Made by a program: the position numbers and the translations under genes | Notes under the pieces: generated by a model | Database searches by the model: none | The model's input: the letters and a program-made list of their open reading frames with translations, nothing else | Told to the model about the DNA's origin: nothing | Shown: positions 1 to 41,846 of the stretch, in pieces | Numbering within the stretch: the stretch's first letter is position 1 | Layout of the letters: each line of letters starts with the position of its first letter | Origin: an uncultured Erysipelotrichaceae bacterium | GTDB taxonomy: Bacteria > Bacillota_I > Bacilli_A > Erysipelotrichales > Erysipelotrichaceae | Assembly: GCA_949289855.1 (NCBI GenBank) | Contig: CASEPS010000014.1 | Location: 1 to 41,846 of the forward strand | Length of the DNA: 41,846 nt | Direction: 5' to 3'

Positions 1-48
1 TCAATAATTTTACATTTGATATATGAAATACCGGGTCCGGAGCAATTC

Positions 49-169
49 ATCCCACCACCTATAGAGGTGGGGGATTTCTTGCCTGTTATGTGTTAAATTC
101 CATATCAGATAGTATGCCGTCTTGTCTTATTTCAAATTCATACGATGTTCTCTTTTTATATTTGATTAT
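49..169 (-). mobile_element. Remnant of IS200/IS605-like right end (omegaRNA-type hairpin)
   Basis: On the minus strand positions 75-49 form a strong hairpin: an 11-bp stem (ATCCC plus CCACCT, closed by AGGTGG and GGGAT with one bulged T) and a 4-base loop. It is preceded by GCAAGAA, the same lead-in found before the plus-strand hairpin at 1461. Hairpins of this kind close the right end of TnpB-encoding IS200/IS605 elements and form the 3' part of the omegaRNA. Just upstream, 169-86 is an open frame of 27 codons ending in TAA eleven bases before the hairpin, possibly the last codons of a lost tnpB; its sequence is not recognisable enough to be sure. No tnpB body is present. Confidence 0.4.
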
Positions 170-174
170 TCATG

Positions 175-1299
175 TCATGCTAGTGCAGTGTGAATATTAC
201 CTGTCATCATTCCCCATATAAAGCATGCAAGCTCCCGTGCAACTGCCACAACTGCCTTGTTGGTATTCTTCATATTATGCAGCACTAGTCTCGTATATCT
301 TTTACGAAGGCGTTCATTTGCTTTATCCGCATAGGCAATGATTTCTGGGGTGTTTCCTTCCTGTCGCTTCTTCAGGTCTTTGCTTTTCCCGGAAGTAGCA
401 CGTGAGAATGATTGGGCACATTCAACCAGAAGCTTTCTTAGAAAATTGTTTCCCTGTTTGGTTATTCCAAGCTGATTCTGATCATCACTGCTGCTGAGTT
501 CGCCTACTACAAGCCCCAGGAATGCCGCAAAGTTCTTTGCTTTGACAAATCTGGTGAAGTCGCCAATTTCCACTATCACAGCCAGGGCAGTCAGTACTTT
601 CACTGATTTGAAACAGATCAGTTTATGAACCGCCTCACGGTATTTATCTGTTTCAGCGATCTCTTCAATGCGCTTATTCATCAGCTCGAGACGGTCAGTA
701 ATTGTTTCATAAGAAAGCAGATAATCGTCAAGCGTTTCCTTGTTCATCCCTTCAAGAGGCAGCTCCTTAAGCCACTTCATATGCTTCTTTGTCCAGTAAT
801 TCTTACCGTCAGTGAATCTGTATCCATGCCTTGTTGTGAAAGCAACAATCTGCTGTTTAATCACTCTGCGCTGTTTCTTATGATCCTGCATCATACGGAT
901 GTAATCACGTACTGATTCATCCTCTTCATCAGGAATATAAACTTCACTGTATTCATGATTCTTCAATGCTCTGGCAATAGCCTGTGCATCCCTCTTGTCA
1001 GTCTTCTTACGGCGTCTGTTCAATTGGGTTCCAGCAATAGAAGAAGGAGCGAGGATCTTTGTGTTTAATCCATTCTTTTCTAGCTTGCGCTTTAACTCAA
1101 AACCCAGACTTCCAGCCTAATAGCCAACAATGATCTTTGTGTCATTTCCATGCTGCTTCTTGACTGCATTGCAATACTTCACAATATTGGCAATAGAAGG
1201 GGAATACGTATTCGTATTCACAGGAGCTTCCAATGCTTCGAAACAGGTAGAGAGAGTGTAGTTTGTAGTATGTGCATCAATTCCAACGTATGCTATCAT
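175..1299 (-). pseudogene. IS110-family transposase, interrupted by an in-frame stop
   Basis: Bridge-RNA-guided recombinase of the IS110 family. The N-terminal RuvC-like DEDD domain begins MIAYVGIDAH with the first catalytic Asp; the C-terminal Transposase_20 domain contains the motif LGITKQGNNFLRKLLVE and the serine-rich ELSSSDD segment before it. The start at 1299 is chosen because AAGGAAGG lies upstream. At 1119-1117 a TAG replaces what should be a Glu codon (GY-stop-AGSLGFELK); reading continues in the same frame to the stop at 175, so this is a single nonsense mutation with no frameshift. Full-length product would be about 374 residues, normal for the family. Unless the stop is suppressed or a truncated protein restarts at 1023, the element is inactive. 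Confidence 0.85.
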
Positions 1300-1425
1300 G
1301 TAAGAGCCTTCCTTTCTTGAATGAGGCAACTTCCCCCATTCTTATTGTTTTTCCAATAACCAATATGTGGGATGATCCTCGGACACGCAAGTTAATGGAG
1401 GGCTTTTACATATTGTCTAAAACTC
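1300..1425 (-). ncRNA. Candidate bridge-RNA region of the IS110 element
   Basis: IS110-group elements carry a long non-coding end upstream of the transposase that encodes the bridge RNA guiding donor and target choice. Here the ~125 bases upstream of the transposase start are non-coding and contain a small hairpin (TTATTG-GAAAAA-CAATAA on the minus strand, around 1345) next to G-rich and C-rich patches. The element ends and guide loops could not be fixed by eye, so this is a positional inference only. Confidence 0.3.
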
Positions 1426-1440
1426 TTGAGGCAATGCAGT

Positions 1441-1490
1441 GGTCGAAGAAGCAAGAATCCCACGACTTCAGTCGTGTGTAGTGTCAACAC
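1441..1490 (+). mobile_element. IS200/IS605-like right-end remnant (omegaRNA 3' hairpin)
   Basis: Positions 1461-1476 form a 6-bp stem CACGAC/GTCGTG with a TTCA loop, preceded by GGTCGAAGAAGCAAGAATCC and followed by GTGTCAAC. This closely matches the conserved right end of TnpB elements, where the tnpB 3' end, the omegaRNA and the transposon end coincide; one frame reads GRRSKNPTTSVV, a tail commonly produced when that hairpin is translated. The tnpB body that should lie to the left is absent, replaced by the IS110 copy. The GH1 reading frame resumes immediately after it at 1491, so this is likely the insertion junction. Confidence 0.6.
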
Positions 1491-2371
1491 AATGATATCT
1501 TTGGCTGGACGAATTCCGGTGCCTTGTATTCCAAACAGGAAAACCCGGAACTTGCCATGTACCGCTGTGCCCACAACCAGTTTGTGGCATCTGCCAAAGC
1601 TGTCGTACGCGGACATGAAATTGACTCGGAAAACACAATCGGCTGCATGATTGCCATGGAACCTGTCTATGCTTTGACAAGCAATCCGGATGATGTACAG
1701 TGTACACTTGAAACCTCACATGAACGGGTCTTCTTCTCGGATGTACAGTGCAGAGGGCATTATCCTTCATATACCTTGAAAATGTTTGAAAGAAAAGGTA
1801 TGACATTGGCATTCAAGACGATGACCTGTAAGTCATTGCCAAAGGAAAGTGTGACTACCTCGTTTTTTCCTATTACATGTCCATGACGGTTGCGGAAAAT
1901 ACAAACATTGACATCCACACATCACAAAATGCCATGAATACGCACTTTGTCATAAATCCATACCTTAAGGCAACCGAATGGGGATGGCCCATTGATCCAA
2001 AGGGACTTCGTATCGTTCTTGAACAGTTAACAGAAAGATATGAAATACCACTGTTCATTGTCGAAAATGGTTTTGGAGCTATTGATGTATTGGAAGATGG
2101 AACGGTACATGACATTGACCGCATCAACTATCTGAAAGAACATATCGAACAGATGAAGATTGCTATGGAAGAAGATGGTGTAGACCTGATGGGTTACACA
2201 CCTTGGGGCTGCATTGATGTTGTCTCTTTCACAACGGGTGAATACCGGAAACGCTATGGTTTCATCTATGTAGACAAGAACGATGATGGAACTGGTGACT
2301 TCACTAGATACTAGAAAAACAGCTTTGACTGGTATAAGAAAATCATTGAAACTAACGGTGAAGTCATCTGA
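1491..2371 (+). pseudogene. Glycoside hydrolase family 1 (6-phospho-beta-glucosidase) remnant
   Basis: C-terminal ~60% of a GH1 enzyme. The first frame, 1491 to about 1880, covers the middle of the barrel (NDIFGW..., then a stretch with the typical IGCMIAM and NPDDVQC motifs). The frame then shifts (about 1860-1880) to one running to 2371 that contains the nucleophile motif FIVENGFG and the late GH1 motif [24 protein letters not shown]. That second frame has an extra TAG at 2312-2314, followed in frame by KNSFDWYKKIIETNGEVI and the ancestral stop at 2369-2371. The N-terminal ~170 residues are missing, cut off by the mobile-element junction. Three independent lesions show the gene is dead. Its original substrate was probably a PTS-imported beta-glucoside phosphate. 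Confidence 0.85.
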
Positions 2372-2663
2372 CATCTGACAGGGTTGTTATATACAATCCT
2401 GTTTTTCACATACAGGACTAAAACAGAAAACACATTTCACGCAAGGAAAAAAGTAATACAAGAAAACCGCATAAACAAAGGACATCATAAAAGCGGGAAA
2501 AGCAAAATGTGGAAAACAATCGGAAATCCAAAAGTTTTCCACCAAATATGTGAAACACAAAAACTTCAAACAAAATGAGAAATATATGAAAAATGTTTCA
2601 AAAGCAGATGGTTCAAACGAACACTACACAGATATCCTACCTGTTATATCGGTGAATAGTAAC
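2372..2663. other. AT-rich intergenic stretch, no gene seen
   Basis: About 290 bases between the dead GH1 gene and the rpsI terminator. Short open frames exist on both strands but lack ribosome binding sites and resemble nothing known. No repeat or RNA structure stands out. Confidence 0.6.
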
Positions 2664-2698
2664 ACAAAAAAAGCATCTGAGATAACCCAGATACTTCT
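2664..2698 (-). terminator. Intrinsic terminator of rplM-rpsI
   Basis: Minus strand: stem AAGTATCTG/CAGATGCTT (9 bp, one G-U pair, 2696-2688 with 2679-2671) with an 8-base loop, then a run of T. It lies 20 bases past the rpsI stop codon. Confidence 0.85.
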
Positions 2699-2718
2699 TT
2701 GTTTCCAGTAACAAACGA

Positions 2719-3120
2719 TTAACGCTTACTGAACTGTGGTGCACGTCTAGCACCCTTAAGACCATACTTCTTACGTTCCTTCATACGGGAATCACGTGTG
2801 AGGAATCCAGCCTTCTTGAGAACTGGTCTGTAATCAGCGCTTGCTTCAAGCAGAGCTCTGGAGATACCATGGCGGATTGCTCCGGCCTGGCCTGCATAGC
2901 CACCACCTGCAACATTGATCTTAATGTCGAACTGACCCTTTGTTTCTGTAAGTACAAGAGGTGCATTGACTTCCATACGCAGAGTTGCCTGTGGGAGATA
3001 CTCCTCAAGTGTACGTCCATTAACTGTGATCACGCCTGTACCCGGAGTCATAAAGACACGGGCAACGGAATGCTTACGGCGTCCTGTTCCGATGTAAGTA
3101 ACCTTCTTCTTACCTGGCAT
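2719..3120 (-). CDS. rpsI: 30S ribosomal protein S9 (uS9)
   Basis: Small-subunit protein whose C-terminal tail reaches the P-site tRNA. The 133-residue length is normal; the N-terminus has the family signature [11 protein letters not shown] and the protein ends in the universal basic tail QFSKR. The middle motif [19 protein letters not shown] is also diagnostic. It follows rplM by 14 bases with its own ribosome binding site and shares rplM's promoter and the downstream terminator, as in most bacteria. Confidence 0.98.
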
Positions 3121-3134
3121 TGTCCTTATCCTCC

Positions 3135-3569
3135 TTATTTAACCTTCAGCTCAACAGGCTTCTGAGCTGCATGTGGATGCTCTGCACCCTCGTAAACGAA
3201 TACGTGACGACGCATTTCATCACCGAGCTTGTTGTGTGGGAGCATACCCTTGATTGCCTTTTCAACCCACTCAACTGTGTACTGCTCGCGCATAACCTTC
3301 GTGCTTCTGACACGGAGTCCACCTGGGTACTGGGAATGAGAGAAGTAGAACTTCTTGAAATCCTGGTCACCAGTAATGCGGACCTTGTCTGCATTCACGA
3401 CGATTACATAATCACCGCAGTCAACATTTGGTGTGTAAATCGGCTTGTGCTTGCCTTTTAATACTGTAGCAACCTGGGATGCAAGACGACCCAGGATGCA
3501 GTCAGTAGCATCAACAACATACCACTGACGCTTGACTTCGTTTGGCTTCGCCATCGTTGTCTGACGCAT
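3135..3569 (-). CDS. rplM: 50S ribosomal protein L13 (uL13)
   Basis: Large-subunit assembly protein, 144 residues as expected. It starts MRQTTMAK, standard in Firmicutes, with GGAGG upstream. Diagnostic stretches include [16 protein letters not shown] near the N-terminus, [17 protein letters not shown] in the middle and GMLPHNKLG near residue 110. First gene of the rplM-rpsI operon. In many Firmicutes this pair directly follows truA; here about 470 bases of gene debris and a new promoter separate them. Confidence 0.98.
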
Positions 3570-3571
3570 AA

Positions 3572-3620
3572 TTCATCCTCCATATGTAGTTTCCGGGGCT
3601 ACATTTGGCATGAGTTGCCA
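3572..3620 (-). promoter_or_regulatory. rplM 5' leader, possible L13 autoregulatory structure
   Basis: The ~50-base leader from the predicted start to the ribosome binding site folds into two adjacent hairpins: TGGCA-ACTCA-TGCCA and ATGTAG-CCCCGGAAA-CTACAT, the second ending next to GGAGG. Firmicutes rplM mRNAs are known to carry an L13 leader with two helices near the Shine-Dalgarno. The match here is by layout, not by covariance search. Confidence 0.5.
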
Positions 3621-3626
3621 TGTACA

Positions 3627-3655
3627 ATTCTATTGATAACCCCTCTGTTAGTCAA
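3627..3655 (-). promoter_or_regulatory. Sigma-A-type promoter of rplM-rpsI
   Basis: -35 TTGACT (3655-3650), 17-base spacer, -10 TAGAAT (3632-3627). Predicted start about 3620, giving a leader of about 50 bases. Confidence 0.8.
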
Positions 3656-3671
3656 ATGTTTTTTCCTGTTT

Positions 3672-3890
3672 TTAACGCAATTTTGCATTGTCAACAGTAA
3701 CTGGTGTTTCAAGAACATATCCACTCTCACTAAACCACGCAAAAATATCACCATCCAATGTCTTTTCGTCAAAGGATAATTCATTTTTTCATCTATCTCA
3801 ATGATGATTACACTTATTCATATGCACCATATCCCAGGAACCAATTCACCCGAACCAGGACCATTACAATTTGACAGACAGTGTCTGTTA
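3672..3890 (-). pseudogene. Degenerate second copy of the TruA C-terminal extension domain
   Basis: Not a working gene. Read in shifting frames on the minus strand, this stretch parallels the last ~70 residues of the neighbouring TruA: VIIIEIDEK / DEKTLDGDIFAWFSESGYVLET against GIHIHVNKE / VETLYEDIHVWLSENGYDPET, ending AKLR-stop against SEIR-stop. At the DNA level 3704-3761 and 4070-4127 match at about 46 of 58 positions by hand count. At least one stop (in WCI-stop-ISV) and a frameshift interrupt it. The simplest reading is an old tandem duplication of the 3' end of truA, or of a stand-alone gene for the domain, that has decayed. The rplM promoter sits just downstream of its stop codon. Confidence 0.65.
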
Positions 3891-3967
3891 TTTTCGTTAG
3901 TGAGCTAATCAAAAAAGCTATGAACAAGAAAAACTGTCGTTTATCTACATAACCACGGCAGACTAAA

Positions 3968-4007
3968 AGCAACGATTTCTCCGATAAATACCGGATTTCT
4001 CGTTGCT
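3968..4007 (-). terminator. Hairpin terminator after truA
   Basis: Minus strand: AGCAACGA/TCGTTGCT (8 bp) enclosing a second short stem, TCCG/CGGA, then only TTTT. It lies 34 bases after the truA stop, so it is plausible as the end of the ecf-truA operon; the weak U run limits confidence. Confidence 0.6.
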
Positions 4008-4040
4008 CTTCATGGTCTATAACTACTAAAGTTCTGATTA

Positions 4041-5084
4041 TTACCTTATTTCGCTATCTGCTGTTATTCGTGTTTCAGGATCATATCCATTCTCACTTAA
4101 CCAGACATGTATATCCTCATACAATGTTTCTACTATAGGGATATCTTCTTCTTTGTTTACATGAATATGGATACCTGTTTCATCAAACACTGCTTCACCA
4201 AGCACTGTATTATTACGCCTTGTGGTCACAATCCACTGCATCGGAAACACCCTGTTACGGATATGTTCTTCCTTTTCGGGCAGGTTGTCTGTTTCATCTT
4301 TCAGAATATATTCCCGGATGATAGCTTCTTCACTCATAGCCATCACATCATAGTAATTTACTTCTTCCAGTGTAAGACCACATGCTGGCGCATTACGCTT
4401 GCTGTGGGACTTGTCACAAGACTCCAGCAATTCTTTGACATCTGTCGGCTGAATCTTTCCCTTACCTGCTTCAATAATGGCAGCACTCATCATCCGTACC
4501 ATATAGCGAAGGAACCCCTTTGCCTGAAATGTCATTTCAATCATATGACCATGACGCACAATTTCGATACTTTCCACTGTTCTTACCTGGTCTGGATATT
4601 CTGAAAGCGGACTGGAATTCAAAGCAGAAAAGTCATGTTTTCCAATGAGATATTGTGCTGCTTCGTGCATCTTTGCATCATCCAGGGGAATCGCACACTG
4701 GTATGCAATATCCTTTGTAAACACATCATATGGCCCATCATTGACCCGGTATGTATATTTCTTCCACCTGACACAATGTCTTGCATGAAACCGCCATGGT
4801 ACCTTTTCCACCTTGAGAACATGAATATCATCCGGCAGAAAGACATTGATAGCACTGACCCATTTTCTGCCATCCATATCCTTTTCACTATCAAAGTGAA
4901 ACACCTGTCCACGGGCAGAAACACCCGCATCTGTTCTGCCAGAAGCGGTAATGGGTGTTCTAACACCGGTAATCCGTTCAATATTCTTTTCAATCAATTC
5001 CTGGATGGAATTGCCATTCTTCTGTGTCTGCCACCCTGCATAGTTTTTGCCAAGATAGCTCACGGTACATTTATAGCGGATCAT
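4041..5084 (-). CDS. truA: tRNA pseudouridine(38-40) synthase TruA with C-terminal extension
   Basis: Converts uridines 38-40 of the tRNA anticodon stem to pseudouridine. The first ~246 residues are a complete TruA: GWQTQKNGNSIQ near residue 18, the catalytic aspartate D52 in GRTDAGVSARGQV, FRYMVRMM-like FLRYMVRMMS near 191, and the usual ending ACGLTLEEVNYYD. Residues 247-347 are extra: typical TruA is about 245 residues. This tail begins with a charged linker and has an alternating beta/alpha look (QWIVTTRRNNTVLGEAVFD ... IHVWLSENGYDPET); I do not recognise it. A decayed copy of it lies downstream. The ATG overlaps the ecfT stop by 4 bases, so it is translationally coupled as the last gene of the ecf operon. 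Confidence 0.95.
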   Translation of the reverse strand: MIRYKCTVSYLGKNYAGWQTQKNGNSIQELIEKNIERITGVRTPITASGRTDAGVSARGQVFHFDSEKDMDGRKWVSAINVFLPDDIHVLKVEKVPWRFHARHCVRWKKYTYRVNDGPYDVFTKDIAYQCAIPLDDAKMHEAAQYLIGKHDFSALNSSPLSEYPDQVRTVESIEIVRHGHMIEMTFQAKGFLRYMVRMMSAAIIEAGKGKIQPTDVKELLESCDKSHSKRNAPACGLTLEEVNYYDVMAMSEEAIIREYILKDETDNLPEKEEHIRNRVFPMQWIVTTRRNNTVLGEAVFDETGIHIHVNKEEDIPIVETLYEDIHVWLSENGYDPETRITADSEIR

Positions 5085-5881
5085 AGGCCATAGGATATGA
5101 AGAGAATCACACCAAAGAGAACAAGTGCACCACCAACAAGGAGATAATCCCTTGTTGCAAGATGCAGTACTTTGTAGCGGGTACGCTTTTCACCAGGCGC
5201 ATAACCACGTGCTTCCATCGCATTTGCGAGGTCTTCTGCCCTTTGGAAAGCTGACACAAATAGTGGCACAATCAATGAAAGAACAGCCATGATCTTCTCT
5301 TTCAGCTTCCCTTCCTTCAAGTCAACACCACGGCTTTCCTGTGCTTTGATAATACGTTCCGTCTCATCGATGAGGTCCGGAATAAAGCGTAAAGCAATCG
5401 ATATTAACATCGCAATTTCATGTGCAGGCACATGAATGACCTTGAATGGAGAAAGCAGATCTTCAATACCCAGTGTCATATCCAGAGGTTTGGTTGTTGC
5501 GGTAAGACAAGTGGTGATCATCACCATCAATAACAATCTGAACGCAATATACGCTGTCTGGATGATAGCACCGGTATATAATCCCCAGCCACCAATACCA
5601 AAGAGTTTAATGCCATCTGTAAGCACAAAGGAATTGACGATGAGCAGAAAGACCATCATCAATAACATCGGTTTCATGGACAACCATACATATTTAAAGG
5701 AAAGCTTTCCCAGCAATATAACAACGGTTACCACAAGGAAGGTAACACCATAACCAATCCAGCCAGATGGGAAAAAGATGGAAATCAGCAGGATTAACAT
5801 TGCCAGGATCTTTGCACGGGGATCCATGCGATGAATCACTGAGTCATAGGGCATATATCTGCCAAGTGTAATACTAGCCAT
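5081..5881 (-). CDS. ecfT: ECF transporter transmembrane subunit EcfT
   Basis: Membrane scaffold of a group II energy-coupling factor transporter, which swaps substrate-binding S components for vitamins and metals. 266 residues with about five hydrophobic helices (around 25-65, 70-90, 100-125, 245-264). The two coupling-helix signatures that dock into the ATPases are visible: ESRGVDLKEG near residue 183 and MEARGYAPGEKRTRY near 223. The start overlaps the end of ecfA2 by 8 bases. No S component is in the window, as usual for the shared group II module. Confidence 0.93.
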   Translation of the reverse strand: MASITLGRYMPYDSVIHRMDPRAKILAMLILLISIFFPSGWIGYGVTFLVVTVVILLGKLSFKYVWLSMKPMLLMMVFLLIVNSFVLTDGIKLFGIGGWGLYTGAIIQTAYIAFRLLLMVMITTCLTATTKPLDMTLGIEDLLSPFKVIHVPAHEIAMLISIALRFIPDLIDETERIIKAQESRGVDLKEGKLKEKIMAVLSLIVPLFVSAFQRAEDLANAMEARGYAPGEKRTRYKVLHLATRDYLLVGGALVLFGVILFISYGL

Positions 5882-6731
5882 TCTGCTTCACCTGTTTGGC
5901 AATACAATCTGCCAGTCCTTCTATATCCAACACATCATCTGAAATGACAAAACCCTTCTTGCGCAATGCATCACGCATACGGATCAAAGCTGGTGGAAGA
6001 ATATGCATCTGTTCGCAAAGACTTCCATCATTGAAGAATGCTTTCACACTCGTATGCAATAAACACTTACCTTGTGAAATAACTGCCACCTCATCACAAT
6101 GTGCAAATACCTGTTCCATGTCATGTGTAACAAGCAATACCGTCTTGCCCATATGGTTGAGCTGGACAAAGAGATTCATCATCTGCACTGTACCCTGTGG
6201 GTCTAAACCTGCTGTAGGTTCATCCAGTACAAGCACCTTTGGATCCATTGCCAGTATCCCGGCAATCGCAACTCTTCTTTTCTGTCCACCAGAAAGCTCT
6301 AATGGACTTCTTTCAAATAATGACTGGTCAAAACCAGTGAGTTTTAAAGCCTGCTCTGCTTTCTTCCGTGCTTCTTCTTCAGAGACACCAAAGTTCTTTG
6401 GACCAAACATGACATCCTTAATCACGGTTTCTTCAAACAACTGGTATTCCGGAAACTGGAAAACAAGACCCACATCTCCTCTTAATGACTTGAGACCTTT
6501 TGGCTTTGCGTCACTATGGATTTCACGATCCAGTACATACACCGTTCCACCTGTTGGCAACAACAGTGCATTGAGATGCTGAACAAGTGTACTTTTACCA
6601 GAACCCGTCTGTCCGATGATGGCTGTCATCTTTCCTTCTGATAGTTCCAGGTCAAGATCATGCAGTGCGGTATAGGACATTGGTGTATCCGGGCTGTATG
6701 TATGGCTTACATGTTCAAATCTTATCGGCAT
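5874..6731 (-). CDS. ecfA2: ECF transporter ATPase EcfA2
   Basis: Second ATPase of the ECF module, 285 residues. Motifs in order: Walker A GQTGSGKST (about residue 39), Q-loop VFQFPEYQLFEET, ABC signature LSGGQKRRVA, Walker B VLVLDEPTAGLD and switch histidine in LVTHDME. The FPEYQLF Q-loop is the version typical of EcfA2 rather than EcfA1. It overlaps ecfA1 by 10 bases and ecfT by 8. Works as a heterodimer with EcfA1 on the cytoplasmic face of EcfT. Confidence 0.94.
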   Translation of the reverse strand: MPIRFEHVSHTYSPDTPMSYTALHDLDLELSEGKMTAIIGQTGSGKSTLVQHLNALLLPTGGTVYVLDREIHSDAKPKGLKSLRGDVGLVFQFPEYQLFEETVIKDVMFGPKNFGVSEEEARKKAEQALKLTGFDQSLFERSPLELSGGQKRRVAIAGILAMDPKVLVLDEPTAGLDPQGTVQMMNLFVQLNHMGKTVLLVTHDMEQVFAHCDEVAVISQGKCLLHTSVKAFFNDGSLCEQMHILPPALIRMRDALRKKGFVISDDVLDIEGLADCIAKQVKQNG

Positions 6732-7534
6732 AAACTGTTCACCAGCCCTTCTATGGTAAGTGCCCTGTCTGTTTTCACACCACGTCTTGCCAGAGCCTTT
6801 TCCAGTCTGATGGCAAAAGGAATATCCAATTGGATTTCCTTCAGCTTTTCTTCATCAGAAAAGATAACATCCGGTGTACCTGTCATAGCCACCTTACCTG
6901 CATTCATCGCAATGACATAATCACTTCCAGCTACCTCATCAATATCATGGGTGATGGAAAGAATTGTCATATGGGCATCTTCATGCAATTCATGAATCAC
7001 CCGTTTGATTTCTTCCTTGCCCTGAGGGTCAAGCATACTTGTTGCTTCATCAAAGATAAGAATCTTTGGTTTCATTGCCAAAACACCCGCAATGGCAACT
7101 CTTTGTTTCTGACCACCAGAAAGCTTTGTTGGTTCATGGTCGAGATACTTTGTCATACCAACCTTTGCAGCATAAGTATTGATGATATCATCCATCTCAT
7201 TCTGGGGTACACAATGGTTCTCCAGACCAAAAGCAATATCATCCCGCACAGTTGAACCAATAAACTGGTTATCAGGATTCTGAAAGACAATACCAACACG
7301 GTTACGGATGGCATTGAGATTCTTCATGTTGAGTTCGAGACCATCAATGACAATCTCACCAGACTCCTTTTCCAATAATCCGGCAATCAGTCTTGCGATG
7401 GTAGACTTACCAGAACCGTTATGACCGATAATGGTTGTATATGTGCCTTCTTCTACAGAAAAGCTTACATCCTGTATTACCGGTACACCTTCCTCATAAG
7501 AGAAATTCAGTTTTTTCACATTCAATATTGACAT
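6722..7534 (-). CDS. ecfA1: ECF transporter ATPase EcfA1
   Basis: First ATPase of the ECF module, 270 residues from the chosen start MSILNVKKLNF. Walker A GHNGSGKST, Q-loop VFQNPDNQFIG (the EcfA1 type), signature LSGGQKQRVA, Walker B ILIFDEATSMLD and the switch histidine in SITHDIDE are all intact. An in-frame ATG 27 bases upstream exists (7561), but it lies upstream of a TATAAT at 7549-7544, so the family-typical start at 7534 is preferred. No Shine-Dalgarno precedes either ATG. First gene of ecfA1-ecfA2-ecfT-truA; predicted mRNA begins about 3 bases before the ATG. Confidence 0.94.
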   Translation of the reverse strand: MSILNVKKLNFSYEEGVPVIQDVSFSVEEGTYTTIIGHNGSGKSTIARLIAGLLEKESGEIVIDGLELNMKNLNAIRNRVGIVFQNPDNQFIGSTVRDDIAFGLENHCVPQNEMDDIINTYAAKVGMTKYLDHEPTKLSGGQKQRVAIAGVLAMKPKILIFDEATSMLDPQGKEEIKRVIHELHEDAHMTILSITHDIDEVAGSDYVIAMNAGKVAMTGTPDVIFSDEEKLKEIQLDIPFAIRLEKALARRGVKTDRALTIEGLVNSLCR

Positions 7535-7543
7535 AACAGAAGA

Positions 7544-7549
7544 ATTATA
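7544..7549 (-). promoter_or_regulatory. -10 box of the ecf-truA operon
   Basis: Perfect TATAAT ending 9 bases before the ecfA1 ATG. No good -35 box at 16-18 bases. If functional, the transcript has a leader of about 3 bases. Confidence 0.55.
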
Positions 7550-7569
7550 GCGTAAAGTCAAAAGAATGC

Positions 7570-7602
7570 ACGTATTTCATCATTCCAATGCATGAAATAC
7601 GT
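7570..7602 (-). terminator. Terminator-like hairpin after the Sel1-repeat gene
   Basis: Perfect 11-bp stem ACGTATTTCAT/ATGAAATACGT with an 11-base loop, 12 bases past the stop codon at 7614. The T-run is poor (GCATTCTTTTG), so it may be a partial terminator. Confidence 0.5.
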
Positions 7603-7613
7603 TATGGAAAAAG

Positions 7614-9182
7614 TCATTTTTTCGCCTTCTTTACTTCCTGCATGTAATATGTTGCCTTGTCACTTTTCAACCATGTTTCTCCCATACTCAGAAAGGATAA
7701 TTGCCAATAGAAGGTGAGGTTGGCTTTATAACTTGATTTTTCTTCTGTATTCGCCTCTGGATGACGAAATGCATCCAAAAAATAATCCAGTGCCAGTTCC
7801 CAGGAAACATGTGTATGTCCATATGCCACTGCTTTCGAATAGAGACAAAGAAAATCATTTTTCAAATATTTGTTATCCACAAGTTCCAGCGCTTCATCAT
7901 AGTTCTTTCGTTCAACCAGTCCCAATGCCATACGACCTATATCATGCTCCAGAGCCAAGAAATCATCTATTGGCAGCGCAGACTTTTCATCAACACAAAT
8001 ATAGAACCACCTTACTGCATGACGGGCATCCCCTATGGTAAAATATCTCGGATTCTGTTCAGTCTTTTCCCGCAGCTTCTTTAACAGATATTTTGCGGCT
8101 TCTGGATAACGATGCTTTGCGGCTTCACGAATGAGCTCCTCATTATCCTCTGCCAATCCTTTTTCAAACAGATCAACCGTTGTCTCTTTGTGGTACTTTT
8201 CCCACTTTTCCCATTCATAGACAGCCAGCTCATCGCCTGCTTCTGTCATTTCCTGCAAAGTCTCAAGACCGGAATAGTAGTTGCTGTCTTCCACCCGCTC
8301 ATAGAGATTCAACAAGGCATTGATCAGTTCGCACCTCTTACTGTCACTGTTTTTACCAATGCGCGCATAGTTCTCTGCCTTTTCGTCATCAGTTCCTGTT
8401 GTATACAGGTATTCCGCAAGATATTCAATCGCAGGTAAAAATTTGTACCCGGCAAGTTTTCCCAACATTGCAATGCCTTCATCAACCTGTTTATCCACAC
8501 CTATGCCCTGTATATACATCTTTGCAAGCAGGCATTCCGCATCCCAATCTGTATTATCCGCTGCCTCTTTTATCCAATAGACAGCCTGCACAGTATCTGC
8601 TTGTACACCCTTTCCCTGCAGGTAGTAAAGACCTGTTTTGTACTGACAATCCGCAGAGCCTTGCTTTGCCGCCTTATGATACATGGCAAACGCCCGTGGA
8701 TAGAGTTCAATTGCTTCATAGAGTTGTGCAACCTTTCGAAAATTCACCCTGATGCCAGCATCATGTGCCTTGCATAGCATTTCTTCCGCAATGAGCAATT
8801 TATCCTTTTCTTTTCCATGCCAGTTCATCAGAAAGTTACCACATGCTAATTGTGCCTCAGCAGACAATGAGCCATGCATCGCCTTCTCCCACTGTTCATC
8901 TGCTTTGGATATGTCTCCACATTTTTCACAAATCTGTGCAAATGTTGCGTGGTCGATGTTTACCCCTGCTCTTTCTGCCTCTTCCATCAGTACTTTTGCC
9001 TGTTGCTGGATTTGTTTGTCTTTTGGATAGTACCTGAAGAAGTACTTTGCAAGGCCCTCTTTGGCAGGATTACTGCCAAGGGCAATCGCCTTCTGCAGGT
9101 ATTCCAGTTCATTTCTATCATGTTGCAATGATAGTGCATAGAAACGGGCCGCCTTCTTTTCTTTGCTTTCAGATAATCCCAT
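7614..9182 (-). CDS. Sel1-like/TPR repeat protein
   Basis: 522 residues from MGLSESKEKK; this start is chosen because GGGAGAT sits 5 bases upstream, whereas a TTG 18 bases earlier overlaps that site. The protein is a helical solenoid: at least two clear Sel1 units, CQYKTGLYYLQGKGVQADTVQA and CLLAKMYIQGIGVDKQVDEG (about residues 185-260), plus looser TPR-like helices before and after. No signal peptide or membrane segment, so cytoplasmic. Such proteins are usually adaptors; the partner is not apparent. It stands alone between its own extended -10 promoter and a hairpin. Confidence 0.8.
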   Translation of the reverse strand: MGLSESKEKKAARFYALSLQHDRNELEYLQKAIALGSNPAKEGLAKYFFRYYPKDKQIQQQAKVLMEEAERAGVNIDHATFAQICEKCGDISKADEQWEKAMHGSLSAEAQLACGNFLMNWHGKEKDKLLIAEEMLCKAHDAGIRVNFRKVAQLYEAIELYPRAFAMYHKAAKQGSADCQYKTGLYYLQGKGVQADTVQAVYWIKEAADNTDWDAECLLAKMYIQGIGVDKQVDEGIAMLGKLAGYKFLPAIEYLAEYLYTTGTDDEKAENYARIGKNSDSKRCELINALLNLYERVEDSNYYSGLETLQEMTEAGDELAVYEWEKWEKYHKETTVDLFEKGLAEDNEELIREAAKHRYPEAAKYLLKKLREKTEQNPRYFTIGDARHAVRWFYICVDEKSALPIDDFLALEHDIGRMALGLVERKNYDEALELVDNKYLKNDFLCLYSKAVAYGHTHVSWELALDYFLDAFRHPEANTEEKSSYKANLTFYWQLSFLSMGETWLKSDKATYYMQEVKKAKK

Positions 9183-9212
9183 AATGATCTCCCAATACAA
9201 TTTTCTGTCTTA

Positions 9213-9218
9213 ATCATA
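9213..9218 (-). promoter_or_regulatory. Extended -10 promoter of the Sel1-repeat gene
   Basis: TGCTATGAT (TG-n-TATGAT) about 30 bases upstream of the start, with only a weak -35. The TATGAT hexamer is at 9218-9213. Confidence 0.5.
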
Positions 9219-9254
9219 GCATCAGGGAAATCATCTGTATGTGCACAGATTGCA

Positions 9255-9281
9255 CAAAAAAAACCGGTATTATACCGGTTA
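9255..9281 (-). terminator. Terminator of the HAD-family gene
   Basis: AACCGGTAT/ATACCGGTT hairpin followed by eight T on the minus strand. The stem starts inside the stop codon of the gene it terminates. Confidence 0.9.
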
Positions 9282-9935
9282 TCTGAAAAATCTTGAGGCT
9301 TCTTCCAGGTTGCGTACCTTATAATAGTTCCCCTTTGGATACATACCCGTTCTATCCACAAGAATACCGGATATGCCACATTCCGCAGCACCAGCAAGGT
9401 CTTCAGGACGGCTTGCAATAAGAATGGTTTCTTCACCCGTCAGTCCTGCCTGCTGTAATGCATATTCATAAAACTCTTTACGAGGTTTATGTACCTTTGC
9501 TTCTTCAGAAGAATAAATGGCATTGACATGCAATGACTTTCTTTTGAGTGCTACACGCACATATCGTCCACCAAAGTTGGAAAGGATATACACCGGCAGT
9601 GTTGCTCTCTCCAGGAATGGAGCTGCATCTGAATAGAAGTTGCCATACATCCAGTGACTCTGGTTCAATTTGTGCAGATGTTCCAGATCTGCCTTGAGAT
9701 TCAGTTCGCGTTCTGCCTTTTCAAGAATATTCATACAGATCTCGTCTTCATTGCGGAAATCATCACCGGAATACATTTCTTCCTGTCTGATTCTCTCATT
9801 CGACCACCAGCTGTCTACTTCCTGTGCATTCTTCAGGATGGAGTTTTCCGCAAAGCAGTCAATCAGTTCCTTGAGATCTGAACCCTCATAGCGCATCAGC
9901 GTCCCCATGTAATCAATAAATACCGCTTTTTTCAT
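9279..9935 (-). CDS. HAD-superfamily protein with altered catalytic motifs
   Basis: 218 residues from MKKAVFIDYMG, with GAGGG five bases upstream; a longer frame reaching 10016 runs through the upstream gene's terminator and is rejected. Motif I reads DYMGTL: the nucleophile Asp is there but the second Asp of the phosphatase DxDGT is Met. Motif II is ILSNFGG, motif III Lys sits in HKPRKEF, and motif IV reads IASRPEDLAGA instead of GDxxxND. The cap-1 helical insertion covers about residues 18-95. Substitution of the second Asp occurs in dehalogenase- or phosphonatase-type HADs, so classic phosphatase activity is doubtful. Substrate unknown. Single gene with its own promoter and terminator. Confidence 0.8.
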   Translation of the reverse strand: MKKAVFIDYMGTLMRYEGSDLKELIDCFAENSILKNAQEVDSWWSNERIRQEEMYSGDDFRNEDEICMNILEKAERELNLKADLEHLHKLNQSHWMYGNFYSDAAPFLERATLPVYILSNFGGRYVRVALKRKSLHVNAIYSSEEAKVHKPRKEFYEYALQQAGLTGEETILIASRPEDLAGAAECGISGILVDRTGMYPKGNYYKVRNLEEASRFFR

Positions 9936-9959
9936 TCTATCCCTCGTTTTTACTGCGAC

Positions 9960-9965
9960 ATTATA
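9960..9965 (-). promoter_or_regulatory. Extended -10 promoter of the HAD-family gene
   Basis: TGCTATAAT (TG-n-TATAAT), hexamer at 9965-9960, about 25 bases before the ATG; no clear -35 box. Confidence 0.6.
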
Positions 9966-9983
9966 GCACAAAGAATCAAGGAA

Positions 9984-10010
9984 GAAAAAAAGCTTCCATG
10001 AAGGAAGCCC
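9984..10010 (-). terminator. Terminator of the hom-lysC-asd-acidic protein operon
   Basis: Minus strand GCTTCC-TTCAT-GGAAGC followed by seven T, directly after the stop codon at 10013. Confidence 0.9.
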
Positions 10011-10012
10011 TT

Positions 10013-10636
10013 TCAATTTAATTCGCAGTCAATATATCTGCCATCAAGTGCAGCAGCCTGGTTGGCAACATTCAGAATATCACTGATAATTGCCCCCTCT
10101 TCCGAGAAGAAACGCTTGGCACTGCGTACCTCGAGATTATCATCATGCTGGGAAATATATCCGGCATCAGCCATGATAGCCTCAAAGTTCAACAAACTGC
10201 GCATGTCATCAAACTGACATGTATGCAATACTGAAACAAGTGTGTCTTCCGGGAAATTTGTGTTGAATTCCTCATTGCGGGACAACGTCTGCGCAATGAA
10301 TGAAGTGGAAAGATACGGATAAAGGCTGGAAACTTCCAATACATCTTCATCCTCATCTGCTTTGTCCTGTTGCAAATCCGCAACATCATCCTCTGTTTCC
10401 TCTTCATCGAGGTGGATGGAATCTACATGTACTTCACTGGGCTTTCGCCCATCAGGATCATCGTCAGATTCTTCGTCTTCTTCCTCTTCATTGATTTCGA
10501 TGAAACGGACTTCGTCACCTTCATCGAGACCTTCTTCCTGTGCATCCTTTCTCTTGTTAGCAACATAACGCACAGCGACTACTGCGGCAGCAGCTGCCGC
10601 AACGGCGAGAACGCCAAATACAGTTTTACGAAACAT
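10013..10636 (-). CDS. Membrane-anchored acidic protein, unknown function
   Basis: 207 residues from MFRKTVFGV, chosen because GAGG lies 8 bases upstream. An N-terminal Ala/Val-rich transmembrane helix (residues 5-26) is followed by a basic patch NKRKD, so the rest is probably cytoplasmic. Residues 33-115 are extremely acidic and low-complexity, then a C-terminal ~95-residue helical region (YPYLSTSFIAQTLSRNEEFN onward) looks folded. No recognised family. It lies 41 bases after asd with no terminator between, so it is the last gene of the hom-lysC-asd operon; a link to amino-acid synthesis is not apparent from its sequence. Confidence 0.75.
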   Translation of the reverse strand: MFRKTVFGVLAVAAAAAAVVAVRYVANKRKDAQEEGLDEGDEVRFIEINEEEEDEESDDDPDGRKPSEVHVDSIHLDEEETEDDVADLQQDKADEDEDVLEVSSLYPYLSTSFIAQTLSRNEEFNTNFPEDTLVSVLHTCQFDDMRSLLNFEAIMADAGYISQHDDNLEVRSAKRFFSEEGAIISDILNVANQAAALDGRYIDCELN

Positions 10637-10677
10637 ATCATTTACCTCTTCTTTTATCTTTTCATTATCATACCACA

Positions 10678-11667
10678 TCAGGCGTGTCTTAACATATAAT
10701 CCATAATTTCTACCGCATTACTTGCGGCACCTTTTCTGATCTGGTCTCCACAACACCACAGGGAAATACCATTTTCATGTATGAGATCCTTGCGTATTCT
10801 GCCTACATAGACATCATCCTGGTTGCTTGTCTCAAGTGGTGTAGGCACATGGTCCTCCACAAGCACATCACCCGCAAATCCAGAAATCGCATTTCTTACA
10901 TCCTGCAGGTCCAGCTTATCCTTCGTGACAACAGACAGAGAAATGGAATGGGAACGGAAAACCGGCACCCGCACACATGTACAGGACACCAGAAGATCAT
11001 CATTGTGCAATATTCTTCTGCCTTCATTCTGCATCTTCATTTCTTCTGTTGTATAACCATTTTCATTCATACTGCCAATTGAGGCAATGCAGTTATAGGC
11101 AATCTGGGCAGGAAACACAGAAGGATTGACAGGCTTACTGCTTCTCACCGCTTCTACTTCTTCCGAAAGCGTCGCAATCCCGGCAATACCGGCACCACTG
11201 ACTGCCTGATATGTAGAAGCGACAATCGTCTGGATCGGAGAAAGGGCATGAATCGGTGCTAATGCCATCATCGCTATGATGGTCGAACAATTCGGATTGG
11301 CAATGATGCCTTTATGATGCAAAGCATCTTCACCATTGATCTCCGGTACAACTAGCGGCACATCTTCCTCAAGGCGGAAAGCACTCGAATTATCGATATA
11401 CACTGCCCCAGTCTTTTTGATCATAGGTGCATATTCCTTCGACAAAGCATTGGAAACTGCTCCAAGCACAAAATCAAGACCATCAAAGCAGCCGTCCTCT
11501 ATCTTTTCACAAACGAGTTCATCATTACCATACGGAATGGTCTTGCCAACAGACCTCTCTGAAGCAAACAACCGGATATCTTCTTTTGCATAGTGTCTTT
11601 CTTCAAGACACTCGAGCATTTGTCTGCCTACAGCACCAGTTGCGCCAAGTATTCCAACACGTGTCAT
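10678..11667 (-). CDS. asd: Aspartate-semialdehyde dehydrogenase
   Basis: Reduces aspartyl phosphate to aspartate semialdehyde, the branch point to lysine and threonine. 329 residues. N-terminal NADP-binding Rossmann motif VGILGATGAVGRQM, substrate region IDNSSAFR near residue 91, catalytic Cys127 in NPNCSTI, and AVSGAGIAG in the dimerisation/active-site region. Its ATG overlaps the lysC TGA (ATGA), indicating translational coupling. Third gene of hom-lysC-asd. Confidence 0.97.
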   Translation of the reverse strand: MTRVGILGATGAVGRQMLECLEERHYAKEDIRLFASERSVGKTIPYGNDELVCEKIEDGCFDGLDFVLGAVSNALSKEYAPMIKKTGAVYIDNSSAFRLEEDVPLVVPEINGEDALHHKGIIANPNCSTIIAMMALAPIHALSPIQTIVASTYQAVSGAGIAGIATLSEEVEAVRSSKPVNPSVFPAQIAYNCIASIGSMNENGYTTEEMKMQNEGRRILHNDDLLVSCTCVRVPVFRSHSISLSVVTKDKLDLQDVRNAISGFAGDVLVEDHVPTPLETSNQDDVYVGRIRKDLIHENGISLWCCGDQIRKGAASNAVEIMDYMLRHA

Positions 11668-13004
11668 CTTGTCTTTTTCTCCTCCATAATGAATGTATCG
11701 TAAATTGCCTGTATGGCTCTTTCAAAGTCCGCATCGTTGACACCGATGATAACCGAAAGCTCATGAGAACTCTGGGAAATGGTACGGATATTGATATGAT
11801 TGCGGCCACACTCTGAAAGAAGGGCACCAGACATACCCGGACGGTTGCGCATTTCTCTGCCAACCATGGCAATCAATGAAATATGATCCTCAATCCGCAA
11901 TTCATCCGGTACTAATTCCTTCTTCAGATCCCCGACAATGTCATAGAGACATGCGGAAACATAACTGCTTTCCACAATCACCGAAAATGTATCTACACTG
12001 ATCGGCACCTGTTCAATCGAAACATTGTACTTTTCAAAGATGGACAATATTTTTCTTAAAAATCCTACTTCCGTAGAACTATGCGCCTTGATGAGGGTGA
12101 TAATCGTAAAGTTTCTTCTGCCTGTTACACCAGTAATGGCATGTGGCGGGTATTTCTTATCAAATCCCTCACAATCATCGGTGATCATCGTGCCTGGATT
12201 ATCCGGATCATTTGTATTGCGGATATTGATTGGAATGTTCTTTTTTCTTACCGGGAATACCGCATCATCATGCAGGACATTGGCACCCATGTAGGACATT
12301 TCACGAAGTTCCGCATACGTGATACATGGTATGCGCAATGGTTTTTCAATAATCCGTGGATCCGCTACCATAAAACCAGATACATCCGTCCAGTTTTCAT
12401 ATACATCCGCATTGACAACACTTGCCACAATGGAACCGGTAATATCCGAACCTCCACGTGACATCACCCGGATTGCCCCATTAGGCAATGCGCCATAGAA
12501 ACCAGGAATAACAATTCTTCTTCCCTTTTCACATCTATCCTTTAATAGTTCTTCTGTACGCTCCATATCAATGGAACCATCATACCGGAAAGCAATCACA
12601 TCTCTCGCGTCCACAAACTGTGCCTCAAGGTACTCCGCCAAAAGCTTTGCGGCAAGATATTCACCACGGCTGACAAGATAGTCTGTTGTCTCATGACGTT
12701 CAATCAGCTTTTCAATAGACACAAATTCTTTATCCAGATCAGTCTTTAAACCAAGTGCCTTTGCAATGGAATAATATTTGTCTTTTACCAGTTGAAACAA
12801 CTGGTCATAGGAAACACCATAGCGGATATGGGCTTCAATCAGGTACAGCAGATCTGTTACCTTGTAGTCTTCCTTATTGATTCTTCCACAAGCCGAAGTG
12901 ATGATAAACTTGCGGTCATCATCTGCTTCAATGATCTTTTTTACCTTTGCAAACTGCTCAGCAGAAGCGACACTTGACCCACCAAACTTCACAACCTTAA
13001 TCAT
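11664..13004 (-). CDS. lysC: Aspartate kinase with two ACT domains
   Basis: Phosphorylates aspartate, the first step of the pathway. 446 residues: N-terminal amino-acid kinase domain with KFGGSSVA (residues 7-14), SRGEYLAAKLLA (about 110) and SRGGSDITGSIVA (about 178), then two C-terminal ACT domains from about residue 300 (TLIKAHSSTEVGFLRKILSIF and SLIAMVGREMRNRPGMSGALLSE), the usual site of lysine or threonine feedback. The start overlaps the 3' end of hom by 8 bases. Which amino acid inhibits it cannot be read from sequence alone; the operon context favours threonine. Confidence 0.96.
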   Translation of the reverse strand: MIKVVKFGGSSVASAEQFAKVKKIIEADDDRKFIITSACGRINKEDYKVTDLLYLIEAHIRYGVSYDQLFQLVKDKYYSIAKALGLKTDLDKEFVSIEKLIERHETTDYLVSRGEYLAAKLLAEYLEAQFVDARDVIAFRYDGSIDMERTEELLKDRCEKGRRIVIPGFYGALPNGAIRVMSRGGSDITGSIVASVVNADVYENWTDVSGFMVADPRIIEKPLRIPCITYAELREMSYMGANVLHDDAVFPVRKKNIPINIRNTNDPDNPGTMITDDCEGFDKKYPPHAITGVTGRRNFTIITLIKAHSSTEVGFLRKILSIFEKYNVSIEQVPISVDTFSVIVESSYVSACLYDIVGDLKKELVPDELRIEDHISLIAMVGREMRNRPGMSGALLSECGRNHINIRTISQSSHELSVIIGVNDADFERAIQAIYDTFIMEEKKTR

Positions 13005-14145
13005 TGTCTTTCACCTCTGCCACAAACAGGCTTTCATCTTCTGCTGTGCGGATGAACTGTTCCACTTCCACAAGAGAAACAGGCTTTGTCAGAAAACTGT
13101 TTCCTGAAAGCGTACGATCCGCAATGGAAGAAAAGACAACTGGTTTCTTCGTGCGGATATAATACCGGGAAGTATATCGCTGGTTATCGATATGACATGC
13201 TTTCATGTCTCTTTCCACTTCCGGATTACCATAAACAATATCGAGAATATCCTGGACAACCGCATGCGCAGTAGGCAGACTGCCTGCCCCCTGACCATAG
13301 AAAGAAGCAGTGCCTAATGTATCGGAAACACACGTTAACATATTGTAGTTCAATGCCACTGCCGAAAGCGGATCATCCTTTTCCAAAAACACAGGCATGA
13401 CCATAGCACTGATGGAATCTGTTTGTCTTGTGGCACTGCCGACAAGTTTGCATACTCTGTCCATCGCTGCAGCACTGGCAATATCCTCTTCATTGATCGT
13501 GCGTATGCCATGCATGATGATGTCTTCCTCATCAACCAGGGCATCAAAACAGGCAAGTGCGGATAACATCACCTTATAACGCACATCATAGCCATCAATA
13601 TCATCCTTGGGATCACGCTCTGCATAACCAAGGTTCTGTGCCTCCTGTAACATTGCCTCAAAAGAAGTATGTTCCTTCGTCATACGGGAAAGAATATAGT
13701 TTGTTGTACCATTGAAAATACCCTGGAAAGAACGTATTGCATCAATCCTTCTGATGCGGGCAACGTTATCCATCCATGGTATGCCACCACCACAAGTTGC
13801 TTCAAAACCGACACGCACATGCTTTTCCTTTGCCAGCGTGAACAGCTTCTCTGCACAGGAAGCAAGCATTTTCTTGTTCGATGTGACCGCGTGCTTACCA
13901 TTTTCAATTGCCTGCAGAACATACGAACATGCTGGTTCTATGCCACCCATACACTCCGCAACAACATCTATTTCCGGATCATTGAGAATCTCATTCACAT
14001 CCGTTGTACAACGCGGATCATCTGACTCCGCCTTGTCTTTGACAAGAAACGTCTTTACATGCACACCTTCTATTCCATCGATAATATCTGTCACTCCACT
14101 GCCGACAACACCATGTCCAAGCAGTCCAACATTGATTTGTTTCAT
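12997..14145 (-). CDS. hom: Homoserine dehydrogenase, short C-terminus
   Basis: Reduces aspartate semialdehyde to homoserine. 382 residues from MKQINVGLLG, preceded by AGGAGG. NAD(P)-binding GLLGHGVVGSG at the N-terminus, VTSNKKMLA around residue 95, GTTNYILSRM about 150, and the DIDGYDVRYKVMLSA segment with the catalytic Lys about 190. Firmicute enzymes usually run to about 430 residues with a C-terminal ACT domain; here only a ~60-residue tail remains (begins SRYYIRTKKP), so a normal regulatory ACT domain seems to be missing or reduced. First gene of hom-lysC-asd, from a promoter overlapping that of thrC. Confidence 0.95.
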   Translation of the reverse strand: MKQINVGLLGHGVVGSGVTDIIDGIEGVHVKTFLVKDKAESDDPRCTTDVNEILNDPEIDVVAECMGGIEPACSYVLQAIENGKHAVTSNKKMLASCAEKLFTLAKEKHVRVGFEATCGGGIPWMDNVARIRRIDAIRSFQGIFNGTTNYILSRMTKEHTSFEAMLQEAQNLGYAERDPKDDIDGYDVRYKVMLSALACFDALVDEEDIIMHGIRTINEEDIASAAAMDRVCKLVGSATRQTDSISAMVMPVFLEKDDPLSAVALNYNMLTCVSDTLGTASFYGQGAGSLPTAHAVVQDILDIVYGNPEVERDMKACHIDNQRYTSRYYIRTKKPVVFSSIADRTLSGNSFLTKPVSLVEVEQFIRTAEDESLFVAEVKDND

Positions 14146-14174
14146 ACCGCCTCCTGTATTTATTTCAAACACAC

Positions 14175-14203
14175 TTGTTTTTGTAACGTGGACAGTGTAT
14201 CAT
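14175..14203 (+). promoter_or_regulatory. Promoter of thrC-thrB-ACT operon
   Basis: -35 TTGTTT (14175-14180), 17-base spacer, -10 TATCAT (14198-14203). It overlaps the opposing hom promoter by its -10 box, so the two polymerases cannot both occupy the site. Confidence 0.65.
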
Positions 14204-14222
14204 GTTCGGGAAGTGAATACAA
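14194..14222 (-). promoter_or_regulatory. Promoter of hom-lysC-asd
   Basis: -35 TTGTAT (14222-14217), 17-base spacer, -10 TACACT (14199-14194). Predicted start about 14187, leader about 42 bases, too short for a T-box or attenuator. Confidence 0.65.
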
Positions 14223-14233
14223 GGGAGGATTTT

Positions 14234-15727
14234 ATGCCGCATTACATCAGTACAAGAGACAAAAACAACCGTACATTGAGTCATAATGCCATCATCAGCG
14301 GACTGGCCAACGATGGTGGACTATATACACCAGATCATATTGAACCATTCATTGATGCTGACCTCATCCTGCATAAGTCATACTGGGAAATTGCCCTGGC
14401 AATACTCAGAAACTTTCTTGATGACTATAGCGAAGAAGACCTGCTTGCCTGCATCAAAGGTGCCTATGACAACAAGTTTGATGATCCGTCCATCGTTCCG
14501 GTAAAGAAACTGGATGGCTGTCATCTTTTGGAACTATGGCATGGACCGACAAGTGCCTTCAAAGACCTTGCCCTGACCATCCTGCCACACCTTTTACTCA
14601 AGGCAAAAGAAATGGAAGATGACCATGACACTATTGCCATTCTCACCGCCACATCTGGGGATACAGGCAAGGCTGCCCTTTCTGGTTTTGCGGATGTCAA
14701 AGGTACTGCCATCACTGTCTTCTATCCACAAATTGGTGTGTCCGCTGTACAGAAACAACAAATGATCACAACAACTGGTGACAATGTGGCGGTCATTGCT
14801 GTAAATGGCAACTTCGATGACTGTCAGAGAATGGTCAAAGAAGCCTCCAATGACAAAGATCTCTTAAACGGCATAGAAGGTGTTTCCATCTCTTCCGCAA
14901 ATTCCATCAATGCCGGAAGACTCATCCCACAAGTTGTCTACTATTGTTCTGCCTATGCAAAACTGATCGAAGATGGAACAATCCACTATGGTGAACCGGT
15001 CAACTTTGCCGTACCTACTGGGAACTTTGGCAACATCCTTGCCGGCTGGCTTGCCAAAAAGGCAGGACTTCCAATTGGAAAACTGATTTGTGCTTCCAAC
15101 CGCAATAACGTTCTGGCAGACTTCCTAAAAACCGGTACATACAATGCAAACCGGGAATTCTATAAGACCATGTCTCCTTCCATGGACATCCTTGTGTCCA
15201 GCAACCTGGAACGCATGCTTTGCATTGCCTCTGGTTATGACACAGAACTCATCAACACCCTGATGCATGACCTCAACACAACTGGTCAGTTCACAATCCC
15301 AAAAGATCTGCTTTCCACGATTCAGAAGGACTTCATTGGTTACTGGTGTGATGAAGAAACATGCGCAAAGACCATCCATGATACATTCCAGATTGACCAT
15401 ACAGTCATTGATCCACATACTGCTGTAGGTCTAGCATCATTGCAGCAATACCAGAAAGAAACAGGAGATGCTGCTCCATCTGTTGTTCTTTCTACCGCTT
15501 CTCCTTATAAATTCTCCAGAAGTGTATACAATGCCATCACAGGCAAAGACATCGAAGATGAATATGAAGCAATGCATGCACTGTCTTCATTGAGTAACAC
15601 ATCTATCCCTGTCAATCTTTCTTCCCTGCAGGAAAAAGAAGTACGCTTTACAGAAGTCATAAACAAAGAAGATGGCATAGCACGTATCAAAAAGAGATTA
15701 GAGGAAATTGCGCATGAAAAAGATTAA
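14234..15727 (+). CDS. thrC: Threonine synthase
   Basis: PLP enzyme converting O-phosphohomoserine to threonine. 497 residues from MPHYISTRDKNN; GGGAGGA lies just upstream, and a longer open frame reaching back across hom is an antisense artefact. N-terminal ThrC motif GGLYTP at residues 28-33; PLP-binding Lys110 in HGPTSAFKDLAL; phosphate-binding loop region TATSGDTGKAAL about residue 140. The length and the N-terminal domain fit the fungal/enterobacterial class of ThrC (longer than the ~350-residue type). Overlaps thrB by 14 bases. Confidence 0.96.
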   Translation: MPHYISTRDKNNRTLSHNAIISGLANDGGLYTPDHIEPFIDADLILHKSYWEIALAILRNFLDDYSEEDLLACIKGAYDNKFDDPSIVPVKKLDGCHLLELWHGPTSAFKDLALTILPHLLLKAKEMEDDHDTIAILTATSGDTGKAALSGFADVKGTAITVFYPQIGVSAVQKQQMITTTGDNVAVIAVNGNFDDCQRMVKEASNDKDLLNGIEGVSISSANSINAGRLIPQVVYYCSAYAKLIEDGTIHYGEPVNFAVPTGNFGNILAGWLAKKAGLPIGKLICASNRNNVLADFLKTGTYNANREFYKTMSPSMDILVSSNLERMLCIASGYDTELINTLMHDLNTTGQFTIPKDLLSTIQKDFIGYWCDEETCAKTIHDTFQIDHTVIDPHTAVGLASLQQYQKETGDAAPSVVLSTASPYKFSRSVYNAITGKDIEDEYEAMHALSSLSNTSIPVNLSSLQEKEVRFTEVINKEDGIARIKKRLEEIAHEKD

Positions 15728-16565
15728 AGTTCCTGCCACTTCCGCAAATGTCGGGCCAGGATTTGACTGTCTTGGGCTGGCATTAAACATCTATGATACA
15801 TTTACCATAGAACAGAGCGACCATGACATCCTGCATGGGACAGATCCCCGTTACAACAACAGTGACAACCTGTTTCTCAAAGCCTTCCATGAGACATGTG
15901 ACATGCTCAAAAAGGACATGCATATTGAAGCAGACTTCCAGTGTGATATACCTGTCTCCAGAGGTCTTGGCTCATCCGCCGCATTGATTGTGGGTGGAGC
16001 TGCTTCCGCATTTGTTCTTAACAACATGCCAATAGATAAAGACATCGTCTTTGCCATCGCACGCGAAATGGAAGGTCATCCGGATAATGCTGCACCTGCT
16101 GTCTATGGTGGACTATGTGCCTCAATGGAAGAAACAACTGTACAACTTCCCCTTTCCGATAACTTCCATTACACCGTGTATATTCCTCCTTTTGAAGTCA
16201 GCACAGAAGAAGCACGGCGAATATTACCAGACAGCTATCCAAGAAACATCGCGGTGAAGAATACAGCCCATGCCATATTGCTTGTACAGGCACTTGGCAG
16301 TGGAAACACAGAGCTATTAGAAAAAGCAGGCATTGATTCCATTCATGAGCCATATCGCAAGACATTGATTCATGGGTTTGACACCATAAAAGAGCTTGTC
16401 ACAAATGATGTGCGTGGCATATTTCTCATCAGTGGTTCTGGCAGTACATGCCTTTCCATCACTGAACATTCCATTTCTATGGATACAGAAAAGAAAATAG
16501 CCGCAATGGGATGGCAGGTACGTCACGTTAATCCAACAGAAGGCATAGCAGAGGTAAAAGAATGA
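15714..16565 (+). CDS. thrB: Homoserine kinase
   Basis: GHMP-family kinase making O-phosphohomoserine for ThrC. 283 residues from MKKIKVPATSANVGPGFDCLG (written here only to residue 21 in part: the ATSANVGPGFD motif is the family start). ATP-binding GHMP motif PVSRGLGSSAA at residues 80-90, EGHPDNAAPA about 120, and C-terminal GSGSTC about 235. Ribosome binding site GAGG lies inside the end of thrC. Completes the pathway aspartate to threonine within this window. Confidence 0.96.
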   Translation: MKKIKVPATSANVGPGFDCLGLALNIYDTFTIEQSDHDILHGTDPRYNNSDNLFLKAFHETCDMLKKDMHIEADFQCDIPVSRGLGSSAALIVGGAASAFVLNNMPIDKDIVFAIAREMEGHPDNAAPAVYGGLCASMEETTVQLPLSDNFHYTVYIPPFEVSTEEARRILPDSYPRNIAVKNTAHAILLVQALGSGNTELLEKAGIDSIHEPYRKTLIHGFDTIKELVTNDVRGIFLISGSGSTCLSITEHSISMDTEKKIAAMGWQVRHVNPTEGIAEVKE

Positions 16566-16999
16566 GTAGTGATTATCTGATTGTACATAAGAAAATACTT
16601 CCCGATTATCTCGAGAAGGTCATTGAAGCCCGTAATCTTCTGGAACGCCATGAGGTTTCTACCATCACAGAAGCAACCCAGAAAACCGGCATTTCCCGCA
16701 ATACGTATTATAAATACAAAGACTATGTCTTTGCCTGGAGCGGTGGAAAAGATGACCGCATTGCGATTGTCTCCCTCCTGTTAAAAGATGAAAGTGGTGC
16801 ACTTTCCTCCGTACTCAGTACTCTCAGCACATATTCCATCAGCGTATTGACCATCTCTCAGGCAATGCCCGTTGCCCGTCGTGCAAATGTCCTGTTATCC
16901 CTGGATATTTCTGCTTTCAGCGGTCCGGTAAGCGGAGTCATCGAAGCTCTGGAAGAACTGCCAGGTGTGCTGGATGCACATCTTGATGGGGTAGAATAA
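16562..16999 (+). CDS. ACT domain protein of the PheB/UPF0735 family
   Basis: 145 residues. An N-terminal helix-turn-helix-like segment (TITEATQKTGISRNTYYKYKD, residues ~39-57) precedes a C-terminal ACT domain (IAIVSLLLKDESGALSSVLS onward). This architecture is that of the UPF0735/PheB proteins. ATGA overlap with thrB makes it the third gene of the thr operon. The ACT domain may sense threonine or another amino acid, and the helix-turn-helix could let it act on DNA; neither is shown. Because the enzyme Hom has lost most of its own ACT domain, a stand-alone ACT subunit in the same cluster is notable. Confidence 0.85.
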   Translation: MSSDYLIVHKKILPDYLEKVIEARNLLERHEVSTITEATQKTGISRNTYYKYKDYVFAWSGGKDDRIAIVSLLLKDESGALSSVLSTLSTYSISVLTISQAMPVARRANVLLSLDISAFSGPVSGVIEALEELPGVLDAHLDGVE

Positions 17000-17057
17000 G
17001 CATTTCATTTGCATTCTTCACCTTTGAACAACACAATATAATCAGGAGGATTCAATT

Positions 17058-17717
17058 ATGGCAGAAGATATCCGTACAATGGCTGACACCACCGGTGTAG
17101 CCGCATTCCATCATCAGTTTGAAAAACCGTATTGTGTATTGCTCGACAGTGAGTATTGTTCCATGGGCAGAATGATCGGCGCAAAGGCATGTGAAAAAGC
17201 AGGTTACACATACTATGATGCCGTTATCCTGCTCGACTTGTTAAATGACAAGGAAGTGAATGTTGAATTCATGGCTAAAGTAGAAAACCAGTTACGGAAC
17301 AGGCATCTTTCCAAGGAAGAAATCCTGGCAGTGGATGGTTACCAGAAACTCAATGACGCATTTGACAAAGCCATTGATATGGCACTTGCCAAAGGACCAT
17401 GTCTTATCCATGATAGAGCAATCAAAGAAGATATTGAAAAGCGTGGTTATTCAGTATTTACCGTACTTAACTACGCTACAGATAACAAAACAAAGATTGA
17501 GCGGGCAAAACTTTCCCCGGCAAACAGTGACTGTCACAGTGATGAAGAATTCCTCGCCCGCATACAGGAAGAAGACAACATCCGCTATAATACCCACCAT
17601 GCAAAAAGTGATACCACATGGGGTGACAAGGCAACCTATGACCTTTGCCTCAACGCGGAGACGCTTGGCCGGGATTATGCCGGTGAATTACTTGCGAATA
17701 TACTGACTGGCCGCTGA
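17058..17717 (+). CDS. Cytidylate-kinase-like protein
   Basis: 219 residues, preceded by AGGAGG. Fold resembles the Cytidylate_kin2 family: DSEYCSMGRMIGAKACEKAG then YYD matches the usual REYGSGGREIG ... YD pattern, but the glycine-rich P-loop has lost two glycines (CSM for GSG). Later motifs GPCLIHDRA (about residue 114) and a lid-like region rich in D/E/R follow. ATP binding is therefore uncertain. It lies 58 bases after the ACT gene and before a strong terminator, so it may be the last gene of the thr operon or a single unit. Confidence 0.75.
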   Translation: MAEDIRTMADTTGVAAFHHQFEKPYCVLLDSEYCSMGRMIGAKACEKAGYTYYDAVILLDLLNDKEVNVEFMAKVENQLRNRHLSKEEILAVDGYQKLNDAFDKAIDMALAKGPCLIHDRAIKEDIEKRGYSVFTVLNYATDNKTKIERAKLSPANSDCHSDEEFLARIQEEDNIRYNTHHAKSDTTWGDKATYDLCLNAETLGRDYAGELLANILTGR

Positions 17718-17734
17718 TCAAAGCGGCTTTTTTT
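17709..17734 (+). terminator. Intrinsic terminator after the cytidylate-kinase-like gene
   Basis: GCCGCT-GATCAA-AGCGGC followed by seven T. The stem includes the last codons and stop of the gene; on the other strand there is no T-run, so it works in one direction only. Confidence 0.92.
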
Positions 17735-18611
17735 CTTTTCCTGATATTATCAACAACATACCAAAAATACATACAAAACCAATAAAGTCCGCAAAGGTAA
17801 ATGGTGTATGCATAAACAGAACTGTAATGATCGCCGCTGTGAGTGGTTCAAAAAAACTATAGAGAATTCCCTTTTCTGCGCCAATCATCTTTACGCCACG
17901 CATATAGGAGGTGAAAGCGAGCACATTGCCAACCAGTACCACAAAGGCTATACCAAGCCAGCCGGTAAGTGTTGGTACATAGTGCATATGAAAGACATCA
18001 AATACAAAAGCAAAGACAATCCCTCCCAAAAGGAATGCCCACCCTTGTAACAGGGTGATCGGATATTTTTGTAAAAGGGTTTTTGGATAACAGTTATAGA
18101 TGGTCACACAGACAGCAGATAGAATTCCACTGATCAAAGCAACACCTGAGACTTCAAGATTTCCCGTTCCATGTGTTGCGATGAGCCATATGCCAATCAA
18201 GGCAAGAATGACACTTATAATTTCACGTCTGACTGGAATTCTCTTTGCAATATAGCATTCTGTCGCAAGGATCAATACCGGAGAAACATTCTGCAGTATT
18301 GTCGCCGTACCGGCATTGGAATTCTGAATCGTGAGGAAGTAGAAAAACTGGCAGCAGCTCACACCGAGCAGACCATAGATCAAAAGATCCAATGCGTCCT
18401 TTTTGTTCGTCCATGGCTGGTATGTCATCTTTCCATAGCGCATTGCACAATACACAAGCAGCACAATTCCGGCAAGCCCAAGTCTTACCGGCACAAGCCA
18501 CCTGCTGTCCATACCTTCATATGTAAATAAGTATTGTCCAACGGATCCGCTGATACCCCAGCACATACCACCAAAAGCCGTCAGAAGCGCCCCTGTCCAT
18601 CTTTCTTTCAT
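17718..18611 (-). CDS. EamA/DMT-family transporter
   Basis: 297 residues, ten predicted membrane helices in two five-helix EamA repeats: the first from LLTAFGGMCWGISG (residue 9), the second from GVALISGILSAVCVTIYN (about 156). Proteins of this family export or import amino acids and other small metabolites; the substrate cannot be named. Its position beside serine and threonine metabolism genes makes an amino-acid exporter a reasonable guess. The start codon is preceded by no Shine-Dalgarno but by an extended -10 box 7 bases away, so the mRNA is predicted to be leaderless. Confidence 0.88.
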   Translation of the reverse strand: MKERWTGALLTAFGGMCWGISGSVGQYLFTYEGMDSRWLVPVRLGLAGIVLLVYCAMRYGKMTYQPWTNKKDALDLLIYGLLGVSCCQFFYFLTIQNSNAGTATILQNVSPVLILATECYIAKRIPVRREIISVILALIGIWLIATHGTGNLEVSGVALISGILSAVCVTIYNCYPKTLLQKYPITLLQGWAFLLGGIVFAFVFDVFHMHYVPTLTGWLGIAFVVLVGNVLAFTSYMRGVKMIGAEKGILYSFFEPLTAAIITVLFMHTPFTFADFIGFVCIFGMLLIISGKEKKPL

Positions 18612-18618
18612 GACGATG

Positions 18619-18624
18619 ATTTTA
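18619..18624 (-). promoter_or_regulatory. Extended -10 box of the EamA transporter gene
   Basis: TGGTAAAAT (TG-n-TAAAAT) with the hexamer ending 7 bases before the ATG; predicted transcript start coincides with the start codon. Confidence 0.55.
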
Positions 18625-18643
18625 CCACAAAACTCTCATGCGT

Positions 18644-18649
18644 TATAAT
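18644..18649 (+). promoter_or_regulatory. -10 box of the DUF3784-like gene
   Basis: TATAAT about 19 bases before the ATG, with an AGGTG ribosome binding site after it. It faces away from the EamA promoter. Confidence 0.5.
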
Positions 18650-18668
18650 AACCACCATGAGGTGAACT

Positions 18669-19043
18669 ATGACAGAATTATCCTATGCAGCAATTCTTGT
18701 AGAACTGACGGGTCTTGTCAGTCTGTTTCTTGGCTTCTATATCCTGCACTCCAAAAAGGACATTGCCTATGGCTTTGGCTCAGCCCGTGCTCCATTTGAA
18801 GTAAACGATCTGAAGGCTTATAACAAAGAAGTCGGCATGTTGTGGTTAACATGTGGTATTGCGGTATGTCTGCTCGGTTTATTGTTAGTCCTGTTTGGGG
18901 ATGGCATTGCCATCTTTGTGGCACTTGCGGCAGTGGCTGTATATGTTGCCGGGTCTGCACGTTATGTATTGACCATTACAAAGAAGTACCGCAAATACAA
19001 AGACCATGATGAACTATGGAAGGATGTTAAAAAAAGCGACTAA
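18669..19043 (+). CDS. DUF3784-like small membrane protein
   Basis: 124 residues with three hydrophobic helices (about 5-27, 57-80, 82-105) and a charged cytoplasmic C-terminus (KKYRKYKDHDELWKDVKK). The IAYGFGSARAP loop after the first helix, followed by YNKEVGMLW, is reminiscent of the DUF3784 family of Firmicute membrane proteins. Function unknown. Single gene between a divergent promoter and a bidirectional terminator. Confidence 0.7.
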   Translation: MTELSYAAILVELTGLVSLFLGFYILHSKKDIAYGFGSARAPFEVNDLKAYNKEVGMLWLTCGIAVCLLGLLLVLFGDGIAIFVALAAVAVYVAGSARYVLTITKKYRKYKDHDELWKDVKKSD

Positions 19044-19058
19044 TCTGCCGCTTTTTTT
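19029..19058. terminator. Bidirectional terminator between DUF3784-like gene and sdaAA
   Basis: AAAAAAAGCG ... CGCTTTTTTT reads as a hairpin with a T-run on both strands; both stop codons fall inside it, so the two convergent genes share it. Confidence 0.8.
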
Positions 19059-19921
19059 GTCTTCAATTCTTCTGCTATTTCCTGTCCACGCTTTGTCCCG
19101 GCAAGACCTCCAATACCTGTCTCACGCACTTCCAATGGCATATGGGCCCCAATAGTGCGCATCGCATCGATGACTTCATCTGGTGGAATACGGGAAACAA
19201 TACCGGCAAGTGCCATGTCTGCACTTGTGACCGCATTGACACTGCCAATAACATTCCGTTTCACACAAGGCACTTCCACAAGCCCTGCCACCGGGTCACA
19301 GGCAAGACCTAACAGTCCTTTCAATGCAAGGGCTGCCGCATGGATGATTTCTTCTTCACTGCCCCCATCCAGATACGCAAGGACACCTGCCGCCATAGCA
19401 CTGGCAGAACCAATTTCTGCCTGACAACCACCTTCTGCCCCAGACAAGGAAGCCCTGGTCCCAATGACACCACCAATTCCTGCCGCAACATAGAGTGCTT
19501 CGGTCATCTTTTCATCACTGCAATGCTTTTCTTCCTGATACGTCAATAGAACTGCCGGAAGCACACCACAGGAACCAGCGGTTGGAGCTGCCACAATTCT
19601 GTGCATGCATGCATTATTTGCCGCAACAGCAAGTGCTTTTTCCATCACTTTGGAAATGAAGGAACCGGAGATCATCTTTCCTTCATCCATTCTTATGCGC
19701 AGTTTCTTTGCCTCCCCACCAACAAGGCAGGAAGCAGAATACATATGCTTTTCATTGATGATGGCAGATTCCTTCATCTGTTCATACATTGTCATCATTT
19801 TGAGAAATGCCTGTTCTTCACTGAGGTCTTCCTCATGACAATCTTCTTTTTGTATTACCTTCCAGAATGGAAGACCTGTCTTCTTTGTCTCTTCAACAAT
19901 CTTTTCGAGTGATCCGTACAT
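19040..19921 (-). CDS. sdaAA: L-serine dehydratase, alpha subunit
   Basis: Iron-sulfur enzyme deaminating serine to pyruvate and ammonia. 293 residues. Three conserved cysteines that ligate the 4Fe-4S cluster are visible: PTAGSCGVLPA (about residue 119), LACDPVAG (about 209) and EVPCVKRN (about 219). ATG directly follows the sdaAB stop. With SdaAB it makes the two-subunit enzyme typical of Firmicutes. It feeds pyruvate towards the formate-lyase encoded further right. Confidence 0.95.
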   Translation of the reverse strand: MYGSLEKIVEETKKTGLPFWKVIQKEDCHEEDLSEEQAFLKMMTMYEQMKESAIINEKHMYSASCLVGGEAKKLRIRMDEGKMISGSFISKVMEKALAVAANNACMHRIVAAPTAGSCGVLPAVLLTYQEEKHCSDEKMTEALYVAAGIGGVIGTRASLSGAEGGCQAEIGSASAMAAGVLAYLDGGSEEEIIHAAALALKGLLGLACDPVAGLVEVPCVKRNVIGSVNAVTSADMALAGIVSRIPPDEVIDAMRTIGAHMPLEVRETGIGGLAGTKRGQEIAEELKTKKAAD

Positions 19922-20590
19922 TTACTTGTCCTCCATACTGAAGCTTGTCACCTTGAGAATACCTTCCACAACACCAAGCCGCTTCACAATCATTTCATCT
20001 ATTTCCTGGTCACACTCAATGACTGTTACCGCGTGTCCCCCTCTGGAATCACGGTCGAGCTGAACAGTCGCAATATTGATATTCTTTTCCGCAAGAATAT
20101 AGAGAAGTTTTGCGACTACACCTGGATGGTCATCATTTTCCACAATCAATGTCGGATAGTCACCTGAGAATACGGTCTTCAGACCATCTGTTTCATGGAT
20201 TTCAATCCGTCCACCACCAATGGAAGCCGCTACCACTTCAAGTGTTCTGCCACTTTCCCCAACAAGCTCGAGCTTTACGGAATTGGGATGAGCATCTTCA
20301 CCAAGATCAATTGTTTCAAACGTGTAGTGCAAACCTTTTTTCTTTGCGATCACAAAAGCATCTGGAAGACGCGCATCATCACATGCCATCCCCAATAGTC
20401 CTGCCACAAGTGCCCTGTCCGTACCATGACCAACACCGGTTGCCGCAAAAGAACCATGAAAAAAGATTTTCGCATCCACTACTTTTTCACCAAGCATACG
20501 TTGTGCCGCAAGACCTATCCTTGCTGCACCAGCCGTATGAGAACTGGATGGTCCTACCATAACCGGACCAATAATATCAAATACATTCAT
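19922..20590 (-). CDS. sdaAB: L-serine dehydratase, beta subunit
   Basis: 222 residues. Begins with the SDH beta motif DIIGPVMVGPSSSHTAGAARIG and ends with an ACT domain (from about residue 148, TLIVENDDHPGVVAKLLYILAE). First gene of sdaAB-sdaAA. Its -10 box TATAAT (20616-20611) overlaps the stop codon of the upstream DUF1294 gene. Confidence 0.95.
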   Translation of the reverse strand: MNVFDIIGPVMVGPSSSHTAGAARIGLAAQRMLGEKVVDAKIFFHGSFAATGVGHGTDRALVAGLLGMACDDARLPDAFVIAKKKGLHYTFETIDLGEDAHPNSVKLELVGESGRTLEVVAASIGGGRIEIHETDGLKTVFSGDYPTLIVENDDHPGVVAKLLYILAEKNINIATVQLDRDSRGGHAVTVIECDQEIDEMIVKRLGVVEGILKVTSFSMEDK

Positions 20591-20610
20591 ATCACTTACC
20601 TGCTTACTTC

Positions 20611-20616
20611 ATTATA
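20611..20616 (-). promoter_or_regulatory. -10 box of sdaAB-sdaAA
   Basis: TATAAT 20 bases before the sdaAB ATG, embedding the TAA stop of the DUF1294 gene; -35 region is weak. Confidence 0.5.
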
Positions 20617-20884
20617 ACCAATTAAACAGAACATACGAAAGAATCACAACCCAAAGCACACAGGCAACCGGAACACCAATGACAAATTGTACATGTTTTG
20701 TCTTATGGTGAAACACGCGCATGCCTGCTAACGCCCCAAAAGCACCACCCACAAATGCAATGCCAAGCAGTACTTTCTCGGGTATACGCCATTGGTTTCG
20801 TCTTGCTTTATGCTTATCTAGACCATACAAAATGAATGCCAGGATGCTGCAGAATACCACCCAGCCCAAAAGAAACATGACCAT
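20612..20884 (-). CDS. DUF1294 family membrane protein
   Basis: 90 residues from MVMFLLGWVV. The open frame extends further upstream but would cross a TATAAT (20915-20910) and the GGAGG site; an ATG or TTG just after GGAGG gives the family-typical length. The diagnostic DUF1294 stretch LYGLDKHKARRNQWRIPE and the motif GGAFGALAGMRVFHHKT are intact. Two or three membrane helices flank it. Function unknown. Confidence 0.8.
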   Translation of the reverse strand: MVMFLLGWVVFCSILAFILYGLDKHKARRNQWRIPEKVLLGIAFVGGAFGALAGMRVFHHKTKHVQFVIGVPVACVLWVVILSYVLFNWL

Positions 20885-20909
20885 CAAATTTATGAATCCT
20901 CCGGACATC

Positions 20910-20915
20910 ATTATA
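20910..20915 (-). promoter_or_regulatory. -10 box of the DUF1294 gene
   Basis: TATAAT 25 bases before the chosen start; the opposing helicase gene has a TAAAAT at 20939-20944, so the two genes diverge from about 60 bases. Confidence 0.45.
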
Positions 20916-20969
20916 ACAACAAGAATCAAAATCTGCGTTAAAATAGTAAGATACGAATAAGGAGGCACT

Positions 20970-23900
20970 ATGGCATCTGTCAACACATTGGAAAAATCGT
21001 TCAGCCGTGATGAAATTCTTTCTGCAGAAAGAATCATCCGCGAAAAGATGTATCATGAACTCACTGTCAGCTATGACCCCATCCATAAACAATATTCCCT
21101 TTCTGTTTCCTTTGCGGATAGAGACACAAGCAGTGCTTCCATTACAGTCAATGAAGAAGATGGCAGAATTGTCCATTCTGATTGTCATTGCAGCAGAATA
21201 CGCTACATTGGCAGATGTGCCCACATCTGTGTGCTTGCCATTCTTTTCAAGAACGAAGTACTGGGTGGAAAAATACAACCTGTTTTGAATATCCCAGAGA
21301 AAAGTGATCCTGCCATTGCGACATTCCTGCATGATGTACACCTTGCCAGAGAAGAAGACCATGAGGGCAGAATCACCCTTCTGCCAATGCTTTCTTTTTG
21401 TGAAGATGACAAAAATGCACTGACTGTTTCTTTCCGCATCTCTGATGGGGAAGGACACAGTTATGTCTTGAAAAACATCACCGCTTTTGCCAAAAGCATT
21501 GAGGATGAAGAACTCAAGTCCTATAGTAAAAACCTGACCTTTGTCCATACCCTTTCTGCTTTTGAAAAGAAGTGCCGCCCTATGGTCGTATTTTTATTGT
21601 CTGTCTCCCTGGAAAAAGATGCTGTAAAAGACCGTGCACTGCTTGACTATTACAGCAAAGGCATCACCAATTACAGCACTGTCACCCCACCTTCCCGCAC
21701 ATTGACCATCAAAGGCAGATATCTCGATGCCTTTATGGAAGCCGCCTTGCCATTATCCTGTTCTTTCTCTTTTGAGAAAAACTATGTTCCACTTCATTTT
21801 TCCCATGACTTTCCAGAACTCAGCACTTCGATAACCAAATGTGCTGATGGCATACTTGTTGAACTGCATGGACCACGCACCATCATTTCCGATGCCTGTA
21901 TTTATGCCATTGATGAAACAACAAATACATGTCACATTCTCAAGAAAGATACACCCGTGATCTCAGCTCTTTTCTCTTCTCTTGCGTCCTTTGCCAAGCC
22001 ACGTTATGTTTCCGCAAAGGACCTGCCTGCTTTTTCCCGTAACATCTATCCATTGCTCAGCACAAAGACCACATATAAAGCAGTTGACTTCGATCCGTTT
22101 GATTACCTGCCAGAAGAAGCGCGCTATGAGATATATCTCGACCATGATGGTGGCATGATACGCTGTACAGTATTTGCGGTTTATCCTTCTGGAAAGTACA
22201 ACATTTCCATTGTGCAGAGTGGGGAAGGACGCCGCAATGAGGAAGAAGAAAAACAGATGGCAGAATGTACAAAGCTATGGTTTGAGTGCCTGTACGAAAA
22301 GAAGGAGTGCTTTGTCATGCATGACGATGATGACAAGCGTCTCTATGCCTTGATCAAAGACGGTATTGGTACATTGCAGCAAAAAGCAACTGTCTACATT
22401 TCCGATGCCATGAAGAAGATCAGTATTCTTCCCCAGCCGCATATCACCATTGGTGTATCTACTGCTGGCAGTGTATTAGACCTCAGAGTCAGTGCCGATA
22501 CCATGTCCATGAAAGATGTTGTTTCCATCCTTTCTCATTATGAAAGAAAGAAGAAATTCATCCGCCTCAAAAATGGCAGTTTCATGAACATTGATGACCC
22601 GGAAGCACTGGAAAGACTGGCTTTGTTAAAGGACACATTGCAATTGAAGACAAGTGACTTATTGAATGGTGAATCTTCTGTTCCAGCCTATAGAGCCATG
22701 TATCTTGATGCATTGAAAGAAGATGAGCACCTTTCCATGCATAAAGACGATCACTTCATTCAACTTGTGCGCAACATCAAAGAAAGAGAGTTTGATGAAT
22801 ACCCTTTACCAGAAGACCTTTCTACCATCATGCGTCCTTACCAGAAAGAAGGTGTGCGCTGGCTTGGCAGTCTCTATGAAAATGGCTTTGGTGCATTGTT
22901 AGCAGATGAGATGGGACTTGGCAAAACATTACAGGTACTTGCCTTCCTCAAAGTGCATCCGGAGTTTCCCAAAGTACTTGTTGTCTGCCCTGCTTCTCTT
23001 GTCTATAACTGGTACAGGGAGACAAAGCACTTTGCACCAGATATCAGCGTACGCATGATCAGTGGCAACAGTGAAGAAAGAACAAACCTCATTCAAAATG
23101 ACACAAGCCGGTTGTTCATCACTTCCTATGACCTGTTGAAAAATGACCTTGAACAATACAAGGACATTGCGTTTTCGTGTGAAATCATCGATGAAGCACA
23201 ATATATCAAAAACCCATTAACCAAGGCTGCTATTGCGGTCAAGTCCATCAACAGCACTTTCCGTATAGCTATGACAGGTACGCCAATTGAAAACAGGCTC
23301 AGTGAATTATGGTCCATCTTTGATTACATCATGCCGGGATTCTTTGACAGCTATGCCCGCTTCCGCAGGATATTTGAAATTCCGATTGTGCGTGATGCGG
23401 ATGAACTTGTGGCAGAAGACCTGCATAACATGATCCGTCCATTTGTCTTGCGCAGATTGAAGAAAGATGTATTGAAAGACCTGCCTGAAAAGATTGAAGA
23501 AGTCTATTATGCGGATTGCAGTGGTGAACAAAGTGAATTGTATATTGCACAAGCCACAAAGCTGCGCCATGACATTGCAAATAAGAGCGATAAGGAACTC
23601 AGTGACAAGCGCATGGAAATCCTCAGTGCTTTGACAAGACTGCGGCAGATTGCCTGTGACCCTTCTCTTCTCTATGCAAACTACCATGGTTCTTCTGCGA
23701 AAAAGGAACTATGCCTTTCACTCCTTGAAAGAGCTGTAGAGTCTGGTCATAAGGTACTGCTCTTCTCCCAGTTCACATCTATGCTTGCATTGCTCGAAGA
23801 AGAACTAAAGAAGAGAAACATTGCCTATCATCTTCTCACTGGTGCTACTTCTCAGAAAGAAAGGGCAGACATGGTCAAATCCTTCCAGACGGATGATGTG

Positions 23901-24209
23901 CCTGTATTCTGTATTTCCCTGAAGGCAGGTGGCACTGGTTTAAACCTCACCGCAGCAGATATTGTCATCCTCTATGACCCATGGTGGAATACCGCTGTAG
24001 AAAACCAGGCAAGTGACAGAGCACACCGCATAGGGCAGAAGAACATCGTAAACATTTACCGATTGATTATGAAGGATACCATTGAGGAAAAGATATTGGA
24101 CATGCAAAGAGAAAAAGCAGATCTTGCCGGAAAACTGCTCTCTGATGAAGGCATTGCCTCCACCGCATTTTCAAAGGAAGAACTGCTTACCTTGTTACGT
24201 GAAATCTGA
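20970..24209 (+). CDS. SNF2-family helicase with SWIM zinc finger
   Basis: 1079-residue DNA translocase, preceded by AAGGAGG. Domains in order: SWIM zinc finger C72-x-C74 ... C83-x-H85; a long ~500-residue SNF2-associated region; SNF2 ATPase from about residue 620 with Walker A DEMGLGKT (646-653), DEAQ box IIDEAQYIKNP (about 741) and MTGTPIENRLSELWSIFDY; helicase C domain with LLFSQFTSML, LKAGGTGLNLTAAD and motif VI RAHRIGQ (about 1017). Firmicute members of this group are widespread and their biological role is poorly known; chromatin-like remodelling of nucleoprotein is assumed. Single-gene transcript, divergent from DUF1294. Confidence 0.93.
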   Translation: MASVNTLEKSFSRDEILSAERIIREKMYHELTVSYDPIHKQYSLSVSFADRDTSSASITVNEEDGRIVHSDCHCSRIRYIGRCAHICVLAILFKNEVLGGKIQPVLNIPEKSDPAIATFLHDVHLAREEDHEGRITLLPMLSFCEDDKNALTVSFRISDGEGHSYVLKNITAFAKSIEDEELKSYSKNLTFVHTLSAFEKKCRPMVVFLLSVSLEKDAVKDRALLDYYSKGITNYSTVTPPSRTLTIKGRYLDAFMEAALPLSCSFSFEKNYVPLHFSHDFPELSTSITKCADGILVELHGPRTIISDACIYAIDETTNTCHILKKDTPVISALFSSLASFAKPRYVSAKDLPAFSRNIYPLLSTKTTYKAVDFDPFDYLPEEARYEIYLDHDGGMIRCTVFAVYPSGKYNISIVQSGEGRRNEEEEKQMAECTKLWFECLYEKKECFVMHDDDDKRLYALIKDGIGTLQQKATVYISDAMKKISILPQPHITIGVSTAGSVLDLRVSADTMSMKDVVSILSHYERKKKFIRLKNGSFMNIDDPEALERLALLKDTLQLKTSDLLNGESSVPAYRAMYLDALKEDEHLSMHKDDHFIQLVRNIKEREFDEYPLPEDLSTIMRPYQKEGVRWLGSLYENGFGALLADEMGLGKTLQVLAFLKVHPEFPKVLVVCPASLVYNWYRETKHFAPDISVRMISGNSEERTNLIQNDTSRLFITSYDLLKNDLEQYKDIAFSCEIIDEAQYIKNPLTKAAIAVKSINSTFRIAMTGTPIENRLSELWSIFDYIMPGFFDSYARFRRIFEIPIVRDADELVAEDLHNMIRPFVLRRLKKDVLKDLPEKIEEVYYADCSGEQSELYIAQATKLRHDIANKSDKELSDKRMEILSALTRLRQIACDPSLLYANYHGSSAKKELCLSLLERAVESGHKVLLFSQFTSMLALLEEELKKRNIAYHLLTGATSQKERADMVKSFQTDDVPVFCISLKAGGTGLNLTAADIVILYDPWWNTAVENQASDRAHRIGQKNIVNIYRLIMKDTIEEKILDMQREKADLAGKLLSDEGIASTAFSKEELLTLLREI

Positions 24210-24210
24210 A

Positions 24211-25407
24211 TCAGGACTGATGGAGATGGTGTTGCACCATCTCTTTCATTTGCAATGCAGCCAAAGAAACAGATGGACTATGCATATAACCGATAACTGC
24301 CATCATCCCCATTAACATTGCCACATATGTAACCATGCCACGCAAATAGAGCAATGTCATACCTGCCACAAACAACACACATGTAAACATATTGGCAAAT
24401 ACACCTGGTGTATCAGATTGTTGTTGCAACAATGCATAGATTTCTTCATCATCGTCTTCTTCCTTCTCTTCAAGTCCTTTTGAAAAGGTGGCGGACATTG
24501 CCGGTAATAAGCACAACCTTACAACGATGACAAATACACCCATCAAAAGAGAAAAGAGATTATCAAAAACAACAAAAATAACAGATATTGCAAGAACCAG
24601 TGCGGAAAGGAATGGTTTACTTTCCTTCTTTGGTTTCCACAAGTGCATCGCTGCCACAAAGCAGGCTGGTCCAATACACAGGAAACAAAGCAAGGCATTC
24701 AGATAAAGGACTGGCATTTCAAGCAATTGAAACATCTGCAGAATAACAACTGCTGTCGTATAAGCCATCAAGGGAAAAGAAAGCGAATAGAACAGGGAAA
24801 ATATGTTCTCTTTTATAGAAACCTGTGGCATAGAAAACAGCAGGGCAAGCAGTATGGACAGCGCAGAGTCTGCGGAAACATCCTGGTTTCTGATAAAAAG
24901 CACCATGATGGTAAAAGTGATGAAATAGACCGCTGTTGTTATACCATCCTGTAATGCAAGACGGATTGTATCATCTTTGCATTTTGCACAAGAGAGATGC
25001 ACAACCACCATGGCAAGAACAACAAGCACTGCCATCAATAGTCCACACCATAATGACAATGCCAGGATAAACAGGACACTCACAACAGTTTCACACAAAT
25101 TCGCAATAGTATCCAACTGGTGGATGCTGTACGTTTCTGCATATCCCTTTTCTTTTTTCAGATAAAGAACAAGCGGATACCGGACATGAACCATGGCACT
25201 ATGCAGAAAGGTTCTGGCAAGAATGATGCCAACACATACCATGGCACAAAGCACCATGATATAGAACGCACCTGTTCCATACATCAATGTATAGGCAAGC
25301 ATACCCATCGCAAAGGCAAACAACAAAAGACATGCCCTGTCCAATACATGAAGAAGACTATCTTTTATGGCTTCTATGCCACATTCTTTCAAGAGTTTTA
25401 TATCCAT
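24211..25407 (-). CDS. Polytopic membrane protein, unknown family
   Basis: 398 residues from the ATG; a GTG 9 bases earlier is an alternative start. About ten hydrophobic helices fill the protein (for example 27-45, 48-66, 115-135, 155-178, 210-235, 240-258, 268-300, 355-390), interrupted by an acidic cytoplasmic loop EEKEEDDDEEIYALLQQQ near residue 325. No family motif recognised. It follows sbcC by 14 bases and so is the last gene of the dagK-sbcD-sbcC operon; nothing in it explains a link to DNA repair. Confidence 0.7.
   Translation of the reverse strand: MDIKLLKECGIEAIKDSLLHVLDRACLLLFAFAMGMLAYTLMYGTGAFYIMVLCAMVCVGIILARTFLHSAMVHVRYPLVLYLKKEKGYAETYSIHQLDTIANLCETVVSVLFILALSLWCGLLMAVLVVLAMVVVHLSCAKCKDDTIRLALQDGITTAVYFITFTIMVLFIRNQDVSADSALSILLALLFSMPQVSIKENIFSLFYSLSFPLMAYTTAVVILQMFQLLEMPVLYLNALLCFLCIGPACFVAAMHLWKPKKESKPFLSALVLAISVIFVVFDNLFSLLMGVFVIVVRLCLLPAMSATFSKGLEEKEEDDDEEIYALLQQQSDTPGVFANMFTCVLFVAGMTLLYLRGMVTYVAMLMGMMAVIGYMHSPSVSLAALQMKEMVQHHLHQS
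24223..24250 (+). terminator. Terminator of the SNF2 helicase gene
   Basis: Perfect 9-bp stem GAGATGGTG-TTG-CACCATCTC followed by TTTCATTT. It lies entirely inside the last codons of the convergent membrane-protein gene. Confidence 0.6.
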
Positions 25408-25421
25408 ACCACTCACTTACC

Positions 25422-28145
25422 TCAATCAATGACTACCTTTACTGTACTTCCCCCATCATTACCAAGGTCCTTCTTTACTTCAATTCTCTTTGCAATACGG
25501 GTTTCAAGGTCACTGACATGAGAAATAATACCAATAAGACGATCACTTTCTGACAGCGAGCCAAGGGTATCAATTGCTTTGTCGAGGCTTTCTTTATCCA
25601 ATGAACCAAAACCTTCATCGATAAACATCGTATCAAGAGACACCTTTGCCCTTTGCTGTGTTTCATCGGAAAGACCAAGGGCAAGGGCCATGGACGCAAG
25701 GAAGGACTCACCACCGGACAATGAACTGACTGGACGAAGTGTATCATTGTAATGATCCTTTACATCAAGAGCCAAAGCATTATGTGATTGCAGACTGGAG
25801 GAATCTTTATGGCGCACAAGTTCATACTGTCCATCGGACATCTTCCGGTATCTGCGGTTGGCATACCAGATAATGGAATCAAAATAATGCATCTGCACAT
25901 ATTCTTCCAATGTGATTTTCTCTTTGCCACCAAGATGAGAATCCGCTGTGTCCGCAAGCACCTTCACTGCCGCATACTCCTCACGATGCTTTACAAGATG
26001 TGTTTCCACCCGCTTCATGCCTGTCAGCACTTTGCGGTTATTGAGAAGCTTGTGTGACAAAGAATCATATGCACTATCAAGTTCTGCCTTTTCCAGCATT
26101 CTGCTTTGTTTCACCAGCTTTGTTTCTTCCAGTTTCTTTTCACTCTGTTCATCTGCGGTAAGCTGATACGCTGAAATCGCAGCCTGTGTTTTCTCTACTG
26201 CCTGCTTTGCACGATCATAGGAAGTTCTGATCGCTTCTATCTTTATTTCTTTTTCTTTTAGTTCTGCTTCCAGTTTATTCAGTGCTGCCCGTGCTTCTGT
26301 TTCACTTGCATAAGGAAGGTCTTGCCGCAATACATCGATCATCTTCTTTGCGGCTTCAATAGTACTTTCAAGCCTGTCCCTTTTCAGCGTCCCTGCCTGC
26401 ATATCTGACACAGCATCTTCCAACTGTTTTTCTGTTTCTTTCTTCTTCTCTTCATTCCTTCGTTTTTCTTCCAGAGAAGAAGAATGCATTTTCTCTTCGC
26501 TCTTCAAATCTCTTTCATGCTGGAAAAGCATATTCCATTCCTCGTCAATAGGCATATGTTTTCCATACGCCTTCTCTGCATCCTGTTCTTCCTGCATTGC
26601 TTTTTGCAATGCTGCTTTGGCAACAGAAAGACTGCTTGCGGCAGACGCAGAAGCACTGCGGGCAGCTTCTGCTTCTTCCTTCAGCTTCTCCAAAAGCTTT
26701 TCATCAACCACTTCATCAGAAAGCTGTGCAGGGCTAGGATGATGCACTGCTCCACATACCGGGCATGGCTTTCCCTCTTCAAGAGCAGACGCAAGAATAC
26801 CAGCCTGTTCTTTGAGAAACAACGCATATTGCCTTGTGTAGGCAGTATTCTTTACCTCATAAACTTCCAGAACTTTCTCTAAAGCCTCTGTTTTACCAGT
26901 CGCTTCCTGTTCGAGGTGCTTTCTTTCCTTCATCCTGTCTTCAAAGGCACGCAATAGCTGCTGCTTCTGTGCATTGACCATCAGTTTCTCTCTGACAAAA
27001 GACAAAGCTTCTTCTACATCCTGTGCATTGTCTAACTGCTCATCATAAAATGTTTTTCTCACACCTAGATCCGCAACTCTTTGTCTTACTCTTCCCAAAA
27101 CTTCACAGGCACATTTCCATTCCTCACCAAGTTTCTTAACCTTCAGTTCTTCACTGGCAAGCTGTTCATACCTGCTCATCTGCTTCTTTTCATTAGAAAG
27201 TTTAGTACGATACTGCTCTACTTCCTGCTCCATGCCACTTTCCTTCATTTGTTGCAGGGAAAACAAAGCTGATTCCAGTGTTTTTTCTTCTTCAACAAGT
27301 CTTGTCTTTTCTGCCTGCAATTTCTTTGTTGCAATCACAGAAGCCTCCAGGTTACCAATCTCTTTTTCCAGCGCACTGATCACCTTTGCAAGCTGGTCAC
27401 GTTTCTGTTGTACAGTCTCCTGTTCACTTTCCTCTTTGGAAATTTCTTCATCAAGAATGGTATGAATGCTATCGAGGTAGACCACCGGATCTTCTTTCAT
27501 ATTCTCTTCCAGTGCTTCACATTCAATACCAGCAACCAGCAGTGACAATTCCTGTTCATCACGGGCAATGACTTCTTTCCGGTTCTTTCTTTCCTCAGCC
27601 AAAGCTTCCATCAGTCTGCGGTAATTCCCAGTATGGAACAATTCCTGAAAGAGCTTCACCCTTTCCTTTGTGTCCGCATTGAGAATCTTGCGGAAGCTGT
27701 CCTGGGCAATCATGGCTATACCTGTAAACTGGTCACAATCAATACCGAGCAGTTCTTTCACCGCTTCATTGACAGATGTGCTTTTCACAACCATATTGCC
27801 ATTCGGATATGTCAGCTCTGCATCCTGGGTAACCGTATTTTTGTTGCAGTTGAGACGGATGGTGCGGGTAATGGTATATTTCTCCCCATAACAGAGAAAG
27901 TCCATGGTCACAAATGTCTTTGTCTTACCCGTACTATATGTACTGACAAGCATCCGGGCATCTCTTTCCTTACCACTTGTTTTGCCATAGAGAGCAAAGG
28001 TAATCGCATCAAAGATCGTTGTCTTGCCAGCACCAGTATCACCCGTAATGAGATAGAGTCCACTGTTACCAAGCTGTTCAAAATCAATGGTTGTCTCTCT
28101 GGCATAAGGGCCAAAGGCATGCATAACAAGCTTCAGCGGTCTCAT
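25422..28145 (-). CDS. sbcC: Exonuclease subunit SbcC
   Basis: Rad50-like ATPase of the SbcCD nuclease, which clears hairpins and protein-blocked DNA ends. 907 residues: N-terminal ATPase half with Walker A TGDTGAGKTTIFDA (about residue 33), two long coiled coils (about 190-450 and 475-720) around the zinc hook CPVC (about 460), then the C-terminal half with signature SSLSGGESFLASMALALGLS (about 808) and Walker B FIDEGFGSLD (about 845). ATGA overlap with sbcD. Confidence 0.96.
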   Translation of the reverse strand: MRPLKLVMHAFGPYARETTIDFEQLGNSGLYLITGDTGAGKTTIFDAITFALYGKTSGKERDARMLVSTYSTGKTKTFVTMDFLCYGEKYTITRTIRLNCNKNTVTQDAELTYPNGNMVVKSTSVNEAVKELLGIDCDQFTGIAMIAQDSFRKILNADTKERVKLFQELFHTGNYRRLMEALAEERKNRKEVIARDEQELSLLVAGIECEALEENMKEDPVVYLDSIHTILDEEISKEESEQETVQQKRDQLAKVISALEKEIGNLEASVIATKKLQAEKTRLVEEEKTLESALFSLQQMKESGMEQEVEQYRTKLSNEKKQMSRYEQLASEELKVKKLGEEWKCACEVLGRVRQRVADLGVRKTFYDEQLDNAQDVEEALSFVREKLMVNAQKQQLLRAFEDRMKERKHLEQEATGKTEALEKVLEVYEVKNTAYTRQYALFLKEQAGILASALEEGKPCPVCGAVHHPSPAQLSDEVVDEKLLEKLKEEAEAARSASASAASSLSVAKAALQKAMQEEQDAEKAYGKHMPIDEEWNMLFQHERDLKSEEKMHSSSLEEKRRNEEKKKETEKQLEDAVSDMQAGTLKRDRLESTIEAAKKMIDVLRQDLPYASETEARAALNKLEAELKEKEIKIEAIRTSYDRAKQAVEKTQAAISAYQLTADEQSEKKLEETKLVKQSRMLEKAELDSAYDSLSHKLLNNRKVLTGMKRVETHLVKHREEYAAVKVLADTADSHLGGKEKITLEEYVQMHYFDSIIWYANRRYRKMSDGQYELVRHKDSSSLQSHNALALDVKDHYNDTLRPVSSLSGGESFLASMALALGLSDETQQRAKVSLDTMFIDEGFGSLDKESLDKAIDTLGSLSESDRLIGIISHVSDLETRIAKRIEVKKDLGNDGGSTVKVVID

Positions 28146-29290
28146 TTCCCTTCCTCCTCATCAAATAAACGCAATATCATTTCCCGGGCAATACGCTGTT
28201 CTTTTTCATTCATTTCTCTTCCATTGCGCTCCTGGAAGAACAAGGAAAAGATCTCCATTGGAGAAAGTTCTCTGTCATTCACTGGCATTTCTTCCATGAA
28301 CTGCCGCATCCGGGCATTATCATACGTAAGGCGCAAAACATTTGGATACACTGCACGAAGATAGCGTACGGCATCTTCCACCTCATCTTCATCTGTCAGT
28401 ACAACCTGCAGATAATCCATCTTTCCCGCATCCTCTTTAGCGTTCATCAGAACTTCTTCATATGTGCCTTTGATCGTGCGCATATCATGTAATGGCACAA
28501 GCTCTTTCTGGTATACCTGTATATTTCCTTTTTCTTTCAGTTCTACAAACAGAACACCTTTCTTGTCATGTTCTTCTGAAAAGGAATACTTCAATGGTGT
28601 ACCACAATAATATGCATTTTGGTTTTTGATTTTCTGGAAGGAATGAATATGACCCAATGCAATATAGTCAAATCCATCATAGGCAGAAATGGAAACCTGA
28701 TCCGTTCCGCCTACCATCAATTGTTCTGAGCCTTCTTCATGTACAAAAGACCCCGTCACAAACTGATGGGAGAGAATGACATTCCGTTTTGCATAATCCA
28801 CTGGTGACAACTCAATTGCGGCTTTGATGGCTGCAGTATAGTCTTTGACCTTGTCTTCTTCTTTTCCAATATACCGGTTAACATAACCAGGTCTTAAAAA
28901 AGGAAGCAGCCATACATCCACTTCTCCATAGTCATCTTCTATTGTGTAATGTGGCATTTCACCTGCAAATCTTCCAGCAATATGAATATTCTGTTTCCCA
29001 AGAAGTTCACTTGCATAGGAGAGTCTTTCCGCAGAGTCATGGTTACCGGCAATCATAAAAACCGGAAAACCAGCACTGTTCAGTTCCGCAAGAAAATAAC
29101 TGAGCAGGGAAGTCGCTTCAGAACCCGGGACAGCTTTGTCATAAACATCCCCGGCAATGAGTACACTATCTGCCTTTTCTTCTTTTAATATTTTCAATAT
29201 GGCATCAAGAATATATTTCTGGTCTTCTATCAGATTGACATGATGTAACGTCATGCCAAGATGAAGATCTCCAAGATGTGCAAATTTCAT
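28142..29290 (-). CDS. sbcD: Exonuclease subunit SbcD
   Basis: Mre11-like metallophosphoesterase, nuclease of SbcCD. 382 residues with the metal-binding motifs in order: GDLHLGM (about residue 7), GDVYDKA (about 47), GNHDS (about 82), and ALGHIHSFQ (about 211). A C-terminal capping/SbcC-binding region follows and ends in a charged helix. Ribosome binding site AGGTGG; 8 bases after dagK. Confidence 0.96.
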   Translation of the reverse strand: MKFAHLGDLHLGMTLHHVNLIEDQKYILDAILKILKEEKADSVLIAGDVYDKAVPGSEATSLLSYFLAELNSAGFPVFMIAGNHDSAERLSYASELLGKQNIHIAGRFAGEMPHYTIEDDYGEVDVWLLPFLRPGYVNRYIGKEEDKVKDYTAAIKAAIELSPVDYAKRNVILSHQFVTGSFVHEEGSEQLMVGGTDQVSISAYDGFDYIALGHIHSFQKIKNQNAYYCGTPLKYSFSEEHDKKGVLFVELKEKGNIQVYQKELVPLHDMRTIKGTYEEVLMNAKEDAGKMDYLQVVLTDEDEVEDAVRYLRAVYPNVLRLTYDNARMRQFMEEMPVNDRELSPMEIFSLFFQERNGREMNEKEQRIAREMILRLFDEEEGK

Positions 29291-29298
29291 AAACCCAC

Positions 29299-30270
29299 CT
29301 ATATCAGCATGTTCAGCTTATCTGTACCTGTCCGTATTTCAATCTTTGAGGAACGGCAATATACCTCTCCATCAAGATGTACAAACAATGGTTTATCTGT
29401 TTCAATCAGAATCCGTTTTGTACGGCGCATTGTAATATGATCTGTGTAACGCACATGGTTGCCATGGAAAGCATGAATAAATACGCGTACAAACGAAGGA
29501 ATGGTCATATTGCGTGCCACGCAAAGGTCAAGCAGACCATCATCCGTTTCTGCCTCTGGACAGAAACAGAAACCTCCCCCTTCATAGCGGTGGTTCATTG
29601 CCACAAGAAACAATACATGTGGCAGTTTTGCGGCACCTTCCGTTGTCATCACGTTCATAGCGAAATGGTTGTTTCTCAAAATGACACGAAGTGCCACAAA
29701 TAGATAGATGAGCTTGGCAATATGCAGTTTTGCAAACAATCTTTTTACTCTTGAAACAGCAACTCCATGGCAGACATCCGCATCAAACCCAATGCCTGCA
29801 GAAACATGAAAGCGGCGCACTTCGCCAGGTTCTTCCGTCATCCGCATCCCGTTTTTCTTCTGGATATCTGTAACATTGTGGAAAACAACTTCACCTACAT
29901 CCATCGTTCGTCTGACTTTGCCTTCGAGAAAGATGTTTAACACATCTATTGGATCATCTGGCAGATTCATGTCCCGGATGGCATCATTGCCTGATCCACA
30001 TGGTAAAAATCCGATTCTCACACGCGAAAAGTCAGTCATACCATTGATCACATCATGCATCGAACCATCTCCACCAAGAACGAGCAGATTAACAATGCCT
30101 TCACTTTCATCCAGTATTTCACGCACAATGGCATCAAGGCCATGAGAAAGGGAAGAATAATGAACCATATAGACATGGTTGCCCTGTTGTAATACCGGTT
30201 CAATCTTTTTCAGGACTTTGAGTGTTTTGCCTGCTGCAGCAACAGGATTCACGATAACATGTACTTTCAT
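29299..30270 (-). CDS. YegS/DagK-type lipid kinase
   Basis: Diacylglycerol-kinase-catalytic-domain protein, 323 residues from MKVHVIVNPVAAAGKT. Nucleotide-binding GGDGSMHDVINGM (about residue 66) and FLPCGSGNDAIRDM (about 92) are the family hallmarks; the second half has the beta-sandwich with VNHRYEGGGF-like AMNHRYEGGGF and DDGLLDLCV motifs. Phosphorylates diacylglycerol or a related lipid at the membrane. The longer open frame reaching 30360 includes the gdhA terminator and the promoter, so the later start is preferred. First gene of dagK-sbcD-sbcC; predicted leaderless. Confidence 0.88.
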   Translation of the reverse strand: MKVHVIVNPVAAAGKTLKVLKKIEPVLQQGNHVYMVHYSSLSHGLDAIVREILDESEGIVNLLVLGGDGSMHDVINGMTDFSRVRIGFLPCGSGNDAIRDMNLPDDPIDVLNIFLEGKVRRTMDVGEVVFHNVTDIQKKNGMRMTEEPGEVRRFHVSAGIGFDADVCHGVAVSRVKRLFAKLHIAKLIYLFVALRVILRNNHFAMNVMTTEGAAKLPHVLFLVAMNHRYEGGGFCFCPEAETDDGLLDLCVARNMTIPSFVRVFIHAFHGNHVRYTDHITMRRTKRILIETDKPLFVHLDGEVYCRSSKIEIRTGTDKLNMLI

Positions 30271-30277
30271 CGCTAAT

Positions 30278-30306
30278 ATTATACAGACAAAAAGAGAAGA
30301 GAACAA
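30278..30306 (-). promoter_or_regulatory. Promoter of dagK-sbcDC operon
   Basis: -35 TTGTTC (30306-30301), 17-base spacer, -10 TATAAT (30283-30278). The -10 ends 7 bases before the ATG, so the transcript should begin at or one base before the start codon. Confidence 0.7.
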
Positions 30307-30328
30307 AGTACAGCTCTTCATTCTCTTC
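30289..30328 (-). terminator. Terminator of gdhA
   Basis: GAAGAGAA/TTCTCTTC stem (8 bp) with a 17-base loop followed by TCTTTTTG. It overlaps the dagK promoter, so the two genes are packed end to end. Confidence 0.6.
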
Positions 30329-30374
30329 CTTCTTCTATCATTGATGAACCGCTTCACCAATTTACTACATTATA

Positions 30375-31721
30375 TCAGAACAAACCCTGTGCGAGCATTG
30401 TGTCCGCAACTTTTTCAAAACCGGCAATATTGGCACCAGCAACAAGATCATTGCCAAGTCCATACTTTTCACTTGCTGCATAAGAAGCATCTACAATACT
30501 GCGCATGATGCTCTTGAGCTTAGCGTCTACTTCTTCTTCACTCCAGGAAAGACGTTCGCTGTTCTGGCTCATTTCAAGTGCAGAAACCGCAACACCACCA
30601 GCGTTGGCAGCCTTGGCAGGTCCTACAACCACACCACTCTTCTGCAGCAGTGCAATGGCTTCATTGCTTGCCGGCATGTTTGCACCTTCGAAGTAGAACT
30701 TTGTGCCATTGGCAATAATCTGTTCTGCTTCTTCTACACCAACTTCATTCTGGGTCGCGCAAGGAATGCATACATCACCCTTTACAGACCATGGCTTCTG
30801 TCCTTCAAAGAACTGGCAGCCAAACTTCTCTGCATACATCTTGACGTTTGCATTGCGGGAAGCGCGCATTTCGAGGAGGTAGTTGATCTTTTCTTCTGTT
30901 GTAATACCTTCTGGATCATAGACATAGCCATTATGACCAGAAATGGTTACTACCTTGCCACCCATTTCAGCAACCTTACGGCATACGCCCCAGGCAACAT
31001 TACCATAACCGGAAATGACAAATGTCTTTCCCTTTGGATCATAGTTTTCATGTTCAAATACACGCTGTGCATAGTAGAGAACACCATAACCTGTCGCTTC
31101 CGGGCGGATGAGGGAACCACCATATGTCAGACCCTTACCAGTGAGTACACCATTGTCATAGGAATCACGGATTCTTCTGTACTGGCCAAAGAGATAACCG
31201 ATTTCTCTTCCACCAACACCGATGTCACCAGCCGGAACGTCAACATTTGGTCCGATATGACGGTAAAGTTCTGTCATAAAAGACTGGCAGAAACGCATGA
31301 TTTCTCCATCGCTCTTACCGTGTGGGTCAAAGTCTGAACCACCTTTGGCACCACCAATTGGCAAAGTTGTGAGACTGTTTTTGAAAATCTGTTCGAAACC
31401 AAGGAACTTCAGAATAGAGAGATTGACTGTCTTATGGAAGCGGAGTCCACCTTTATATGGACCAAGGGCTCCATTGAACTGGATGCGGTAACCGCGGTTG
31501 ACCTGCGTCTTTCCTTCATCATCGACCCAGACAACACGGAACATAATCTGTCTTTCTGGTTCTGTAATTCTTTCAAGAATTGCGGCCTGTTCATATTCTG
31601 GATGCTTGTCCACAACCGGCGCAAGACTTGTCAGTACTTCCGTCACAGTCTGTAAGAATTCAGGCTGATCAGGATTCTTCTGCTTCACTTCTTCGATAAC
31701 TCTTTCAACATATTTGCTCAT
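30375..31721 (-). CDS. gdhA: NADP-type glutamate dehydrogenase
   Basis: Interconverts 2-oxoglutarate plus ammonia and glutamate. 448 residues, the length of hexameric anabolic GDH. N-terminal substrate domain with GGLRFHKTVNLSILKFLGFEQ-type motif (about 91) and the catalytic-lysine loop PIGGAKGGSDFDP (about 121); Rossmann domain with VISGYGNVAWG (about 238) and QNEVGVEEA near 320. Ribosome binding site AGAGGAT. Single-gene transcript with its own promoter and terminator. Confidence 0.97.
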   Translation of the reverse strand: MSKYVERVIEEVKQKNPDQPEFLQTVTEVLTSLAPVVDKHPEYEQAAILERITEPERQIMFRVVWVDDEGKTQVNRGYRIQFNGALGPYKGGLRFHKTVNLSILKFLGFEQIFKNSLTTLPIGGAKGGSDFDPHGKSDGEIMRFCQSFMTELYRHIGPNVDVPAGDIGVGGREIGYLFGQYRRIRDSYDNGVLTGKGLTYGGSLIRPEATGYGVLYYAQRVFEHENYDPKGKTFVISGYGNVAWGVCRKVAEMGGKVVTISGHNGYVYDPEGITTEEKINYLLEMRASRNANVKMYAEKFGCQFFEGQKPWSVKGDVCIPCATQNEVGVEEAEQIIANGTKFYFEGANMPASNEAIALLQKSGVVVGPAKAANAGGVAVSALEMSQNSERLSWSEEEVDAKLKSIMRSIVDASYAASEKYGLGNDLVAGANIAGFEKVADTMLAQGLF

Positions 31722-31753
31722 ACGTTATCCTCTGCTTTCTTTTTAACGCACTT

Positions 31754-31782
31754 ATTTTACTCTCATTCAGGCACAATGAAAA
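31754..31782 (-). promoter_or_regulatory. Promoter of gdhA
   Basis: -35 TTTTCA (31782-31777), 17-base spacer, -10 TAAAAT (31759-31754). Confidence 0.55.
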
Positions 31783-31809
31783 TACTTTCTTTGTTTGAAA
31801 ATAATTTCA

Positions 31810-33033
31810 TTACTGTTTATTATTCCGGTCAAAGCTCATACCGCCTTCACCAGGATTGCCAAACTCCTTGCGATAGGCATCCTGCTTTGTGATGACATCA
31901 ATCAGTTCCGAAGGCAGATAGACAAATACCGGCCCAAACGGATTAATGACAAGACCCTGGTGGCCCTTCCACATGATGTTGACGGCATCCTGGAAAGTGA
32001 TACCTAATGTGGATGGCTGCTTGCCAGAACGGAATAGCTGTTTCCAGCCTTTGAGTGCTTCCATATCTGTAAACAAGGCAAATGTACGTACTTCCTTGCC
32101 ACTATCCGAGCGGTTTACACCCATAAACCCAATCTTTGTATCCTGGGAAAAACCGACTTTGCCATTGATGACACTTGGCGCATGTTCCATCATGACCGGT
32201 ACCGTGAAACGGCTGTGGGTGAGCACACGGATAAAGCGTGTCATGAATTCATGTTCACGGCTGTAGCGGGCATATTCATATGTCATGCCATAGAGCAGTG
32301 GGTTTTCCACATTGATGGCAGGTTTGTCATCCGTTGGCAGAATGCTCGAAATAACCGCAAAGTGAAGATCATCTGTATTCACATTCTTCAACCCATCAAG
32401 AGACAACTGAACACTTTCATCTTTTGCAGTAGCAGCCGTGATGCCACCTTTTGAAACAGATGCAATACGGACACGCTTTGTATTGCCATCAGAAAATAAC
32501 AATACCGCAAGGTCTCCCACCTTGATTTCACCATGGACAATGCCTTCCACATGTACTTGTTCATCCTGTATGACATTGGTGATCATCAATGTATAGCGGC
32601 GGTTTTCCTTATTTGTATATACCGTTTCTCTTTTCAGCACATTCTCTATACGCGTTGCCTTAAGATCAATCGGTACAACTTTCTTCTGGAAGATAACCAG
32701 AGCAACCATCACCAGCACCATGCTAAGGAGATTTCTATACAGTGCAGATGGATCATTCACACTATTGACAAAGTTGTTCATGGCGAAGTAGATGCACACA
32801 AGCATCATTGCCCAGAAAATGTAGGCATGAGGCAGTTTCTTTGCATCAATGGCACCAAGTATTGCACATTGCTTATAAAAGGAAACCACTAGACAGCCTA
32901 CACCAAGCAATGTAATCAAAGCATATGCCATGGTCGCTGCTGAACGATAACCAGTCAGCAATAACATGAGACCACCATACACAGCAAGTCCCATGCCAAT
33001 CATATTTACATACACAATCCATTTGTTCTTCAT
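31810..33033 (-). CDS. Four-helix membrane protein with C-terminal SseB domain
   Basis: 407 residues. Four N-terminal membrane helices (about 7-27, 32-52, 69-87, 101-117), then a beta-rich middle region (about 140-232; GIVHGEIKVGDLAVLLF resembles a translation-factor-type beta barrel), then an SseB-family domain (about 265-385: VPVMMEHAPS, FALFTDMEALKGW, AVNIMWKGHQGLVINPFGP). The large part after helix four is probably cytoplasmic. SseB domains occur in secretion and signalling proteins of unclear biochemistry. The start lies 3 bases after a BlaI-type regulator, so the two form an operon. This three-part combination is not one I recognise. Confidence 0.8.
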   Translation of the reverse strand: MKNKWIVYVNMIGMGLAVYGGLMLLLTGYRSAATMAYALITLLGVGCLVVSFYKQCAILGAIDAKKLPHAYIFWAMMLVCIYFAMNNFVNSVNDPSALYRNLLSMVLVMVALVIFQKKVVPIDLKATRIENVLKRETVYTNKENRRYTLMITNVIQDEQVHVEGIVHGEIKVGDLAVLLFSDGNTKRVRIASVSKGGITAATAKDESVQLSLDGLKNVNTDDLHFAVISSILPTDDKPAINVENPLLYGMTYEYARYSREHEFMTRFIRVLTHSRFTVPVMMEHAPSVINGKVGFSQDTKIGFMGVNRSDSGKEVRTFALFTDMEALKGWKQLFRSGKQPSTLGITFQDAVNIMWKGHQGLVINPFGPVFVYLPSELIDVITKQDAYRKEFGNPGEGGMSFDRNNKQ

Positions 33034-33036
33034 AGG

Positions 33037-33390
33037 CTATATCGTATATCTGCGTATAATGTTCAAAAGTCTGCCTGCATCGAGCCGGGAAATACCATCA
33101 TGGGCAAAATAGCTTTCCAGAAACTGGGCAAGTGAACCCTGATAGTTTGTCTCTATGAAAGACTTAGCCCAGTCATGGTAATACCTGCCACGCTCCACTT
33201 TCATATAGAGCCTGCTGTCACGGTTTTCCAGCATTTCCTTATCGCGCATTCTCTTGATCAGTGTAAAGACAGTAGACTTCTTCCAGGCATAGTTGCTTTC
33301 ACAAAGCTTCACCAGCTGCATGGAACCAATACCCGGATTTGCCCAGACCCATTCAGCGATCTTCATTTCTGCCTCGCTCATCATACGCAT
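33037..33390 (-). CDS. BlaI/MecI/CopY-type transcriptional repressor
   Basis: 117 residues from the ATG 5 bases after GGAGG; the frame is open further upstream but that part covers the promoter. Winged-helix N-terminus with the BlaI pattern SEAEMKIAEWVWANP, recognition region WKKSTVFTLIKRMRDKEML and wing RLYMKVERGRYYHDW, then a helical dimerisation tail. Family members repress an operon until a membrane sensor-protease (BlaR1/MecR1) inactivates them. No BlaR1 is present; the next gene is a membrane SseB protein. Confidence 0.88.
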   Translation of the reverse strand: MRMMSEAEMKIAEWVWANPGIGSMQLVKLCESNYAWKKSTVFTLIKRMRDKEMLENRDSRLYMKVERGRYYHDWAKSFIETNYQGSLAQFLESYFAHDGISRLDAGRLLNIIRRYTI

Positions 33391-33409
33391 CATTTCCTCC
33401 ATTGAGATT

Positions 33410-33438
33410 AGTCTACAGTTGTCAATCATGTTAGTCAA
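33410..33438 (-). promoter_or_regulatory. Promoter of the BlaI-SseB operon with possible operator
   Basis: -35 TTGACT (33438-33433), 17-base spacer, -10 TAGACT (33415-33410). The spacer contains ACAACTGTAG, a loose match to the TACA...TGTA half-sites used by BlaI/CopY repressors, and GACTAA occurs twice. Autoregulation is likely but the operator is imperfect. Confidence 0.55.
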
Positions 33439-33439
33439 A

Positions 33440-33468
33440 CAAAAAGAATCCCGATCATTCAGGATTCA
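33440..33468 (-). terminator. Terminator of tcdA
   Basis: GAATCC/GGATTC stem with a 10-base loop followed by TTTTTG on the minus strand, just after the tcdA stop. Confidence 0.8.
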
Positions 33469-33476
33469 TACATTGT

Positions 33477-34193
33477 TCACATTTCCAATAGTTTCTCTAC
33501 CACTTTAGAGGCAATGAGAAGCCCTGCTGCAGGTGGCACAAAAGCACTGCTGCCAGGTATAGAACGTTTACCTTCTGGCACTTCTTCTGTACTTTGTTCC
33601 TTTGCATGGATTGGCAGTTCTTCACTATAGACAACAGATAGTTTATCTATACCAAGTTTTCTCAGTTCTCGTCTCAGGACTTTCGCCAATGGATCATTCT
33701 TTGTCTTGAACAGGTCTGTATAAACAAGCTTTGAAGGGTCCAGGCGGTTACCGCATCCCATGCTGGAAATGATGGGAATGTTTTCTTCACGCGCTGCTTT
33801 AATGATATCTATCTTGGCTGATACCGTATCAATGGCGTCTACAATAAAGTCCCACTCTCTAAAAGGAAAGTCACCCCGCTTCTCTGGCAGATAGAAAACC
33901 GGATAAAAATTCACCTGAATAGAAGGATCAATGTCATGTATCCTTTCCTTTGCGACATCACATTTCAGCTTTCCAACAGTACTATGCAAAGCATAGATCT
34001 GCCGGTTGAGATTAGTCAGCGAAACATCATCATGGTCAATCAGATCAAGTGTTCCTACACCACTTCTTGCCAATGCTTCTACAACATATCCACCTACGCC
34101 ACCAATACCAAAGATGGCAACTCTTTTGCTTCTCAGTTTTTGAAATGCTTCATTTCCAATAAGCATCTGAAATCTTGCATATTGATTTGTCAT
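33477..34193 (-). CDS. tcdA: tRNA threonylcarbamoyladenosine dehydratase
   Basis: ThiF/E1-like enzyme that cyclises t6A37 of tRNA to ct6A using ATP. 238 residues. Adenylation-domain motif AIFGIGGVGGYVVEALARSG (about residue 26), DHDDVSLTNLNRQ about 53, and DFIVDAIDT about 115. The late SVVYSEE segment is typical of TcdA rather than MoeB/ThiF, and the zinc CxxC pairs are absent, also as expected. No tight neighbours; predicted near-leaderless transcript. Confidence 0.9.
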   Translation of the reverse strand: MTNQYARFQMLIGNEAFQKLRSKRVAIFGIGGVGGYVVEALARSGVGTLDLIDHDDVSLTNLNRQIYALHSTVGKLKCDVAKERIHDIDPSIQVNFYPVFYLPEKRGDFPFREWDFIVDAIDTVSAKIDIIKAAREENIPIISSMGCGNRLDPSKLVYTDLFKTKNDPLAKVLRRELRKLGIDKLSVVYSEELPIHAKEQSTEEVPEGKRSIPGSSAFVPPAAGLLIASKVVEKLLEM

Positions 34194-34199
34194 ATCAAC

Positions 34200-34205
34200 A
34201 TTGTA
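34200..34205 (-). promoter_or_regulatory. -10 box of tcdA
   Basis: TACAAT ending 6 bases before the ATG; no clear -35. An AAAGGA lies upstream of this box, too far (about 12 bases) to be a good ribosome binding site. Confidence 0.4.
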
Positions 34206-34304
34206 TCCTTTTCATGAGCTAATGCACACCTATGTGACAAATTTCGATTACATTCGCCTTATTTCAGTTTTGAATGACTACACATCCATTTCATTCACCC
34301 TGCA

Positions 34305-35351
34305 TTATACCTTTATATAACGTGTCGCCCTCGACGAGCCGATACGTTTTATCATGCCGCTTTTTACCATAGCACCGAGGACAGCTTCAACGGTGGTCGG
34401 GCTGACATCGGGTATAATCTTACATATCTCAGCTTTGGAAAGCGGCGTCAAACTGTTTAATATTGTAGCCTCCACACGGGCTTTCTTTGTAATCTTCTTT
34501 CCGTGAACAACAGCGAAACGCTTATCAAGTTCCTTATAGCACATATAAAGGGTGGACAAGAAATTTTCAATAAATGGGAAGTAGCTGTTTTCGTTTGTTC
34601 CCCAACCAATCGAGGATTGACGGAGCGATTCATAATAATAGGCTTTGTAGTTATTGATCTGTTCCTCAAAGGACACATACTTTCCTGCGTCGAACCCATT
34701 TTTATAAAGAAGCAGCAGAGAGAGCAGCCGCGACATTCTACCGTTTCCGTCCCGAAACGGGTGTATGCAAAGGAAATCCAAAATCACGCAGGGAATCAGT
34801 AAAAGCTGGTTGATATTGGCGTCACTGCGAGCTTCCATATAAGCCAGTTCTAATTGTTCCATTGCCTTTGGCGTTTCATCGGCCGGTATAGGACGAAAAC
34901 GAACCCGTCTGTTGCCGTCAGCGTCGATCTCCAAAATCACATTGTCATCGGTTTTGTATTGACCGCCGTATTCATATCCGGCAAAGGACATCATTATTTC
35001 GTGTAAGCGTAAAATATCACGCTCTCTGAAATCAATATGTTCAAAGCCCAAATAAATTTCATTTAAGGCGTCCCTATAACCGGCGATTTCCGCCTCGTTA
35101 TGATTTAAGGGAGCGCTGTTTTGATTGACAATCGCAGCGATACGCTCATCACTTGTAACAATACCCTCAATAGCATTAGAACTCTTAATCGACTGTACCT
35201 TTGCAACTGCCTCTAACTCCGTAAAAATTTGGGTATATTCCTCTTTTCGCACTCCCGTCATTGTTTTCAATGCCGAAATATTTGAAGTAAGATTCACCAA
35301 ATTTGCAGGCAGTAAGCCGTTGCTTAAAAAAGAGTAATCGAATTTCCTCAT
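34305..35351 (-). CDS. Fic-family protein AMP-transferase with winged-helix C-terminus
   Basis: 348 residues from MRKFDYSFLS (an ATG 21 bases earlier is an alternative). Layout: N-terminal Fic_N region with the inhibitory alpha-helix motif SNAIEG near residue 60 (the S/TxxxE-G/N pattern of class II, self-inhibited Fics); Fic core with HPFRDGNGRMSR, catalytic His197; C-terminal winged helix (SKAEICKIIPDVSPTTVEAV) ending RATRYIKV. Fic enzymes transfer AMP to hydroxyl groups of target proteins. Codon choice (CGN arginines, GCC/GCG, TCG) differs from the neighbours and the gene stands alone, pointing to horizontal acquisition. The dense palindromes upstream suggest self-regulation. Confidence 0.92.
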   Translation of the reverse strand: MRKFDYSFLSNGLLPANLVNLTSNISALKTMTGVRKEEYTQIFTELEAVAKVQSIKSSNAIEGIVTSDERIAAIVNQNSAPLNHNEAEIAGYRDALNEIYLGFEHIDFRERDILRLHEIMMSFAGYEYGGQYKTDDNVILEIDADGNRRVRFRPIPADETPKAMEQLELAYMEARSDANINQLLLIPCVILDFLCIHPFRDGNGRMSRLLSLLLLYKNGFDAGKYVSFEEQINNYKAYYYESLRQSSIGWGTNENSYFPFIENFLSTLYMCYKELDKRFAVVHGKKITKKARVEATILNSLTPLSKAEICKIIPDVSPTTVEAVLGAMVKSGMIKRIGSSRATRYIKV

Positions 35352-35362
35352 ATCACACCATC

Positions 35363-35449
35363 TTTTCTGCATATTATTTCAGCATATTATATGCAGAAAA
35401 TCAAGCCATATCTGTTTTTATATGCATATAAAAAAGGGAAATATATGCA
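35363..35449. promoter_or_regulatory. ATATGCA operator-like array upstream of fic
   Basis: A perfect 12-bp inverted repeat TTTTCTGCATAT/ATATGCAGAAAA (35363-35374, 35389-35400) is followed by a perfect 20-bp palindrome centred on ATGCAT (35415-35434). ATATGCA or its complement occurs five times in 87 bases (35368, 35389, 35420, 35423, 35443). A TATAAT for fic (35391-35386) sits between the first two arms. Confidence 0.6.
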
Positions 35450-35612
35450 GATACGATGGAACAATGTGCAGGAACTTATGCATCTTGGTGTTGAAAAGCT
35501 AAACCACAGAAAAATAATGCAACAGCTCGATATCCAGAAAATACAGGATTATGCACTGTGTGTTCCAAAGAGCAACAAGATCATGGAAATGCTGCAAACA
35601 GAAGTACTGTGA
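35445..35612 (+). CDS. Small ORF divergent from fic, unknown
   Basis: 55 residues from MQIRWNNVQELM; AAGGGAAA lies before the ATG. An in-frame ATG at 35391 would add 18 residues but falls inside the inverted repeat. The peptide is mostly helical and slightly basic, with no recognised domain. It could be a small partner of Fic, a remnant, or chance. It ends just before the pflB terminator. Confidence 0.35.
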   Translation: MQIRWNNVQELMHLGVEKLNHRKIMQQLDIQKIQDYALCVPKSNKIMEMLQTEVL

Positions 35613-35619
35613 TGACAGA

Positions 35620-35652
35620 ATAGAAAACGGCACCCATTTTGAGTGCCGTTTA
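35620..35652 (-). terminator. Terminator of pflA-pflB
   Basis: AAACGGCAC/GTGCCGTTT stem (9 bp) with a 9-base loop followed by TCTATTCT, 24 bases after the pflB stop. Confidence 0.75.
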
Positions 35653-35675
35653 CGTTATAGTTGATCAGATACTTC

Positions 35676-37940
35676 TTACATTCTATCGTGGCATGTACGG
35701 TTGATAACATCGAGCTGCTGTTCACGAGTCAGATCGATGAACTTGACCGCATAACCAGATACACGGATTGTGAAGTTTGCATATTCCGGCTTTTCAGGAT
35801 GTTCCATAGCATCCTTCAGCTTGTCTACACCGAAGACATTGACATTGAGGTGGTGTGCACCATTTGCAAAGTAACCATCGAGTACATGGACAAGGTTTGT
35901 TGTGCGTTCTTCATCATTGTGACCAAGCGCACCCGGATTGATGGTCTGTGTATTGGAAATACCATCAAGGGCATATTCATATGGAAGCTTGGCAACAGAG
36001 TTGAGGGATGCAAGCAGACCATTCTTTTCTGCACCATAAGCTGGGTTAGCACCTGGCGCAAATGGCTTATAAGCTTCTCTTCCATCAGGAAGCGCACCTG
36101 TAGCCTTACCATAGACAACGTTGGATGTGATTGTCAGGATGGAAGTTGTTGGCTCAGAATCACGGTATGTGTGGTGCTTCTTTACCTTTGTGATGAATTC
36201 CTTGAGCAGCCATACTGCAATTTCATCTGCTCTGTCATCATCATTACCGTAGTGAGGGAAGTCACCTTCTACCTTGTAGTCCACAACAAGACCGGATTCA
36301 TCACGGACTGTCTTGACCTTTGCATACTTGATTGCACAAAGAGAGTCAACAACATGGGAGAAACCAGCAATACCTGTTGCGAATGTTCTTCTGACATCTG
36401 TATCGATGAGTGCCATTTCAGCAGCTTCATAGTAGTACTTGTCATGCATGTAATGGATGAGGTTGAGGATGTTGACATACAATCCTGCAAGCCAGTCCAT
36501 CATGAGATCGAACTTATGCATAACTTCATCATAGTCGAGGTATTCAGAAGTAATCGGAGCATATTCCGGACCTACCTGCATATGGTTGCCCTTCTTGTCG
36601 AGGAACTTTTCATCCTTACCACCGTTGATGGCATACAGCAAACACTTTGCAAGGTTTGCACGGGCACCGAAGAACTGGATTTCCTTACCTGTTTCTGTAG
36701 CGGATACGCAGCAGCAGATGCTGTAGTCATCGCCCCAGATCGGACGCATAACATCATCGTTTTCATACTGGATGGAAGATGTTGTGATGGAAATCTTTGC
36801 AGCATAGCGGCGGAAGTTTTCCGGCAGTGCCTTTGTATAAAGAACAGTGAGGTTTGGTTCTGGAGAAGGACCCATGTTTTCCAATGTATGGAGGAAACGG
36901 AAGTCATTCTTTGTGACCATATGACGGCCATCCATGCCAATGCCTGCCATTTCCAGTGTTGCCCATACCGGGTCACCAGAGAACAGCTGGTTATAAGAAG
37001 GAATACGGGCAAACTTGACCATTCTGAACTTCAGAACAAGGTGGTCGATGAGTTCCTGTGCTTCCTTTTCAGTGAGTGTACCTTCTTTGAGGTCACGTTC
37101 AATATAAATATCAAGGAATGTGGAAATACGTCCTACGGACATTGCCGCACCGTTCTGTGTCTTGATTGCTGCAAGGTAACCAAAGTACAGCCACTGTACA
37201 GCTTCACGGGCATTCATGGCTGGCTTGGAAATGTCATAACCATAGATCTTTGCCATTTCCTTCATGCCATTGAGCGCACGGATCTGATCAGAAATCTCTT
37301 CACGCTGTCTGATGATGTTGTCCACCATTGTGCCATCACCACAGTTCTTAAGATCCTGCTTCTTTTCTGCGATCAGACGATCGATACCATAGAGGGCAAT
37401 ACGGCGGTAGTCACCGACAATTCTGCCTCTTCCATATGTATCCGGAAGACCTGTAACAATGTGGGAATGACGGGCAGCACGCATTTCATCTGTATATGCA
37501 TCAAACACTGCCTGGTTGTGTGTCTTGTGGTATTCATTGAAGATCTGGTCATACTTTTCATTGACCTTGTAGCCGTATGTCTCAGCTGCCTGCTGTGCCA
37601 TCTTGATACCACCATATGGCATAAATGCACGCTTGAGTGGCTTGTCTGTCTGCAGACCGACTACCTTTTCAAGATCCTTCATCGATTCATCGATGTAACC
37701 TGGACCATAGGCTGTCAGACTGGAAACAACCTCTGTTTCACATTCGAGAACGCCACCCTTTGCGCGTTCTTCCTTCTGCAACGCCTGTACCTTGTCCCAA
37801 AGTTTGTTTGTTGCGTCTGTTGCGTCTTCAAGGAAACTCTCATCACCTTCATACTGGGTGTAGTTGTTCTGGATGAAGTCTCTGACATTGATGTCATTCA
37901 GCCAGTGAGTGCCCTTGAAACCTCTGTAAGCTTCTGTCAT
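35676..37940 (-). CDS. pflB: Pyruvate formate-lyase
   Basis: Glycyl-radical enzyme cleaving pyruvate with CoA to acetyl-CoA and formate, central to anaerobic sugar fermentation. 754 residues, normal. Catalytic cysteines lie in [12 protein letters not shown] (Cys 409-411), the radical glycine is Gly729 in RVSGYAVKF near the C-terminus. Ribosome binding site GGAG. It follows pflA by 4 bases. An 817-codon open frame on the opposite strand is an antisense shadow. Confidence 0.98.
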
Positions 37941-37944
37941 GTTA

Positions 37945-38676
37945 TTACTCCTCTCTTCCTTTCAATATTTCTTCTGCCTTTTGTACATCTTCGGCAGTTG
38001 GAGACTCTGTGTCACCTAGTGTATATGGTATGCCCAGTTTTTCCCATTTATATGCACCAAGGGAATGGTATGGCAATACCTCAATCTTTTCGACATTGTG
38101 CAATGTTGCAATGAAATCGTGTGTTCTTTGCAGTGAAGATGGATCATCTGTCACACCCGGCACAAGCACCTGTCTGATCCAGATCGGTTTCTGTATCTCA
38201 TCAAGATACCGGAAACCTTCCAGAATGTTATCATTACCCACACCTGTCAAAGCTATATGGGCATCCTTATCAATATGTTTGATGTCTGTTAACAACAAAT
38301 CTGTCACTTCCATCAGTTTTGCAAACTGTGAGAAGAATGGCTCTTCTTTTGTGAATGGCTGTAAAGCCGTATCAATGCATGTGGAAATACCACGGGCTTT
38401 GGCTTCTTTGAACAGTTCCAGCAAAAAGTCCATCTGTAATAGCGGTTCGCCACCACTAACTGTAATGCCGCCTTCATTTCCCCAATAGCTGCGATAACGT
38501 TCTGCTTTATCAAGCAGTTCATTCACTTCCATGTCTTCGCCAGCACCAATTTTCCATGTGTCGGCATTATGGCAGAATCTGCATCGCATTCTGCAGCCCT
38601 GCAGGAAGATGATAAATCTGACGCCTGGTCCATCTGCAGACCCAAATGTTTCTATGGAATGCACATTTCCCTTCAT
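37945..38676 (-). CDS. pflA: Pyruvate formate-lyase activating enzyme
   Basis: Radical-SAM enzyme that installs the glycyl radical in PflB. 243 residues. Iron-sulfur motif CRMRCRFC (Cys 28, 32, 35), SAM-binding [13 protein letters not shown] (about residue 74-84), and DIKH about 142. Ribosome binding site AGGAG. Here pflA precedes pflB, the reverse of the commoner pflB-pflA order. The promoter has an FNR-type box. Confidence 0.97.
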
Positions 38677-38699
38677 GTTGTTCTCCTGATTACGTATGT

Positions 38700-38740
38700 A
38701 TCATAGTCCTTGTGTAAAAGAATTCTTTGATCACAATCAA
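38700..38740 (-). promoter_or_regulatory. pflA promoter with perfect FNR-type box
   Basis: -10 TATGAT at 38705-38700 (start about 38693). In place of a -35 box there is TTGAT-TGTG-ATCAA at 38740-38727, a perfect match to the Crp/FNR-family FNR consensus TTGATnnnnATCAA, centred about 41 bases before the predicted start, the classic class II activator position. Confidence 0.75.
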
Positions 38741-38754
38741 ATTTTGATTTTTTG

Positions 38755-38783
38755 CAAAAGAAAAAGGCACATTGTGCCTTTCT
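38755..38783 (-). terminator. Terminator of rpmE
   Basis: AAAGGCACA-A-TGTGCCTTT followed by TTCTTTT. It lies 11 bases after the rpmE stop. Confidence 0.85.
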
Positions 38784-38794
38784 CAAATGTTCAA

Positions 38795-38998
38795 TTATTT
38801 CAGACCGTACTTCTTGTTGAACTTTTCAACACGACCCTGTGCCTGCGCAAATCTCTGTCTGCCTGTATAGAATGGATGGCAGTTGCTGCAGGAGTCTACT
38901 CTGATTTCCTTGAGTGTGGAGCCTGTTTCGAACTCAGCACCGCAGGATGTGCAGACAACCTTGGCCTTGTAATAATTTGGATGGATACCCTGTTTCAT
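38795..38998 (-). CDS. rpmE: 50S ribosomal protein L31, zinc-binding type
   Basis: 67 residues from [10 protein letters not shown], with GGAGGT upstream; a TTG 6 bases earlier is not needed. Two zinc-ligand pairs CTSC and CSNC mark the zinc-containing form, and the signature HPFYTGRQ is intact. In many bacteria zinc-bound L31 is replaced by a zinc-free paralog when zinc is scarce; no such paralog is in the window. Follows murA with its own promoter. Confidence 0.96.
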
Positions 38999-39004
38999 GT
39001 TCAA

Positions 39005-39086
39005 TTACCTCCTTCTGCCTTACGCCTCAATGCGTGCGTAAAGAAAGTTGCCATAGAATAATAGCATGCAAAAGTCGCAAGATCAA
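39005..39086 (-). promoter_or_regulatory. rpmE promoter and structured leader
   Basis: -35 TTGATC (39086-39081), 17-base spacer, -10 TATTAT (39063-39058). The ~50-base leader contains TTACGC/GCGTAA hairpin just before the ribosome binding site; Firmicutes L31 genes are known to carry short autoregulatory leaders, but the match here is only by position. Confidence 0.6.
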
Positions 39087-39091
39087 GCGCT

Positions 39092-40363
39092 TTATTCATC
39101 TTCTTCTATGCGCTCACGCCATACCTTTGCACCAAGCGCATTGAGCTTTTCATCAATATGGTCATAACCGCGATCAATGTGGTAAATATTGGAAATGGTT
39201 GTCACACCTTCCGCAATCAGTCCGGCAACAACCATTGCCGCACCACAGCGAAGATCTGTAGCACTGACCTTTGTACCATATAATGGGGTCGGACCATGGA
39301 TTTCTGCAAAACCCGGACCAACTTCAATATTCGCACCCATCTTGTTGAGTTCCTGACAATGCTTGAACCTTTCCACATAGATGGTTTCTTCTACCTTTGA
39401 CTCACCTTCTGCCTGGGTCATCAATACAGTAAGAGGCTGCTGCAGGTCTGTTGCAAAACCAGGATATGGTTTTGTTGTAACTTCTGTTGACTTCAGATGG
39501 TCAGAGTGTTCAATGGTCACACTATCAACTGTCACCTTCATCTTCACACCCATTTCTTCTAGCTTCATCAGCAACGCTTCAAGATGATGTGGGATGATAT
39601 TGTTAATCTTTACCTTCTTTGCACAAGCTGCCGCAATCACAATATATGTACCAGCTTCAATGCGATCCGGAATAATTTCATGGAAGCAGCCATTCAATGA
39701 CTTTACACCATCAATGGTAATCACATTTGTACCAGCTCCACGAATACGTGCACCCATCTTGTTTAAAAGGGTAGCCACATCGATGATTTCCGGTTCCTTT
39801 GCCGCATTTTCAATGGTCGTTCTGCCTTCTGCATAAACCGCAGCCATCATGATATTGATGGTTGCACCAACAGAAGAAATATCAAGGAATATCTTGTCAC
39901 CAACAAGGCGGTCTGCCTTGATTTCATAGCAGCCCTTTTTATATTCAACGGTTGCGCCAAGTGCTTCAAAGCCCTTGAGATGCAAATCAATTGGACGAGG
40001 TCCAAGGTAGCATCCACCAGGCATCTTCATGCGCACATAGTGGTATTTACCAAGAAGTGCACCCATAAAGTAATAGGAAGCACGCAGCTTTGTGACCGCA
40101 TCTGCGGTAAGATCTGTATTTTCCATATGTGTTGGATCAATGATCAGATGATCCGGTGCACTCTGGTGCACATCCACATTCAGAATCCTGAGAATTTCCG
40201 AAAGGTTTTTGACATCCTCTATTTCCGGCACACCAACAATCGTTACCGGTCCATTGGCAAGTACTGCAGCCGGGATCAGGGCAACCGTAGCATTTTTACT
40301 ACCGGATATTGTCACTTCCCCTTCCAATGGATGTTTTCCATCAATCTTAATTACTTTCGGCAT
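39092..40363 (-). CDS. murA: UDP-N-acetylglucosamine 1-carboxyvinyltransferase
   Basis: First committed step of peptidoglycan synthesis: adds enolpyruvate from PEP to UDP-GlcNAc. 423 residues. N-terminal SGSKNATVALIPAA (about residue 20) and the flexible loop PGGCYLGPRPIDLH with the fosfomycin-target cysteine (about 117). C-terminal DLRCGAAMVVAGL and YHIDRGYDHI complete the family pattern. Ribosome binding site AAAGGAG, 20 bases after the rpiR stop, so the regulator and murA are probably co-transcribed. Confidence 0.97.
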   Translation of the reverse strand: MPKVIKIDGKHPLEGEVTISGSKNATVALIPAAVLANGPVTIVGVPEIEDVKNLSEILRILNVDVHQSAPDHLIIDPTHMENTDLTADAVTKLRASYYFMGALLGKYHYVRMKMPGGCYLGPRPIDLHLKGFEALGATVEYKKGCYEIKADRLVGDKIFLDISSVGATINIMMAAVYAEGRTTIENAAKEPEIIDVATLLNKMGARIRGAGTNVITIDGVKSLNGCFHEIIPDRIEAGTYIVIAAACAKKVKINNIIPHHLEALLMKLEEMGVKMKVTVDSVTIEHSDHLKSTEVTTKPYPGFATDLQQPLTVLMTQAEGESKVEETIYVERFKHCQELNKMGANIEVGPGFAEIHGPTPLYGTKVSATDLRCGAAMVVAGLIAEGVTTISNIYHIDRGYDHIDEKLNALGAKVWRERIEEDE

Positions 40364-40383
40364 ATTCTGACTCCTTTCTGTTT

Positions 40384-41229
40384 TTATTTATCATTTTTCA
40401 TGATTTCATGTATGCGCATGACATTGCGCGCATTTGTATCATAGTCCTTCTGGAAAACCAGTGAACAAAGTATTTCGCAAAGCATCACCAATCCAACCCA
40501 GGAGCCAGGAACTACCCCGGCAGATTCATCCTGTACAGGCGCAACAAGTTTCACTGACGCATAATTGCTCAATACCGTCATCTTTGCGCCGGTTATCAGT
40601 ATAACAGGTATCATCCTTTCCTGGAGAATTTCTGCAGTTTTTTGCAAATAACCAACATCAGTTCCCGAACAAATCAGCACCGCTGCCGTATGAAGGTTCA
40701 TAACTGACGCATCAATTTTCTGAGAGTCCGAAGCTGTTTCAAGTGTGGCATCAATTCCACTATATGCCAGTTCAGAAACAATCTTCATCGCCGTTGGATA
40801 ATCTTTTCCCGTTGAAAAGACACGAATGCGTCCATGCATTGAAATAATATCTGCAGCTTCCATGAGTGCCTTCAGATCCAATTGGTTATAAACCGTTGTT
40901 ATGGCATGGTAACATAATGAATAAATCTTCTGGGCAATCTCGGAAGAAGTATCAGTTTTTTCAATCAGCCGGACAACACCATCTGATGAATCACCGATAC
41001 AGAATGTATTGATCTCCTTTGCCAGTTGTACACATAGTTCCTTATGACCGCAAAAACCGAGTTTTTTGCAAAAACGGATGATAGTACTTTTTGACACATA
41101 GAGAGTATTTGACAATTCATCGAGTGACATTTCCAGAACTTCCTGAGAATGGTCGCACAAATATTCAGCAATGAGATTTTCAGAAGATGTAAAATGATCT
41201 CTGTTCTTTATCTTATCTTTTATTAACAT
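40384..41229 (-). CDS. MurR/RpiR-family transcriptional regulator
   Basis: 281 residues: N-terminal HTH_6 domain (SSENLIAEYLCDHSQEVLEM, SLDELSNTLYVSKSTIIRFCKKLGF) and C-terminal SIS sugar-phosphate-binding domain (about 110-240; IRVFSTGKDYPTAMKI, AAVLICSGTD). Such regulators usually sense a sugar phosphate, often amino sugars. It sits directly before murA, whose substrate derives from an amino sugar, and downstream of what may be a PTS gene. No Shine-Dalgarno is visible; the -10 box ends 9 bases from the ATG. Confidence 0.88.
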   Translation of the reverse strand: MLIKDKIKNRDHFTSSENLIAEYLCDHSQEVLEMSLDELSNTLYVSKSTIIRFCKKLGFCGHKELCVQLAKEINTFCIGDSSDGVVRLIEKTDTSSEIAQKIYSLCYHAITTVYNQLDLKALMEAADIISMHGRIRVFSTGKDYPTAMKIVSELAYSGIDATLETASDSQKIDASVMNLHTAAVLICSGTDVGYLQKTAEILQERMIPVILITGAKMTVLSNYASVKLVAPVQDESAGVVPGSWVGLVMLCEILCSLVFQKDYDTNARNVMRIHEIMKNDK

Positions 41230-41238
41230 ACCCTATTC

Positions 41239-41267
41239 ATTTTACAAGAAAATTGATAAGCCGTAAA
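41239..41267 (-). promoter_or_regulatory. Promoter of rpiR-murA
   Basis: -35 TTTACG (41267-41262), 17-base spacer, -10 TAAAAT (41244-41239), predicted leader only 2-3 bases. Confidence 0.5.
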
Positions 41268-41290
41268 AGAAAAAGTGCCATAGGGCACCC
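41268..41290 (-). terminator. Terminator of the small coiled-coil membrane protein gene
   Basis: GTGCC-CTAT-GGCAC followed by TTTTT on the minus strand, right after the stop at 41295. Confidence 0.8.
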
Positions 41291-41294
41291 ATTT

Positions 41295-41600
41295 TTACAC
41301 AATCGCTTGGATAAGCATAATGACATACTGAACCAGGATAACCACCGCGATCATTGTCCATACAACCATGGATGGCAGATTCAGTTTATGTTTTTCCTTT
41401 TTGCGCCAAATGTACCAGATACCAATCGGCGGAAGAAGAACCGCAAGCAGAATCGCAATCCAGTTTTCCTTGGACAAAAGATCCACAATTCGCTGCTGGG
41501 ACTCCACTTCTGTTGTCTTGGCAAGCTCTGCCTTAATCCGGGCATTTTCTTCCTTCAGTTCTTCCGGTGTCAGCTTTTTGCGCTTGGATGACTTTGACAT
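41295..41600 (-). CDS. Small coiled-coil membrane protein, unknown
   Basis: 101 residues. A very basic N-terminus (SKSSKRKKL) leads into a charged coiled coil (residues ~10-40, TPEELKEENARIKAELAKT) and then two membrane helices (about 47-65 and 78-99) joined by a basic turn WRKKEKHK. No family recognised. AAAGGA ribosome binding site; its mRNA should have a ~80-base leader from the TATAAT at 41691. Monocistronic. Confidence 0.65.
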   Translation of the reverse strand: MSKSSKRKKLTPEELKEENARIKAELAKTTEVESQQRIVDLLSKENWIAILLAVLLPPIGIWYIWRKKEKHKLNLPSMVVWTMIAVVILVQYVIMLIQAIV

Positions 41601-41685
41601 TTCACAATTCCTTTCACTTCAACTACTCTGTGCCTTACTGGCATAGCATGCAGAAACCGCTTCATTTCTACAAAATAACAGATTA

Positions 41686-41691
41686 ATTATA
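41686..41691 (-). promoter_or_regulatory. -10 box of the small coiled-coil membrane protein gene
   Basis: TATAAT; the ~80-base leader that follows has a short AGAAA/TTTCT hairpin and no further recognisable element. Confidence 0.45.
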
Positions 41692-41699
41692 CTACGAAT

Positions 41700-41736
41700 A
41701 CCAAAAAGAGAAAAGACAGCCATTTCTGACTGTCTT
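41700..41736 (-). terminator. Terminator at the right edge
   Basis: AAGACAG/CTGTCTT stem with a 10-base loop followed by TTCTCTTTTT, after the stop at 41761. Confidence 0.75.
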
Positions 41737-41760
41737 CATAAGTTGGGTTGTTCCTGCTGA

Positions 41761-41846
41761 TTAAGCTTCAGCTGCTGTAGCTGTCTTGTTAGCAGCAATA
41801 ACGAATGGTGTGTAAATCAGGATGGAAGAAGCAACAGCAATCAGCT
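41761..41846 (-). CDS. C-terminal end of a membrane protein, possibly PTS EIIC
   Basis: Only the last 27 codons are inside the window. They form a hydrophobic helix ending IYTPFVIAANKTATAAEA. A last helix ending in an (I/V)Y-x-PF motif resembles the C-terminus of lactose/cellobiose-type PTS EIIC transporters, but this is too short to be sure. A terminator follows. Confidence 0.35.
   Translation of the reverse strand, partial: LIAVASSILIYTPFVIAANKTATAAEA

Follow-up and report, generated by a model that had tools for sequence, protein, structure and literature searches.

BlaI-type repressors usually guard antibiotic-resistance genes together with a sensor-protease partner, and have mostly been described either through their cleavage by BlaR1 in beta-lactam resistance or, in the case of CopY, through metal binding. 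The locus considered here raises the question of what such a repressor does, and how repression would be relieved, when the adjoining gene encodes a membrane protein with an SseB domain. The gene pair is found in a stretch of 41,846 nucleotides (the window) corresponding to contig CASEPS010000014.1 of an uncultured Erysipelotrichaceae bacterium (GCA_949289855.1). The reading favored here, to which about an even chance of being correct is assigned, is that the locus represents an autorepressed repressor-effector unit formed after an exchange of partners, with the SseB protein serving as cargo. What is new is BlaI repression with an exchanged partner, in a small lineage, the repressor family itself being already known.

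Both genes are encoded on the reverse strand, with the repressor gene upstream and the SseB gene (31810..33033) downstream. The repressor open frame spans 33037-33438 and is separated from the downstream gene by 3 bases. As such, the ORFs, together with the Pfam matches and the AlphaFold2 model presented below, agree with the preliminary description of a BlaI-type repressor lying 3 bases from a four-helix SseB protein of 407 residues. The repressor start given there, at 33438, had to be abandoned, however, as the TTG at this position is not a start codon but instead begins the -35 hexamer TTGACT. The likely start is the ATG at 33390, as judged from a suitably placed GGAGG (33396-33400) and from the starts of related repressors, with which this position is consistent. 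The repressor gene would accordingly extend over 33037..33390 and encode 117 residues. Directly upstream, a ThiF/TcdA-family gene (33477-34193) is followed by a hairpin and T tract resembling a terminator (33446..33467, reverse strand), such that the repressor-SseB pair probably constitutes its own transcription unit. In the motif scan, where two terminator-like hairpins were found and 1.1 were expected in shuffled sequence, promoter-like and terminator-like sites were about as numerous in shuffles; both features rest on their position rather than on scan statistics.

Comparison of 70 genomes of the genus and 315 genomes of the order revealed the pair to be kept in three of the 70 congeneric genomes, namely that of the window (G000), G145 and G189, and nowhere else among the 315 genomes of the order. 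Conservation in other genomes, proposed earlier as a check, was thus found, with the carriers being three gut-type Erysipelotrichaceae species of a single lineage. In the genus, the SseB membrane protein was detected in 44 of the 70 genomes and a BlaI relative in 27. Instead of the 3-bp gap of G000, the repressor and SseB genes of G145 and G189 have overlapping starts. The carriers share pfl genes upstream of the pair; on the other side, glutamate dehydrogenase is encoded in G000 and G189, and an M18 aminopeptidase is encoded next in G145 and G189, while the M18 gene of the window's genome is located elsewhere. The literature search returned no paper combining SseB, BlaI and operon. Between the ThiF/TcdA-family gene and the pfl genes, the window also contains a Fic-family gene (PF02661; 34305-35372, reverse strand) that was not seen at the corresponding place in G145 or G189. 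In a Lachnospiraceae MAG (L167:4085-5762), a ThiF/TcdA-family gene overlaps an SseB-protein gene, although the proximity of the two families is possibly due to chance.

The repressor matched Pfam Penicillinase_R (PF03965) with an E-value of 2.3e-13 (51 bits; cut-off 22.6), the match covering profile positions 2-114 of 115, namely, the whole of the winged-helix and dimerisation region, and its best relatives among solved structures in the PDB were MecI and BlaI. Assignment as a copper repressor was also considered, given that the operator described below would fit, yet was rejected. The repressor sequence includes neither a C-terminal Cys nor a Cys-X-Cys metal-binding motif, and the match to the NCBIfam CopY_TcrY profile was confined to the DNA-binding part and scored 34.8 bits, as opposed to a cut-off of 122.

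Upstream of the repressor gene, a TTGACT-17-TAGACT promoter was assigned at 33410..33438 (reverse strand) on the basis of its position, the operator that it contains and the like layout of the G145 repressor promoter (TTGACG-17-TAGACT), as consensus matches of this kind are equally common in shuffled sequence. Overlapping the -10 element is a putative operator, ATTGACAACTGTAGAC (33411..33426, reverse strand), that exactly matches RNYKACANNYGTMRNY, the 16-base consensus proposed for CopR-CopY repressors, and that differs at two bases from the operator quoted for Streptococcus pneumoniae CopY, ATTGACAAATGTAGAT (PMC7253601). The exact consensus occurs only once in the 41.8-kb window. Judged by sequence match, a dyad of the TACA-NN-TGTA class is thus present at the repressor's own promoter. 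In G145, an exact 16-bp match likewise lies just upstream of the repressor gene, over the like promoter. In G189, where a small ORF lies just upstream, the 0.37 kb nearest to the repressor gene yielded no match, a point that counts against the favored reading. The locus thus resembles CopY/CopR systems in its nearly identical operator and in employing a repressor of the BlaI fold that would operate without a protease, yet differs from them in having no C-terminal Cys-X-Cys and no copper exporter in the unit.

There are 30 exact operator sites in the genome of the window and 19 in that of G145, corresponding to about one per 78 kb and one per 130 kb, respectively. By our own arithmetic, a site would fall by chance within a given 60-base stretch with a probability of roughly 8e-4 in G000 and 5e-4 in G145, the two promoters sharing descent. 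A wide regulon was considered and rejected. The approximately 30 exact matches in the genome are no more than those to a reversed control pattern, which gives no indication of a large regulon, and of the sites in the nine genomic match regions inspected, nearly all fall within coding frames, with one being situated upstream of a surface-protein gene on contig 66. A local unit fits with what was described for Clostridium thermocellum, where BlaI repressors are autoregulatory and control very small regulons (PMC8457756). Control by a riboswitch or other structured RNA was likewise rejected, as no Rfam match was found in the window.

The 407-residue protein was next considered. An AlphaFold2 model based on 17 sequences (mean pLDDT 73) placed membrane helices at residues 2-26, 32-58, 64-91 and 95-119, such that the four-helix region (residues 2-119) corresponds to 32677..33030 on the reverse strand. 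Counts of lysine and arginine in the loops of 28 relatives put the N- and C-terminal parts inside and revealed the outer loops to be very short. The soluble domains are therefore predicted to lie in the cytoplasm, and hardly any of the protein would be exposed outside. The beta-rich middle (residues 140-232), for which structure prediction had been suggested, was modeled as a barrel at residues 148-229 (32347..32592, reverse strand; mean pLDDT about 90-96) that aligned with EF-Tu domain 2 in VIA-align with Z 13-13.7 and an rmsd of 1.6-3.2 A, and with Z about 13.5 and an rmsd of about 1.7-2.5 A over 86-91 residues. In the model, the barrel is of the EF-Tu domain-2 fold (PF03144). The GTP_EFTU_D2 profile gave weak matches in 4 of the 28 relatives (best E 2e-4), and G168 and D174 are invariant, consistent with this fold.

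The C-terminal part comprises the SseB domain (residues about 243-396; 31846..32307, reverse strand), matched by PF07179 at residues 259-378 (E 5e-12; 46.6 bits; cut-off 21) and found in 27 of 28 relatives at E <= 0.05. This domain occupies residues about 243-391 in the full AlphaFold2 model, while a separate model of the domain reached a mean pLDDT of 80. With the latter, VIA-align best matched TTHA0547 (Z 7.8) and gave weak matches to Tic22 structures (Z 4.2 and 3.8); Foldseek returned no PDB match for the domain alone at E <= 0.001. A published HHpred profile search ties SseB to Tic22-type peptide-binding chaperones, although that paper confuses the protein with the SseB of Salmonella SPI-2 (PMC9503650), which shares the name but is unrelated to the PF07179 protein. 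The Escherichia coli enhanced-serine-sensitivity protein SseB, whose gene adjoins the aminopeptidase gene pepB, shares the SseB N-terminal domain (PF07179), whereas in the protein encoded in the window, this domain is preceded by four membrane helices and a barrel resembling EF-Tu domain 2 within a single polypeptide. Soluble homologues comprising an EF-Tu-domain-2-like N-terminal segment, the SseB domain and a C-terminal extension were noted in Lachnospiraceae (L159-L166), with query residues 170-421 being aligned; Pfam names only the SseB part.

The locus shares with BlaI-BlaR1 and MecI-MecR1 the repressor family (PF03965), a TACA/TGTA dyad over the promoter and an arrangement in which the second gene of a two-gene unit encodes a membrane protein, yet the partner here has neither an M56 metalloprotease nor an extracellular sensor domain. 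Direct reading of the 407-residue sequence confirmed the reported absence of HExxH, with no Pfam match to M56 being obtained either. A BlaR1 homologue elsewhere in the genome, anticipated in the preliminary description as a possible controller of this repressor, does exist. The single M56 gene of G000 adjoins its own BlaI gene on contig 13, thereby forming a complete classical BlaI-BlaR1 pair (HELLH), and cross-talk is thus possible in the window's species alone. Were the contig 13 BlaR1 to cleave the window repressor, the pair would be an extra branch of the classical beta-lactam response. That the contig 13 operators share the TACA-NN-TGTA core agrees with such an arrangement and speaks against the favored reading. 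Nonetheless, no M56 gene was found in G145 (89% complete) or G189 (92% complete), although both contain the pair. Moreover, BlaR1 cleaves BlaI between Asn101 and Phe102 and its S1' pocket accommodates Phe (PMC9834060), whereas the P1-P1' residues are S-Y in the window repressor, as opposed to A-F in its contig 13 counterpart. A role for the contig 13 BlaR1 is hence considered very improbable.

The same position was compared across the genus. Of 15 repressors whose M56 partner is known, 13 retain the P1' Phe, whereas all seven repressors without such a partner have lost it, a pattern rather than a set of independent events, since the sequences are related by descent. The SseB-paired repressors of G145 and G189 have S-C and S-A, respectively, while the P1' residue is Y in the four repressors paired with M23 hydrolases. 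Such loss of the cut-site Phe is compatible with loss of a proteolytic release step. Because two carriers are without an M56 gene and the BlaR1 cut site has not been preserved, the pair is taken to be independent of BlaR1, and any relief of repression must therefore take another route. The earlier proposal that signal relay, if any, would involve a different mechanism holds in this respect.

In a phylogenetic tree, the three SseB-paired repressors formed one clade (support 100/99), with repressors paired with PcsB-like M23 hydrolases as the sister group (83/80) and M56-paired repressors falling outside both; the M56 label of row G188_4230 was given by default because the neighbor lies beyond the contig end. 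A search of the 315 genomes of the order revealed no closer repressor outside the genus, and the neighbors of those repressors inspected there were M56-type or unrelated genes. In the M23-paired loci (L088-L091, from G150, G160, G158 and G181), the BlaI relative is followed by a gene for a PcsB-like coiled-coil/M23 hydrolase, and the promoter contains two dyad operators, exact or with one mismatch, ahead of the repressor gene. These loci putatively encode a repressor-controlled cell-wall hydrolase with no BlaR1 alongside. An apparent M56 match at these loci was rejected by Pfam and is an artefact, because one of the queries, the BlaR1 of G178, combines M56 and M23 in a single fusion protein. 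In G178 (L092:5362-7176), this BlaR1-type protein, in which an M23 peptidase domain of the LytM type is joined to the M56 sensor protease, is encoded directly behind the BlaI gene, and could plausibly reflect a step towards an M23 partner.

The distribution of the SseB family bears on what the protein does in the pair. In the genus, the family is found nearly always without an adjoining repressor (about 40 relatives), and aminopeptidase genes often follow sseB (15 of 43 loci include an M29 gene and 11 an M18 gene). One explanation would be adjacency without a functional link, the repressor having been inserted at the start of a pre-existing sseB locus, where it acts on itself only and sseB is transcribed by read-through. 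The sseB locus is indeed older and more widespread than the pairing, and all three carriers are without the M29 peptidase that relatives commonly encode there, as might be expected after local rearrangement. Yet the pair and its gene order were kept in three species despite their SseB proteins being only 36-43% identical, and translational coupling and a single shared promoter also argue for a link, such that mere adjacency appears improbable.

The SseB protein could instead serve as a non-proteolytic anti-repressor, with its cytoplasmic barrel and SseB domains binding the repressor at the membrane and releasing it upon a signal, such as a peptide ligand, in a feedback pair. The tight coupling of the genes (a 3-bp gap here and overlapping starts in G145 and G189), their co-conservation in three species and the predicted cytoplasmic location of both domains would suit such a role. 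Precedent comes from MecR2, which is likewise no protease, is encoded together with a MecI-type repressor and interferes with DNA binding by MecI through direct contact. MecR2, however, is described as acting via a dimerisation domain of its own that accompanies a DNA-binding domain (PMC3406092), and not as a membrane SseB protein. Against this, the approximately 40 relatives without an adjoining BlaI mean that repressor binding cannot be the general job of the SseB family, while in the nearest BlaI relatives, the position of sseB is taken by M23 hydrolase genes. An anti-repressor role is accordingly seen as rather unlikely. More specifically, it is unlikely that the membrane EF-Tu-domain-2/SseB protein senses cytoplasmic peptides or amino-acid state, holding and releasing the repressor without proteolysis as a new anti-repressor signaling pair.

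Since most relatives have SseB without a repressor and the sister clade has a hydrolase in that position, the SseB protein is more likely to be output than sensor. Of the undescribed regulator-sensor pair proposed earlier, the pair itself was confirmed and recurs in three species, whereas the sensor half found no support, given a family widespread without BlaI, domains predicted to be cytoplasmic and nearest BlaI relatives coupled to cell-wall hydrolases, which have the look of regulated output. A sensor function is possible but not supported by the present evidence.

In the favored reading of an autorepressed unit, the BlaI-type repressor would bind the CopY-class dyad over its own -10 element and so hold blaI-sseB expression low. 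Relief of repression would come from a ligand, from another protease or simply from the repressor becoming diluted, rather than from BlaR1-type proteolysis, and the membrane-anchored SseB protein would be the regulated output. The latter would present its EF-Tu-domain-2-like barrel and Tic22-like, presumably peptide-binding SseB domain at the inner face of the membrane. Gene neighbors and weak fold matches make peptide or amino-acid handling the best guess for its role. That the pair is limited to three species of one lineage weighs against this reading.

In this genus, one repressor clade is found with three partner types (M56, M23 hydrolase and SseB membrane protein), and the BlaR1 cut site has decayed in those repressors that have no M56 partner. 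Such a natural series allows one to ask by which route BlaI-type repressors are released in the absence of BlaR1. The SseB pairing suggests that the repressor family can exchange both target and release mechanism. At the same time, the uncharacterised SseB domain becomes tied to a protein that is anchored in the membrane, contains an EF-Tu-type barrel and is putatively regulated. Finally, elsewhere in the window's genome (contig 66; L213:4828-4843), an operator-like dyad, GTCTACATATGTAACT, was noted upstream of a gene encoding a large surface (adhesin/pilin-like) protein.

What the first reader, a model, noticed from the sequence alone, without database searches (positions are those of the whole stretch)
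35363..35612. Fic AMP-transferase beside a five-copy ATATGCA palindrome array and a small divergent ORF
The array (12-bp perfect inverted repeat plus 20-bp perfect palindrome) covers the fic promoter and the start of a divergent 55-codon ORF; both possible first ATGs lie in the repeat arms. The Fic protein ends in a winged helix, so it could bind this array and regulate itself. Codon use marks the locus as imported. It may be a compact mobile toxin-like or stress-response module.
Basis: partly seen in the sequence, partly recalled or inferred. Interest (0 to 1): 0.58.

Follow-up and report, generated by a model that had tools for sequence, protein, structure and literature searches.

The report
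Fic enzyme gene with self-operator array
The repeats beside this bacterial Fic (AMP-transferring) gene are conserved in nearly all its close relatives and look like the switch that the Fic protein itself binds to turn its own gene down, while the small neighbouring reading frame is only the broken end of another gene.

Summary
The repeats are real and look functional. At least one CTGCATAT-N13/14-ATATGCAG pair lies upstream of 79 of 80 close Fic homologues. The proximal pair brackets the -10 box; its half-sites are 94.6% identical between 37 loci, against 47.8% at third codon positions. More distant Fic-wHTH homologues, at least seven motif classes within one genus, carry different inverted repeats at the same kind of place. 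Over 51 divergent Fics, operator similarity follows the C-terminal winged helix once catalytic-domain identity is allowed for (partial r 0.29, p 0.0005), and not the reverse (r 0.007, p 0.44). Best explanation: Fic represses its own promoter through its winged helix. The kind is known: Yersinia CccR does this (PMC9755527). New are the two-operator layout and a family-wide, testable helix-operator correspondence. The small ORF is not a partner: it is the last ~37 codons of an AbiEi antitoxin gene fused to fic-promoter DNA; none of the 80 homologous loci has it. The module (34251-35479) is 96% identical to DNA in two other named organisms, so it was transferred. Binding, repression, AMPylation and any defence role are inferred, not shown.

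The parts
34305..35351 (-). fic gene, 348 aa: class II Fic AMP-transferase with C-terminal winged helix
   Evidence: Pfam PF02661 E 7.9e-15; 80 homologues 81-97% identical align from residue 1; dN/dS 0.20, 0.05 and 0.02 against L042, L043 and L044
34728..34763 (-). catalytic FIC motif HPFRDGNGRMSR, residues 197-208
   Evidence: alignment A1
35163..35180 (-). N-terminal inhibitory motif SNAIEG, residues 58-63 (S58, E62, G63 invariant)
   Evidence: alignment A1; motif definition as quoted in PMC9755527
34308..34514 (-). C-terminal winged-helix domain, residues 280-348
   Evidence: AlphaFold2 models pLDDT 89 and 87; domain alone resembles PerR 2fe3 (E 5.5e-4, TMq 0.76), DIP2311 3lmm and Fur-DNA complexes
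34359..34400 (-). predicted recognition helix, residues 318-331 (PTTVEAVLGAMVKS)
   Evidence: helix H318-331 in the model; helix identity tracks operator sharing
35367..35374 (-). proximal operator, half-site B (ATATGCAG in fic orientation), over the expected transcription start
35389..35396 (-). proximal operator, half-site A (CTGCATAT in fic orientation), between -35 and -10
35399..35404 (-). -35 box TTGATT; the CTTGA bases are 70-96% conserved in register over 80 upstream regions (79 loci and the window)
35376..35381 (-). -10 box in the conserved register, TGAAAT here against TATAAT-like in most relatives (17-bp spacing)
   Evidence: position read from the sequence
35422..35429 (-). distal operator half-site (ATATGCAT here; ATATGCAG in most relatives)
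35443..35450 (-). distal operator half-site (CTGCATAT in fic orientation)
35464..35471 (-). weaker third half-site (CTGCACAT in fic orientation), also seen in L042 and some other relatives
34251..35479 (-). transferred fic module, 96% DNA identity to L042 and L045; right edge at 35479 shared by six homologous loci
34251..34289 (-). remnant of a downstream SLFN_AlbA_2 gene: first 13 codons with an early stop
35496..35612 (+). remnant of an abiEi antitoxin gene (last ~37 codons); not part of the fic module
   Evidence: tblastn 62% over 37 aa to L032 AbiEi residues 144-180; parent AbiEi PDLC02238 E 2e-79 and its neighbour AbiEii PF08843

Best explanation
The array is the operator of a self-repressing, horizontally spread, single-gene Fic module. 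The Fic protein carries an AMP-transferase domain, its own N-terminal inhibitory helix and a C-terminal winged helix. The winged helices, probably of a dimer, bind CTGCATAT half-sites whose starts are 21-22 bp apart (two helical turns, same DNA face). The proximal pair lies between -35 and -10 and across the transcription start, so binding would exclude RNA polymerase; the distal pair, about 54 bp (five turns) upstream, would strengthen repression by cooperativity. Seen in sequence: array, conservation, register with the promoter, uniqueness in the genome, covariation with the winged helix, transfer. Inferred: binding by Fic, dimerisation, repression, AMPylation, and a toxin or anti-phage role of the SoFic kind. 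The small ORF is a gene remnant and plays no part.
For: Operator pairs in 79 of 80 homologous loci, 60 with two pairs. Half-sites 94.6% pairwise identical against 67.0% in the spacer, 47.8% at third codon positions and 40.3% in a linker stretch, over 37 loci in one register. Promoter register conserved. Different inverted repeats for different recognition helices inside one genus: PTTVEA-CTGCATAT, LSSVEG-TTCCCTTA, SSSVEA-TCTCCCAA, RSSALA-TCGTCCAA, QATVQR-TTTACTCAT, DTTIQR-TTTAGTC, VTTIER-TTGCCTCAT. Partial Mantel over 51 representatives: operator similarity ~ winged helix given catalytic domain r 0.294 p 0.0005; ~ catalytic domain given winged helix r 0.007 p 0.44. Pairs under 50% identical in the catalytic domain share an inverted-repeat 6-mer in 0 of 37, 4 of 265, 27 of 200, 12 of 47 and 1 of 1 cases as helix identity rises. 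Of six named plasmid homologues two carry the motif expected from a helix match: Acetoanaerobium (VTTIEK, TGCATA) and Acidovorax (SRDMVR, GGGGTA as in L148). Flanking genes differ from locus to locus and the motif differs between Fics of one genus, so no neighbour or host factor explains it. Precedent: CccR represses its own promoter through its HTH (PMC9755527).
Against: No binding or expression data. The window's -10 (TGAAAT) and one distal half-site (ATATGCAT) depart from the family consensus, so the promoter may be weak or decaying here; flanking abiEi and AlbA_2 genes are broken. Homologue L090 lacks the pairs. 35 of 163 Fics showed no inverted repeat at p 0.05. Helix alone is not a complete predictor: the nearest neighbour by helix shared an inverted-repeat 6-mer in 23 of 51, the same as by catalytic domain (23 of 51), when no identity limit is set; the helix wins only among divergent pairs (9 of 51 against 1 of 51 below 50%). 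The rest of the winged helix carries signal besides the recognition helix, and given the recognition helix alone the catalytic domain keeps some (r 0.19, p 0.001). The other four of six plasmid homologues gave partly shared or unclear motifs. SoFic DNA binding was undemonstrated and CbFic2 bound random DNA (PMC10628234).
Confidence: 0.82

Rival explanations
1. A host transcription factor, not Fic, binds the array.
For: The half-sites are palindromic like many regulator sites, and host regulators of the Fur/PerR kind have winged helices like the one here.
Against: The motif class changes with the Fic winged helix inside one genus; the exact site is unique to fic in its genome; it is kept in hosts of many lineages.
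Confidence: 0.08
2. The array is part of a divergent two-gene toxin-antitoxin unit: fic plus the small ORF.
For: The ORF is open, divergent and starts within the repeats; Sofic of E. coli has a 47-aa antitoxin, though encoded downstream (PMC12249575).
Against: The ORF is the tail of an abiEi gene joined to fic DNA between 35479 and 35496; no abiEi match in any of 80 homologous loci; apart from operator and fic DNA read in antisense and AlbA_2, no small ORF is conserved beside fic.
Confidence: 0.03
3. The repeats are the end or recombination site of a mobile element and not a regulatory site.
For: The module is transferred and its edge lies near the repeats (35479); homologues occur on plasmids and viral contigs.
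Against: The pairs sit in fixed register with the promoter and not at a constant element end; flanks vary while the repeats stay; the sequence follows the winged helix.
Confidence: 0.04
4. Decayed locus: fic and its operator are a relic on the way to loss, with no function in this genome, though the operator works in relatives.
For: Neighbouring abiEi and AlbA_2 are broken; -10 and one distal half-site are degenerate.
Against: fic is intact with its catalytic motif and dN/dS is below 1 against its relatives (0.20 for L042, 0.05 for L043).
Confidence: 0.15

Closest known systems
CccR of Yersinia pseudotuberculosis (PMC9755527; passages read)
   Same: Class II Fic with N-terminal inhibitory helix and C-terminal HTH; represses its own promoter through an inverted repeat near -35/-10.
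   Different: One operator of 10-bp half-sites 26 bp apart; here two tandem operators with 13-14 bp between 8-bp half-sites. CccR is a T6SS effector; no secretion link was looked for here. 7xux, which I take to be CccR from its length and release date (not confirmed), matches the family profile only weakly (E 6.6e-12).
SoFic / Sofic single-gene anti-phage Fic (3eqx; PMC12249575: abstract, passages and discussion read)
   Same: Class II Fic plus C-terminal domain; PADLOC SoFic profile E 1.1e-33.
   Different: Fails the NCBIfam SoFic equivalog (37 against 550 bits); no small downstream antitoxin conserved in 80 loci; DNA binding of SoFic was undemonstrated according to PMC10628234 (2023).
8uqu, Bordetella bronchiseptica Fic (PDB entry; no paper found)
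   Same: Nearest solved relative by full-length sequence (E 1.5e-108); Fic domain Z 33.8, rmsd 1.6 over 252 residues.
   Different: The structure shows the N-terminal domain only; its helix (SRDMVRLVL) suggests a GGGGTA-type operator, by likeness to L148 and L222; not looked up.
CbFic2 of Coxiella burnetii (PMC10628234; passages read)
   Same: Class II Fic with winged helix; DNA binding stimulates (de)AMPylation and its authors propose a DNA-induced deAMPylating dimer.
   Different: Bound random DNA in the tests reported; specific site unknown.
AbiE type IV toxin-antitoxin (PMC3985639; passages read)
   Same: The small ORF is the C-terminal remnant of an AbiEi gene; AbiEi also binds paired inverted repeats in its promoter.
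   Different: The window lacks the AbiEi winged helix and the AbiEii toxin.

Membership tests
Class II Fic AMP-transferase | FIC motif HPFx[D/E]GN[G/K]R | tested here: met
   HPFRDGNGRMSR, residues 197-208; PF02661 55.9 bits against cut-off 24
Class II Fic AMP-transferase | [S/T]xxxE[G/N] inhibitory helix N-terminal to the motif | tested here: met
   SNAIEG at 58-63; S58, E62 and G63 invariant in 18 sequences
Class II Fic AMP-transferase | AMP transfer to a target | not testable with these tools
   needs biochemistry
Self-repressing Fic-HTH (CccR type) | C-terminal HTH or winged helix on a class II Fic | tested here: met
   models and fold match
Self-repressing Fic-HTH (CccR type) | inverted repeat at -35/-10 of its own promoter | tested here: met
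Self-repressing Fic-HTH (CccR type) | 10-bp half-sites separated by 26 bp | tested here: not met
   8-bp half-sites with 13-14 bp between them
Self-repressing Fic-HTH (CccR type) | direct binding and repression | not testable with these tools
   only covariation evidence
SoFic (NCBIfam equivalog NF046030) | score above curated cut-off 550 bits | tested here: not met
   37.4 bits
SoFic defence system (PADLOC PDLC03963) | profile match over most of the protein | tested here: met
   E 1.1e-33, residues 49-345; the table prints no curated cut-off
SoFic defence system (PADLOC PDLC03963) | protection against phage | not testable with these tools
   needs a phage assay
Sofic-AS1 pair | small antitoxin gene conserved beside fic | tested here: not met
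   no conserved small ORF within 700 nt in 80 loci other than fic/operator antisense DNA and AlbA_2; AS1 itself was not used as a query
AbiE type IV toxin-antitoxin (the small ORF) | full-length AbiEi with winged helix | tested here: not met
   only residues 144-180 of 180 match
AbiE type IV toxin-antitoxin (the small ORF) | adjacent abiEii | tested here: not met
   no AbiEii match better than E 0.78 in the window
Class I Fic toxin-antitoxin (Phd/Doc, VbhA/VbhT) | separate antitoxin carrying the inhibitory helix | tested here: not met
   the inhibitory motif is in the Fic protein itself

The most novel reading that the evidence does not exclude
The operator array is itself the antitoxin. Fic bound to its own promoter sites is held as an inactive or deAMPylating dimer (as the CbFic2 authors propose for DNA-bound Fic), and the repeated pairs act as a sink as well as a repressor site. 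If the locus is lost, or phage destroys host DNA, the released protein becomes an AMPylating toxin: a one-gene addiction or abortive-infection module whose antidote is its own promoter DNA. Each Fic-wHTH subfamily would have its own private operator code.
Probability: 0.1. Interest if true: 0.85.

Novelty: new variant of a known kind. Interest (0 to 1): 0.5.

Why it matters
Many class II Fic enzymes carry a C-terminal winged helix, yet in the papers read specific DNA binding has been shown only for CccR; for SoFic it was undemonstrated and for CbFic2 the site is unknown (PMC10628234). The comparison done here yields operator predictions straight from genome sequence for many Fic-wHTH subfamilies, and a helix-operator correspondence that can be tested by gel shift and helix swaps. 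If it holds, these single-gene modules combine enzyme, inhibitor and repressor in one protein.

Tried and rejected
Rejected: (1) small ORF as partner: abiEi remnant. (2) 20-bp palindrome as the unit: a single-base difference in one distal half-site makes it self-complementary; most relatives have ATATGCAG there. (3) fic start at 35372: upstream of the expected transcription start; homologues align from 35351. (4) RNA element or tRNA: no Rfam or tRNA match in the window. (5) A constant partner gene: a downstream Pfam census of 76 of 80 neighbours (L052, L090, L114 and L121 were left out of the alignment by me) found SLFN_AlbA_2 in 8 and otherwise scattered families; tblastn finds AlbA_2 traces in 14 of 80 loci, full or nearly full length in 7. 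Upstream neighbours were listed but not searched as a set.

Led nowhere: NCBIfam for the AbiEi-like proteins; the literature search on 8UQU and one on fido domain/operator; the VIA second look covered mostly residues 3-284 and says little on the winged helix, hence the separate domain model. The plasmid record of Acetoanaerobium has no annotation at the match.

Caveats on counts: one search took 163 distinct Fic proteins by a regular expression from all loci then held; one search kept 159 (length and upstream filters) and 55 representatives below 80% identity; one search dropped 4 (L018, L022, L028, L029) for catalytic-domain identity to the window below 0.30. The inverted-repeat finder sometimes picks another repeat (L013 a hairpin-like repeat; L107 one far upstream), which adds noise. 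Mantel tests on related sequences are only approximate.

Full report
OBSERVATION. The repeats are there: five ATATGCA copies on the two strands, a perfect 12-bp inverted repeat (35363-35374 / 35389-35400) and a perfect 20-bp palindrome (35415-35434). They cover the region upstream of a minus-strand fic gene, 34305-35351. The plus-strand ORF can start at 35391 (73 aa) or 35445 (55 aa), both in repeat arms.

CONSERVATION. One scan of species genomes returned 80 Fic homologues, 81-97% identical, from records labelled Lachnospiraceae, Oscillospiraceae, Erysipelotrichales, Kallipyga, Holdemania, Gastranaerophilales and others (the 80 are the best of 292). All align from the methionine at 35351. Their upstream regions carry the same elements: with at most one mismatch per half-site, 60 of 80 have two inverted pairs of CTGCATAT and ATATGCAG, 19 have one and one (L090) has none; proximal mostly at about -45/-23, distal at about -99/-78, nearly all with 13-14 bp between half-sites. 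Exact half-sites number 227 in 12,754 nt upstream against 35 in 394,953 nt of flanks. In 37 sequences in one register the proximal half-sites are 94.6% identical in pairwise comparison, the spacer 67.0%, a linker stretch 40.3% and third codon positions 47.8%. The pairs stand in fixed register with CTTGA (-35) and a TATAAT-like -10 at 17 bp: half-site A lies between the boxes and half-site B over the expected start. In the window the -10 in that register reads TGAAAT. The exact pair occurs once in the 2.33-Mb held genome; with N14 and up to three mismatches the next sites listed have two mismatches.

WHO BINDS. Fic homologues 33-47% identical, from the window's own genus, have other inverted repeats at the same kind of place: TTCCCTTA with helix LSSVEG, TCTCCCAA with SSSVEA, TCGTCCAA with RSSALA, TTTACTCAT with QATVQR, TTTAGTC with DTTIQR, TTGCCTCAT with VTTIER. 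I added 50 IMG/VR loci and loci from the same order. Of 163 distinct Fics, 128 have an upstream inverted repeat at p up to 0.05 against shuffles. On 51 representatives (55 below 80% identity, four distant ones dropped), operator similarity correlates with winged-helix identity given catalytic-domain identity (r 0.294, p 0.0005), while the reverse is null (r 0.007, p 0.44). With the recognition helix alone as control, the catalytic domain keeps some correlation (r 0.19, p 0.001), and the rest of the winged helix matters too. A second, simpler measure agrees: among pairs under 50% identical in the catalytic domain, those sharing an inverted-repeat 6-mer rise with helix identity, 0 of 37, 4 of 265, 27 of 200, 12 of 47, 1 of 1. 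Nearest-neighbour prediction without an identity limit does not separate helix from catalytic domain (23 of 51 each); below 50% identity it does (9 of 51 against 1 of 51). Of six named plasmid homologues taken afterwards, two carry the motif expected from a helix match (Acetoanaerobium, TGCATA; Acidovorax, GGGGTA as in L148); the other four gave partly shared or unclear motifs. So Fic itself is the likely binding protein.

PROTEIN. The Fic domain has HPFRDGNGRMSR and SNAIEG, so it is class II. AlphaFold2 gives mean pLDDT 89. Nearest structures are Fic proteins (8uqu Z 33.8, rmsd 1.6 over 252; SoFic 3eqx Z 26.4, rmsd 2.8 over 268; 7xux Z 25.9, rmsd 2.7 over 255). The C-terminal 69 residues modelled alone (pLDDT 87) resemble PerR (2fe3, E 5.5e-4), DIP2311 and Fur bound to DNA. 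Against L042, L043 and L044, dN/dS is 0.20, 0.05 and 0.02.

SMALL ORF. Its last ~37 residues match the C-terminus of a ~180-aa protein in three same-family genomes (62% to L032). That protein scores as AbiEi (PDLC02238, E 2e-79) and is followed by AbiEii (PF08843, E 2.5e-20). In the window the rest of abiEi and all of abiEii are missing. Sequence shared with the fic module ends at 35479; abiEi homology begins near 35496 (start read from the alignment). None of the 80 homologous fic loci has abiE, and no other small ORF is conserved beside fic.

MOBILITY AND SURROUNDINGS. Window 34251-35479 is 96% identical to L042 and L045, whose flanks differ from the window's. In relatives a SLFN_AlbA_2 gene (PDC-S50 in PADLOC) or a piece of it follows fic in 14 of 80 loci, full or nearly full length in 7; the window keeps 13 codons of it with an early stop. 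In two same-genus genomes (L202, L204) the BlaI/SseB pair lies directly next to pflB, with neither fic nor the ThiF-family gene between, so this stretch is an insertion relative to them. More distant homologues occur on plasmids (62 records, all below 60% identity) and in three phage records.

MECHANISM. Seen in sequence: conserved paired sites in promoter register, unique in the genome, covarying with the winged helix. Inferred: a Fic dimer binds two half-sites 21-22 bp apart and blocks the polymerase, and a second dimer at the distal pair strengthens this. Because the protein holds its own inhibitory helix, the gene would be a one-piece device. [quoted passage not shown] the window Fic matches PADLOC's SoFic profile (E 1.1e-33) but not the NCBIfam SoFic equivalog, so a defence role is possible and unproven.

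KNOWN OR NEW. CccR, a class II Fic-HTH, represses its own promoter by binding AGATAATCAT-N26-ATGATAATCT (PMC9755527, passages read). So self-repression by a Fic protein is known. Here the layout differs (two operators, 13-14 bp spacers) and the correspondence extends over a large family. My ten literature searches (open-licence PMC papers only) showed no family-wide operator comparison for Fic proteins in their listings; that is not proof of absence. CbFic2 (PMC10628234, passages read) is stimulated by DNA and its authors suggest a DNA-bound deAMPylating dimer; this grounds the bolder reading in the section on the most novel reading.

Noticed in passing
window 31810-33438: A BlaI/MecI-type repressor gene (33037-33438) directly before a membrane-like protein with an SseB domain (31810-33033); a similar pair lies next to pflB in same-genus loci L202 and L204.
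   Followed up: no
window 33477-34193: ThiF-family gene (TcdA-like by best NCBIfam match, below cut-off) between BlaI and fic; absent from that place in L202 and L204, so it may belong to the same insertion.
   Followed up: no
L011, L012, L139, L009, L130 and others, upstream of fic: In several other Fic subfamilies a further half-site overlaps the ribosome-binding site or start codon (such as AAGGGA next to ATG), which could add translational or roadblock control.
   Followed up: no
L221 (Lactobacillus kefiranofaciens plasmid pWW1): A Fic-wHTH gene lies among toxin-antitoxin genes (RelB/DinJ, Phd-like/RelE and an AbiEi-domain antitoxin), so fic and AbiEi meet in an unrelated island too.
   Followed up: no
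L090 upstream of fic: The one close homologue without operator pairs: the upstream region is replaced just before the last half-site, so this Fic may be unregulated or inactive.
   Followed up: no
L043, L054, L066, L069, L073, L089: fic is followed 8-30 nt later by an SLFN_AlbA_2 gene (PADLOC candidate PDC-S50), a possible ancestral two-gene unit that decays often while fic stays.
   Followed up: partly
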